Shown here: positions 1-64,000 of the stretch, one piece after another
Numbering within the stretch: the first letter of the stretch is position 1
Layout: every line of letters begins with the position of its first letter
Source: Deuterostichococcus epilithicus
Lineage: Eukaryota > Chlorophyta > Trebouxiophyceae > Prasiolales > Stichococcaceae
Length of the DNA stretch: 64,000 bases
Direction: 5' to 3'
Assembly: GCA_033439295.1 (NCBI GenBank)
Contig: JAVTLE010000015.1
Coordinates: 1,240,001-1,304,000 of the forward strand
The notes under the pieces: model-generated
What the model was told of the DNA's origin: nothing
The model's input: the letters and a program-made list of their open reading frames with translations, nothing else
The model's database searches: none
Made by a program: the position numbers and the translations under genes

Positions 1-326
1 ACTGCCACGTGGAGCGCCCTGCTGCCGCTGCGCAGTACGGGAGCGCTTGCAGGATGTCGCAGCGCCCTGCCGAGCGTCGCTGCTGCGTCGCCGATGGTGC
101 CGGCGCGCCCATGGGTCACAATTTTATCAAATCAGCACTGCCGCTGCCCGTGTGTGTCCGGAGGCCGCTGCGCGCGCGCCTGGCGCGGCTCCAGGGCGAC
201 CCGGGTTCCTGCGACTGGGGGCCAGGCGCGGCGCAGCCGCACGTCGCCATGGCAGCGCTGTTAAAAGTGAAGCTGGCATGAGCCGCATGACTGTGCGGGT
301 ACGAAGTCACGTCCTGCACCGCGCAG

Positions 327-1404
327 GCGTGAAGCAGGCGGAAGCCTCAATGGCGGTGCTGCTGATGGAGATGCTGGCGCCGAGCGCCTCCTTCGTGCTG
401 CACACGGCCAGCCCGCTGGATCGTGACGCGTCCACGCTGCACGCGGAGGTGGCACCTGGTTTGGGCGAGACGCTGGCGTCGGGGACTCGCGGCAGCGCCT
501 GGCGCTTTGCCGTCGACAAGGCGACGGGTGCGCGCCCCCTTGTTGTATTTGGGCCCTGTGCACTCCAGCAGATCCATCTTTGTTCCAGCTGGGGACATGC
601 ACCTGCGCCTGGCCGGTGCGCCGCACATGTCGCCCGACTGCGGCCGAGGCATGGAAAATTGCGGCCTGGACACCCCAGCATCACGAGCTCTTCGCACCTC
701 TTCACAGCTGCATGCGCCCCGACAACTTGGTCGACTGCGGCGCAGAGTGCCTCGATGACGCGTCAGCAGTGGCTGAGCTCCGCACTCCCCTGCGATTTTG
801 GGCACCTGGAATTCACCATGCTCGCCACCGTACTCCTGCAGGCGCCACGACCATGCTGTCGTTTTCCAACTTCACCCGCGCGCTGGTGGCGCCGCCGTTG
901 CAAAAGGCCGCCGCCGCGGGCGAGCGCTTCAAGCTGGCGCCGCTGTTGCTGGACCACAGCAAGGAGGCGCTGTCAACCAGCGAGGAGGCCCGGGACAAGG
1001 TGGGAACTGAAGCATGTTGCTCGCACGGGCCTGGAAGTCTAAGCAGAACCAGCCTGGAAACGAGCGGGAAAGTGCCACAGGCAGCAAATCATCATGCGGC
1101 GAGGAGGCTTCTGGGGAGGTAGTGGAGTAGCAAAAGCAGCAGCAGAAGCCCCTTCCTGCTTCCATCAACTCACCCACAACGGTATGCGTAAGCCTCGAGC
1201 CGGTATTTCAATGTCTTTTCCAAACCAGAAATGCTTTTGGGCTGCATGTCGTCCACCGAGCCATCTTGGTGTCGCACGCAGCTCGGCGCACAGCTCGGCA
1301 AGATCGGGGTGCAGCTGGAGGAGGCATTCGGCGGGCCCCAGGACGTGGAGGGCGCAATCGTGAACGACACTGTGTACATCGTCCAGTCCCGCCCGCAGCC
1401 GTGA
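327..1404 (+). CDS. Phosphoglucan/alpha-glucan water dikinase, C-terminal exons (5' partial)
   Basis: This is the C-terminal end of a plant-type glucan water dikinase, which transfers the beta-phosphate of ATP to starch glucosyl residues in the plastid. Three exons fit in phase: 327-527, 842-999 and 1282-1404, with GT-AG introns. Exon 1 carries the PPDK-like ATP-binding signature APGLGETLASGTRG, preceded by MAVLLMEML. Exon 2 gives LSFSNF, and exon 3 reads QDVEG then ends YIVQSRPQP before TGA. By family knowledge an SRPQP end is typical of GWD3/PWD, whereas GWD1 usually ends TRPQM, so PWD is favoured. The upstream exons, including the phosphohistidine domain, lie outside the window or could not be found in 1-326. 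The downstream neighbour is convergent. Confidence 0.85.
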
Positions 1405-1863
1405 TGCCGTACAGTTTTGCAGATGGCATGAGCTGGAGGGGTGGCCGCCGCTGGTGGGTAGCAGCTTACAGCGACGGTAAGAGTCTCGATCAGGCCGATG
1501 CGTTTGTAGAACTGGGATTCGGCTAGAGTCAAGTGGTAGAAAAGTTGTATTTCACCATCGATGAAGTTACTAGGATGGCTGGTCTCAACTGCCTGAGTGC
1601 AGCATTCTGTTCTTCCCCATGTGATCGCCGGTACTGCAGCGTCTTTCAACCTTCAGATGGTACCTACTCCCTGAAAACCACCACCGATGCGTTCAACACA
1701 GTCAGCAAAAGAATCAGTACGGAATGTCAACACGCCAGCTGCAACCACCCCCAACAGACAACTGCGATCGACCCTGCCTCTGCACAAGATGCAGTCTCAC
1801 GCCTTTGACAACACCAGGCACTGTTGCCGCAGCAGGCACCGACTGCTCGCTACACGGCAGCGA

Positions 1864-3013
1864 TCACAGCACGCCGTCCAGCTCGACGAGCAGGAGCGTT
1901 GCCTCCGAGGCCGCCTGCGCCCCCGGGCCGCCAGAGCACTCGGGGCTCAGCTGCTCCAGGCGACGGGCCAGCAGATCTCGCGCCTCGCGCAGGTTGAGCC
2001 GCAGCAGTGGCTGCTGCGCGGGGTCCACCGCCGCCGTCTGCAGAGCGATTGCCGCCTCCCGTACAACTGTCACCGCGTCCCGCAGCGTCGCCACCTCCGC
2101 CGCTGGAGTGGATGGGTTGAAGTTGATGCGTCACATCAAGCGAATGTAGTGAAGGGCAATGAACGACTGTCACCGCCTGCCGCAGCGTTGTCAGTTCCGC
2201 CGCTGCGCTAGGTGGGCAGAGGAATCATCTGTAACATTCTGCACAGTTATTATGTGAGTGCCTGGCGTGCAGTGACATCCCGGCACGGCAGCGGCTCGGC
2301 CTGCTGTCAGGATGTAATTCGGCCCATGGAAAGCGAGGCAGCAGGTCGTCTGCTGGCAGCCCAGCCATGACTGCTTCGAGCTCAGGATGGGCCGCCATGC
2401 GAATCAGCATACTGCTCGTAACACTGCACCCGTCAGTAAGCTTGCTAGGCTGGCTCACTTGGCCCGGAGCAAGCTGACCCACACAACCGCCTGCTGGCGG
2501 TATGCTCGAAGCTGCCAATGACCAACTGAATCCAGCAGATGGTCAGTGTGACTGTGTAGCCCCTTCCTGCTCAGGCATGATCAGCATGCGTTGCAAGTAA
2601 GGCATCCTAGCGACTCACCTAGCTGATTGGCCCGCAGCGTTTCAGGCGAGTTGGCGGCCGCCAACGTGGCCGACGGCTGTGGGCTGGCCGGATACGATTC
2701 GACGTCGATCACACTGGGTGGCTGCGGCTGCCGCGGCGCCAGCTGCCGCAGCTGCGCCGGGATTGCGTCTGCAACCTGTGCAGGTCGACGCATATGAACT
2801 TTGATAGTCCCTTATACCGTGCAGGGCAAGCTGTGCACCTGCCAAAGAGGATCCAAGGGCTTTTGCACCTGCATTTGCCCAGGCTGTTGCAGTAGTCAAT
2901 TACCAATCAAGCAGGGCTACCTGCGGCGGCACCAGCGCGCTGAGTGCCTCGAAAATTTCGTACTCTGCCTGCGCGCCTCGCTCCGCATACAGTGTCGCTG
3001 CCTCGGCCAGCTC
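1864..3013 (-). CDS. Unrecognised protein, 3' exons of a multi-exon gene
   Basis: I do not recognise this protein. Two exons join cleanly in phase 0: 3013-2921 (ELAEAATLYAERGAQAEYEI, then ALVPPQ) and 2775-2619 (VADAIPAQLRQLAP to ANQLG), both with GT donors and CAG acceptors. A probable further exon near 2425-2320 encodes MLIRMAAHPELEAVMAGLP. A terminal exon ends at 1864 with LLLVELDGVL then stop, and includes LNLREARDLLARRLEQLSP. The visible segments are helical, Ala/Glu/Leu-rich and have no membrane span. Coding-looking but unplaced segments up to about 3560 may be upstream exons. The gene is convergent with the dikinase. Exon joins other than the first are uncertain. Confidence 0.5.
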
Positions 3014-6000
3014 CTGCGATATGGGCTTATAGGGGTTCACGGTTTTAGGTGAAACTCAAGCCCGATTGGCACCCAAGACAGCATTGACGCCTGTCCAATG
3101 GCCGGCCCCTGCTGCATGCCCCCGCCCCCAAGTGTGAGCGTCGTGTGCCCACAAGCTGCGAGTTCATCATGCTGCATGCGAGACCCACGTTCTGGCAAGT
3201 CACCCGAGAGTGCACTCAGCGGACGCCCAGCCGCACCTGCAGGCTCTGCGGCGTACGACGCACCGGCTCGTCCGCCGTGCTGCAGGTACATTCACAGCCA
3301 GCATTATAGGTGGCAAAGCGGCGCTGCCGCCCTCTTACAGTGTGTCGTATACACCGAAAGGCATCAGGTGCTGCTCGTGGCAAAGGCCCTCGTACACACC
3401 TGCTAGCGAGTGTCAACGCCGCTCCGGCCACTGCGCGAGGCCCAAAGAGGGCGGCGTCTATGATCGTCCGTGCATTGGCGACCAGCCCATCGGACTCTGG
3501 GCCTGGCTTTGGTTGGCGGCCATATGCCGCTGCAATCGAAAGGCTCAGATATCCTGTCAAATCAGTGCTGAAGCGCTGGCGCCACAGGGGAACATGGCAG
3601 TGGCGCAGAATGCATGACTCGTCTTAGAGGATCCCTGCCTCACCTTGCACGCTCAATCCTGGACCTCTTCTATCCGAGGGACAGCTGCAGGGCTGCCGGC
3701 GCTGCCGGCCGCTGAGCTGGAGTCTTGCGCCAGTCATCCGAGGTCCAGACACGCATGCCGAACAGCTCTGGCACGCAGCCATGGCCGACGGCTAGAAGCA
3801 CTGAGCACAGGATCGTGCAGAGGCAGAGACAGGGCAGCTGCTGTGAGGCGCGAGCACAGGAGTGTACGCTGTACTGGGTGGGTCCTGTTGAAAACCATAA
3901 AAACCCTCACCAACTAGCCATAGGACGTGCCGATCGACTGTCAAGCGCGTTCTGCTGCTGTTGAAGCTTTCGCAGCCGAGCACAACAGCTTGCAGTCTTC
4001 AGTTCACTGGTACTCGCAGTGCTGCGTGTCGGTGTCGCATCGCAGGACTGGGCAGTTCATTGACCAGCGGGCGTGAGGATGGGTGCAGCTCAGAATGATG
4101 TAGCAGGCTGCCCGAACAAGTGGCCAGAAGTTTCATATCTCATTTCTGGCTTGTATCGCTGTGCACTTCACCGTTAGCCGTGACCATGCTCACGATCTTG
4201 TTGCCGGACAGCCATTGATATTGTGGTCATCAGTCTGCGCAAGCTGCCGAGTGCAGCCATGCAGACTGGCTAAAACGCTTTGACACAGTAGCCCTGACTT
4301 ACTCAAAGGTCTGGCGATCCAAAGTAGCGGCGGCACACCTATGACTGTACTGTAAGGTTGTGCTCCGTCTAGTAGCGAGCGTCTGGATCATTACGCAGCA
4401 ATGGCTAAGATGTACTATTCCAGTGCGTTGACTTGGACAACAACTCAGGCACCGCCAGATCCCTTGCACGCGCAGCCAGCAGATCCTGGTGTCCTCACAG
4501 GTTGGTGCCCACCACCAGGCACGGCGCTTGCACTGCTGCCCCATGTGGACATATGACGCTGATACCACGCAAACAAACGATCATGATGATGACGAACTTG
4601 AATATGCACACTGGCAGCCCTCTCAGCAAGGGCAAGGTAAAGGGTGCGCGTCGATTCGATCGAACTCTGCGGGGTCATTTGACCTCAGACTCCTGGCCTT
4701 GAAGAGGCGACAAATGGTGATCTTACCACACTCTTGGTTTCAGATGTCAGATCACGCCACATCTCAAGCGCTTGATCTGGTTACATTTCATCGTGTTCAT
4801 CGTGCGCGGGAGAACAGGCGTCTACCCCGGGCAGGCAATGGAGACTTCTGTAGCATGCCGCCTGCTGGCAGCTGGATAGCACGATGCCTCGCCCAAGAAG
4901 AGAGCACGCTCTTGGTGTTTATGCAGCTTGTACAGCATCTTGCATTGGCATAGTGTTGATGACCTACGTGCATCCTGATCATCTAAAATGCTGCCAAATT
5001 CCAAACGTAACAGGGAGTAGTGGGTGAGTGTGACCGTGTTGAGTGTGACCATGTCATGTGTGTGTGTTGTTCCACCGCAGCGTGTGAGGGGCATGAGACG
5101 GGTGCGCAGCACCGGCTGGCGAGCAGTCCTACAGCAATGGCGACTGCGAGGAGTCTGTCAGGGTTGCGCGATGCCAGCCGCCCGAGCACATCGTGCTCTG
5201 CAGGTTCCTATCTTGGGGGTGGTGGAGCGTGAAAAGTGAAAGAACCTTTGACCGGAAGGTTGGTTGTGAAAGTGGAATTGAATCCACTTATATACACAAC
5301 CAAGAGATGGTGGAGTGTCACCCGAAGGTGATCGATAGCGATGGATGATTGCCGAAGCAATGCGAAAGCAGGGCAGTCATATGTATGACTATGACCCAAT
5401 TCACTCCTTTTTTTGTCCGCATGAGGAATCGAACTCGAGACCCCATGGGTATTTTTCCGTTTTCCAACCATTGTCATGGCAGCCAGAGCGATGTTCTCAT
5501 CAACGCAAACGAACTGCTGCCATGCCGCGACCCAACGGAGGGGATCCAACATATTTCAAGCTCCGCACGATTGGCCAACCGGCTGACTCTAGATTGGCAG
5601 AGCCAGCTGCAGGTGATTCGTGGCAGGTCATGGCGGACCACTTGCATGTCGCATTGCTTCATGTTGCGTCAGGAGTCTGAGGTCCATGTGCAATATAACA
5701 ATGTTATGTTATGGACCCTCGCAGGCCATTCATGATGCCAGGCGGTTGGTGAAGCACCATCCCGAGCATGTGGTGCCACATGTCCACGCACTGATGTGGA
5801 ATTGGCGCCCATCATAGATGACCTTCGCAGCTTCTCAGCCAAAATAGCCTTGACCCTTCTCTCGGCGAGGCCCATGCAATTGTGTCACAGATACGGCAGG
5901 GCGCAGTTTAGGACTTAACATGGTATCCGCACCTCATCATGTGTAGGAATGCGATGAGGCATTGAGCCACGGATTGGACAGTGAAGTGGAAGCGCTGCTG

Positions 6001-6600
6001 CCCTTGCCTATAAAGAAATCCGGCTTGCTTTCCACAGGCCGGGACCATTTCCTTGCAATGCAAGCAGACAGGTAGGTGACCTCACGTATTTCATGACGCC
6101 ATGTTAACAACAATGACACAGTGCTATGCACACGCGATACGACGATTTTGGGTTGGGTGACAACGAATAAACTCTTGCATGCAAGCCAGTGGCTTGAAGC
6201 CGCATGGAGGTGCATGTCCTGATGCAGGGCCCTTATTGCAATAGTGAAGCATGCAGCACCATCACGTACTGTGGCAGCGCTGTTGGCAGTTGCAGCTCAG
6301 AAGGGACCGAGGGTCAAGTGCAGGGCCGCAGCATACCTGGATATTATGCTGCACAGCGAGCATGGCCCACGCTTGGCCGGTGAGTTATGGAGAGAATTGG
6401 TCCAATCCTTCTATCTTGCGATAAACATAGTGTCATGAATGTGCTACGTAATGCCCGAAGGAACCTGAATCTGGGCTTGATAAACAGCCCTTTGCTGCAG
6501 TGCACCCGTCGCTGCCGGAAAGAATGTTCAGGGTGGCACAAGTCCTGCTGGAAGAAGGGCTGCTAGAGATGCGAACACATGCCAAGCGGGTCATCGACCA
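3014..6600. other. 3.6 kb without a supportable gene
   Basis: Reading frames here are short and overlap on both strands, and none shows a family motif or a consistent splice chain. The first 550 bases may contain 5' exons of the minus-strand gene. The rest is lower in GC. A tRNA-like B-box (GTTCGATTC on the minus strand) sits near 5412-5435, but no cloverleaf can be folded around it. Confidence 0.5.
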
Positions 6601-6608
6601 GCTGAAGA

Positions 6609-6860
6609 GGTTTTTGTTTGTTTGTTTGTTTTTTACAGTGGGCGTCCAGACCAAAGCCAAGTCCTAGAACAAGGCAATGCGGCACAATGCGGCATCCCAC
6701 GTGTGAACGAGGGCGCGGCGGGGTGAATCTCCAAGGGAATCGTCGTTCGGAAAATGTCGGTGGAGGACTCTGAAACCACTGGGGAATGCAGGTCCTATGA
6801 GACTAGCGAAAGGCAATAGTCCCGATGAGGCTGAACTATCTGACGGTCCTGCAAGTGCAG
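6609..6860 (-). repeat. (CAAA)n-tailed short retroposon, copy 1
   Basis: On the + strand this begins with a TTTG run and TTTTTTACAGTGGGCG, then a unique body through CACGTGTGAACGAGGGCG and AATGCAGGTCCTATGAGAC. The same body recurs at 21664-21890 (same strand) and inverted at 25311-25590. The (CAAA)n end is the 3' end if this is a retroposon, so its sense orientation is minus. No coding capacity is visible. This copy keeps the distal GATGAGGCTGAACTATCTGA part that copy 2 lacks. A SINE-like or truncated LINE origin is inferred. Confidence 0.7.
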
Positions 6861-6929
6861 GGTCCCGGCGGCGGCGGCAGCAAAGCCATGCACACGCGGC
6901 TGGAACGATCCGCTGACAGACTAGCGCGC

Positions 6930-7308
6930 TAGATAAGACGTGGAGCCAAAGTCTCTATGTGCCACGGCACCCGCGGGTAAACCCAGTAAACCCCGCGCAG
7001 ACATGCAGGCCGGTAGCGCACAAGGCGCCGAGCTCTGTGGCTCGCTGGGGCCGTTCCGCCGCAAGGCGTCCTGCATGCTGGTGAAAGCAACCGAGCCCAA
7101 GGTAACAGAGGGCTGGCGCTCGCAATGGCTGACATCTAGGCGGCTGACGCCGCCAGCTATCGGCTAACGCGCAACGCCGGGCACCCTAGTCATCTGTGGT
7201 CGACGCCTCCATGCTAGCGGGTTCCGCGGGTGCCTGGCTCTAGATGAGTCCGTGCTACTAGTGGAATCCGGTCTTCTTCCATGTGCTCTCCCTCTAAGTC
7301 TCGGTGAT
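6930..7308 (-). repeat. Diverged LINE 3'UTR relic and flanking repeat (empty-site partner of 21.9-22.3 kb)
   Basis: The stretch CACCCGCGGGTAAACCC to GCATGCTGGTG corresponds, diverged, to the 3'UTR of the local LINE family in minus orientation. It is followed by a segment ending CTCTAAGTCTCGGTGATGAT. The whole block is repeated at 21895-22275, where it runs on uninterrupted into sequence that here only resumes after LINE A at 8373. Confidence 0.7.
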
Positions 7309-8372
7309 GATTGTTGACGGTGTGCCGCAGCACATCGACCCTGACGCAGCCACGGCAGTGCTGCAGCGCCGACACTTTGAGTCGGTGAATGGTAGCGACG
7401 CCCGCAAGGTGCGCGAGTGGCTGCAGATTCGGGGCCCTCTGGCTTTTGGTGCCTACGGACCAGCTATGTATCTGCAGGCGGTGGCCTCCAGGACCGGCCG
7501 TGTTCGGCTGGCGCAGTTTCGCACCGGCTCCCATTGGCTGCGGGTGGAGACAGGGCGGTGGGCCGGTCTGCCGCGCGAGCAGCGCAGCTGTCAGCGCTGC
7601 GACAGCGGCGAGGTTGATGACGCAGAGCACATGCTCTGGGGGTGTTCTGCTCTGCTAGACCAGCGCCTCCAGCACGTGGAGCTGTTCAGCCGGGGCGACG
7701 CCACAGTCGAGGCGTTCATGCAGCAGGACCCTGCCAGCTTGGGGGTGTTTCTGCGGCATTGCGCCGATCGCTGCGCGGAGCTAGTGGGCTGGGGCTCGAG
7801 CTCTCAATGAGGCCTATCATCATCATGCTTTCGAGGCAGAGGGCACCTTGCTGTCGGGACTTTTGGGGCCGGCATGGGGGTAGATGGCGAGTTCATTCTC
7901 TGTGTTTGGTTTTCGGAGTGGTGTGCCATAGCGCTCGCGGAATCCTGCGATGGGAGCGACTAGCTCATGTGCCGGGGGCACATTAGGCATGTTGCGCAGT
8001 CAGACATCCCGCAGCTTTGGCAGCGGGAGGTTTAGGCTTAGCACGTGTTTTTCAGTCCTTGGCTTTTGTGTTTGGCCTGCTTCCACCAGCATGCAGGGCG
8101 CCTCACGGCGTTTCCGGTCCCAGCGAGCCAGAGAGCTCGGCGCCTTGTGCGCAACTGGTCCTGTATGTCTGCGCGGGGTTTACTGGGTTTACCCGCGGGT
8201 GTTTGTGGCACATGACTCTATGACTAGACATGGTTGCCGATGTCGTTTTGGTCTGCTCTATGCCCTTTCCGTTTGTTCCCTCAGCTTGTCGCTTGCTGTT
8301 GCGCATTCCGACCGCCTTCGGGCCTGTGCTATAGTCAGCCACTTGACTGCACAGTATGTAACCAAGTCCAAG
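7309..8372 (+). mobile_element. LINE copy A, 5'-truncated, with C-terminal ORF2 and full 3'UTR
   Basis: The element starts inside ORF2 at the IVDGVPQHIDPDAATAV region. The frame stays open to the stop at 7808-7810 and includes the C-terminal zinc-knuckle CQRC with DAEHMLWGC. A 560-base 3'UTR follows and ends in CCAAGTCCAAG. The left host flank ends GGTGATGAT and the right flank begins ATGATGATGG, consistent with a short target duplication in a repetitive site. The uninterrupted site is near 22270. Confidence 0.9.
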
Positions 8373-9600
8373 ATGATGATGGTGATGGTGACGGCGACGG
8401 TTGGATGTTTTTCTTCATGTTTGCGTGTGTGGTGTGGATGGTGACGATGACGGTAACGGTGAAGGTGCCAGCGGGGTGATGCGGCGGTAAGGTGGTGAGG
8501 GTGACAAGGCGGCGGGTAGGAAGGCGGTGGGAGGATGGCAAGGAGCAAGTGGCGGCAGANTCGGCGGGTGGCGGCGTGCGGCATGTGGTGGCGGGTAGGG
8601 GGTGACAGGTGGTGGTGGCTGACTGTGTCGAGCGGCGGCAGGTGGCGGCTAGAAACGAGTGGTGGTGAGTGATGGGTGGTCGTGAGTGTTGGAAAACACT
8701 GTGTGGGTGGTGGCGAGTGTTTAGAAACACTGTTTGTGCGGTAAGTGGCGGGTGGCNGNTGGCGGCNGNNAGTGGCGGTGAGCAGTGGGTGTCGGGTGGC
8801 AAGCCAACAAAGTGGCAGGTGGCAGGTGGTAGGCGGCNGGCAGGTGGCAGGTGGCGGCGGCAAGTGGCGGTGAGCAGTGGATGGTGAGGAGTGCCGGGTG
8901 GTGGGCTGCGGCGGGTGGTGGTGGCGGCTGACGGGTGGCGGATGGCGGCGGGTGACGGGCGGTGGGTGTCGGGTGGCAAGCCAACAAAGTGGCAGGTGGC
9001 AGGTGGTAGGCGGCAGGCAAGTGGCAGGTGGCGGCGGCAAGTGGCGGTGAGCAGTGGATGGTGAGGAGTGCCGGGTGGTGGGCTGCGGCGGGTGGTGGTG
9101 GCGGGTGGTGGGTGGCGGATGGCGGCGGGTGACGGGCGGTGGGTGTCGGGTGGCAAGCTAGTANAGAGCATAGTGGCAGGTGGTAGGCGGCAGGCAGGTG
9201 GCAGGTGGCGGCGGCATGTGGCGGTGAGCAGTGGATGGTGAGGAGTGCCGGGTGGTGGGCTATGGCGGGTGNATGGTGGCGGGTGACGGGCGGTGGGTGC
9301 CGGATGGCAAGCCAACAAAGAAGTAGGTGGCAGGTGGTAGGCGGCAGGTGGCAGGTGGCGGCAGCAAGTGGCGGAGAGCGGTGGATGGTGGGCTGCAGCG
9401 GGTGGTGGTGGCGGGTGGGTGGTGGCAGGAGGGCACTGCGGAAGGGCGAAGCCGGCGGAGTGGCGGCTAGAGATGAGGGGTGGTGAGTGATGGGTGCTGG
9501 GCGGCGGGTGAAGGGTCAACGGTGGCAGGTGACAGGTGGCGGCGGCAAGTGGCGGTGAGCAGTAAATGGTGGTGCACTTTGTGTACTTCTCTCTTTACAA
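8373..9600. repeat. G-rich satellite with about 177-bp period, containing N bases
   Basis: Variants of GGTGGC, GGCAAGTGGC and GCGGGTGGTGGTGG make up nearly the whole stretch. The landmark GGGTGGCAAGCCAACAAAG recurs near 8795, 8972 and, mutated, 9149 (177-base spacing), then near 9303. Related arrays lie at 21284-21612 and 24120-25310. Scattered N characters (for example near 8560 and 8758-8770) show the assembly could not resolve it. Long Pro/His-rich open frames on the minus strand are a by-product of the composition. Confidence 0.85.
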
Positions 9601-9777
9601 TCCCAAAATCAACTGCTGCAACGTTGCACCCGGTGGTTCTACACAGTGAAACGAGTAGTCAGCGAAAGCCGCGCGCCCACCCGCCGCCGTGAGCGCCCAA
9701 CAGCCCGCAGGGAGCTGGACCCTCAGCTGGCGCGCCTCCCGCGCCGCTACTCCGCCGGCTTCGCCCTTCCGCAGTGC
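9433..9777. repeat. Perfect 28-base inverted repeat flanking a 289-base spacer
   Basis: The arm at 9433-9460 is exactly reverse-complementary to 9750-9777. The second arm abuts the 5' junction of LINE B. The shared core AAGGGCGAAGCCGGCGGAG also occurs inside the reverse-transcriptase region of LINE E near 14693. Confidence 0.8.
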
Positions 9778-10792
9778 TGCAGCGCCGACACTTTGAGTCG
9801 GTGAATGGTAGCGACGCCCGCAAGGTGCGCGAGTGGCTGCAGATTCGGGGCCCTTTGGCTTTTGGTGCCTACGAACCAGCTATGTATCTGCAGGCGGTGG
9901 CCTCCAGGACCGGCCGTGTTCGGCTGGCGCAGTTTCGCACCGGCTCCCATTGGCTGCGGGTGGAGACAGGGCGGTGGGCCGGTCTGCCGCGCGAGCAGCG
10001 CAGCTGTCAGCGCTGCGACAGCGGCGAGGTTGATGACGCAGAGCACATGCTCTGGGGGTGTTCTGCTCTGCTAGACCAGCGCCTCCAGCACGTGGAGCTG
10101 TTCAGCCGGGGCGACGCCACAGTCGAGGCGTTCATGCAGCAGGACCCTGCCAGCTTGGGGGTGTTTCTGCGGCATTGCGCCGATCGCTGCGCGGAGCTAG
10201 TGGGCTGGGGCTCGAGCTCTCAATGAGGCCTATCATCATCATGCTTTCGAGGCAGAGGGCACCTTGCTGTCGGGACTTTTGGGGCCGGCATGGGGGTAGA
10301 TGGAGAGTTCATTCTCTGTGTTTGGTTTTCGGAGTGGTGTGCCATAGCGCTCGCGGAATCCTGCGATGGGAGCGGCTAGCTCAGATGCCGGGGGCACTTT
10401 AGGCATGTTGCGCAGTCAGACATCCCGTAGCCTTGGCAGGGGGAGGTTAGGCTTAGCAGGTGTTTTTCAGTCCTTGGCTGTTGTGTTTGGTCTGCTTCCA
10501 CCAGCATGCAGGGCGCCTCACGGCGTTTCCAGTCCCAGCGAGCCAGAGAGCTCGGCGCTTTGCGCGCAACTGGCCCTGTATGTTTGCACGGGGTTTACTG
10601 GGTTTACCCGCGGGTGCTGTGGCACATGAGTCTATGACTGGACATGGTTGCCGATGTCGTTTTGGTCTGCTCGACGCCCTTTCCGTTTGTTCCCTCAGCA
10701 TGTCGCTTGCTGTTGCGCATTCCGACCGCCTTCGGGCCTGTGCTATAGTCAGCCACTTGACTGCACAGTATGTAACCAAGTCCAAGTCCAAG
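9772..10792 (+). mobile_element. LINE copy B, 5'-truncated
   Basis: The copy begins at GCAGTGCTGCAGCGCC within ORF2 and stays open to a TGA at 10224-10226, including the CCHC knuckle. Its 3'UTR ends in two and a half CCAAGT units. Copy C starts directly at the next base, with no host sequence between them. Confidence 0.9.
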
Positions 10793-12870
10793 TTCCCACA
10801 CTGTCCGGCGTGCAGACGCCGGCACTCTTCTACGCGGACGACCTGGCACTGGTGTCCACCACCGTCGCCGGCCTGCAGGCGCAGCTGGACCTCTTGCAGG
10901 CCTACAGCAAGCGCTGGCGGCTCACCGTCAACGTCAAGAAGACGAAGGTGGTGGTTTACACCACCGCGCGCGGCGCGGTGGCGGCGCCACAGCTCACCTA
11001 CATGTCCGCCCCCATCGAGGTGCTTGACACGTTCAGGTACCTGGGGGTTGACCTGCACAGCACGAAGCCATTTGCGTCGAGCGCAGCGGACCGGGCGGCG
11101 TCCGCCCGACGCGCCGCGCTCGCACTGCATAATCGCTGTCGTGATCTCAGGCTGCATGATCCTGCACTGCTCATGCATCTTTTTGACGCACTTGTGCGCC
11201 CGGTGATGCTGTACGGTGTGGAGACTTGGGGGCCTGGGGCGCTGTGTGGCAAGGCCAGCGGCATGGAGGCTTGTGAGAAAGTGCAGAGGAGCTTTTTGCA
11301 GGCTCTTCTTGGCGTGCGTGCAGGCACGCCCAAGGCGGCGCTTCTCGGCGAGGCGGGCCGCTTTGAGGCGGCGCACACAGCAATGACGCTGATCTGCCGC
11401 TTCTGAAACCGGCTGGTGGACATGCCCGACACGCAGCTCACCAAGCAGGCGTTCCTTGAGAACGTCAGCATGGCCGGCCGCGGCGGCGGCATCCACTCGG
11501 CCTGCTGGGCAGCCCAGGTGGCCTCGTTCCTGGACTTCATGTCCCCCATTGTTGACATGTGTGCCGCAGCACATCGACCCTGACGCAGCCACGGCGGTGC
11601 TGCAGCGCCGACACTTTGAGTCGGTGAATGGCAGCGACGCCCGCAAGGTACGCGAGTGGCTGCAGATTCGGGGCCCACTGGCTTTTGGTGCCTACGAACC
11701 AGCTGTGTATCTGCAGGCGGTGGCCTCCAGGACCGGCCGCGTTCGGCTGGCGCAGTTTCGCACCGGCTCCCATTGGCTGGTTTTCGGAGTGGTGTGCCAT
11801 AGCGCTCGCGGAATCCTGCAATGGGAGCGGCTAGCTCAGATGCCGGGGGCACTTTAGGCATGTTGCGCAGTCAGATATCCCGTAGCCTTGGCAGGGGGAG
11901 GTTAGACTTAGCAGGTGTTTTTCAGTCCTTGGCTGTTGTGTTTGGTCTGCTTCCACCAGCATGCAGGGCGCCTCACGGCGTTTCCAGTCCAAGCGAGCCA
12001 GAGAGCTCGGCGCTTTGCGCGCAACTGGCCCTGTATGTTTGCACGGGGTTTACTGGGTTTACCCGCGGGTGCTGTGGCACATGAGTCTATGACTGGACAT
12101 GGTTGCCGATGTCGTTTTGGTCTGCTCGACGCCCTTTCCGTTTGTTCCCTCAGCATGTCGCTTGCTGTTGCGCATTCCGACCGCCTTCGGGCCTGTGCTA
12201 TAGTCAGCCACTTGACTGCACAGTATGTAACCAAGTCCAAATCCAAGGCTGCGGGTGGAGACAGGGCGGTGGGCCGGTCTGCCGTGCGAGCAGCGCAGCT
12301 GTCAGCGCTGCGACAGCGGCGAGGTTGATGACGCAGAGCACATGCTCTGGGGGTGTTCTGCTCTGCTAGACCAGCGCCTCCAGCACGTGGAGCTGTTCAG
12401 CCGGGGCGACGCCACAGTCGAGGCGTTCATGCAGCAGGACCCTGCCAGCTTGGGGGTATTTCTGCGGCATTGCGCCGATCGCTGCGCGGAGCTAGAGGGC
12501 TTGGGCTTGAGCTCTCAATGAGGCCTATCATCATCATGCTTTCGAGGCAGAGGGCACCTTGCTGTCGGGACTTTCAGGGTCGGCATGGGGGTAGATGGCA
12601 ATTTCATTCTCTGTGTTTGGGTTTCGGAGTGGTGTGCCATAGCGCTCGCGGAATCCTGCGATGGGAGCGGCTAGCTCAGATGCCGGGGGCACATTAGGCA
12701 TGTTGCGCAGTCAGACATCCCGTAGCCTTGGCAGAGGGAGGTTAGGCTTAACAGGTGTTTTTCAGTCCTTGGCTTTTGTGTTTGGTCTGCTTCCACCAGC
12801 ATGCAGGGCGCCTCACGGCGTTTCCGGTCCCAGCGAGCCAGAGAGCTCGGCGCTTTGCGCGCAACTGGCC
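10793..12870 (+). mobile_element. LINE copy C/D, disabled, split by a nested 3'UTR insertion
   Basis: The copy starts just upstream of the FYADD catalytic motif of the reverse transcriptase. It has a nonsense change (CTTCTGAAAC at 11401-11410 where other copies read TGG) and a +2 frameshift near 11555 (GACATGTGTGCC versus GACGGTGTGCC). It is interrupted at 11779 by a 3'UTR-only copy and resumes at 12248 with GCTGCGGGTGGAG. Its own 3'UTR breaks off at 12870, where LINE E begins in the opposite orientation. Confidence 0.85.
11780..12247 (+). mobile_element. Nested LINE 3'UTR-only insertion with GCTG target duplication
   Basis: The insert contains only 3'UTR sequence from TTTTCGGAGTGG to the tail CCAAGTCCAAATCCAAG. 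The interrupted ORF2 reads CATTGGCTG on the left and GCTGCGGGTG on the right; intact copies read CATTGGCTGCGGGTG. This gives a 4-5 base duplication (GCTG or GGCTG). Confidence 0.9.
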
Positions 12871-13429
12871 TTGGACTTGGTTACATACTGTGCAGTCAAG
12901 TGGCTGACTATAGCACAGGCCCGAAGGCGGTCGGAATGCGCAACAGCAAGCGACAAGCTGAGGGAACAAACGGAAAGGGCGTCGAGCAGACCAAAACGAC
13001 ATCGGCAACCATGTCCAGTCATAGAGTCATGAGCCACAGCACCCGCGGGTAAACCCAGTAAACCCCGCGCAGACATACAGGACCAGTTGCGCACAAAGCG
13101 CCGAGCTCTCTGGCTCGCTTAGACCGGAAACGCCGTGAGGCGCCCTGCATGCTGGTGGAAAGCAGACCAAACACAAAAGCCAAGGACTGAAAAACACATG
13201 CTAAGCCTAACCTCCCGCTGCCAAGGCTGCGGGATGTCTGACTGCGCAACATGTCTAAATGCCCCCGGCACCTGAGCTAGCCGCTCCCATCGCAGGATTC
13301 CGCGAGCGCTATGACACATCACTCCGAAACCCACACACAGAGAATGAACTCGCCATCTACCCCCATGCCAACCACAAAAGTCCCGACAGCAAGGTGCCCT
13401 CTGCCGCGAGAGCATGATGATGATAGGCC

Positions 13430-16400
13430 TCATTGAGAGCTCGAGCCCAAGCCCTCTAGCTCCGCGCAGCGATCGGCGCAATGTCGCAGAAACACCCCCA
13501 AGCTGGCAGGGTCCTGCTGCATGAACGCCTCGACCGTGGCGTCGCCCCGGCTGAACAGCTCTACGTGCTGGAGGCGCTGGTCTAGCAGAGCAGAACACCC
13601 CCAGAGCATGTGCTCTGCGTCATCAACCTCGCCGCTGTCGCAGCGCTGACAGCTGCGCTGCTCGCGCGGCAGCCCGGCCCACCGCCCTGTCTCCACCCGC
13701 AGCCAATGGGAGCCGGTGCGAAACTGCGCCAGCCGAACACGGCCGGTCCTGGAGGCCACCGCCTGCAGATACATAGCTGGTTCGTAGGCACCAAAAGCCA
13801 GAGGGCCCCGAATCTGCAGCCACTCGCGTACCTTGCGGGCGTCGCTGCCATTCACCGATTCAAAGTGATGGCGCTGCAGCACCGCCGTGGCTGCGTCAGG
13901 GTCGATGTGCTGCGGCACACCGTCAACAATGGGGGACATGAAGTCCAGGAACGAGGCCACCTGGGCTGCCCAGCAGCCCGAGTGGATGCTGCCGCCGCGG
14001 CCGGCCATGCTGACGTTCTCGAGGAAGGCCTGCTTGGTCAGCCGCGCGTCAGGCATGTCCACCAGCCGGTTCCAGAAGCGGCAGATCAGCGTCACTGCAG
14101 TGTGCGCCGCCTCAAAGCGGCCCGCCTCGCCGAGTAGCGCCGCCTTGGGCGTGCCTGCACGCACGCCAAGAAGAGCCCGCAAAAAGCTCCTCTGCACTTT
14201 CTCACAAGCCTCCATGCCGCTGGCCTTGCCACACAGCGCCCCAGGCCCCCAAGTCTCCACACCGTACAGCATCACCGGGCGCACAAGTGCGTCAAAGAGA
14301 TGCATGAGCAGTGCAGGATCATGCAGCCTGAGATCACGACAGCGATTATGCAGTGCGAGCGCGGCGCGTCGGGCGGACGCCGCCCGGTCCGCTGCGCTCG
14401 AAGCAAATGGCTTCGTGCTGTGCAGGTCAACCCCCAGGTACCTGAACGTGTCAAGCACCTCGATGGGGGCGGACATGTAGGTGAGCTGTGGCGCCGCCAC
14501 CGCGCCGCGCGCGGTGGTGTACACCACCACCTTCGTCTTCTTGACGTTGACGGTGAGCCGCCAGCGCTTGCTGTAGGCCTGCAAGAGGTCCAGCTGCGCC
14601 TGCAGGCCGGCGACGGTGGTAGACACCAGTGCCAGGTCGTCCGCGTAGAAGAGCGCCGGCGTCTGCATGCCGGACAGTGTGGTAAGGGCGAAGCCGGCGG
14701 AGCCGGCTTCGAGCTCAGCCTGGAAGTCATCTATGAAGATGCCAAACAGGGTTGGAGAAAGTGGGCAGCCCTGTTTCACACCTAGCAGGGAATCGAACGT
14801 GGCAGACATGCCGTCAGCAAACTGCACCCCCATGGGCACCTCCGCATACAAAGCCTGCACCGCCCGCAAGAAGTCCCCATGCACCCCGATGCGTTGCAGT
14901 TTGTGCCACAGCAGGTCACGTGGAATGGTGTCATATGCTTTTTTGAAGTCAACGTAACATACATACAGCGGCTTTTTGTCTGCACGGGCTCGCTCAATGA
15001 GCGTGCGGATCACAAACACCTGGTCAGTGGTGCGGTGGTCCCTCCGGAAGCCAGCCTGTCCGCGGGCACGCAGCCCGTGGCGCTCGGTCCACTCCATGAG
15101 CCTCTCGTTGAGCATCGCTGCGTACAGCTTTGCTAACAGAGAGCCCACCGCGATGCCGCGGTAGTTGCCAGGGTCAGTAACGTCGCCACCCTTGTGGATG
15201 GGGGTGATGCCGCAAAGCGCCCAAGCGCGCGGCAGCGCCCCCACCCTCTGGCAAGCACTGAAGACGGCAGCAAGACACGGCGCGAGCTCAGCAGCAGCAA
15301 CAGAGAGGGCATCAAGCTTAAGCACACCCACAGTTGACTTGCCACCATGCAAGGACTCAATGCCCTTGGTGACAGAGGCACCTGTGAACTGCACATTCAA
15401 CTCGGGACCATCTGCGGCTGGTGGCGCGGCGCCGGCGTCGGCTGTCGGGTCCTCTTGCACATCAGAAGGGATGACGGGCTGCTGCCCCAGCAGATCACGA
15501 AAGTAGTCAGCCATGGCATCATCAGGCACAGCGCAGACACGCTTCTTGGCAACTTTAAATTTGCCCCAGAAGCGCGCCGGGTTGGCCTGGGCCAGGGTGA
15601 GGAGGGCGATGGCCTGGCTGCGCGTCCAGCGGCTCAGCTTGCGCCGCAGCGCGCGCTGGTACTCAGCGCGCGCCGCGCGAGCCGCGTGCGAACGCGGATC
15701 GCTGCGCATGGCCTGCCGCGCTGCGCACCGGCCGTCGGCCAGCTCCTTGTCCCACCAGTCTGGCTGCTCGTTGGCGCCGCGCCGCCGCCCCTTGGCGGCC
15801 GGCTGCGACGCCAGCACCTGTGCCTGCGTGCGCTCAACGAAAGAGTCGAACTGCTGTCCTGCCTCATGGATGTCTGCAGGGGTTGCGGCAACACTAGCTG
15901 CAACCTCCATCAGATACAGATCCATGACTGAGTCAGGCTGCCGCAGTAGCTCCTGCCATGCGACCAGCTGCGCGTCCGTCTTAAGGCGCTGCGGCTCGGG
16001 AGCCGGCGGCGGCGGCGGCGGCATTGCTGGCCGGCGGCGCGGGCGCCGCCGTTGCGAGGTCGGACTGGCTGCGGAGCGACGCTCTATCTGCAAGACCACA
16101 GCAAGGTGGTCCGACTCCGGCGCCGGCAGCACCTGCAAAGACTGAATGAGGGGCATGGCGTCAGGGCTGGCCAGCACATAGTCAATGAGGCTGCTGCCCT
16201 CCTGACTCTGGCTGACAAAGGTAACCTGTCCCTGCTCATCACCCGACACACGACCGTTAGCAATGCGCATGCTGGTGGAGATGCACAGATCGAGCAGCTC
16301 CGTGCCCCACAGGTTTGGCCGCGCCAGCGGGTCGCGACTGTGTCGCTGCGACCGCACTGGCTCGGCGCCGGTGGAAAGGAAAGGCTCCCGAATGGGGTGA

Positions 16401-16957
16401 GTGATGGTCCCGGGAAAAACGGGGAATGTGGCTGTGCGTGCATTTAGGTCCCCAATGACAAAGACATGACCCAAGCGCGAGGTGGCCCCAACCTCCTCAC
16501 GCAATGCCTCCCAAACCGCAGGTCCCTTCCCAGCTAGTGCTGAGCTGCCCTCTGGCGGAATGTAGCATGCAAAAATGTATGCATCCTCCTCCTGCCCGAT
16601 GCAGCCATCAAGACGCAACAAGGCATAGCAGCCCTGTGGCCCTGTCGACAGCACCGTGACCTTTAGTGCCAGCGCGTCGGCGACGTAGACGGCAATGCCG
16701 CCTTGCGTGCCGCCGTGCTGAAACTTTCGGCTCCGAGGCAGATTGAGGATGGCGGTGTAGCCTGCCAGCTCCGGCGCGTCAGCGCCCTCCCGCAGCCACG
16801 TCTCCGTGAACACCAGAACATCGTAGGCCGCTCCCTGGATGGCCTGCGTGATAGCAAACGCATCTCTTGAGAGCCAGCCATGGACGTTCAGGTGCAACAC
16901 GGACAATGAGCTGTGAGGGGACCGGACGGCGCCGGGCGCAGCCCGGCCCCAACACCC
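13430..16957 (-). CDS. LINE E ORF2: APE endonuclease / reverse transcriptase / CCHC
   Basis: The frame is open from just after the ORF1 stop to TGA at 13430. There is no ATG near its beginning; family similarity starts at LSVLHLNVHGW, where the codon is TTG. Visible domains in order: an APE-type endonuclease over about 275 residues (TETWL, GDLNART, and SDHLAVVL near its end); a linker; a reverse transcriptase (TPIHKGGDVTDPGNYRGIA, QAGFRRDHRT, DFKKAYDTI, GCPLSP, and catalytic FYADDLALV near residue 750); and a C-terminal CQRC-x-DAEHMLWGC zinc knuckle near residue 1080. This order is that of APE-type non-LTR retrotransposons. All other copies in the window are truncated relatives. Confidence 0.93.
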   Translation of the reverse strand, partial: GCWGRAAPGAVRSPHSSLSVLHLNVHGWLSRDAFAITQAIQGAAYDVLVFTETWLREGADAPELAGYTAILNLPRSRKFQHGGTQGGIAVYVADALALKVTVLSTGPQGCYALLRLDGCIGQEEDAYIFACYIPPEGSSALAGKGPAVWEALREEVGATSRLGHVFVIGDLNARTATFPVFPGTITHPIREPFLSTGAEPVRSQRHSRDPLARPNLWGTELLDLCISTSMRIANGRVSGDEQGQVTFVSQSQEGSSLIDYVLASPDAMPLIQSLQVLPAPESDHLAVVLQIERRSAASPTSQRRRPRRRPAMPPPPPPAPEPQRLKTDAQLVAWQELLRQPDSVMDLYLMEVAASVAATPADIHEAGQQFDSFVERTQAQVLASQPAAKGRRRGANEQPDWWDKELADGRCAARQAMRSDPRSHAARAARAEYQRALRRKLSRWTRSQAIALLTLAQANPARFWGKFKVAKKRVCAVPDDAMADYFRDLLGQQPVIPSDVQEDPTADAGAAPPAADGPELNVQFTGASVTKGIESLHGGKSTVGVLKLDALSVAAAELAPCLAAVFSACQRVGALPRAWALCGITPIHKGGDVTDPGNYRGIAVGSLLAKLYAAMLNERLMEWTERHGLRARGQAGFRRDHRTTDQVFVIRTLIERARADKKPLYVCYVDFKKAYDTIPRDLLWHKLQRIGVHGDFLRAVQALYAEVPMGVQFADGMSATFDSLLGVKQGCPLSPTLFGIFIDDFQAELEAGSAGFALTTLSGMQTPALFYADDLALVSTTVAGLQAQLDLLQAYSKRWRLTVNVKKTKVVVYTTARGAVAAPQLTYMSAPIEVLDTFRYLGVDLHSTKPFASSAADRAASARRAALALHNRCRDLRLHDPALLMHLFDALVRPVMLYGVETWGPGALCGKASGMEACEKVQRSFLRALLGVRAGTPKAALLGEAGRFEAAHTAVTLICRFWNRLVDMPDARLTKQAFLENVSMAGRGGSIHSGCWAAQVASFLDFMSPIVDGVPQHIDPDAATAVLQRHHFESVNGSDARKVREWLQIRGPLAFGAYEPAMYLQAVASRTGRVRLAQFRTGSHWLRVETGRWAGLPREQRSCQRCDSGEVDDAEHMLWGCSALLDQRLQHVELFSRGDATVEAFMQQDPASLGVFLRHCADRCAELEGLGSSSQ

Positions 16958-17459
16958 CTAGCAGACATCGATGCGTGCAGCAGCAGGCATGGTGGTGGGG
17001 TCGGCGGCCGCCGCAGCCGTCGGAGGGGTAGAGCCCTCTGCCGGCGCCTGGGCGTCCGGCGATGCAGTGGGTGCAGACTCGTCATGCAGGACACTGAAGA
17101 ATGATGGCACTCCCAAGGGGACTGCAACAAGAGGAGGGCGGAGAGCGCGGTGAATCGGCGAGCGCCGCTGGTCGGTGATGCGCTGTCGGGTGAAGTTCAG
17201 CGCGGCCTTGGCCGCGCGACGCGCGGTCGCCATCTCCTGCAGCGTGAGCAGCTGCTCCTGGCGACGTGCTAGTCGCAGCTGCGCGGCGGCGCCGCGCTGC
17301 AGGCTGCGGTAGATGCTGACGGGGCAGTCGTGCGGCAGCAGCGCCTTGGCGCTGCGCATCGCACGCTCGACAGACCGGTCCGCGAGCCGGATGACCGCCA
17401 GGCCATCGCGGTGCCCGGTGACGCGCAGCACCGTGATGAGCGGTGCTGCGTCAGCCATG
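16958..17459 (-). CDS. LINE E ORF1-like protein
   Basis: An ATG at 17459 opens a frame of about 166 codons starting MADAAPLITVLRV. It is rich in Arg and Ala (RRQEQLLTLQEMATARRAAK, likely helical), becomes Pro/Ala-rich towards its end (PPTAAAAADPTT), and stops with TAG at 16958-16960. A nucleic-acid-binding or chaperone role would be typical of LINE ORF1 proteins, but no RRM or zinc-knuckle motif is evident. It may be 5'-truncated, because the bases upstream of the ATG belong to another copy's 3'UTR. It is in the same frame as ORF2, separated only by this stop. Confidence 0.6.
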
Positions 17460-17467
17460 CCGAGGGC

Positions 17468-19600
17468 CAGTAAACCCCGCGCAGACATACAGGGCCAGTT
17501 GCGCGCAAAGCGCCGAGTTCTCTGGCTCGCTGGGACCGGGAACGCCGCGAGGCGCCCTGCATGCTGGTGGAAGCAGACCAAACACAAAAGCCAAGGACTG
17601 AAAAACACCTGCTCAGCCTAACCTCCCGCTGCCAAGGCTGCGGGATGTCGGACTGCGCAACATGCCTAAAGTGCCCCCGGCATCTGAGCTAGCCGCTCCC
17701 ATCGCAGGATTCCGCGAGCGCTATGGCACACCACTCCGAAACCCAAACACAGAGAATGAAATTGCCATCTACCCCCATGCCGACCCTGAAAGTCCCGACA
17801 GCAAGGTGCCCTCTGCCTCGAAAGCATGATGATGATAGGCCTCATAGGCGACGTCACTGACCCTGGCAACTACCGCGGCATCGCGGTGGGCTCTCTTTTA
17901 GCAGAGCTGTACGCAGCGATGCTCAACGAGAGGCTCATGGAGTGGACCGAGCGCCACGGGCTGCGTGCCCGCGGACAGGCTGGCTTCCGGAGGGACCACC
18001 GCACCACTGACCAGGTGTTTGTGATCCGCACGCTCATTGAGCGAGCCCGTGCAGACAAAAAGCCGCTGTATGTATGTTACGTTGACTTCAAAAAAGCATA
18101 TGACACCATTCCACGTGACCTGCTGTGGCACAAACTGCAACGCATCGGGGTGCATGGGGACTTCTTGCGGGCGGTGCAGGCTTTGTATGCGGAGGTGCTC
18201 ATGGGGGTGCAGTTTGCTGACGGCATGTCTGCCACGTTCGATTCCCTGCTAGGTGTGAAACAGGGCTGCCCACTTTCTCCAAACCTGTTTGGCATCTTCA
18301 TTGATGACTTCCAAGCTGAGCTCGAAGCCGGCTCCGCCCTTCCCATCCCACACTGTCCGGCGTGCAGACGCCGGCACTCTTCTACGCGGACGACCTGGCA
18401 CTGGTGTCCACCACCGTCGCCGGCCTGCAGGCGCAGCTGGACCTCTTGCAGGCCTACAGCAAGCGCTGGCGGCTCACCGTCAACGTCAAGAAGACGAAGG
18501 TGGTGGTGTACACCACCGCGCGCGGCGCGGTGGCGGCGCCACAGCTCACCTACATGTCCGCCCCCATCGAGGTGCTTGACACGTTCAGGTACCTGGGGGT
18601 TGACCTGCACAGCACGAAGCCATTTGAGTCGAGCGCAGCGGACCGGGCGGCGTCCGCCCGACGCGCCGCGCTCGCACTGCATAATCGCTGTCGTGATCTC
18701 AGGCTGCATGATCCTGCACTGCTCATGCATCTCTTTGACGCACTTGTGCGCCCGGTGATGCTGTACGGTGTGGAGACTTGTGGGCCTGGGGCGCTGTGTG
18801 GTAAGGCCAGCGGCATGGAGGCTTGTGAGAAAGTGCAGAGGAGCTTTTTGCGGGCTCTTCTTGGCGTGCGTGCAGGCACGCCCAAGGCGGCGCTACTCGG
18901 CGAGGCGGGCCGCTTTGAGGCGACGCACACAGCAGTGACGCTGATCTGCCGCTTCTGGAACCGGCTGGTGGACATGCCCGACACGCGGCTCACCAAGCAG
19001 GCGTTCCTTGAGAACGTCAGCATGGCCGGCTGCGGCGGCGGCATCCACTCGGCCTGCTGGGCAGCCCAGGTGGCCTCGTTCCTGGACTTCATGTCCCCCA
19101 TTGTTGACAGGTGTGCCGCAGCACATCGACCCTGACGCAGCCACGGCGGTGCTGCAGCGCCGACACTTTGAGTCGGTGAATGGCAGCGACGCCCGCAAGG
19201 TACGCGAGTGGCTGCAGATTCGGGGCCCACTGGCTTTTGGTGCCTACGAACCAGCTGTGTATCTGCAGGCGGTGGCCTCCAGGACCGGCCGTGTTCGGCT
19301 GGCGCAGTTTCGCACCGGCTCCCATTGGCTGCGGGTGGAGACAGGGCGGTGGGCCGGTCTGCCGCGCGAGCAGCGCAGCTGTCAGCGCTGCGACAGCGGC
19401 GAGGTTGATGACGCAGAGCACATGCTCTGGGGGTGTTCTGCTCTGCTAGACCAGCGCCTCCAGCACGTGGAGCTGTTCAGCCGGGGCGACGCCACAGTCG
19501 AAGCGTTCATGCAGCAGGACCCTGCCAGCTTGGGGGTGTTTCTGCGGCATTGCGCCGATCGCTGCGCGGAGCTAGTGGGCTGGGGCTCGAGCTCTCAATG
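17468..19600 (-). mobile_element. LINE copy F with 5' inversion (twin-priming structure)
   Basis: Bases 17468-17845 are LINE 3'UTR in minus orientation, starting exactly after the ORF2 stop (AGGCCTATCATC). Bases 17846-19600 are ORF2 in plus orientation, from GDVTDPGNYRGIA to the same stop (CTCTCAATG), with no 3'UTR attached. Flipping 17846-19600 would restore a contiguous minus-strand element. The inverted part carries a net 4-base deletion near 18336-18352 that shifts frame before FYADD. The 3'UTR is cut short at 17468 beside element E. Confidence 0.85.
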
Positions 19601-21283
19601 GACTTGGACTTGGACTTGGTTACATACTGTGCAGTCAAGTGGCTGACTATAGCACAGGCCCGAAGGCAATCGGAATGCGCAACAGCAAGCGGCAAGCTGA
19701 GGGAACAAACGGAAAGGGCGTCGAGCAGACCAAAACGACATCGGCAACCATGTCCAGTCATAGAGTCATGTGCCACAGCACTCGCGGGTAAACCCAGTAA
19801 ACCCCGCGCAGACATACAGGACCAGTTGCGCGCAAAGCGCCGAGCTCTCTGGCTCGCTTGGACTGGAAACGCCGTGAGGCGCCCTGCATGCTGGTGGAAG
19901 CAGACCAAACACAACAGCCAAGGACTGAAAAACACCTGCTAAGCCTAACCTCCCCCTGCCAAGGCTACGGGATGTCTGACTGCGCAACATGCCTAAAGTG
20001 CCCCCGGCATCTGAGCTAGCCGCTCCCATCGCAGGATTCCGCGAGCGCTATGGCACACCACTCCGAAACCCAAACACAGAAAATGAAATTGCCATCTACC
20101 CCCATGCCGGCCCCGAAAGTCCCGACGGCAAGGTGCCCTCTGCCTCGAAAGCATGATGATGATAGGCCTTATTGAGAGCTCGAGCCCCAGCCCACTAGCT
20201 CCGCGCAGCGATCGGCGCAATGCCGCAGAAACACCCCCAAGCTGGCAGGGTCCTGCTGCATGAACGCCTCGACTGTGGCGTCGCCCCGGCTGAACAGCTC
20301 CACGTGCTGGAGGCGCTGGTCTAGCAGAGCAGAACACCCCCAGAGCATGTGCTCTGCGTCATCAACCTCGCCGCTGTCGCAGCGCTGACAGCTGCGCTGC
20401 TCGCGCGGCAGACCGGCCCACCGCCCTGTCTCCACCCGCAGCCAATGGGAGCCGGTGCGAAACTGCACCAGCCGAACGCGGCCGGTCCTGGAGGCCACCG
20501 CCTGCAGATACATAGCTGGTTCGTAGGCACCAAAAGCCAAAGGGTCCCGAATCTGCAGCCACTCGCGTACCTTGCAGGCGTCGCTGCCATTCACCGACTC
20601 AAAGTGTCGGCGGTGCAGCACCGCCGTGGCTGCGTCAGGGTCGATGTGCTGCGGCACACCGTCAACAACAATGGGGGACATGAAGTCCAGGAACGAGGCT
20701 ACCTGGGCAGCCCAACAGGCCGAGTGGATGCCGCCGCCGCGGCCGGCCATGCTGACGTTCTCGAGGAAGGCCTGCTTGGTCAGCCGCGCGTCAGGCATGT
20801 CCACCAGCCGGTTCCAGAAGCGGCAGATCAGCGTCACTGCAGTGTGCGCCGCCTCAAAGCGGCCCGCCTCGCCGAGTAGCGCCGCCTTGGGCGTGCCTGC
20901 ACGCACGCCAAGAAGAGCCCGCAAAAAGCTCCTCTGCACTTTCTCACAAGCCTCCATGCCGCTGGCCTTGCCACACAGCGCCCCAGGCCCCCAAGTCTCC
21001 ACACCGTACAGCATCACCGGGCGCACAAGTGCGTCAAAGAGATGCATGAGCAGTGCAGGATCATGCAGCCTGAGATCACGACAGCGATTATGCAGTGCGA
21101 GCGCGGCGCGTCGGGCGGACGCCGCCCGGTCCGCTGCGCTCGAAGCAAATGGCTTCGTGCTGTGCAGGTCAACCCCCAGGTACCTGAACGTGTCAAGCAC
21201 CTCGATGGGGGCGGACATGTAGGTGAGCTGTGGCGCCGCCACCGCGCCGCATGCGGTGGTGTAAACCACCACCTTCGTCTTCT
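19601..21283 (-). mobile_element. LINE copy G, 5'-truncated
   Basis: The tail (three TTGGAC units on the + strand) begins at 19601, directly abutting element F. The 3'UTR runs to about 20168, and ORF2 is open from 21283 down to the stop at 20169, beginning KKTKVVVYTT and including the CCHC knuckle. The 5' end falls into the G-rich satellite at 21284. No inactivating change is visible in the retained ORF. Confidence 0.9.
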
Positions 21284-21612
21284 GGTGGCGGATGAGGGCG
21301 GGTGACGGGTAGTGGGTGTCAGGTGGCAAGCCAACAAAGAAGCAAGTGGCAGGTGGTAGGCGGCAGGTGGCAGGTGGCGGTGGCAAGTGGCGGTGAGCGG
21401 TGGATGGTGGGGAGTGCCGGCTGGTGGGCTAAGGCGGGTGGTGGTGGCGGGTGGCGAGTGGCGGTGGTATAAAAGGAGAATCGTAAGTGGCGGGTGATGG
21501 CGATGGTAGCGGCAAGCGGCGGGCTGCGGGGGATAAGGGGCGATCGTAGTGGTAGAGGGTGGTGGCAGGTCTCGACTAACGATGATGGCGGTGGTGGGCG
21601 GCGGGTGAAGGC
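21284..21612. repeat. G-rich satellite, second array
   Basis: This has the same composition and landmark (GGTGGCAAGCCAACAAAG near 21326) as the 8.4-9.6 kb array, and passes into a more diverged GGCGATGG-rich stretch before the LINE tail at 21613. Confidence 0.8.
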
Positions 21613-21663
21613 AATGGACTTGGACTTGGACTTGGTTACATACCGTGCAGTCAAGTGGCTGAC
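21613..21663 (-). mobile_element. Minimal LINE insertion: 3'-terminal ~50 bases only
   Basis: GGACTTGGACTTGGACTTGG followed by TTACATACCGTGCAGTCAAG and TGGCTGAC matches only the last ~50 bases of the LINE 3'UTR and tail, in minus orientation. It then passes straight into the TTTG run of the short retroposon. Confidence 0.8.
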
Positions 21664-21890
21664 TATTTTTGTTTGTTTGTTTTGTTTGTTTTTTACAGTG
21701 GGCGTCCAGACCAAAGCCAAGTCCCAGAACAAGGCAATGCGGCACAATGCGGCATCCCACGTGTGAACGAGGGCGCGGCGGGGTGAATCTCCAAAGGAAT
21801 CGTCGTTCGAACAATGTCGGTGGAGGACGCTGAAACCACTGGGGAATGCAGGTCCTATGAGACTAGCGAAAGGCAATAGTCCCGATTGTC
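21664..21890 (-). repeat. (CAAA)n-tailed short retroposon, copy 2, internally deleted
   Basis: The body matches copy 1 from TTTTTTACAGTGGGCG to AGGCAATAGTCCCGAT, then joins TGTCTTTCGCTAGATAAG directly. Copy 1 has about 100 extra bases at that point. Its (CAAA)n end is fused to the LINE tail fragment. Confidence 0.75.
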
Positions 21891-21894
21891 TTTC

Positions 21895-22521
21895 GCTAGA
21901 TAAGACATGGAGCCAAAGTCTCTACGTGCCACGGCACCCGCGGGTAAACCCAGTAAACCCCGCGCGGACATGCAGGCCGGTAGCGCACAAGGCGCCGAGC
22001 TCTCTGGCTCGCTGGGGCCGTTCCGCTGCAAGGCGTCCTGCATGCTGGTGAACCGAGCCCAAGGTAACAGAGGGCTGGCGCTCGCGATGGCTGACATCTA
22101 GGCGGCTGACGCCGCCAGCTATCGGCTAACGCGCAACGCCGGGCACACCAGTCATCTGCGGTCGACGCCTCCATGCCAGCGGGTTCCGCGGGTGCCTGAC
22201 TGTAGATGAGTCCGTGCTATTAGTGGAATCCGGTCTTCTTCCATGTGCTCTCCTTCTAAGTCTCGGTGATGATGACGGTGATGGTGACGGCGACGGTTGG
22301 ATGTTTTTCTTCGTGTTTGCGTTTGTGGTGTGGATGGTGACGACGACGGTGACGGTGAAGTTGCCAGCGGGGTGATGCAGCAGTACATATGACGGTGACG
22401 AGGCGGCGGGTAGGAAGGCGGTGGGAGGATGGCAAAGGGGCAAGTGGTGGCAGCGTCGGCGGGTGGCGTGCGGCGGTGGGTGGCAGCTGCCCACGATGGC
22501 TGTGGTGGGTAGCATACAATC
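21895..22521. repeat. Diverged LINE 3'UTR relic plus GATGGTGACGG repeat, uninterrupted
   Basis: This is the same block as 6930-7308, but here CTCGGTGATGATG runs straight into ACGGTGATGGTGACGGCGAC and TTTTTCTTCGTGTTTGCG. At the first locus that second half appears only after LINE A, so this copy is a paralogous pre-insertion site. A third, partial copy of the right half is at 24150-24400. Confidence 0.8.
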
Positions 22522-23530
22522 TTGGACTTGGACTTGGTTACATACTGTGCAGTCAAGTGGCTGATTATAGCACAGGCCCGAAGGCAATCGGAATGCGCAA
22601 CAGCAAGTGACAAGCTGAGGGAACAAACGGAAAGGGCGTCGAGCAGACCAAAACGACATCGGCAACCATGTCCAGTCATAGAGTCATGTGCCACAGCACC
22701 CGCGGGTAAACCCAGTAAACCCCGCGCAGACATACAGGACCAGTTGCGCACAAAGCGCCGAGCTCTCTGGCTCGCTAGGACCGGAAACGCCGCGAGGCGC
22801 CCTGCATGCTGGTGGAAGCAGACCAAACACAACAGCCAAGGACTGAAAAACACCTGCTAAGCCTCACTTCCCGCTGCCAAGGCTTCGGGATGTCGGACTG
22901 CGCAACATGCCTAAAGTGCCCCCGGCATCTGAGCTAGCCGCTCCCATTGCAGGATTCCGCGAGCGCTATGGCACACCACTCCGAAACCCAAACACAGAAA
23001 ATGAAATTGCCATCTACCCCCATGCCGAACCCAAAAGTCCCGAGAGCAAGGTGCCCTCTGCCTCGAAAGCATGATGATGATAGGCCTTATTGAGAGCTCG
23101 AGCCCCAGCCCACTAGCTCCGAGCAGCGATCGGCGCAATGCCGCAGAAACACCCCCAAGCTGGCAGGGTCCTGCTGCATGAACGCCTCGACTGTGGCGTC
23201 GCCCCGGCTGAACAACTCCACGTGCTGGAGGTGTTTGTCTAGCAGAGCAGAACACCCCCATAGCATGTGCTCTGCGTCATCAACCTCGCCGCTGTCGCAG
23301 CGCTGACAGCTGCGCTGCTCGCGCGGCAGACCGGCCCACCGCCCTGTCTCCACCCGCAGCCAATGGGAGCCGGTGCAAAACTGCGCCAGCCGAACGCAAC
23401 TGGCCTTGGAGGCCACCGCCTGCAGATACATAGCTGGTTCGTAGGCACCAAAAGCCAGAGGGCCCCGAATCTGCAGCCACTCGCGTACCTTGCGGGCGTC
23501 GCTGCCATTCACCAACTCAAAGTGTCGGCG
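22522..23530 (-). mobile_element. LINE copy H, 5'-truncated
   Basis: A two-unit TTGGAC tail at 22522 is followed by the 3'UTR and ORF2 from RRHFELVNGSDARK to the stop at 23087. Family similarity ends at 23530 (GTGTCGGCG, then AAAGATCG). It carries more substitutions than the other copies (for example SKASCVRLAQFC in place of SRTGRVRLAQFR), so it may be older. Confidence 0.85.
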
Positions 23531-24118
23531 AAAGATCGAAATCAAGAGTCTTTGGCTGATCCGAGGCTTGTCGAAACGTTCTAAGACGTGCACTGTTTGT
23601 TCGGAGGTGCAACGGGCTGCGCAATGCTCACTACTGTACCGGCAGTGGAGCAAGGAACCGAACGCAATCGCTGGCAATATGAACGGCAGCTGATACAGTA
23701 ATCAGGGGACGACCTGTCCACTAACAGCAAATCGTCATTTGCAAGCGTTTGCACACGAACAAACTCACGCATGTGGGTGCGAAGCGTCGGTGTGTGCGGC
23801 AGGGCGGGCGTGGAGGGCGGACGGCTCAGGGTCCGTCCCGACCGATCGAAAAGACCGAAATCAGGTATAATAGAACGGGTGTTTATATGCTAAGAGTCTC
23901 GACTTCGCTGTATGATTGTATACTCGAAATGTTTACAGAGGTGCCAAGTCTGCAAGTTGCGAAGTCTTGTATAGGTTCAGCAGGTCAGGATACCATGCCT
24001 CACCGTACAACACATGCTGGTAAGAACGTTCATGTCAAGGCAAAGGAAGTGTACAGCTAACGAACGTTTCGTATAGACAACATGCGTCAGATCTGAGAAA
24101 GATCTGACGCAAGCGAAT
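23531..24118. other. AT-richer block, non-LINE, no gene recognised
   Basis: This block of about 590 bases differs in composition from the G-rich repeats around it and has no coding frame longer than about 100 codons. It includes GTATAATAGAAC near 23865-23880, resembling a bacterial or plastid -10 box, and ends beside a perfect hairpin. Organelle-derived DNA or the remains of a DNA transposon are possible; neither is shown. Confidence 0.5.
24084..24110. repeat. Perfect 11-bp hairpin
   Basis: GCGTCAGATCT (24084-24094), loop GAGAA, then AGATCTGACGC (24100-24110). There is no T-run after it on either side, so a terminator is not indicated. Confidence 0.85.
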
Positions 24119-25310
24119 CTATAGAAAGGCCAAGGAAGGCTGTTCTACTTCAGTGATGGTGACGGTTTGTCTGTTTTTCTTCGTGTTTGTGTGTGTGGTG
24201 TGGATGGTGACGACGACGGCGACGGTGGAGGTGCCAGCGGGGTGATGCGACGGTACATATATCGGTGACGAGGCGGCGGGTAGGGAGGCGGTGGGAGGAT
24301 GGCAAGTGGCAAGTGGTGGCAGTGTCGGCGGGTGGCGGCGTGCGGCAGTGGGTGGCGGCTGCACACGATGGCTGTGGTGGGTAACATACTGCTGGGTGAC
24401 GGGGACCGGGTGCCGCGTGCCGGGTGCTGGGCTAATAATGAACCTGGTGGCAATGGCAGATGGCGGGTGGCAAGTGACAACGAAGGTGGTGGCCGGCGAT
24501 GGCCGTAACTAAAGGCGACGGCGTGCAGCGGGTGACGGCGGCGATGATGGCGGATTACATGTGGTCTGTTGGCAGGTGGTGGCAGTGGTCGATGGCCGAA
24601 TGTGGCAACAAGCGGCGATGAATGGCGACTGGTGGTGAGTATCGGGTGGTCGTGAGTGTACTATGTACAAACACTGTTTGGGCGGCGGGTGGCGGGTGGC
24701 GGATGGTGGCGGGTGACCGGCGGTGGGTGTCGGGTGGCAAGCCAACAAAGAACATGGTGGTAGTGGCAGGTGACAGGTGGCAGGTGGCAGGTGGCAAGTG
24801 GCAGGTGGCGGCGGCAAGTGGCGGTGNGCGGTGGGTGGTGGCGAGTGCCGGGTGNTGGGCTGCGGAAGGTGGTAGTGGCGGGTGGGAGGTGGCAGGAGGN
24901 NGCGGCCGATNGTGGCAAGCGGCGGCAGGTGGCGACTAGAAACGAGTGGTGCGGGAGTGATGGGTGGTGGTGAGTGTTTTTAGCTAGAAACACTGTTTGG
25001 GCGGCGGGTGGCGGATGGCGGATGGTGGCGGGTGACGGGTGTGACAACCGTGTCTTTCTCTCAACGATTAGCGTATAGACCTTTCTGTGACAACGGGCGG
25101 TGGGTGTCGGGTGGCGAGCCAACAAGGAACATGGTGGTAGTGGCAAGTGGCAGGTGGCAGGTGGCAAGTGTCGGCTTCAAGTGGCGGTGAGCGGCGAATG
25201 GTGGTGAGTGCTGGATGGGTAGTGGGTGGCGGTGGTTGTGTGGCGGCTGGTGGCGGGTAAGAGGCGGTGGACGGCGTGTGGCAAGTGATGTCGATGGTCG
25301 ATGGTGGCAC
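24119..25310. repeat. G-rich satellite, third array, with N bases
   Basis: It begins with the GATGGTGACGG/GGTGTGGATGG repeat shared with 8373 and 22270, then becomes the GGTGGC satellite, with landmark GGTGGCAAGCCAACAAAG near 24735 and a variant near 25110. Unresolved N bases occur at about 24827-24911. Confidence 0.8.
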
Positions 25311-25590
25311 TAGCCCTGGTGTCTCCGCACTTGCAAAACCATCAGATAATTCAGCCTCATCGCTCGGGACTGTTGCCTTTCACTAGTCTCATAGGACGGG
25401 CATTCCCCAGTGGTTTCAGCGTCCTCCACCGACAGTTTTCGAACGACGATTCCTTTGGAGATCTACCCCGCCGCGCCCTCGTTCACACGTGGGATGCCGC
25501 ATTGTGCCGCATCGCCTTGTTTTGGGACTTGGCTTTGGTCTAGACGCCCCAACAAACAAACAAACAAACAAACAAATAAACAAACAAACA
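25311..25590 (+). repeat. (CAAA)n-tailed short retroposon, copy 3
   Basis: This is the inverse of copies 1 and 2. The body runs from CACTTGCAAAACCATCAG through CACACGTGGGATGCCGC to TTGGTCTAGACGCCCC, followed by about ten CAAA/AAAC units to 25590. It retains the TCAGATAATTCAGCCTCATC segment missing from copy 2. Confidence 0.75.
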
Positions 25591-26662
25591 AACAATTCAN
25601 GCATGCCACCCCCGCCGCCGGGGGCACCCGCCGTGAGCGTCTACGGCCGTCATGGACGTCGCTCTTGCTTCACAGAGGCAACCAGCCGGCATGTGCCAGG
25701 TAGTGGTTTAGAGTGGCAGAGTCGTAGGAAGTGCACTTGCACGGTACAAATGTGCACCGACCGAGCAGTTGAGGATTTTGGTGATGGTAGGAGTGCACCA
25801 TAAGTGGTAAATTCCACACTGCTAGAAGCACAGATCCCACCATTGGCTCCCACCAGCATTCCATGGAATCCACTGCAGCGTGAATGGTGGAATCCCTCTA
25901 AGTCAATCACAATGCCACTGCACGCAGCTGATGGTAGATTCACAAAGCGGCGATATAATTCCACCGTTTCCATCGTTGGAATCCATGGTGGAGCTCCACC
26001 AAACGCTCTATGGCGGAATTCCACCGCTTCCATCAATGGTTTCCCCCAGTCGGCATTTCTGACGCGTGCGGGTCACAGGGGGTGGCGGACTTATCGGTGG
26101 GTGTTGCGCAGGTAGCGTGAAATGGCAGATATTGCAGAGATTCGCAGTCGTTTCTTCGGGAAGGTCAAGGAATATATCTGTGGCCTGATTTGGTAGGTTG
26201 GAGAAGGCTTGAAGGCTTGGGAAATTGCAGAACGATTGAATCGGAATTACAGACGATCAAACCAGTCTCTTGTGCTCGAGGCTCGCTTGCGCTTCACAAT
26301 AACGCTCTCGAGAAAAAGTTGTGACCAGTTTAGAAGCAGGCTCTGGCGAGACTTTGGCAACCCTGGATATTGGATATTGAATATTCTTCAGCAGTGCCTA
26401 AGCCAGTCTGAGCTGGCAACCATCAATCAAGATCCTTGCAAGATCCCTGAAGATGTGGCGCGAATCAGTGTCACAAAATGGCAAGCACAGCATTTGCGCA
26501 AACTCGCTGTTCCAGTCCGCAGGCAATTCAGTCGGCGTGGATCGTACTGTTTCACTCGTAGCTCACCTTGTCGTTAGACAGAGACTGCCGTGCCTGCACA
26601 TCATCAGTTTCAGATTTCGTTCAAAAAACGTTAGCCAGCGACTCGTGTACAGCTTCTGAAAC
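25591..26662. other. Gene-free stretch with ATTCCA/TGGAAT cluster
   Basis: No supportable coding frame is present. Between 25805 and 26040 there are about seven ATTCCA or TGGAAT motifs and two perfect palindromes, ATTCCATGGAAT (25858-25869) and GGTGGAGCTCCACC (25987-26000). The remainder is unremarkable and lower in GC, and probably includes the promoter of the gene at 26663. Confidence 0.5.
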
Positions 26663-28223
26663 ATGCAGGCTGGGCCCTCAATGCATTCAACAAGACTCTG
26701 CACAGCAGGAAGTATACTTAGCCCTTGCTCCACGTTGAGGCGAGCGTCATCACGCAACTGGAACCCTTGCGAGAAACAGGCCTTTGGGAGGAACAACACA
26801 GCAGAGCGGCTCGCTGCAACGGCTGATGGTCCAGCCGGTAGTGCCGCAGAGGTGTGTCTGGAACGCCGGGCGCATGCATCTTCAAGCTTCGCATGCAATC
26901 ATGCATTGATAACATAGAGTTGTGCGTCACCATGTACAGGGCGATTTCAACCGCAATTCGAGCGAAGCTGCATCAGCCTCGGACCAGGTAAGGCTTCGCG
27001 GACTCACTTGACGTGCAAATGTGGGGTGGCTGCCGTGCCGCAAAGGGCATGCTGAAGCGCCGCGGCTGTGGACCGCAGGCGGAGCGGGATTGGCGGGCTT
27101 TCAGGGCCAGGCTGGTCGCCTCCGAGGCGTCCGGCGCAGCCGAGCAGAACGGTGTCGCCGAGGAGACCCGGCTGACGCAGGTTGGGCTGGTTTAGGCGAT
27201 GAGTGTATCGGTTTTCACATCCTGCACATGCACATGGGCTCATGTCACCTGGCTGTTGATCCCGCAGATGGGCGACGTGCAGTGGGTGCACCGTCTAGCA
27301 GCACCCGAGCCAGGCGAGTGTGTGCGAGTCATGCGGTAGCATCGTCGTCATGACTTCCCACGCAGCTTGACCAAGGGCCGTTGCTGTTGGCAGGGTGTCT
27401 GTTGGTGGCACGGCGGCGGGGCATGGGCGTCTTTGAGCATTCCGTAGTGCTGCTGCTGGAACACAGCGACAAGAGTGGCAGCGTGGGCCTAATCCTAAAC
27501 CTTCCAGCGCCCTTGCTCGTGGACGACGTCAACGTCGAGGCTCCTGCTGTCAAAGGTCTGGCTTGCGCATCTGCAGTTGATACGATATACATGGCCGCTG
27601 CCGATCTGCACGATGCAGGACACTATGACTTCAGGTATCTGACAGTCCGACCTTGCCTGCCGCAGGGGTGTTTGGCTCACGCCGGCTGCACCTAGGCGGC
27701 CCCATGCGCACGAACCGCATGCACGTCCTGCACACGCAGCCAGGCATCAGCGGCGCCACGGCGGTGCTGCCCGGCGTGTACACCGGCGGCCTCGACGACA
27801 TCACGGAGAAAGTGCTGTCCGGGAACATGCCAGCCTCGGGCGTCAGGTGCGCTGCTGCTGGTGCCACAGCCACGCACTGGGCACTGTGCACCTTGCATGG
27901 CGACTGCAAACTCGAATGCTGCAAACCCTCAGCATTTCCCTGGTGCAAGACAAGTGATCTGCTGGCTAGCGAAATTGCGTGAAATCGTGGCGGCCACCTT
28001 GATTGAATGCCGCTACAGGCTGCTGGCCGGCATCAGCGGCTGGGGCGCATACCAGCTCAGCAGCGAGATTCTCGACACCTGCTGGTGGGTGGTCTCCACC
28101 TCTAGCAACACGGTGCAGGACTTCATCACGACGACCGTAGGCGAGGGCGCGGGCGATGTCATCAGGGATCTGATGTGGCACAACCTGCTGAGCCTCGCGC
28201 AGATCCAGCCTGAGGCAGAGTGA
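26663..28223 (+). CDS. AlgH/YqgE-family (UPF0301) protein, probably plastid-targeted
   Basis: Seven exons fit in phase: 26663-26851, 26940-26987, 27079-27180, 27268-27313, 27394-27555, 27666-27846 and 28019-28223. The protein is about 310 residues. The N-terminal ~60 residues are Ser/Arg-rich and acid-poor, as in a transit peptide, starting at ATG 26663. DQAERDWRAFRARLV spans an exon junction. The AlgH core follows: GCLLVA, MGVFEHSVVLLLEHSDKSG, SVGLILN, then LHLGGP, VYTGGLDDI and ISGWGAYQL. Exon 4 uses a GC donor (CAG|GCGAGT). The 5' exons are inferred from phase and splice signals only. The family's biochemical role is not established. The gene is convergent with the RING-CH gene 278 bases away. 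Confidence 0.85.
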
Positions 28224-28500
28224 TGTTGATGCAACAATGCGACGATGGAAGGCTGCAATGGCCGCTTGCTTGACGCGATTGGGACCAGAGTTCGATGAAA
28301 GAAGTTTTCGAAAAACATATGTATTCCATACATAGGTAGTCATTCATTGCTTGGACACCCTTCCTGTAAGAGCATTGATCGACTAGTGCACATAATGAAG
28401 CGCTTTTGTACCTGTACAAAACCTGAAAAGCCTTTGGCCAGACCAACCTAACAACTTACGCTCCATGTCTCGGTGACCCACGACCCTTTCAGAGCCAGGC

Positions 28501-31070
28501 TCAGCCAACCACGTGGTGCAGTATCGGTGGCGGAGCACTCGGCGGCGGGGTCGTACCGCCCGCGGCTATCCGCGCCGCTTCTGCAGCTGCTGCCGCGAGC
28601 TGCTGGCGGTACATGGCGCGAACGAACAGGGTGTACCTGTGCACGCACGAAGGCAATCAAGTCAATACCTAAAAAATCCGCTCCCGATACAAGCATATTG
28701 GCCTGGCGCACGGGCATTGCAAAAGCTCGCCCAATTGCTGTTTCAATACTACGTTGGAACCTCTGTGAATGCAGACAGGCTGGCAGGCCAGGCTCGATTG
28801 ATTGGGATAATGATGGAAAAAGGCTCACCCGATGCCAGCGATTATGCCGCTCCACAGTGCCGTAGAAAGCTGCATCTCGAAAAAGAGGATGCAGATGATC
28901 ATGAAGACCCAAGTGACCCTGTGAGCGAATGCAGAACACAGTATCAGCACCAGCAAAGTTGATGCACGCTTGACTGAGATAGGAGCTGGCGGTCAGCCTG
29001 CAGGAATCTCCCTAACACATGACGACAGCAGCTGAGAGTCTAATGTGGTCCGCAATCTGCAATGGGGCCTCAGCGGCATGCAATATTCACATTATGCCCA
29101 GCACTCACCGGATGCAGTCAAACAGCATGTCCGCATTGCCTGGCACCGCGTCCATGCCCATGGCCGCGCCGCCGTGCGTCGCATAGTCCTCGATGGTGAT
29201 CTCCACATCGCTGCCGCTGGGGCTAGACGCCCGTGGCGACGGCGTCGGCAGGTTGGCCACCTGTGGTTCGGGGTGACATGGCAGCGTCATGGTACCATTA
29301 CTAGGTTGCTGCAGGCAGCATTCCGTCTGCGGCAAGGCTTGGCGCTGTGCGAAGAGGCCAGACCCTGTCACCACATCCCCGGTCCAATGCGACCCAGCGT
29401 AGCTCAGCCAGCAGAGCACATGCGGCTTACCTGAGACTTGCAGATGTCGCAGACGGCGTCGCCCTTGACGCGGCTCCACTTGATGGCGCACGCCTTGTGC
29501 CGCAGCGCCAGGTCGCCTCTGCACTGGCAGTCCAGTGAGATGGCCTCTCCGCTCTGCAGGAGAAAAAAGCAGGGCGCCTTCTCAAAATTGAATCATAATC
29601 CTGCTGCAACTGTGGTGCCACACGAGCTGACATGCAGCCGGCATATCAGCTTGCGAGGGGACAAATCCAGGTCTGGTCGCTGTGCCCTCTGGCACTCTGC
29701 CCATAACAGGGTTCACCATGAAGTCCTCGCTGGTCAGGGGCTCCAGGCAGATGAGGCACATCGGCTGCGAGCCGCTGCTGCTGCGGCTGAGGCCGCGGGC
29801 GCCTGCGCTGTCGCTCGAGCCGCTGCTGAGGAAGCCCTTCAGGCCGCCCGAGCCGGCCTTGGCGCCGCCGTCCTCGCCGCCTGTCGCGCCTACGTCATTT
29901 GACGATTTGCCACCCAGCCCCAGTAGCTGGCCCAGGTTTGCGACCCGCTCCCCGAGGCTGAGCCCACTGGCTGCGCTGCGCTCAGCGGTCTCTGCTGACG
30001 GAGTGGACGCCGCGGCGGCGCCGGAGGTGGCATTGGCAGCCTCAGCGGCGGTCACCAGCGGCGCCGCTGTGATCTCCGACGACTGCTGCGCGCTGTCTGC
30101 AGCTGGCTCGACTGCGCCCCCTGCGGGCATTGGCGAGCACGTCAAGGCACACACAAGCCTTGCGGTTGGACAGCGATGTAGAGGCCTGGTGCTTTTGTAA
30201 TAAAATTTGTTGTGGGATTCAGATCAACAGTCACCAGCGCCCACCTTGGCTCGTCGGTGTAGCCGATACTGAGCCGGCGCCCTCCACACTGCGGGCAGCC
30301 GCGGAGGAGCTCTCGGTGCCCGATTCACGCGACCGCCCCGCGGCGCTGACTAGCTCACCAGACTCAATGTCGCGGTCGCCGCCTGTCTGGCTGCCAGCTG
30401 ACGGCCTGGTTGGCGCGCTGGTCGCCTCGCCCTCATCCCGGGTGAACCAGCGCCTGTGTGGGCATGCGTCAGCTCCTATAAAAGCGAGGAAGCACCGGCA
30501 GTCGCGTCATACGTAGCACCAGTTTCCACAGCCAGCATGGAAGCACGCTCTCGCGTCCAGGAAGCACAGTTCACCTCCATGTCCGAGCAGGCTGCAGGCC
30601 GCCCACAACGCGGCGCAGCAGGCTGTTGTCTGACTCTGCACAGCAGCGCAACTACATGGTCAGGCTGCTCCACGGCGTCACCTTTGGCGCTTACAGGCGC
30701 TGTAAGCGAGTGTAGGTTGAGCAGCTGTATCAGTCCCAAGAAAATACCAGCTGCGCGTGATCGCCAGCAGAAACGAGGCTGCAACACCAATTCCTCGAGA
30801 GCTACGTCAGCCGGTTTGCCAGGCAGCAGGCTGACCGACAGCACCGCCCAGCAGCTGTGCCGAAGAGCACACGATCTGACAGCACCAGTCTGAGGCTGCA
30901 CGCCACGTAGTCGCTGCCAGAACATGCACATACGCTCGCAGTTTGCGTGTCGAAAGCTGTCTTGGACTTGGGCAGCGTAAGCGACGCTGCTGGAACCACG
31001 GCTCACCTGGCAGGAGAGCCTCAGCCTCTCCACTGCCCACCGCCGCGGCGTCCGGCCGCGAGGCGGCCAT
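28501..31070 (-). CDS. RING-CH (RINGv/MARCH-type) zinc-finger membrane protein, putative E3 ubiquitin ligase
   Basis: A first exon at 31070-31007 (MAASRPDAAAVGSGEAEALL) has a consensus donor, but its link to the next exon is unproven. Later exons include a Ser/Glu-rich segment (30440-30245), an Ala/Ser-rich exon ending with the first zinc ligands CLICLEPLTSEDF, then 29550-29430 carrying CQCRGDLALRHKACAIKW and CDICKS. Together these give the C4HC3 ligand order of RING-CH domains. Downstream, VTWVFMIICILFFEMQL is a transmembrane helix, followed by YTLFVRAMYRQQL and a Pro-rich tail to TGA at 28501. Membrane-anchored ubiquitin ligation is the expected role by family. It is divergent from the GCFC gene, with about 450 bases between. 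Confidence 0.8.
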
Positions 31071-31522
31071 GACCGCGATGTCCGTACCCTGGTTGCACCA
31101 AATATCTGGCAGTACGTCCCTGCTGCGCTGCCAGTGCTCCGTGCCCGCTGCCGTGATTCGTGGGAGAGTGCGTTTCTTGCTCGTGGTTGAAAAGTGAGTG
31201 CTGCGTGCGAATGCACTGTTTTGTGAGCTTGGCGCATCATGACGTGACGACAACAACATTCGACAAGCGGTCACAAATCAACAATCCCCAGCGAGGTACA
31301 TATGGCCCCCCAGTCGTGCGGCAAATAGCAGAGGTGCACGAGACAGCAAACTTGCAGCGCATCTCATGAAAATTGCTACGAGTGAAGTGGAGACTACGCC
31401 TCGGCAGCGGCAGCGAAGGCTTTTGCTCGTCAATCAGCCACCAAACAACCCACTGGCGTGCTCAAATGCAAATGACCTCGGAAAGCGCACTTCGCACGTG
31501 AAGGCAAGCACTGAGCGGGCAG

Positions 31523-34500
31523 ATGCAGAAGCAGCGCCGCTTCCGTAGCAAGCCGCCGGCCGTTGGCGACGAGGATGACGGTGCGGGCGCCCTGGCGGCG
31601 GCGGCGCTGGCAGCTGCGCGCAAGTCGGACAAGGCTGGCAGAGACAGGCAGCAGGAGCGCCGGCGGGCCGACGTCGTGAAGAAGGCCAGCCTGCTGAGCT
31701 TCGAGGATGACGAGGAGGGCGCTGCTGCGGTGCCGGCGCCAACGCGTGCAGTGCAGGCGCAGGCTGCGCCGGCAGTGCGTGAGGAACGCACCGCGTCCAC
31801 GCAGCGTTCCGCACCGGGTGCGGCTTCTCCCCTACAAGCTATAGCTGAGCTGTTCTGTGGCGGATCTGTGTGTTCCGGTGTCGCAACAAATCTGTGGTGA
31901 CAGCCTGCTCTCATGGGATGCAACTGCCGTATTAGCCTTGCCGGCCTTGAATCAAAGCGGTTGTTCAAGCAGGCGAGTACTCGAGCGAGAAGCTGCAGCA
32001 GCTGCGGCAGCAGACGAAGGCGATGCCTGGCGCGCCGGTTGCCGCTGCTCCCAAGGCGGCGCAGCAGGGCGGCTTCAAGCTATCGGGCAGCTTCAAGGCC
32101 GCTAACAAGTCCGCGGACAGCCGTTACGAGGTCAATGCCAGCGACCTGGTGAGCCGCGGAGCCTGTCCGTTGCGCGCGGAGATAGATGGGTAGGCAGAGC
32201 GAGTGAGTGGTGACAGTGGCGTCCTGACTGTGTCAGGCAGCATGTCTGCCGGCGCCATGGCATGTTGCGCCCAGTGGATCGATCACAGCAGCCCCGTGTT
32301 CGTCCTCGCAGATGAAGCCGCCCGAGTCGAAACAGAGAGAGGAGGTGCCGTTTGTGCCGCCGCCGCCCCGCGATGCGAAGCGGGTCCCGCCCGGAGCAGC
32401 AGCGCAGCCGTCAGCGGCAGTTGCGCCTGCGATGACACCAGCTGCTCAGGCAGAAGCGGACACTGGCGATGATGCGAATGGCTTCAGCATCCCCACAGCA
32501 GACGCCATCAGGTGCATTCAAAACCTGCAGGCTCATGCCGCCACAGATGTAGCAACAGCCTCGTTTCAGCACTATTGCTTCAGGAATGAACGCGCATTCA
32601 ATTAGGTCAGAAAATGCAGCTGCTGAGTGCGTCGGTCATGGACATGGCGGATGGAAGAGCAGGGCAAGAGGCTCGTATTGGTCTTATAACCCCAGCTGCG
32701 TTCAGCTGCTGGACGCACCCATACTGTTTTTTGCAAGCCAACTGCAGAATTCACGATATTTTCATTGCATGTGTCTGAAGGCGAGCAAAGGAGAAACGGG
32801 AGCGGCTGCGGTCGGCGCACCTGGCGCCCGACTACATCCCGCTTGGCGGCGCGGCGGCGCTGACCAGCAATCAGGACGCTGCCGCTCGGCTGCGTGGTGA
32901 CGCCGGCGGCGACGCCGGCGGCGGCAGGTCCGGCGGCGCCGGCGATTCTGACGAGGAAAGGGATGCAGAGGGCGAGTTGCGGATGCAGTTCATCGGCGGA
33001 GGCGGCGACGGTAAACAGCAGAGGCGCGGTGGCGTCTTTGCTGCGCTCGCCCCCGAGGTGCGGGCTGCACTGGCTCGGATGCAGAATTGCACATTAGGCA
33101 AGCTCGTGGAAAGCGCCGCATTGCTGCGGCAGAGCACAAATGCACGTTTGATCAGCATTGCCTAACACGATCCTGCTACAATACAGGCCGTTCCCTACTG
33201 TCACTTGAGGTCACGCTGGCAGAGGGCTCACACTGCCCAAACCCTCAGATGCGCAGGCCCCCTGAGACTGTTCTCATGCGGACAGGACGAAGACGGCGAT
33301 GAAGACGAGGACGACGCCTGGGTGCGGCAGCAGCTGCAGAAGGCCGGCGCCGGCGGGTTGGGCCGCGCACAGCAGCAGCCGCAGCCTGCCGGCTCCAGCG
33401 GCATGGACAGTCTTGCGGCGCGATCGCCGGCGGCGGCCCCGCAGGCGACTGCGGCAAACCCGGTGGCCGCGGCAGCCGTGGCTGGCCAGGGCGTGCTGGC
33501 GTCGCTGCACGGCGGCCTGCGGCGGCTACAGGTGAGCCCGGAGCTGGCCGCCTGGTGCCCCGCGCGCCGATTGAGTGCTTGGCGCACTGACGCACAGTCA
33601 ATGGTGCTAGTGCGGCTGCCACCTGGCTGGGCAGTCCAAAGCTTGCGAGGCCACGGATCACAATGGAAATAACACAGCAGAGTCGCCAGCTTGCTGGGCA
33701 GATGTACGCCCCCGAACCATGAAGCAGTGTTGACCTGGCGCGGCATCTCAACCTCTTTCCTGACCCTTGACACAGGAGCGGCAGCAGCACGTGGAGCGGC
33801 AGCGGAAGCAGACGGAGGCCAACCTGGCAGACTCGCTGGGGGCGGTTGCACGACTGGAGGGCGAGGTGGCGGCCGCATCGCACCGGTACACCTATCTGCA
33901 GGAAACGCGCGGCTTCATTGCTGACATGTGCGACATGCTCCAGGTGCGCAGAACACGCAACCCTGACATCGGCTGAGCAGCAAAACCTGCGATCTTTGCT
34001 GATGGACACGCTGGGGATTGCACTGGCAAAGTTGCGCGTGCGCTGTGTCCTGGAAGTGCGCGGTCTGGACAGTCAGACCGCGCCGTGGGACCTCGTGTCA
34101 TGAGCGCCTGCGACTGCGCTAATGACCGAGCCTTGACACTCGGTCTTGACCCTCAACCACCCCCCTGGTGAACGTGCGCGGGGACCCCGCCGCCGCACCC
34201 AGACCCGTGAGGCATAAACCTCGCCGCGCAGGCAAAGGCGCCCATTGTGGAGGTGCTGGAGGAGCGCCTCCTGAAGGTGGCGGAGGACCGTGCAGATGCC
34301 GCTGCTGCTGCGGTCGCAGACGACGACAGGGAGGAGCTGGAGGCTGCTCAGGTGAGCTTGGATTGTTGGCTTCCGAGTCATGTTTTCATTCAGTCACCCT
34401 AGGTGGGCTCTGCCGGGCGAGGATCCGCCTCCCTGAGGGCTTCACCTGCCTAATAAAGGAAAGGCTGGGACCTTCCACGGCTGTGCACATTTGGCTCGTC

Positions 34501-37500
34501 AGTGAGCTAACACGCATTTGCAGGGACGAGAGTCCCAGTATGAACGCCGGCCGGGTCGAGCAGCAGATCATTGACCATGCGCCGATCATTACGTCTTTGT
34601 ATGCGGCACCCAGGCCGCGATCGGGGCGGCTATTGGCGTGCTGTCACGGGGCGGCGCAATGCCGGCAGCGCAGCAGGCGGCCGAGGCCGCGGCAGCCGCC
34701 GCCGACGCCGCGACGGTGCAGAACATGCCAGAAGAGCTGGACGAGTTTGGGCGCGACTTGAATGTGGACAAACGGCGCCAGGCAAGACAGCAGCTCTAAC
34801 CCTATGGACCCGACCTGACAGCAACTGCCGCAACATGTACTGGCCTTGCAGGGAATGTGGACAAGCGGCCCTTGGCAAGACTGCAGCTCGGCCTTCTGAC
34901 GCCCGACCTGAGAGCGACCTGATGCGTCAGATCCTAACCCTGCACATCTGGTGCAACCTGTTTTTTAGATGATGGATGTGAACTACACCGGGCTGGCCGG
35001 GCGTGTCATGGCATGCACCATCATTGGGTTGAGTGGGTTGCTGCGAATACATGGCGATGCCGACCTTCTGCATTGCACACTCGTCTACCCTCATGTTGTT
35101 CTGCTGCAGGCTGAAAACCGGCTCGCCAAGCGCAATGCGCGTGCGGCTACGGCGCAGCTGGCGGGCGATGCGTCTGAGGAAGACGAGGCCGAAGTGTCTC
35201 GCTACGACAGGGAACGGGCCCAGATCCTGGAGGTGGGCCGCGAATCTCTAGACACTTCTGCCAGTGCTGCGGCTATGCGGCAGTGGCAGCAGGAAAACTA
35301 CCCATTGCTGACATTGCCGCCAGCTGCTCTGTCCTTGCAGGCTGCGCTGCACCCTGCGCAGCACAAAGCACGCCTGCTCCCGCTACGGGGCGCATGCAGG
35401 GGCGCTTTTACAAACCGATTGCCTGTGCGCTGGACAGATGCAGCGCCGGCGGCACTCGGTGCCCATGTGCTAGCGCGCTGGATCTGCACCAAAACCTTCA
35501 TCTCTCCCGCCTTACAGGCGGCCGCGACGGTGTTTGCGGACGCCAGCGCGGACTTCTCTACCGTGGAAGCCGTCAAAGCGCGGTTGGAAGAGTGGCAGAC
35601 CTCTTATCCGGCAGCCTATCGGGATGCATACATGGCGATTTCGGCGCCAGCCATCTTTGCGCCCTTTGTGCGGCTGGAGCTGCTGCAGTGGGACCCATTG
35701 TTCAGCGGCGGCGGCAGCGGTGAGGCGCCGTCTTGTGCATGGGTGTGCACGGCTGCATGGGCAGCCACTTTTGCGGCGTGCGTGGTTGCTGTGGCAAGCC
35801 GCTCTGCTGTGCGCCTAGAGGATCACCCTCTTGATCACGCTCAAGAGGGCGAGGCTTTGACTTTGCCGAAAGTGTGTGGGTGTTTGCTGGAGCCATGTCG
35901 CGCTGATCACTCCGTGGCATATGCCCCTAGCACGGCCGTTGTGCAGTTGAGCGATTTTATTGGGCGCTTTCAAACAAGCAGCGGTGCTGCGCAGGCTTCG
36001 ACGCGCAGCAGTGGTACCAACAGCTGTTTGAGTTCACAGCGCCGCCGGGCGGCGGCGGCGGCCCAGCCAACGAGGACGCGGACATCGTCCCGGTGCTGGT
36101 CCGCGATATCGTTGGCCCGCTGGCGGTGCACCTCGCGCAGCGGGTGCGCTTGTATTGAAGTCTGTCCCTGGGACATTTGTACCTGGACATTCATATTATC
36201 GCATCCGCAGTCCTCCAGGCCGCGCTGTCCACAAGGGCAGCGGCAGGCAGGCACACTTTGCCGAGTGTCCTGCACGAAGTCATCCTAGCGCCATGCACTT
36301 GTGTTTGTGCACTCCAGGCCTTGTTATGGCGACTCCGTCGTGCCCGTAGGTGTGGGAACCGGCCAGCCTTGCGCAGACGCGCGGCATGTTTGGCGTCGTG
36401 GAGAATTTGCTAATATACCTGCAGCCTGACGACAGCAACCTGCAGGCGAGTGCTTGCTCACGTGCCTGCATCGGCCCAGTGGCCCCGCTGCTGCGCCATA
36501 ACAAACTCTTACGTGATGATGCACTCTGTTTCACGTCGCCCACTGCAGGGCTCGCTTCTTGGCAGCATGTGCAGCAGGTGGCGACAATCTTGCACTCCCG
36601 CATCCAGCACCGGCATCGTCTAGGGGCACACGCACTGCACCCCGAAATGCAAGCACACGCACTGCACCCCGAAATGCAAGATTGCGAGGCGTCGCCGCTG
36701 TCCTCACACAGGAGCTGCTGCAGCTGGTGCGCCGGAGGCTGGCGGATGCGGTTGCGGGTGTGGCCGTGCCGAGATGGCCCAACGAGGCGCTGGCGGCGTC
36801 GCCGCGTGCAGCCGCGTTCGTGGACTGCCAGTTTGCGCGCGCCACGCGGCTGCTGGTGGCGCTGGGTCGCTTTGAGGAGGTGCTGGAGCCCGGCGCGCTG
36901 CACAAGCTGGCGGTCGACCAGCTTCTGCTGCAGCAGGTAAACCTCTGTACCCAACTGGGTTTGAGGTTCATTGTCGTCAAAGCTTTGATGGCTCCCACTG
37001 CTGCATCATGGCTGCACCAGCTCCTGCTGCAGCAGGTGGGCTTTCATGTCCAGTTTGAATTCGCGCTGCTGTTTAGCTGCGCAAAGCTGGCGGTCGACCA
37101 GCTGCTGCTGCAGGTGCGCACCTAGACACGATTAGGAATCCTGCTGCAGCAGCTGGTTGTCCAGCCGGTTGTTGGTGCTCCATGCTCCCAGCTTCCGGCT
37201 TGGCAAAGGTCAAAGGCTCACGGCAGAGGCTTCAGCAGGGCGACCGAAGAGCAGGGGTTCACTGCGGCCGCGCTGCTGCAGTTGCCAGGTTGTCATGTCA
37301 ATGTGTGAGACGTCACGGTATGACGCTGCCCCATGACGACCTTCTAAAAATCCTGCTCCATTCGCAACTAGCCTCTTGCTTCCAAAGCAGAGGTTTCAAC
37401 CACTTCGGTGACTGCATGTGCCGACTGCGGTCATGGTCTTGCAATGTGCAGATCGTGCCGCTGCTGAGGTCAGCCACCAACGATGTGGCGAGGGCAGCAG

Positions 37501-37694
37501 ACCTGGCGGAGCGGGTGGTGGCGTCAATGCCACCGTCCTGGAGCGCGAGGGGGCTGCCGATGGAGGCGGCACCGCTGGCGGCCTTCGTGGCGGACTTGCT
37601 GCGCAGGACGGAGAGCTCGAAGAAGGGGGATGCTGCCACCGTCCAGCGGCTGGCACAGCTTGCGGCAAAGCTGTCCACAGGATCAAAACAGTGA
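31523..37694 (+). CDS. GCFC / PAXBP1 (ILP1)-like nuclear protein
   Basis: The ATG at 31523 opens MQKQRRFRSKPPAV. Recognisable blocks follow over about 17 exons: KKASLLSFEDDEEG (31680s), EYSSEKLQQLRQQTKA (31975-32030), IPTADAIR (32500), a DEDEDDAWVRQQLQKAG acidic segment (33290-33350), a coiled coil with YLQETRGFIADMCDMLQ (33880-33940), LDEFGRDLNVDKRRQ (34740-34780), and the GCFC core TVEAVKARLEEWQTSYPAAY then YMAISAPAIFAPFVRLELLQ (35560-35690). The C-terminal exons encode WPNEALAASPRAAAFVDCQF and IVPLLRSATNDVARAADLAE to the stop at 37694. Family members act in splicing and transcription, and Arabidopsis ILP1 affects endoreduplication. Internal exon borders are approximate. Confidence 0.88.
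36626..36679 (+). repeat. Two tandem copies of a 27-base unit
   Basis: GCACACGCACTGCACCCCGA AATGCAA occurs at 36626-36652 and again, identically, at 36653-36679, inside an intron of the GCFC-like gene about 30 bases before the next exon. The unit is a multiple of three, so retention would not shift frame. Confidence 0.85.
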
Positions 37695-38150
37695 TCTAGC
37701 ACAAGGAGCGGTGTTTGCTGAACCACTCGTTCGATGGTGGAATGTTATAACATTTGTGTCTTGCACAACGACGAGGTCAGCTTATGCCGGTCGCACACTA
37801 ATATATACAACCAGATGGTGCCTGCTAACACGGCCACAAGCTGTAAGCGTGAGGTCCACAGCACCGTAGCCATACGGAATGCTGTAGGGAAGCTGCATCT
37901 GACCTTGTCGCCGCTGGTCAAGTCTGTTGGCTGCGTCCAGGATTCCCATGCTGCAAGAAAGATAGTTGAACTTCGCGACTGCAACGACACGTGCTGAAAG
38001 CGATATCCTGGGCTGTCGATGGCATAATGTCCTCACAAAGTCCGCATGTTGGTCTCAACCATCCCAGCCGCTGCTACCGTCAAACCAGAGCTGTCATGCC
38101 TGATGCGGCGCCTGATGGGCCGCGTCCCCGCCTGCGACCTGGGGCGACCG
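37695..38150. other. Convergent 3' flank between the GCFC-like and TPM-RING genes
   Basis: About 455 bases lie between two stop codons facing each other. Nothing beyond presumed 3' untranslated sequence is visible, apart from a small AT-rich spot (CTAATATATACAACC near 37798). Confidence 0.6.
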
Positions 38151-41100
38151 TCACCAGGAGGAGCCGCCGCCGCCGCCGCCAAAGCTGCTGCCGCCGCCAA
38201 AGGAGGACGAGGCGCCGTGTGAGCCCATGTTAGCATGCTGGTGGCGTGCGGGGTCGTGCATCTGCGCGTGGCGCACTGCGTCCCAGCTGAACGCGTGGCC
38301 CTGCAGGCGGCGCAAACACCGGGCTGAGCAATTAACACTGCACTCCCAACTGGCTGCAAACGGTTTCAAGGTGTCGACGTCTGGGGCGCCGCCCTAGACC
38401 AGCCACAGGACACTTGATCAAAAGTGCGCAGCATTCTGTGTCAAGATCTGTATTGCGAGGCCAAGCAGGCACAGCAGCAGGTGATTCCCGGAAAATGAAA
38501 ACCTGGTGCAGGATCTGGTGCGTCTGCGAATGCTGCACGCACGCACTTGGTGCCTGCAATGCCCCGAGCTGCCCAAACCGCATGCACAGAATCGGTCGCA
38601 CCTCCTGCACATCGGCTGACCAGCTGTCCACCATGGTGGAGTTGATGTAGTTGGGGTACCGGTGCTGCAGCATGTTCAGCCGGAACATGAAGTCCGGCAC
38701 GAAGAGGTCCTGGTAACCGCCCATACCCGCCTGCTGCTGCGGGCCCTGCAGCAACAGCCGCAGCACCCATGGCTCAGCCTGGTGGTCTCCGCCACATACG
38801 GTTGTTTATCTCATACGCTGCGCAAGAGCGTTGTAGCATGGCGGCACCCTGCTGTAATGGGTGTGAGTGTTTGTGAACTCAATTTCGCAGAGCGGAAAGA
38901 GGCATGGTCTTGTCGCAGCAACCTGGAGGGAAGCCTCCCTCACCTCCGTTGAGCGCAGCGGCGCCGCGTTTGAGCCCCCGGCATCATCGTCGCTGATGGG
39001 CCTGCGGCAGATGGGGCAGGTGGTGCTGCTGTCGACCCACCTGCAGGCAACGTCAAAAGGCCGCGCTGAGCGCCAGAAACCTCGCAATTATGAGAGAGAA
39101 GACACGAGCTGATATGTCGAAAGCGATCCAGGACACCATTTGCGACTATGGTGCTTCCAGGGAGAACACAGAAACTGCTAGGACAGCCAGGTTCAAAGCA
39201 GTTCGCGGGTGCGCCCACCGCGCGATGCAGGGCTCGCAGAAGCGGTGGCCGCAAGGCAGCGCCAGCGGCCGGCGTGCCATCTCGCCACCCTCAGCGAATG
39301 CCCCACCGGCGGCCGCCCCGCCGGACTTGCTGTCCCGCGACTTCAGCAGTGACTCGCTTGCAGCCGCATCACCCTTGCTGCTAGTGCCGCCTTCGGCCTT
39401 GCTGCAGTCGCCGTTGCCGCCGGCCTTGCTGCTGCTTCCGGCCTTGCTGCCTTCGTGGCCGACGCTGCTGGCCTCTGCAGCTGGGGTGAAATCTTCCAGG
39501 CAGACCGGACACGACTGCGCGCGGGTGCAAATTGAAGGTAAGCGGTTGTGTATGTGTATGTGGATGTGAGACACACCGGCAGTGCTATCCTCGAACACGA
39601 TCAATTGGCTGGCGAAATACCCGACATGCTGCAGTTTTGGGCAGTAAACAAGCAGCTGAAAGGGAATGCCCACCGTGGTGCTGTACTGGTTGTTGCGCAG
39701 CGCGTTCTGCTGCTCCGCCTTCAGTTTCTCCAACAGCTGCTTGCACTTGCTGCATGGCAACAGACAGAAGAAAATTCAACTCGATGACACAAGTCGTGAA
39801 ATTTGGGTAGATGGTCACAGAGTCGTGCATTCCAACGTGTCAATCGTGATGTGTCGTCTGAGGTGTTGATCTTCGAAAGCCTCTGCCAAGCGCAAGGCCA
39901 GCACACCTGTACTCCCGGTTCTTCTTGCGAGACTTGAACCAAGAGTAGCCAAAGCAGCCGCCGATGAGGGCTAGGAAGCCCGCCAACACTGGGTCGAACC
40001 AGCCATGGCCCCCCTCGTCGAAGTCTGCTCTCGGGGAGCGAAGGCGCACAATGTCAACGCGCAGCATGAGCATACAGCCACGACGATTCGAATATGTGAC
40101 CCCACATGCATGCACGCGGCTATGATCTTGGGACACTGCTGGGATGTGCTCGTGACATCAGCCTCACCAACAATCCAGCTGTGCGGGAGAAAGACATTGT
40201 GATGCTAGCGCAGCTGGTACTGCAATGGCCTGCTGCACCAGTGACGAGCCTAAACTGGATGGATGCTGGGGGCAACAGCAGTGTGAACACAAGCTACGAG
40301 GCTTTGGCGGGTATCTCAGGTGGAGACTAGCCCTCACCTGCGCCGGCGAGGCCGAGCCCTATGTCAATGACTGCCTGCTCCATGGCCGCGTCGTACGCAC
40401 CGGCGCGCAGCTGCGGCCGCATACGCCCAAGGATGGCCTGGATCTTGCCGCCAGGCAGCGCACCCAGCGCACCCGCGCCAGTCGAGATGTACACCTGAGC
40501 AGAGGCAGGCAGAGCATGTCAGAGCATGCACCTTCAAAACACGCCGCGGGACAGCTGACATGCCAGGTTGGTGCGTGCAATCGCGTCTGCAACAGGCAGT
40601 GTCTGTCAGGCGCCAGTGCCAGAGCGCTGCTGACATGGTGCTGAGCACTGCAGCAAGGACTGCAGCTATGAGCAGCAGATACCTCGCGGTCGTGGATGGA
40701 CAGCAGCAGGAGGACGCCGTTGTTGCACGCCGCATCGCCAGTGCCCCATGCATCGTGCAGCGCCTTAGCGAACAGGCGCGCCGCCTCCGAGGGAGCCTCT
40801 CCGGGCGACACTACCATGCGCTGCATGACCGCCAACGCAACCTGCGCCAGCCCGTCGTGCTCGAGCCGCAATCTGATTCAGACACACCACACTCGCATGC
40901 GAACTGTCATGGCGGCAAGGCTCGCCAGGTCAACATGGTTTGACTCGCGTGCCTTCATCAAGACCAGGCAGGGAAGAGCTGAAAGAGTTTCTGTACCTTG
41001 TAGCCTGTCTGGCGCTCAGCGCACGTCATGAGTGCGTACGGCTCCTTGCCAGCTTCGATGTCCTGGATGATGCCTTCCACTGTGTTCCTGCTTGTCGGGC

Positions 41101-41296
41101 TGAGCACCTCGTCTGGGTCGCATACTCGTGACACGCCGGTGCGCACGTCCTGTCTACGGCATGCCTTGAGGTTTTTCGCTGGATTTGGAAAATCTGCTGG
41201 CTGCCAGGCAGGTGTGCAATGTGCAAAAGACAGCAGAGCCAAAGTGCAAAGCAGCAGCGTGTGCACACGCGTGAAAGCCATCTTTCGAGGCACCAT
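38151..41296 (-). CDS. TPM-domain, single-TM, RING-finger protein
   Basis: The start is ATG at 41296 or 41281; both give a signal peptide (MAFTRVHTLLLCTLALLSFA) followed by a Cys-containing lumenal region. A TPM (TLP18.3/Psb32/MOLO-1) domain comes next: IEGIIQDIEAG, ALAVMQRMVVSPGEAPSEAA, NNGVLLLLSIHDRE, then STGAG and ILGRMRPQLRAGAYDAAMEQ. A transmembrane helix (DPVLAGFLALIGGCFGYSWF, 40000-39900) with a basic stop-transfer KSRKKNREYR follows. The cytosolic part has RING ligands SCPVCLEDF, LPCGHRFCEPCIARW and TTCPICRRPI, with an Ala/Gly/Ser/Lys insertion of about 65 residues between the first two pairs, and ends in a Gly/Ser tail GGGSSFGGGGGGSSW. This suggests a membrane E3 ligase with a lumenal TPM domain (inferred). 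Confidence 0.85.
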
Positions 41297-41611
41297 GGTG
41301 GCTTGCAACAACTTTCGATGCAAAATGCCAACGCTGCTGCTGCATGGCTCTGGCAGGTTCGGCTTCTTCCGTAACCGGAAGCTATTTTGCCTCGTCCGAG
41401 ACGGTATCTCTCCCTGAATTCAAAACTCGATTTTGACCAACACCGGGCAGCATTAGGTAGACAGCCAGTCATTTATGGCCGATACCTTCTGGTACTGCAT
41501 CGAGTTATTCATCCCTCTGCCACAGTTAAATACTGGCAGTCCCATATTGGCAGCCCATGGCACACAGTTGCGGGACTGCGTCTCACAGTCATCCGACGCT
41601 GGGTCGCCCGC

Positions 41612-44600
41612 TCAAATGATGCCTATCTGGTGCGTCTTGAGGGCGCGCTTGACGTGCAGGTGCTTCAGGTCGTCCAACGCCCGCTCTTCGGCCGCCGGCA
41701 CATTTCCAGGCGCCGTGTCGCCGCTGAGCTTGCGCGCGGCATACGCCTTGCGCGAGCGCCGGATCCTGTCAGGCAGCTCCAGGTACATGTCGCCAAGCAC
41801 CTGCACAGAGATATGCACAGCTTGAACAGAGTGGTCAAGACTGGCTGATCGCACCTTCAAGTCTACTCTCCTAGCAGTATGGATCAATTGGGTTGCTTGG
41901 ATCGGCAGCTGAGTACATGGTAGGCGGCGGGTAAACACCATGGCAATGAAACCTGGTTACAGGCAAAGCGATACGCACCTTGCTGGTCTCGTGCAGCACG
42001 CGCTTGTTCTCGGGGTCCCGGTGGTCCCAGCCGTACAGCCCAAACTTCTTGTCCCACCCGTCTGCACCCAGTGAAGCAGTAGATGAGAGGGCAGTCCATC
42101 GTGCCCTCAAAATGTCGACATGCATGCCGAGAGGTCTTGGTTGCAGTAGGGTTGCGATGCCTCACAGGCCCATTCGAAGTTGTCAATGAGCGTCCACATG
42201 GTGATGCCGCGCACGTCGTGCCCGTCCTCCACCGCCCGGACGATCTGCGCCACAGACGGATCCGGAATCACCTTCTGACGATCACCTTCTGCGGGTCTAC
42301 ACAGATGAGGGTTTTGGGTTCAGGGCGACACTTCACCTGGCGGGCCCACCCTAATTTGCCAGGAGACAACGGTGGCAGGTGCATTGCAAAAGTGTCTCTC
42401 ATCAAGGGGCAAGCACACCTCGTCGAGGTAGGCGCGGAAGAAGGCCGGCCGCTTCAGGGTGGTGTGATCGCAGATGCCGGTCTCCGTGATGTACAGCGGC
42501 ACCCCAATGCCCGCTATGGCCGCGATGGCGTGGTACAGCCCCGGCGCATACGCCGCAAACGGCATGTCGGTGGTCATGTCGCCTTTGCGGTGCGTCGGCT
42601 GCAGCGTCCAGTCGATCATGCCCCTGTGCACAGGCGGAGCGCCGTCAGCGCTGCAGGGAAGAGTACGGTCATGGCGGCAATGCCAGGAGTTCTGACAGCC
42701 TGCAGTGTGCTTGATCGGCCGCTGCACTGCGGCTGGATTTTGGATCATGTGGCCGCCAGGCGTGAGATTTTCCGTGAGAAAGTCTGAGACAAGCTGCGCA
42801 CCTGCCATAGTAGTTCAGCCCAACAAAGTCGCAGGGCGGGCGTCCGCCTGGGTGCTGCCACGTAAATCCAGCCGAAAAGAATTTGGGCCACACAAAAGCG
42901 CCCGACTTGAAGAACTCAATGGTCAGGTCGTTCCCCTGCCAAGGCCACAGCATGAAACCCGCTCAGCAGATCAGCCGTGGGAGAGAACCAGCGTGATGCC
43001 GTTAGTCATGGAATGCCGGCCTGCAAGGCCGATGACTTGAGGTGAACTATACGATCCCAGTCCACATCATTCATGCTACCGTAAAGCGCACCCAGCACTT
43101 GTTGATGACCTCCACGATGGGGCCAACCCAGGCGGCCGAGATGGATACGGGGTATTTTGGTTCGTATGTCATGTAATTGTGCACGATGCCCACCTGCGCC
43201 TGGTCACCACCTGCATGGCTGTGTGACACGTCAAGAGAGGCCCTCAACACCGATCTGCAGGAGCGTTTGGCGCAACGTGCATGTAAAAGGGCAATGATTG
43301 GTATGACGCCGAGGGCACTGCCATGCAGGCTGGGATGCCCCGCTGGCATTGGCACCAGCAGAGGTGACAGCGAAGCTACTGATGGCAGGGCGAGCAGCTG
43401 TCTGGCGACACGGCAGCTCGCAACGCACCGGGAGCCGCCTTGATGGCCTCGTACGCCGCGATGTGCGCCTGGTACATGTGCAGGAACATTTTGCCCGCGG
43501 CGCCAAAGCGGAAGAATTTTGCGGGCGGGAAGCTGCCGTAGATGTAGCTGCAAAAGACCTGCACGTTGACCTCGTTGAAGGTGGCCCAGAGCCTGGTGCG
43601 GCGGCCAAAGTGCCTGTGTGCCGCATGAAGCAATATGACTTGAGGCGGCTACATCGTCTCAACTCTGGGGTACAGACGCCGGACGACTGCGCAGGGGTCT
43701 GTCTCGTGCTGCTCTGCCGCATGCCCGCTCTGCTGCTCAAGCATTCTTAATAAAAGCGAACAGCTTGTGAGCTCAACAGCCTAGCAGCACACGCATGGTA
43801 GGAAGCCCTCACTTGAAGGCGACCCTGGTGAACTCCACAAAGTACTGGATGTTCTCCTTCTTCTCCCAATGGCCCAGCTCCTCAAACCACAGCGGGTGCA
43901 CAAAGTGCATCAGCGTCACTGTGGACTGCATGCCCAGCCTGCAGCACTTTGACCAAGTCTTAACAACAGATAAACCACACAAACTAATTTCAATTGCGTG
44001 GTCCAGAAGCAGCCAGTGTTTGATGCCAATGCCTGTGCTTGGACAGCCGCCAGAGGCGGCAATGCACTAAGCAGCTGATGCACTGGTTCAGCTGCTGAAA
44101 CTGCGCAGGAGTCTGCCAGTGCTCGATTGTAGGCGGACCTTGCATGCATGTAGATGCAGCGCAAGCATGACTGACCTGTCCAGGACGTCGAATATCTGGT
44201 GGTAGCGCTGGACAGCCTCATGATCAACCTCCCCTGGCCGCGGCTGGATACGGGACCACTCGATGGACAGCCGGAAGAGCTTCACATTGAGCGCCGCCGC
44301 CCTCTGGATGTCCGCCTCGTACAGGTTCCAGAAGTCGTTGGACTTGCCGCACTTGTCGCCATTCTGCAAGCGCCGTGAGATACATGGGGATTAGCGCATC
44401 TGAATACGAGCGCCAATCGCTTCAGGTGCTGCTGCGAGTCACATAAGCAAGTCATGCATGCGGTCTGATGCTCACCGCGATGCGCGGCATGAACAGCGAC
44501 CGCTCGTTCTCGAACGCCTGCCAGTTGGTGTCGCGGCCGCCCGAGTTTTGGTATACACTGAGCGCAACGCCGCAGAGAAAGTCGGGCTCCGCGGCGTCGC

Positions 44601-44724
44601 CTGCGCTATCGTCGGCGCCGCGCACTGATCCGTTGGCTGGCGGCAGCGGCCGCTCGGACGCGCCGTCATGCGACATATTGCCTGAAATGAGCCCTTCGCG
44701 CTCGTCCAACTGCTGCAGCTCCAT
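41612..44724 (-). CDS. Glycoside hydrolase family 1 (beta-glucosidase / SFR2-like) protein
   Basis: About ten exons encode a GH1 barrel. The first in-frame ATG is at 44724 (MELQQLDEREGL). Blocks in order: FLCGVALSVYQNSGG, FRLSIEWSRIQP, TVTLMHFVHPLWFEELGHWE, the acid/base motif ATFNEVNVQVF (usual TFNEP), CDFVGLNYYGR, the nucleophile motif YITETGICD (usual ITENG), GITMWTLIDNFEW and KFGLYGWD. Both catalytic glutamates are present, but the following Pro and Asn are replaced by Val and Thr. The N-terminus has no signal peptide, and a C-terminal extension (LPDRIRRSRKAYAARKL) is present. The GLYHAIAAIAGIGVP and CDHTTLKRPAFFRAYL segments recall the SFR2 branch, whose members remodel galactolipids; a conventional glucosidase remains possible. 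It is tandem with the TPM-RING gene. Confidence 0.87.
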
Positions 44725-45203
44725 GCACCGCGCTATGCGGTCACGCACGCTGCAGCTCTTCACATGAATGACGCAGCTCCCTCGGAGCAGTAGTCTGTCT
44801 CAGGAGGTGTTAGCAAGGTGAATCAAATGGGTGGACCTCAGGGACTATTGCAAGACCACTCGATGGTGTTGCAGACTGACGTCACGCAATGATGAAGTTC
44901 AAGTTCCGCAGTCTCGTCAATGCGTGATTCGGAGCAGATTGCTGGCGCAGTTCTATAACCATCCACCATGCATCGTGTTGCTTTACCTGAGAACGCACGT
45001 ACAACTCGACCAGGTGCAAGCCAGCTTCAGCGTGTGACCGTATGTAGACCCGTCTGACGACTGTCTCAGGGATGACGATGCAGTAGCAGTGTCCCTGTCC
45101 ACCTTGCCAACCCTTGACTGCCAAAACGGCTCGCCCGCAAAAGGCTCGCCCTCTGTAACTGGCGCACGCTGTGACTCTCGGCTCCTTGCGCAAACCGCTC
45201 AAG
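44725..45203. promoter_or_regulatory. Shared intergenic region between divergent GH1 and uS14 genes
   Basis: About 480 bases separate the two start codons. No TATA box or other conserved element can be assigned with confidence. It must hold both promoters if the start calls are right. Confidence 0.4.
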
Positions 45204-45932
45204 ATGGGGCACAACGAGGTCTGGAACTCGCACCCGAAGGGCCACAGCAAGGGCGGCCGCGAGTGGTGCGACTCTCAATCACTTGGCTACTGGCCTGCGG
45301 AGCAGCCCTAGGGACTGTGGCTTTGCAGTTGCAGCTGTATATTCCATGCTGCACCCCGAGGAGCCTCGCATTGGGGTGCACAGCCCTGGTTAGGAATCAA
45401 TGGCATCCCCGGGATTGGCCATGAGCAGGCGTTTCCAGGGCGTCTTTGTGCCACAGACACGAGAATCCGATGTGCTTGCCTTGTATTGAATACTTCAGCC
45501 TGGGCAAAGCAGCTGGTTATGTGGCAGGTGCCCAGCGGCTGGCGGCGGCAGCTGCGCCTGCTGCCCTGCTTGAATGCTCAGCCGCCCGCAGAGGCAGGCA
45601 GCTGCTGGGGCTGGAGCCGGAGCTCCTGGCTAGTGCTGTGTCGCTGACGCATGTTGTGCATGCTCGCAGCCGCGTGTCCGGCAGCCACTGGGGTCTCATC
45701 CGCAAGTACGGCCTGAACATCAACAGGCAGAGCTTCCGCGAGCTCGCCAAGGACATTGGCTTCGTTAAGGTGAGCATGGCTTGGCGATGGGTGCCCGTTT
45801 ACATCGCTTTAATGAACCAGAGTGCGTTTGCTGTCAGTCAGCAATAGCCTTGCGCACGCTGACCTTCAAAGCAAAGCAATTGACATTGCCCTTGACATTG
45901 CCCTGGTTTCCTTCGCAATGCAGTACCGGTGA
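45204..45932 (+). CDS. RPS29: 40S ribosomal protein uS14 (RPS29), zinc ligands largely lost
   Basis: Three exons join exactly: 45204-45265, 45670-45769 and 45924-45932, with GT-AG introns of 404 and 154 bases. The product is 56 residues, the length usual for eukaryotic RPS29. It begins [14 protein letters not shown], has [10 protein letters not shown] in the middle, and ends [10 protein letters not shown], with YR encoded on the last exon. In normal RPS29 the zinc ribbon is CRVC and CRQC. Here the first pair reads CRVS and the second NRQS, so three of four cysteines are replaced. The rest of the conserved sequence is intact, with no frameshift or stop. It could be a zinc-independent (C-minus) functional copy or a young decaying paralog. 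The small-subunit head near the decoding site is the family's location. Confidence 0.92.
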
Positions 45933-46683
45933 GCTTTGAAACCGGGCCAGTCATGCAAGGTGCTGGCTGACCGGCTCGGCGGCTGATGAAATGGATTGAG
46001 AAGGCCAGCCGGATGCTACGCCGCACAGTGGGTTCAAGACAACACTCTTGCGGCCCTTGAGCGCCTGCTTGTCGCCAGCGGCCTGGTGCCTGGCTTGTGC
46101 AGCTAATTCACGCTCATGCACGTCTTCGGTAATCTATCAACAGCAAGATGCGCGCCGCGCCAACCTCTTTGCCGTACGCTATAACCAGTGGGATAAGGCT
46201 TGCAACACGCAACTCCCAGCTTGCAGCTCGCACGCATTTCGAGTGCGTCATAGTGTCCTCGTGTGCTTTACCTGTGCGTGGGTGCCGAATTTACGGCGTG
46301 CAGAACTCAGGTAGGCCGCCAGCCGCCAGCCTAGCGGTGTCTGACATGAGTCATCCTGACCGACCTGCAGAGTTGTGCTCCTTCGCAACACCACATGCGT
46401 CAGCGATTCGGAAGCAGTTTTTGCGTTTACGCGTGCGTAACAGGCATTCGACAAGTTTCGATCGCGCTCCTGCACAGGATCGACCTGCCAGCTCTTTGCC
46501 ACACCGACAGTGGGCTGTTCCAGAGCGAGACCCCCTTTGCGCGGGCTGCATTGCTGGGCGGCTGCAACAAGACACAATGAGCTCAAAGCGCCTCTGGGTT
46601 GGTGTCTTTGCCAACTGATTGCTGACGATCGCAACTGTCTCGAGCACATTACGCGTGCATCGCTGACCTTGCCGTGTACCAGC

Positions 46684-48982
<2,299 letters not shown>

Positions 48983-50007
48983 GTGGCTTCAGCTGCTGGC
49001 GGCGCACTCGCACTGGCTGTCGCCAAGGCAGCAACAGCAGCGCTTTTATGTGCATCGTCTCAGTCGTCTCAGCAGCAGACTGTTAGTTCACGCCGCCCTC
49101 CTTCATTTGATAGATGCTGTACTGAGTGTCCAGGAAGGGCGCCAGCCACATTGCTTGGCCCACAGAAATAGTGCATGCAATTGTGCACTGCAGCTATTAT
49201 GATCAGAGTGTCGCCGTTCTACGACGAGTTCAAAGCGGAATGCAGCGCCGATGTCAGTGCTTGGAAAGACAGGTCACCTTGACAACCTTGTCACAGCCAC
49301 CGTGCTACCTGCATGCTGCTTTCCGGCCTCCGCTCTGGCCAGCCTGCAACTGTTTCAGCAGAATTGCACCCTCGCTGCCTGGAGGTATGCCTTGACAGTC
49401 AATCAAATATACTTTTCAGGAGGCTGTTAGGTGCATAGCACACTGCCTTGTTCACTTCTCGCGATAGCCCTCGCCTGTGGAGACTGACCCCTGCAGCCAC
49501 CGGCTACCATACCTGGGACACTTCCCGTCTGCCTGACCCTCGAGTCAGGTGCCGTTTCTGTCGCGTGCATGCTACTTGGCCGACCGTCTGAGTGCATTCC
49601 ACCCGCTCGCACTTTGGTCCTCGGTTCCTTAGTTGCGGGCACATTAGACAGTAGCAGAAGCCGGATGTCCACGGTTCACCGCCGTGCTCCCCGCCAACAC
49701 AACGACAGATTGACAGGCCTGTCCCCGTGTGCAGCCGAGATTTGCGTGCACAAATTTGAGAGGCTCAATCAGCATAATCAGCCATATCGAAAGACATACG
49801 AGCATGGGCACTCCATTGACCCCAGTACGGGCAGTGGCGCGGTGATGCTGCGGCACTCACGCGAGTACTTCATTGCTACACTCCGCGCGCGGAGCCTCGA
49901 TCGAAGAACATATTCGCCGCATAGCATCCTAGCCTCTGGTCTGCAGCTGCGCGGCACACAAATGCAGTGTCCGCTCTACCGTACAAGTCGGGTGGCACCA
50001 TGAGTGG
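48983..50007. other. 1.0 kb without a supportable gene
   Basis: Short frames only, with no motif or splice chain. A frame near 49740-49870 (FERLNQHNQPYRKTYEHGHS) looks coding in composition but could not be connected to anything. Confidence 0.45.
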
Positions 50008-53000
50008 ATGAAGCTCGGCATGAGCAGCACAGCCTTCCGCCTGGCTGCCTTTGCCGTGCTTGCGGCATCGCTGCTGGTGACGGTCAGCGCGGTGCAGTAC
50101 ATCCAGGCGCGTCGCCTCATGACGCTGCTCGGGGATGGCCCGGCGCACAAGTGCATAGTGAGAAAGGCAATCAGTTGCACTACACAGTCCGGCAGGAATG
50201 CAACCAGCACGTCGCCCGTTACGTTGCTGCACAGGATGAGTACCTCTGGACGAAGGGCACCTGGCGGGACTACAAGCTGACATTCCCGCTGCAGCACTTT
50301 GGCTTCAACCAGCCTGTTGGGGATGCCGATGCTGCGCAGCCGGCCGCCGCGGCAGCGGGCGCAGTAGCCAACGCCACAGCCAAAGCGGGCAGCAGCGCGG
50401 CTGCTGTTGCGGCCCTGCACACGAAAGAGCCGCTGCCGCTCCGGCGATTGCCCGCGGAAGTCAGCACGCCGGAGCTGGAAGACGCAGTGAAGCTTTACGA
50501 GGGCGTCAGCCTGCGTGGCGCGGTGCAGCCGACATCTGGCGCCGGCGCCCCGCACGAGGGGATGAAGCTGGCGTCCGGGTGAGACTTTTGTCGTGTGCAG
50601 CAATGCGGGCATGAAAATGGTGCTGGCGAGGGGGGCTCTGTCATCACCTCTTTGGCTGCTTAAATATCTGCAAGTTCCTGCATTTGAAGCTCGCTCGGCG
50701 CATCGAGTGCAGACATGTGGCATTCATCGTAGGGCTGCTGAAACAATTGGTGTGCTTTGCGGTGCAGGCCTCCGCTGAAGATTCTGGAGACTGACGCGGT
50801 TGTGCCCAAGGCTGCGGCTGTCATCGAGTGCCAAGTCTGCCAGCACTTTGCAGAAGAGGTTTGGAAGGTAGGCTGGGAGGTCCTGTCTCTGCTGCGGGGC
50901 ATTACAAGGGTCGTGACTGAGGCCATGCTTGCCACGCAGCCTCCAATCAGATGCAGGCCTGAGGCAAGTGTGCTGCTGTATGCAGGGGCTGGTGCAATGG
51001 CTGCTGCAGGGCCCGGGGCAGCCCCTGTCACGCCAGCGGCTCATCAGATATCTGCCAGAAATCTGTCAGTGGGAGGTGACGGCACTGCAGACCCATGCAC
51101 GAACGCTCTGCATGGGCATGCTCTTGAGCATTCGCACCCCCCTTCACTTGCTGCAAACTGTGTATGCATACTCGAAGATACCCAACAGCTGGCGCTGGTA
51201 CAGCTGCCGGAGTCTTGACCCCTTCTCTGACACTGTCGCCTCCCCTGCATCAGGTGCCGCAGGTATTTCTGAGGGAACATGTCATCATGGAAGGCCGGGT
51301 CAAGCCAGGCGAGCAGCCAGACGACAAGACTGGTGTGGATGCGCCGCCTGGCACGGTCGTGTCCGTCAGCCACCGGCACGAGGAAGCGACCAAGATCCAC
51401 GAGCTGCGGGCCGTACGCCTGGCGTGCGCCAACATTCTGGCGCCGCTGGTGTGACACTCGTCCCAGCAGAAGCACACTCAGCACCATGTAGTAACCTCTT
51501 CTCCATGTGCAACGGGTCTGTTAGGGCTGCACGGCAGAGAAGGGCTGCAAACCACACCACAGACATATGCAACAGCCTGCAGCATGGCAGCGCACCAACC
51601 TGCAACTGACGGCCTTGCTGTCGCCGTGGCTCAGCGGGACGAGGGCGCGAAGGCTGACGTCGCGTCCGCAGCGCCAGCTGACGCCAAGCAGGCGGCGGCG
51701 GCGGCGGCCGCGGCGGCCGGAAAAGCAGCCGCAAAGGCAGAGGAGGCAAAGGCCATCGTCTTCGCGTTCACGGCTGCCCTCGAGCACATGGTGACCGCAC
51801 CAGAGGCGCTCTGCACACGCCCCTCAGCGCCATCCGTGGGCATTGGCCCGGCCTGCCGATTCCTGACAAGGTTGTGCGCCAGGCTCTGCTACTGGCCGCA
51901 AATGTTGCAGGGCACAGGCGTCGACTGACTCCTGCCATCGCGAGTCGTTGCAGGTGAAGGAGCTGGAGCAGATACCCGGCATGGGCTACAATAAGGCGGG
52001 ACAGGACACCGGCATCGTGTGGTCGGCCGATGGCGATGATGGCCCCGCGCTGCAGGACAGCTGCCAGGACCACCATCCCAGCTGCGTCAACTGGGCCAGA
52101 TGGGTGCGGGAAGGTCCTGCGCTGCCTGGAGGCTGTTGCAACAGGCCGCAGCTTTGCCCGTGCACCCCTGCATCCTGACCGATCGCCCCTTGCTCCTCGA
52201 GAGGTGCCAATGCAGGCTCAGATGGCAGGACTGACCGGAGTTCACATGGTTGTGCAGGGAGAGTGCGAGCGCAACCCCAAGGTGCGACTGCTTTGTGGCA
52301 TAGCAGTCCGTGTAAGGCACCAGTTGCCATCCTCTGCTGCTCTATGTCACAAGGTTGAACACCCTCAATCACCCTCTCTCAGTTTGTGCAGTTGATTCAC
52401 AAACAGCATCGGTAGCAGCCAAAATCCAGAACACCTGTGCTGTTTCCTGCGCACGGCAGTATATGATGGGTCACGAGGAGTGGCCAGGCAACTGCAAGAT
52501 GTCGTGCGGCGCGTGCTCGCCGCCGGCGCACGTGCGCAACCGCTTCCTGTCCGAAAAGACGTCCACCGCGCTGCTGAGGGCCGCAGACACCGTAGGTGGG
52601 TACCCTGCGTGGCTGCAATGGCATCCCCAGCACTGCACTGTTGGCGTCGCTGTGTCGTTGTTGATGTATTGCCATGCGTCGGCAAGGTGCTTGGCGCCAG
52701 GCTAGCTGCTTTCAGGTTCGGCCATGTTGCCCTCTTGCTTCCTGCACTCTGCGCTCGCAAGGCCGCCAAGTACATGTGATGTGTTCCTGAACAATGGGCA
52801 CCAGAGATGTTGCCTTGGTCGCATCTTGGCTGCGACGCTGACGCCTCTGGCCCACCTATGCAGTGTCCGCCCTGGAGCGACGCCTGTGCTCGGAGGCGCG
52901 CCCCTGCCAGAACAACGTCGCGAGGCTGCTGGAGCGGGAGTTCGTCAACATGCGGGCGGCCGCGCGCGGCCTCGACGGCTTCGCGACCGACGAGCACGGC

Positions 53001-53156
53001 GCGCAGCACCCCCTGCAGTCCACCAGGTGCGGAGCTTCCAGATCAAGCCGCTCACGCTGGTGGGGGGCAGGCGCAGAGGGCCGCGCCATGGAGGGCGGGA
53101 GGGTGGTTATTGGAGGCGCATGCGCGGCTGCATGCCGCGCGGCGAAGGACATGTAG
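50008..53156 (+). CDS. Unrecognised secretory-pathway protein with saposin-like segment and six-Cys ShK-like domain
   Basis: The family as a whole is not recognised. An ATG at 50008 gives a signal peptide or anchor (AFRLAAFAVLAASLLVTVSA). Exons follow with DEYLWTKGTWRDYKLTFPLQ, a paired-Cys segment ECQVCQHFAEEVWK reminiscent of a saposin B start, GLVQWLLQGPG, IKVHELR-like KIHELRAVRLACANILAP, and PGMGYNKAGQDTGIVW. Across three exons at about 52055-52590 a six-cysteine ShK-like module assembles: CQDHHPSCVNWARW, GECERNPK, and YMMGHEEWPGNCKMSCGAC. After it come FLSEKTSTALLRAADT and LERRLCSEARPCQNNVARLL. Many algal secretory enzymes carry such modules. The 3' end at 53156 and several joins are uncertain, and two genes cannot be excluded. 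Confidence 0.55.
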
Positions 53157-53283
53157 TTGCATAGCATGAGGGCGATCACCCAGCGCGGGTGGCCTACCGC
53201 AGCATCTGGGCCGGTGTAGGGTGCGGCACCAGTTAGAGGGTCGTGCACGTCGACAGTCTGGCTGTGATAGATCGACGGTAGAC

Positions 53284-55338
53284 ATCATGCGCCTCTTTCT
53301 TCTCCTGCGGCCGAAGGTGGCCGCCCTCGCGGGTGGTGCTGGTCCGGAGGGCGTCGGAGGCGCTCACCGGGCGGCCAGAGGTGCCGGCGGCGCTGCCGGA
53401 GGACGCGCGGCAGCCCTCGTCACCTGAGCAGGTCCTAACCATGCGCCTCCTTAGGGACTGGTAGCGAAGGTCGGCTATGATCTGGTTTGCTTCCGCTCGG
53501 CATGGCCATGTGCACGCCTTGCAGGCACAGCCTCGAGCACTACAGAAGGCCCAGGCACAGGCGCAGGCGCCGGATAATCTTACGTTGAAAAGTGCTGAAA
53601 CTTGATTGCGCAGGCGCAGCCGGCCTGCCTGGGGCAGCCTCCCTGCCTAGGCGCCTGTGCTTTTGTTTACAACTTTCATGAGGCTGCATCGCTTTTTGTC
53701 CCTGCTCGCCACTGCACGCTGCCGACCCTGTGCTGTGCCTGCCAGTGCCCGGCGCCGCCCCGCTGACCGGCGGCAACTGCTTCTCTACCAACCCAACAGG
53801 CGATGGCGCGGGCGCTGCATGATCGGTGTCTGTATGCGGACGCCGGGTGGTGGAGCTACGAGCTGTGCTGGCAGCTGCACGTGCGGCAGTTCCATGTGCC
53901 GGCGGATGGTAGCAGCCAGCGCGTCGAGTCCGTGCGTGCCCTGGGTGAGTGCCCTGCTGCGGCGCCCTGACTTTGCACCAGCCTGCAATGCATGCACATG
54001 CACGCGCTCATTATGACTAGAGGGCTGTACTTGACAAGGTGTGTGAAACATGTTCCATGCTCCTTCTGTGCAAGGGCTGGAAGGCAATGCCTGTCGGTCC
54101 GATGTGGGTGTTCCTTATTTTCCTGTCAACAGCGCCCAGCCCAGTATCACACCTGCGCCTGATCCAACATCGCCTACTGCAACTAATGGCTTGCTTCGTA
54201 GGCATCTACGACGCGGCAGAGTCGCAGAGCGGCGGCAGAGCTGATGATGGCGGCCTGCTGACGCTGCCCATGGCGCAGCTGCTGCCAGATACTGTAGGCA
54301 GCTGGGTGCCCTACTTCAAGCACAGCTACACCAGGCGAGCCGATCACTGCCTGCCGCAGCTTGCTGAGCAATCTAGCTGAGCAGTTCGTGCAAACTACGA
54401 AGAAGCTCCCAAGCGTCAGAATTTTCGCAATACAGGCACAACACCGAGCCGTGCGTCGTGTCGTCCTGAGGCCGATGTGTCAACCCCTCCTGAAAACTCC
54501 TGACTTTGAGTTTCACGAGTCCAATTCGCTTTATGGGCGCAGGGGTGCGGCTTGCCTGGTGCCGGGCGAGGGAGAGGTCCAGCGCAGCGCTGAAGTCCGT
54601 GCGGCGTGCTCTCCGGATGCTGCCACGCACTTCGTGATGCACGAGCCGACACCATGCCGTTACGTCGCCGTGCTGCACACGCCAGTGCTGTGCGGCCTGC
54701 CCGGCTTTGCGCCGCAGTGGGCCGGCGTCTCCATGACGCCAGCGCTAGGTGGGAAATGCCGCAGGAGGTGCCCCTGGCCTGTCCAAACCATTCCCTGCTA
54801 TGTGGAACTCTCCTGCGCTCGTCCTTCCAGCACACCGTGCATCTCGTTTTGAGATGCCTCATCAGGGATGTTGCTGGCATGTCGCCGATGCGGACGTCTG
54901 TACTGTATGCGTCGCAACACATGAGCAGTCTATTAATTATTCTCATGCTCACGGACGGCAGAAGCGGAGAAGGGCAGCAGCGCAGGGCAGCCGCTGGCGG
55001 CGAGCATCCTTGCAGACGTGGTAGAGGCGCTGGGGCTGCCAGGCCTCCAGTTCAGCTTCGTGGGGGAGCCACAGGCAACAGCCGGGGCAGTCGCGGCGGC
55101 AGGTGCAGCGGAGGCGGGTCACAAAGATGCAGAGCCGGAAGTGGAAGCGTTGGAGGAAAGGGCAGTTGACGAGCGTAGCAGCGGTGCGACACCAAATGAG
55201 GCTGCCACGTTCGACTCGACGGACGGCAGCTCGAAGCCAAGTGTGGCATCGGGGTTGGAGTCCGGCGGCACCGGGCGCGCAGCAGAGTCGCAGCAGGCGG
55301 TGACAGATCAAGACGCCTCAGATCATTCCGAGCTGTAG
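53284..55338 (+). CDS. OS-9/Yos9-type ERAD lectin (MRH domain)
   Basis: OS-9 proteins recognise trimmed N-glycans on misfolded glycoproteins in the ER lumen and deliver them to the ubiquitin ligase. The mannose-6-phosphate-receptor-homology domain is well supported over exons 53800-53944 (LHDRCLYADAGWWSYELCWQ then LHVRQFHVPADG), 54202-54334 (VPYFKHSYT) and 54543-54748 (GEVQRSAEVRAACSPDAATH, then PTPCRYVAVLHTPVLCGLP). The last exon, 54962-55338, encodes an acidic, Ser/Ala-rich tail ending DHSEL, which could be an ER-retrieval-like end (inference). The intron after 54334 uses a GC donor. The 5' part is tentative: ATG 53284 (MRLFLLLRPK) and a segment VLVRRASEALTGRPEVPAAL are plausible signal and N-terminal exons. 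Confidence 0.85.
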
Positions 55339-55763
55339 ATCCATCGCTGGCTGCGAGCCCTGGCCGCTTGCATGGCTCAGCGAAGTGGTGCACATGTCTG
55401 CGTTGCATTTGAGATCTGTATGACGAGAGAACTTTGTGTAAGGCCAAAGTTTCCGGCGATGTCAACCACGGGATGCGTGTGTCTGATGTCAGTGCTCGAG
55501 GGAAACCACCTACAATGCCAAGATTAGGCGATCATGTGCCTAATCCCACCAGAACCCTTGCAATGGTGATGGGCATTTGTTCAGAGTGGCCTTCCTACGC
55601 CAGTGCTACCAGTGAATTTCCTGCCCCATGGCGAAGCCAAGCCGGCCTATGCAGTGCATCGGGGTTGCACTCACACATCTGCCTGCAGCCGCCATCGCCA
55701 GTGTAGCCGCTGTGCCGCATATGCGTGCGGCAGCCTGTCAGCCGGCGGCCGGCGCTCGCCTCG

Positions 55764-58192
55764 TCACACAGCGGAGTGCTCTGCGCGACGGGCGCCGCCG
55801 GCATCGCCGGAGCCCGTCGCGCGACGTATGACATCCTCCACGAATGGCCGCGACGCCGGGTCGGTGTTGAGGCAGAACCTGATGAGCGAGCGCAGCTCCT
55901 CAGGGTAGGCGTCTTGCGCCGGCCACGACAGGGAGCCGTTGATGACTGCCAGCATGAGGCTGCCGCCTGCCTCGTTCAGCACGCGCTCGAAGGGCGACAC
56001 GCCGTACATCATGAAGTACCTGCAGCATTGTGACATCATAAACTGACGCATGTAAAGTACCTGCGGCAGCGGCGGCATCAGCGGCTGGGGCCCAGCCAGG
56101 GCACGCTCTCAGTCAGCAAAATTTTGGTGCAAGGCGGCTCTCTGCTGCCGCGGCCGCAGCGCTCGTCTGCACCCTGCCAGGCATCTTCCACTCGTGGCGG
56201 TCCGGCTGTGCCCGCCTCGACAACGGCTGTGAGAACCAAAGCTGCCAAGCCCCAGGGACAATTCCTACCTTGCGGCATACGTGCACAGCGCAGCAGAGGG
56301 GGGGACGCACAGGAGGCAGCCGAGGGACCAGGTGTCCACTCGCTCGTCAAGGGTGCACTGAGACGGCACGTCCCACAGCTCAGGGGCACGGTAGGGCGCA
56401 GTGCAGTGTGCCTCCGCTGCCTCCTGCGCAGCGAGCGCCTCCCCCCGCGACCGCACCGTCGTCCGCCCCTCCTGCACGCTGCCAAAGTCCATGAGCACCG
56501 CCTGGTACCTGCGTGGAAGGGATAGGTGTCCAGTTTCTTTCCAACCGCAGTCCAGGCGCATCACCTGGTACCTGCCTGCCGGAGTGACGATTGGGATTTG
56601 ATCAACCTTTCCTTATGCCTCCCGTCAGCGCCGGCACCCCCATGGATTTTGCCGGTGATGAGCTGTGTCAATGCCTGACGGGCTGCGCACACGGCTCTGT
56701 GGAGTTGGGCGCTGCTAGCGGCAGGGACACAGCTGGGGTGCGACATCTGGTGTTGTCAGCCTGATCCGATGCTGGGACATCGGGGGATCGGTGCCGGGTT
56801 GCCATGCCCTGCTGCAGGTGCATACTCGAGGCTGCTCGAAGGGGCTCTATCGGCCCACAAGGCTGCGTGTCACAATATTGCACCCACCTGCCTCGTCTTC
56901 GGTTCTGGCCGCTGTCTGGCGACCGCGGCCGCAGCAGCACATTGTGCGGCTTCACGTCCCGGTGTAACAACGGTTGCGGCTGCAGGCTGTGCATCGCTTG
57001 CAGCCCCCTCGCCACCTGCAGGATCCAGGCTGCTCAGACGACCACACCACAGGTAATCATAATCTTGGCTGTGTGCAGCCTTGCACCTTTGTTCCGGGTG
57101 GCATGCCGCCGCTGGCAACAGCAGCAGGCCTGCCTGCAACAGCTGATCCGATGCAGCAGCAGCCACTGGTGTGGTGCTGCCTCGAGGCTCGGCAGGACTG
57201 CAAGCCAAACAACAGGACGTGGCAGATGCACAGCGAGGCCACCTGGACGAAGATGTTAATGACATCAGACGCTGGCAGCTGCCGCCCCTCCGCCGCGAGC
57301 TGCTCCCCCAGGTCCGCCAGCGAGCCGCCCGAGTACAGCGGGAATAGCATAAACGCCACATGGCGGGCGCCGCCGCCTGCGTGCCAGAACTATTACATGT
57401 ACCAACATTCTGCGGGCCAGCGCCAGCATGATGGCGTGCAGAAACAGCTGTTTCGACATTGAAGGCACCTGACCCACTCATCTCGCACCTGGCGTGGGCG
57501 CTGGCAGTGGTCCCACATGCGACGCCAGCAGCGGCAGCAGGTTGGGGTGCCGCAGCCGCGACATGACCGCGATCTCGAAGCGTGCCGCTGCCAGCTGCTC
57601 CGCCGACGCCGCCTGCACCTGGAGGACCAGCCGAAGTGTGTGACATGCGCGCCCAAGCATTCCCTCCTGGTGGGCTCCTGATGAGCTGAGGGCTCATATG
57701 CTCCTCACTCGGACAGAACTCGACATCCATGCCCAGCGCATGCTGCATGTGCATGTGCATGTGCATGTGCATGTGCATGTGCATGTGCTGGCGTGTCGCT
57801 GCAGGCACAGATCTAGACAACCAACCGTGAGTCTGCAGATGCCAAGCTGTGTGCACAAACCTTCTTGAGCGCATACTCATGTGCATGCGATGCGCCGCCG
57901 CTGTCCCCAGTATCCTCCCGCACAAGGTACACGAAGCTGTAGCCACCCTCGCCCAGCAGGCGTATGATGCGGAAGCGCCGGGTGCCCAGCACCACCTCCT
58001 CCGCCGCCAGCTCTGGGAGCCAGTTGCGGCAGCTGCACACACGCCGCAAGCGAATGCAGTCACGGCCGCGATCGCCTGCAAGCTGGATCGCATGCAATTT
58101 TTGCATTCGTTGCATGCTGTGCAGCCAGACCTGGTCATGACGGTGGTTGAGACACTATCCAGACATTCTGAGACGCTGGACAGCCAGCTCAT
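55764..58192 (-). CDS. STK16-like (NAK family) serine/threonine kinase
   Basis: The kinase domain is spread over about eight exons. A likely start is ATG 58192 (MSWLSSVSECLDSVSTTVMT), followed by TRRFRIIRLLGEGGYSFVYL with the glycine-rich loop, EYALKK with the ATP-binding Lys, RFEIAVMSRLRHPNLLPLL, LLHRDVKPHNVLL (catalytic Asp), VLMDFGSV (Mg-binding DFG), APYRAPELWDV, and DTWSLGCLL. The C-lobe ends with NTDPASRPFVEDVI and a short tail to the stop at 55764. The GEGGYSFVYLV loop, the DFGS sequence and the compact C-terminus match STK16/MPSK1, a Golgi- and membrane-associated kinase in animals. The substrate is unknown. It is convergent with OS-9 and divergent from the reductase gene. Confidence 0.88.
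57745..57786. repeat. (GCATGT)7 microsatellite
   Basis: Seven uninterrupted GCATGT units lie inside an intron of the kinase gene. It is likely length-polymorphic. Confidence 0.95.
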
Positions 58193-58614
58193 GGCTGCTT
58201 GCTGCGGGATTGTGGTCCTCCACGTGGATTTTTTGTCTAAGTAGAGGTGCGAAGGAGGCTGTGCTGTTCTGAGCCTGTGACAAACGGCGCTGGCAGCACC
58301 ACCAACTGGCAACTCCTTAAGTAAGTGTCTCTTCCTGCTCCAACAGCCAACCGCCGTGTGCGGTTCTAGAACAACTGTATTGAAAATGAGGCACCTGCTC
58401 TTGCACAATTGATAAGCGATCCGACGCTGTTGGCTCCAAGATTCCGCTTGTACGGCAAATCTTGATTGAGGACGGCAGCAATGGCAGCAATCAGCATGAG
58501 GATGAGGTCAGTTGCTCTCTAGAACAAAGGAGCTCCCCTCAAACGTCAGGTTTCGGATTGCCGCTGCTGGTCCGATCCGACGCCGACGATGAGGGACGCT
58601 TCAATGTAAACGTC

Positions 58615-60723
58615 ATGGCTCGCGCCCGGTACCGCTGGACCTTCACGATCATGGTCCTTTTTCTAGGCGCCTCGGTGCTCAACATATTCCTGTACAGCGC
58701 ACGGGTTCCGAAGGAAGTGCACAGCTTTGTGCGGCGACAGGCTATGAGGTCAGGAGCTGCACAGACTGTTGGCCATCCTTGATTACTCAGTGGATTACAG
58801 GCACATGTTTCACCAACCATTTTTAGCGTGCAGATCACCTCCGCCATACGCAGCACCGCCGTCGCTTTTATCGCCGCCGGCGATAAAAGTGAGCTCAGTG
58901 GCTGTCCCTGGATGCCGCGACAGTGCAGAGGGCTGCAATGCCTACAAGCGACAGGAAGGATGCCTGCACAATCCAGGTGGATGGCAGGTTGGCTGCTGAT
59001 GCTGCGGGGTGTAACGATCAGAGTGCATTTCATTGCTTGCAGCATAGTCGCAGAAGCCTAATGTTGTTGCCTGCGTCTGACATGCTCTCTTGCTCTGATG
59101 CAGCCTTCATGCTCTCTCAGTGCAAGGCCACCTGCGGGCTGTGCCGCCGCCGCTTCCTCACAACAGCGTCGTCAGACGTGAGGCTGGCATGACACAAATG
59201 GCCGTCAAATTCTGCAGATTTCCATCGGCCTCGGCGCATGCAGGTTGTGCTGCCCACGTGCTGCAGGTGCGCATCGCCGAAAACGTGAGCATGCCGCTTG
59301 TCGGATATGGCACAGCTGGCTTGGGGACCAACACGCAGCAGGCGGTGAAGTGGGCGCTGGAGGCTGGATACCGACTGCTGGACAGTGCACAAGTGAGAAT
59401 TGACGCTCGTAACACTTTCGACACTTGCCAGATGGGCATACTTGCTCGCTGCTGGAAACTGCGCATGCCCAGGTCTTTCGATGCATCTTCAGGCGCGCGA
59501 GTGGTATTGGGAGCCTGCGGTTGGTGCCGGGCTGCGGGAGTCAGGCATTGACCGCCACAAACTCTTTCTGACGTCCAAACTGCACCCGCGGCATCACGGC
59601 TATGCATCGGCCATGCGGCAGCTGGAACAGGTGGGCCCTGCCGCATCACCCTGTCTTGCTATGTTTGACATGTTCACCTTGCCACTGCCACAAAATCCAG
59701 AGACTGTGCGTTGAGATCACGAAAGCTTTTGTCGCGCGAGCAGTCCCTCACGGATCTGGGAACGGGCTACCTTGACTTGATGTTGCTCCACTACCCTGCC
59801 TGCTGGGATGGGCTGTGCGGCAACTCGAAGCCTGAGGGCACCTGGAGGGACAGCTGGCGGGCATTTGAGGACGCTCTGAGGCACGGAAAGCTACGCGCCA
59901 TTGGTGCGATGCACGGTCATGCTGATGCACAGTGCGTCATCACTTGCAATGCGTTGCATCGCGCTGCTGAGCTTCCTCAGACTCCTCTGCAGCTTGGATG
60001 GTTTTGGGTTCACCTGCTCGAACGTTCATCTTTCCGGTGCAGGCGTGAGCAATTTCGACATCGAAGAACTCGCAGAGTTGCTCAGATTGGCAGAGGTCAA
60101 GCCCTCAATCGTGCAGCGAAACAGCGACCCGCTCAGCCAGGATGCCGAAATGCGCGCCTACTGCCGCCTGTCTGGCATCCAGTACCAGGTGCACCGTATC
60201 CTGCAACACAATGCACAGTGTCGGATCACGCCCGCCGCACCGGGGCTGCTGTTCTAGCGCTGTTCTCGATTCCACGCTGACATCAGCAGGCGTCGTACCA
60301 CACCCCATTTCCTGCCATTTCAGCGCTCTGACATCCTTACCATGGGGACCCGTGCAGGCCTATAGTATCCTGGGAACCCAGTGGCTGATGCGTGGGCATG
60401 TGCAGAACCCAGTTTTAAACCACCCTTTCATCAAGCAGCTGGCGGCGGAACTGGGTCGCTCGCCTGCACAAGTCGTGCTGAAGTGGGCACTGCAGAGCGG
60501 CATGGTGGGCGCTGGCTGCCTGCCTGCGCGCTCCTCATCTGCAGCTCCACTCTACAGCTGATCGTCAAGTGCGATCGCGGCTGACGGTCATGTGTCCGTG
60601 CAGGCTGTAATTCCACAATCATCCAACAAAGCACACATTGCAAACAATCTGGAGCTGGGCCGCTTCGCCTTGTCGTCGGACGTGCTGCTGCGCATTGACG
60701 CGCTCGACGGGACATTGCCGTGA
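58615..60723 (+). CDS. Type II membrane-anchored ShK-domain aldo-keto reductase
   Basis: ATG 58615 starts MARARYRWTFTIMVLFLGAS, a short basic N-terminus and signal anchor. The open frame continues upstream without an ATG, so an earlier exon is possible. A six-Cys ShK-like module is split over exons: CRDSAEGCNAYKRQEGCLHN near 58910-58976 and FMLSQCKATCGLC near 59105-59145. An aldo-keto reductase follows: MPLVGYGTAGLG, YRLLDSAQ (catalytic Asp), EWYWEPAVG (Tyr), KLFLTSKLHP (Lys), LDLMLLHYPACW (His), VSNFDIEELAELL, QRNSDPL, LGRSPAQVVLKWAL, and VIPQSSNKAHIANNLEL to TGA at 60723. All four tetrad residues can be assigned. The topology puts the reductase in the secretory lumen, unusual for a soluble NADPH enzyme family. 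Confidence 0.87.
58865..58889. repeat. Perfect 11-bp hairpin in an intron
   Basis: CTTTTATCGCC (58865-58875), loop GCC, then GGCGATAAAAG (58879-58889). It sits just upstream of the first ShK exon of the reductase gene. Confidence 0.85.
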
Positions 60724-61495
60724 GGGCGCAGCGCCATTTGGAGCGGAGGACGCTGCTGGAACGGCTGTGTGTCAAGGAAGCCGCCTGGGGCGGCAGATCT
60801 TTCAGTCATACGCTGTGCACGGGTACCTTGCCTCAAAACCTCTGCGTGCAGAAAATCCGTCTCAGACTTACAACTTCAGACACAAGTCACCAATTTTACG
60901 TTGCCTTCATGCAGGTGCTGCCAGGAAACTGGCTCCCAATGCCGTGCTTACCGGCTGCCTCTCTGCCGGCAAATCACCCACGGCAGGGGGTAAGCTTTCC
61001 GTACGCCGGCGCCGCACCGACCACTACGGTTGCAGGGACCGGTTGCACAAGCTGTCAGAGGTTGCAGTAATATCATTCTCACTGCATATTTATGGTCGAG
61101 TGGTTGGAGCACTGCCCTGTAGCAGCAGGGATGTGAACGACACATGCATATCTTGCCGACCCCTCCAAGACAAGGTCGCATTTTTGTGAGCTGCGTTTTG
61201 AAGCATCAGCGAAGCGCAACCCATTTTCATGCACTTCTCATTCTGTCGTACGGCCTGTGTGGTTAATGTGCAGTGTTTCGTGCGCGAGGGTCCATACCAC
61301 ATCGATCCTAGCTCAATTTGAGGCACTCTTCAGCAGCCCGCCCCGCCCTCATACATCGTGCCTCTTGCTGCATGACAGAAACCGTCGTGCCAACTTCAGG
61401 CACGACTTCCGGGTCGTTCGGCACAAGATTTGTGCCATTAAGATTCCAGTCCGGCGCGCGCCGGGATCCCATTTTGACCAGGATTTGAATTGCTG
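60724..61495. other. Intergenic region, no gene seen
   Basis: Only short overlapping frames are present between the reductase stop and the ureidoglycolate lyase start. It presumably holds the reductase 3'UTR and the next promoter. Confidence 0.6.
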
Positions 61496-62873
61496 ATGAT
61501 GCCAACAATGAAACGCCTGGCACCACTGCAGTCTGAAATGCAACAGCGACTCCAGTGCAGCAGTCCCTTTCGCAGCATGCCGGGTGCCGCTCTGCGACCC
61601 AGCTCGCGGCAACAGCGCCACTCACTGCGCCCCAGAGTGGAGGTGCAGCAGCGAGAAGGGCCCCAGAAGGTCATTCTGGAGGCAAAGGAGGCCACCTCAC
61701 AGAACTTTGCGCCATTTGGCCAGGTGCGGCGTGCCGCTGCCATGCCTTGGCCGCTCCACAGTCAGCGTGTTGTGCTTGCGCGGGCCTGGACTGGTGCCCA
61801 GTCAGCGGCAGCCCTCCGGCGCCCGCGTGCTACGCAGCAGAGGTGCCTGTCCAGCACTCTGGCTACAATGATTGAGGCGGCAGTCGGGGTGACCGCGGGG
61901 ACGTCCAAGTCAGATACTGTATACCGCGCTTGTCAACATCAACTGGTTTCTGGCTCTCAGCTCATCAGCGCCACGGACGACGGGAAGCAGTTTGACGACG
62001 AAGACGCGCAGTTGATGCTGGACAACGGAGCGTCACCACCGCGATTCTACATCATGAAGCTGCCGCGGCGCGGCCTGACCTTCGACCGCATCACCTTCCA
62101 CAAGGACGTGACCCAGTGCCTAGGTCCGTCTGCACCTCGCTGTCAGTCTGCATCTCCTGCCGCGTGCACTGCCGGGCCAATTGTAGCAGGATGGCGGCTG
62201 TACGACGTCTGGACCCATAGTAGTTTGCTGGCTGCAGGCTCCTTCCAGCCGGAGCCCTGGTACCTGGCGGTGGCTCGCCCCACGGGCTCGATCGACAGGC
62301 CACCAACTGCAGCAGACCTCCATGCATTCAGGGTAGGTTCGGCTGAGGCAGTGCTGCTGGCAAGAGATCTTGGCGCAAGGCTGCCGTTGGTGCTAAAGCT
62401 GATGTGTGCTGTGCAACCTGTGTGTAGGTCCCGCATGGCTCTTTTGTGAAGCTGGACATGGCCACCTGGCATGGTGAGGGATGTGCCTCTTGTATCTGTC
62501 TTTCCAACTGTCGCCGTGATTCTCAATGGGCATGCTGAATCTCAGAAGGCAACAATCTACATCCCCTCTGCGTCGCAGCCGGGCCGTTGTTCGATGGCGC
62601 AGACAACATGAGCTTCTTCAATCTTGAGCTGGCGGACACAAACATCGTGGTGAGTCTCCCTGCATTTGCTGTGTATATGTTTTGAATATGAGAAGACTTG
62701 CAGCGTAGCGAGAGCGCAGAACGACTTAGATGTTGCAGAGGCAAGCTGGTCGGTTTCCAATGCAGGACCATAACACGCACCGGTATGACCAGCACGGCCA
62801 GGCATTTGAGGTCAGGGAGCGAGGGACGAAGGTGCGATGGTGGAGCGACACATTGCGCGAGCAGGATGAATGA
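61496..62873 (+). CDS. Ureidoglycolate lyase (AllA family), probably organelle-targeted
   Basis: This enzyme cleaves ureidoglycolate to glyoxylate and urea late in purine catabolism. ATG 61496 (MMPTMKRLAPLQ) begins an Arg/Gln/Ser-rich leader of about 50 residues, transit-peptide-like, followed by EATSQNFAPFGQ. Exons then give DGKQFDDEDAQLML, PPRFYIMKLPRRGLTFDRIT and HKDVTQCLG (near 61975-62122), FQPEPWYLAVARP (near 62243), VPHGSFVKLDMATWHAG with PLFD on the next exon, FFNLELADTNIV, and DHNTHRYDQHGQAFE to TGA at 62871-62873. These match the AllA cupin-like fold (FYIMRL, WYLAVA, GTWHAGP, DTNVVDH). Finding it in a phototroph fits nitrogen recovery from purines. Confidence 0.88.
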
Positions 62874-63544
62874 CGACATGCAGCATGGTAATGAGATCGA
62901 GTTGTTGGGACGAAGAGGAATGGCTCGGCTGTGGAGGACTGCACGTCTTCAGCATGGAAGGCAACGGATTGTCTCCGACGCATCCAACTTCGTGATTGTG
63001 ATTGCGGAAATGTATTTTTGAGTGGTATGGTATTGATTGATGTTCTGGGCAGCTGGGAGGGAGGAGTGAGCAGAGGGAAGTAGCGTTTCAAGCCACAGAT
63101 TGCGACAGTTCAACCTTGCAACCTCAGACTTTGCAGTTTGCTACCACCCCTAATGTACCTACAACAAAATAGGCACACATGTGCCCCGCAATGGAATTCC
63201 GGCTACGTCACGGCAGTTGTTCGCTATGCAACAGCTTCAAGGTCAGTTCACCGAGCAGTGCGTCCGGCAAAAATTTGCCAGCACAGCAACCATCCTCGCC
63301 GAGGTGGCCGGCAGCCTGCATGTGCGCCATGACCATGTCAGACAACAGCAGGCTCAGTTGTCTCGGTTGACACCAATGGGTGTGGCCTCGTTTGAATACC
63401 ATAGTAATGGCAGAATGCATTTGCCCAAAAGTGCTGCTTGCAGCTGGGTGCAGCCTCGCATCGTCCAATGAAGGGGGACATCTGATAATGCGCCAAGTTT
63501 GGCTGGGCAGCTTGGCAACCGGAATTTCCCAAGGGATCGCTTAG
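62874..63544. other. Convergent 3' intergenic region, no gene seen
   Basis: No coding frame with motifs lies between the two facing stop codons. Moderately AT-rich. Confidence 0.55.
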
Positions 63545-63974
63545 CTATGCTTGCAGCGTGGTCGTGCATTTGATAAGAGGCGCGCACTCATAGGTGATGG
63601 CCACGAAGATGGGCGTGCCGCCCAGCAGGCCCTGGCACACGGCCGCGCCTGTGCTGGTCTCGGGGTCGCCCTGCATGCTTCGGCCGAACACCAGCGGTGG
63701 GTGGTGTTGGTGCACCTGCAGGGTGCGGCATGGGGCTTCCGCTGAGCACGATGCACAACCTCTTTTCGTCCACCTGACAGCAAGACCAGGTTGCGCACAG
63801 CCTGAAGCGTTCTCCATGCTGGATGGTGCAGTGTGGGCAGTGCAACGAATTCTTGGGGATGTGAGAAACCAGCACGTGTTCCCGGCCCACCTCGTATCTC
63901 CTGCCCTGAATGTTCAGCCCGCGCCGGACCGCCTGCTCCCGAGGCCCCGTCACTGCCGCTGATAGCGACTGCAT
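63545..63974 (-). CDS. Small profilin-like protein (tentative)
   Basis: Two exons are visible. One starts at ATG 63974 (MQSLSAAVTGPREQAVRRGL, then NIQGRRYE, donor GTGGGC). The other begins VHQHHPPLVFGRSMQGD near 63718 and ends PIFVAITYECAPLIKCTTTL before TAG at 63545-63547. The product would be about 86 residues. The pattern GLxIxGRRYEV, LVFGR, GAAVC and FVAITYE resembles the second half of divergent (PFN4-type) profilins, but the N-terminal half is not visible and may lie upstream outside the window. Actin binding is not shown. It could equally be another small beta-sheet protein. Confidence 0.45.
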
Positions 63975-64000
63975 GTCAGCGTTCGTTACACCCTGCGCAG

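Follow-up and report, generated by a model that had tools for sequence, protein, structure and literature searches.

The window, that is, the whole stretch of 64,000 nucleotides of Deuterostichococcus epilithicus DNA that was analysed (G000:C13:1240001-1304000), carries a gene for the ribosomal protein uS14 (RPS29) at positions 45204-45932 on the plus strand. Translation of the spliced exons revealed three exons with an intact frame and a product of 56 residues. Exon 1 (45204..45265, +), supported by the translation and by protein searches of the organism's own genome, contained codons 1-20 and the TG of the codon for Cys21, which was split (TG|C) by intron 1 (45266..45669, +; GTGCGA...CGCAG). 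Exon 2 (45670..45769, +), supported by the translation, profile and protein searches, and the alignment, carried Ser24, Asn39, and Ser42 where three of the four zinc ligands would be expected. Intron 2 (45770..45923, +; GTGAGC...GCAG) was followed by exon 3 (45924..45932, +), which by translation encoded Tyr-Arg-stop and nothing else. Both introns were of the GT..AG type, and the exons joined in phase without an internal stop. The protein matched Pfam PF00253 with 41.8 bits (cut-off 27), and its sole NCBIfam match (E up to 0.1) was NF004424 (30S ribosomal protein S14), with a score of 53.8, just below the cut-off of 54. The PF00253 score, together with the family-standard length of 56 residues, identified the product as a cytosolic uS14. 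The flanking genes were ordinary: upstream lay a glycosyl hydrolase family 1 exon (minus strand, within 44091-44390), and downstream were spermidine synthase exons (plus strand, from about 46800 to 47450).

Loss of the zinc ligands and conservation of the core

The four-Cys (C4) zinc ribbon was missing from the window protein, in which the ligand positions 21, 24, 39, and 42 were occupied by Cys, Ser, Asn, and Ser, and Cys21 alone was kept. The codons at the three replaced positions were TCC, AAC, and AGC. Because at least four base changes over three codons would be required to reach these from TGC or TGT, a single sequencing error was ruled out. A broader base-calling or assembly error at the Cys codons would fit with the eS26 gene of the same assembly, where the reading frame of the tail looks discontinuous and small errors are possible, but the residues found here were of the same class as those in K. 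lactis and S. pombe, and we regard such an error as exceedingly improbable.

Six C4 references shared 33 invariant positions, and the window protein was changed at three of the four ligands among them versus four of the 29 others (Fisher p = 0.023, ligands versus non-ligands); the test is weak, since five of the six references were land plants. Of the 27 positions that do not vary across the eight references, 24 were kept and three were changed. The non-ligand core is largely conserved. G or C occupied the third position in 52 of the 55 RPS29 codons (start and stop excluded; counted for RPS29 alone, without comparison genes), which is compatible with a maintained gene. A decaying RPS29 pseudogene could account for the loss of three of the four ligands usual in the family and for the changes at four of the 29 other invariant positions. 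Against this, the frame was intact, both introns were in phase, the core was mostly kept, and the third positions were G or C in nearly all codons; moreover, no replacement cytosolic uS14 gene was found in the genome searches described below, and similar substitutions are present in the ribosomes of two yeasts, K. lactis and S. pombe. Decay of the gene was therefore considered very improbable.

These results agree with a sequence-only reading of the same DNA, which had described an intact three-exon gene for a uS14/RPS29 of 56 residues lacking three of the four zinc Cys. Its argument that this was no processed pseudogene was borne out by the two in-phase introns and the frame without a stop inside. 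The zinc-independent protein that it proposed is likely, because an intact, intron-bearing gene has lost three of the four zinc ligands.

Copy number of uS14 in the genome

uS14 is essential for life. The genome (46.8 Mb in 21 contigs) was searched for its genes with the PF00253 profile (E up to 0.001), with the window protein, and with a C4 plant chain, presumably that of Arabidopsis (both protein queries with E up to 10). The profile matched three places in the 46.8 Mb, namely exon 2 of RPS29 in the window and two rps14 genes of the bacterial type. One of these (L001) adjoined an rplT frame on a contig of 211 kb, and the other (L002) was located near a cox1-like frame on a contig of 97 kb. 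The GC contents of the 3.2-kb loci around them were 30% and 29%, respectively, and that of the window locus was 59%. Because of the neighbouring frames and the low GC, L001 and L002 look like the plastid and mitochondrial rps14 genes, and their contigs look organellar. Short frames with repeated strings (NLEVLTDEIS, LFHKQRPN) were also seen at L001 and look like dispersed repeats. The two protein queries matched the two longer exons of RPS29 alone; exon 1 was matched at E 9.6e-8 with the window protein and weakly, at E 0.74, with the plant query. No second cytosolic uS14, C4 or other, was found in the 46.8 Mb by the profile or by either protein query. A C4 copy would be expected to outscore the window copy in the PF00253 and plant-chain searches, and since none was found, the window gene is most likely the only cytosolic uS14 of the organism. 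A C4 copy of RPS29 could lie in an assembly gap. The eight other zinc-ribbon ribosomal protein families were each found over the cut-off at one place in the 46.8-Mb genome (extra matches in some searches were below the cut-off), and therefore the assembly was not obviously short of ribosomal protein genes.

The same searches bear on the origin of the zinc-free form. By analogy with bacterial ribosomal proteins, the sequence-only reading had proposed a C-minus paralog that would serve when zinc is scarce, alongside a normal C4 RPS29, and had suggested a genome search for a second, C4 copy. Pairs of C+ and C- uS14 do exist in bacteria (PMC13090322 section 2.5), but the search was run and no C4 cytosolic RPS29 was found in the 46.8 Mb by any of the three queries, in an assembly from which none of the eight other zinc-ribbon families was missing. 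The paralog was accordingly not supported. With no C4 copy found to switch to, the analogy to the bacterial response to zinc limitation does not fit, and we hold a C-minus paralog to be improbable.

Other zinc-ribbon ribosomal proteins of the genome

Nine cytosolic ribosomal proteins with CxxC motifs are listed in section 2.5 of PMC13090322. The nine zinc-ribbon proteins compared in this genome were uS14, eS26, eS27, eS31, eL34, eL37, eL40, eL42, and eL43. In the exons that were read, all four Cys were kept in six of them (eS27, eS31, eL37, eL40, eL42, and eL43); for eL40, eL42, eS27, eS31, and eL43, the reading spanned more than one exon, joined by eye. The C4 ribbon was lost in the other three, uS14, eS26, and eL34. 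An intron likewise interrupted a zinc-ribbon Cys codon of the eS31 gene (L031, G000:C11:2085500-2088500), where the TG|GTGCG junction of RPS29 recurred (TG|GTGCGT, in-frame read-through judged by eye).

In the only eS26 gene found in the genome (L030, G000:C1:1338000-1341000), each of the two CxxC pairs lacked its second Cys (CEAS in VRCEASG and CISA in YYCISAA), with Ser in its place in the first pair and Ala in the second. The eS26 core scored 150 bits against PF01283 (cut-off 27). All 10 of the eS26 chains compared, from at least 71 in the PDB, were C4, with CxNC and CxSC pairs. Plant chains were the best PDB matches for both the eS26 and the eL34 of this genome, which, like the two putative organellar rps14 loci, points to an alga. 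The eS26 change is less expected than the loss in uS14 or eL34. At the 3' end of the eS26 gene, a Gly/Ala/Pro-rich tail, presumably of the kind found in plant eS26, seems to be out of frame with the core, which would reflect either a minor fault in the assembly or a genuine alteration of this tail. The second Cys of the second pair aligned with yeast Cys77, as counted on the query of an eS26 search of the PDB. The C77W mutation of eS26, which is linked to Diamond-Blackfan anaemia, leads to the accumulation of 20S pre-rRNA and to poor binding of the import receptors, and the poor binding has been suggested as a possible cause of the degradation of the mutant protein (PMC4161973).

The eL34 gene (L040, G000:C18:720300-722300) kept one ligand Cys, with the motifs CGATG and GGHLSHA; one of the eL34 matches crossed an in-frame TGA, which was taken for the start of an intron. 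The plant eL34 chains compared (5 of the 64 matched) read CPVTG and GGVLSG. In other organisms, eL34 has four Cys, according to PMC13090322.

A probable permanently zinc-free uS14

Taken from gene structure, copy number, and alignment, the window gene is very probably the one nuclear gene that encodes cytosolic uS14 (RPS29) in this alga, and its product a permanently zinc-free protein. The protein would fold as usual onto the 18S rRNA in the head of the 40S subunit. Its lone Cys would not suffice to bind a structural zinc, and the knuckle would have to be held by other contacts, which may be hydrogen bonds among Ser24, Asn39, and Ser42 in place of the zinc, together with packing on the rRNA and the neighbouring proteins of the 40S head. 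The zinc-free knuckle of uS14 from K. lactis and S. pombe would presumably be held likewise. With a uS14 of this type, each ribosome would need one zinc fewer at the uS14 site and would lose an oxidation-sensitive cluster of thiols. The uS14 data are explained equally well by drift with local compensation as by a benefit in zinc or oxidation.

It is about an even chance that at least two zinc ribbons of the 40S subunit, those of uS14 and eS26, have permanently lost their zinc, in addition to the land-plant-type loss in eL34, with six other C4 ribosomal proteins kept. If so, the ribosome would have been changed step by step, and in a fixed way, to spare zinc or to resist oxidation, and eS26 could function with Ala where yeast has Cys77. 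The loss in uS14 does not require that in eS26, because the eS26 of K. lactis (3j80_a) keeps all four Cys, unlike that of D. epilithicus. The combination of the two is the part worth following up. The accompanying change in eS26 would amount to a natural test of compensation at a position linked to human disease. Natural zinc-free ribosomal proteins reveal which metal sites of the ribosome are dispensable and which residues replace them.

Comparison with solved ribosomes

The window protein was compared with the PDB sequences by phmmer, and residues were compared for the five top-ranking matches of each query. It matched 61 distinct sequences (E up to 0.01), the 60 listed being named S29, S14, or uS14 (one eS29), and the best-scoring among the matches listed were eukaryotic cytosolic proteins. 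The top matches, in order, were 3j80_d (17 entries), a shorter version of 3j80_d, and 9axt_Aj (3 entries). All three lacked the same three Cys as the window protein, which was seen again with the K. lactis query. The listing of PDB chain 5it7_a bears a KLLA name, and the 48S complexes 3J80 and 3J81 were built on K. lactis 40S subunits (PMC4217140). The 9axt_Aj sequence is also present in entry 9AXV, a model of the S. pombe ribosome (PMC13345908). Residues were compared in 10 of the 61 distinct sequences, with protists, microsporidia, and animals outside the comparison; the four-Cys ribbon was present in seven of the 10 chains and absent in three (two K. lactis versions and one from S. pombe). 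The seven chains that keep it include S. cerevisiae and five plant chains. Except for K. lactis and S. pombe, the organisms of the chains are those that we take them to be (S. cerevisiae for 3j6x_29 and Arabidopsis for 9h3g_Ca). Over eight chains, the window protein was identical at 40 of 56 residues to the K. lactis chain, at 37 of 56 to six chains, and at 32 of 56 to the last.

Since C4 relatives occur on both sides (S. cerevisiae and plants), the loss of three Cys in the two yeasts and in D. epilithicus likely represents independent events. With K. lactis as the best PDB match, acquisition of the gene from a yeast was also considered, but it was judged unlikely owing to the N-terminus of the plant-chain type (MGH..VWNSHPK) and the two introns. 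In a collection of genome contigs, one of 95 pattern matches was confirmed as a relative (L020, a four-Cys uS14 from an archaeon), and none of the five pattern matches in a viral contig collection was confirmed. Within the portions covered of PMC13090322, PMC4217140, PMC13345908, PMC11508205, PMC7196836, and PMC4161973, a zinc-free eukaryotic uS14 was not described; the subscription literature was mostly outside this set, and absence from print is not claimed. Likewise, neither "uS14" nor "zinc" appeared in the main text, as far as covered, of the structure papers PMC4217140 and PMC13345908.

Among known systems, the bacterial C-minus uS14, such as B. subtilis S14BsC-, also lacks the zinc site (PMC13090322), but it is a paralog beside a C+ form, and no C+ copy was found in the D. 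epilithicus genome. The eL34 of land plants is, like the window uS14, a cytosolic zinc-ribbon ribosomal protein with one Cys kept, although it belongs to the 60S subunit, and its Cys loss is common to the land-plant chains (CPVT, LSG) and D. epilithicus (CGAT, LSH). The C4 uS14 proteins of S. cerevisiae (3j6x_29) and Arabidopsis (9h3g_Ca) had the same length and core and were each identical to the window protein at 37 of 56 residues, but unlike it had all four Cys. The S. pombe protein (9axt_Aj), also with 56 residues and 37 of 56 identical, kept the first Cys and had Thr, Ser, and Ser at the others, reading CAHTGRR where the window protein reads CRVSGSH. The closest likeness was to K. lactis uS14 (3j80_d), with 56 residues, 40 of 56 identical, the first Cys kept, and Ser at the second and fourth ligand positions in both; it differed in having Asp instead of Asn at the third position and a fungal N-terminus (MAHENVWYSHPR). 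The same loss in the solved ribosomes of two yeasts therefore points to a recurrent replacement, and its presence at three positions in the two yeasts and D. epilithicus suggests a repeatable route. The window protein, known here from its gene and the yeast proteins from solved ribosomes, shares with them the first Cys, three polar replacements, and the conserved core; a zinc-free uS14 of the kind predicted here thus has precedent in two yeasts, to which the window gene adds one.
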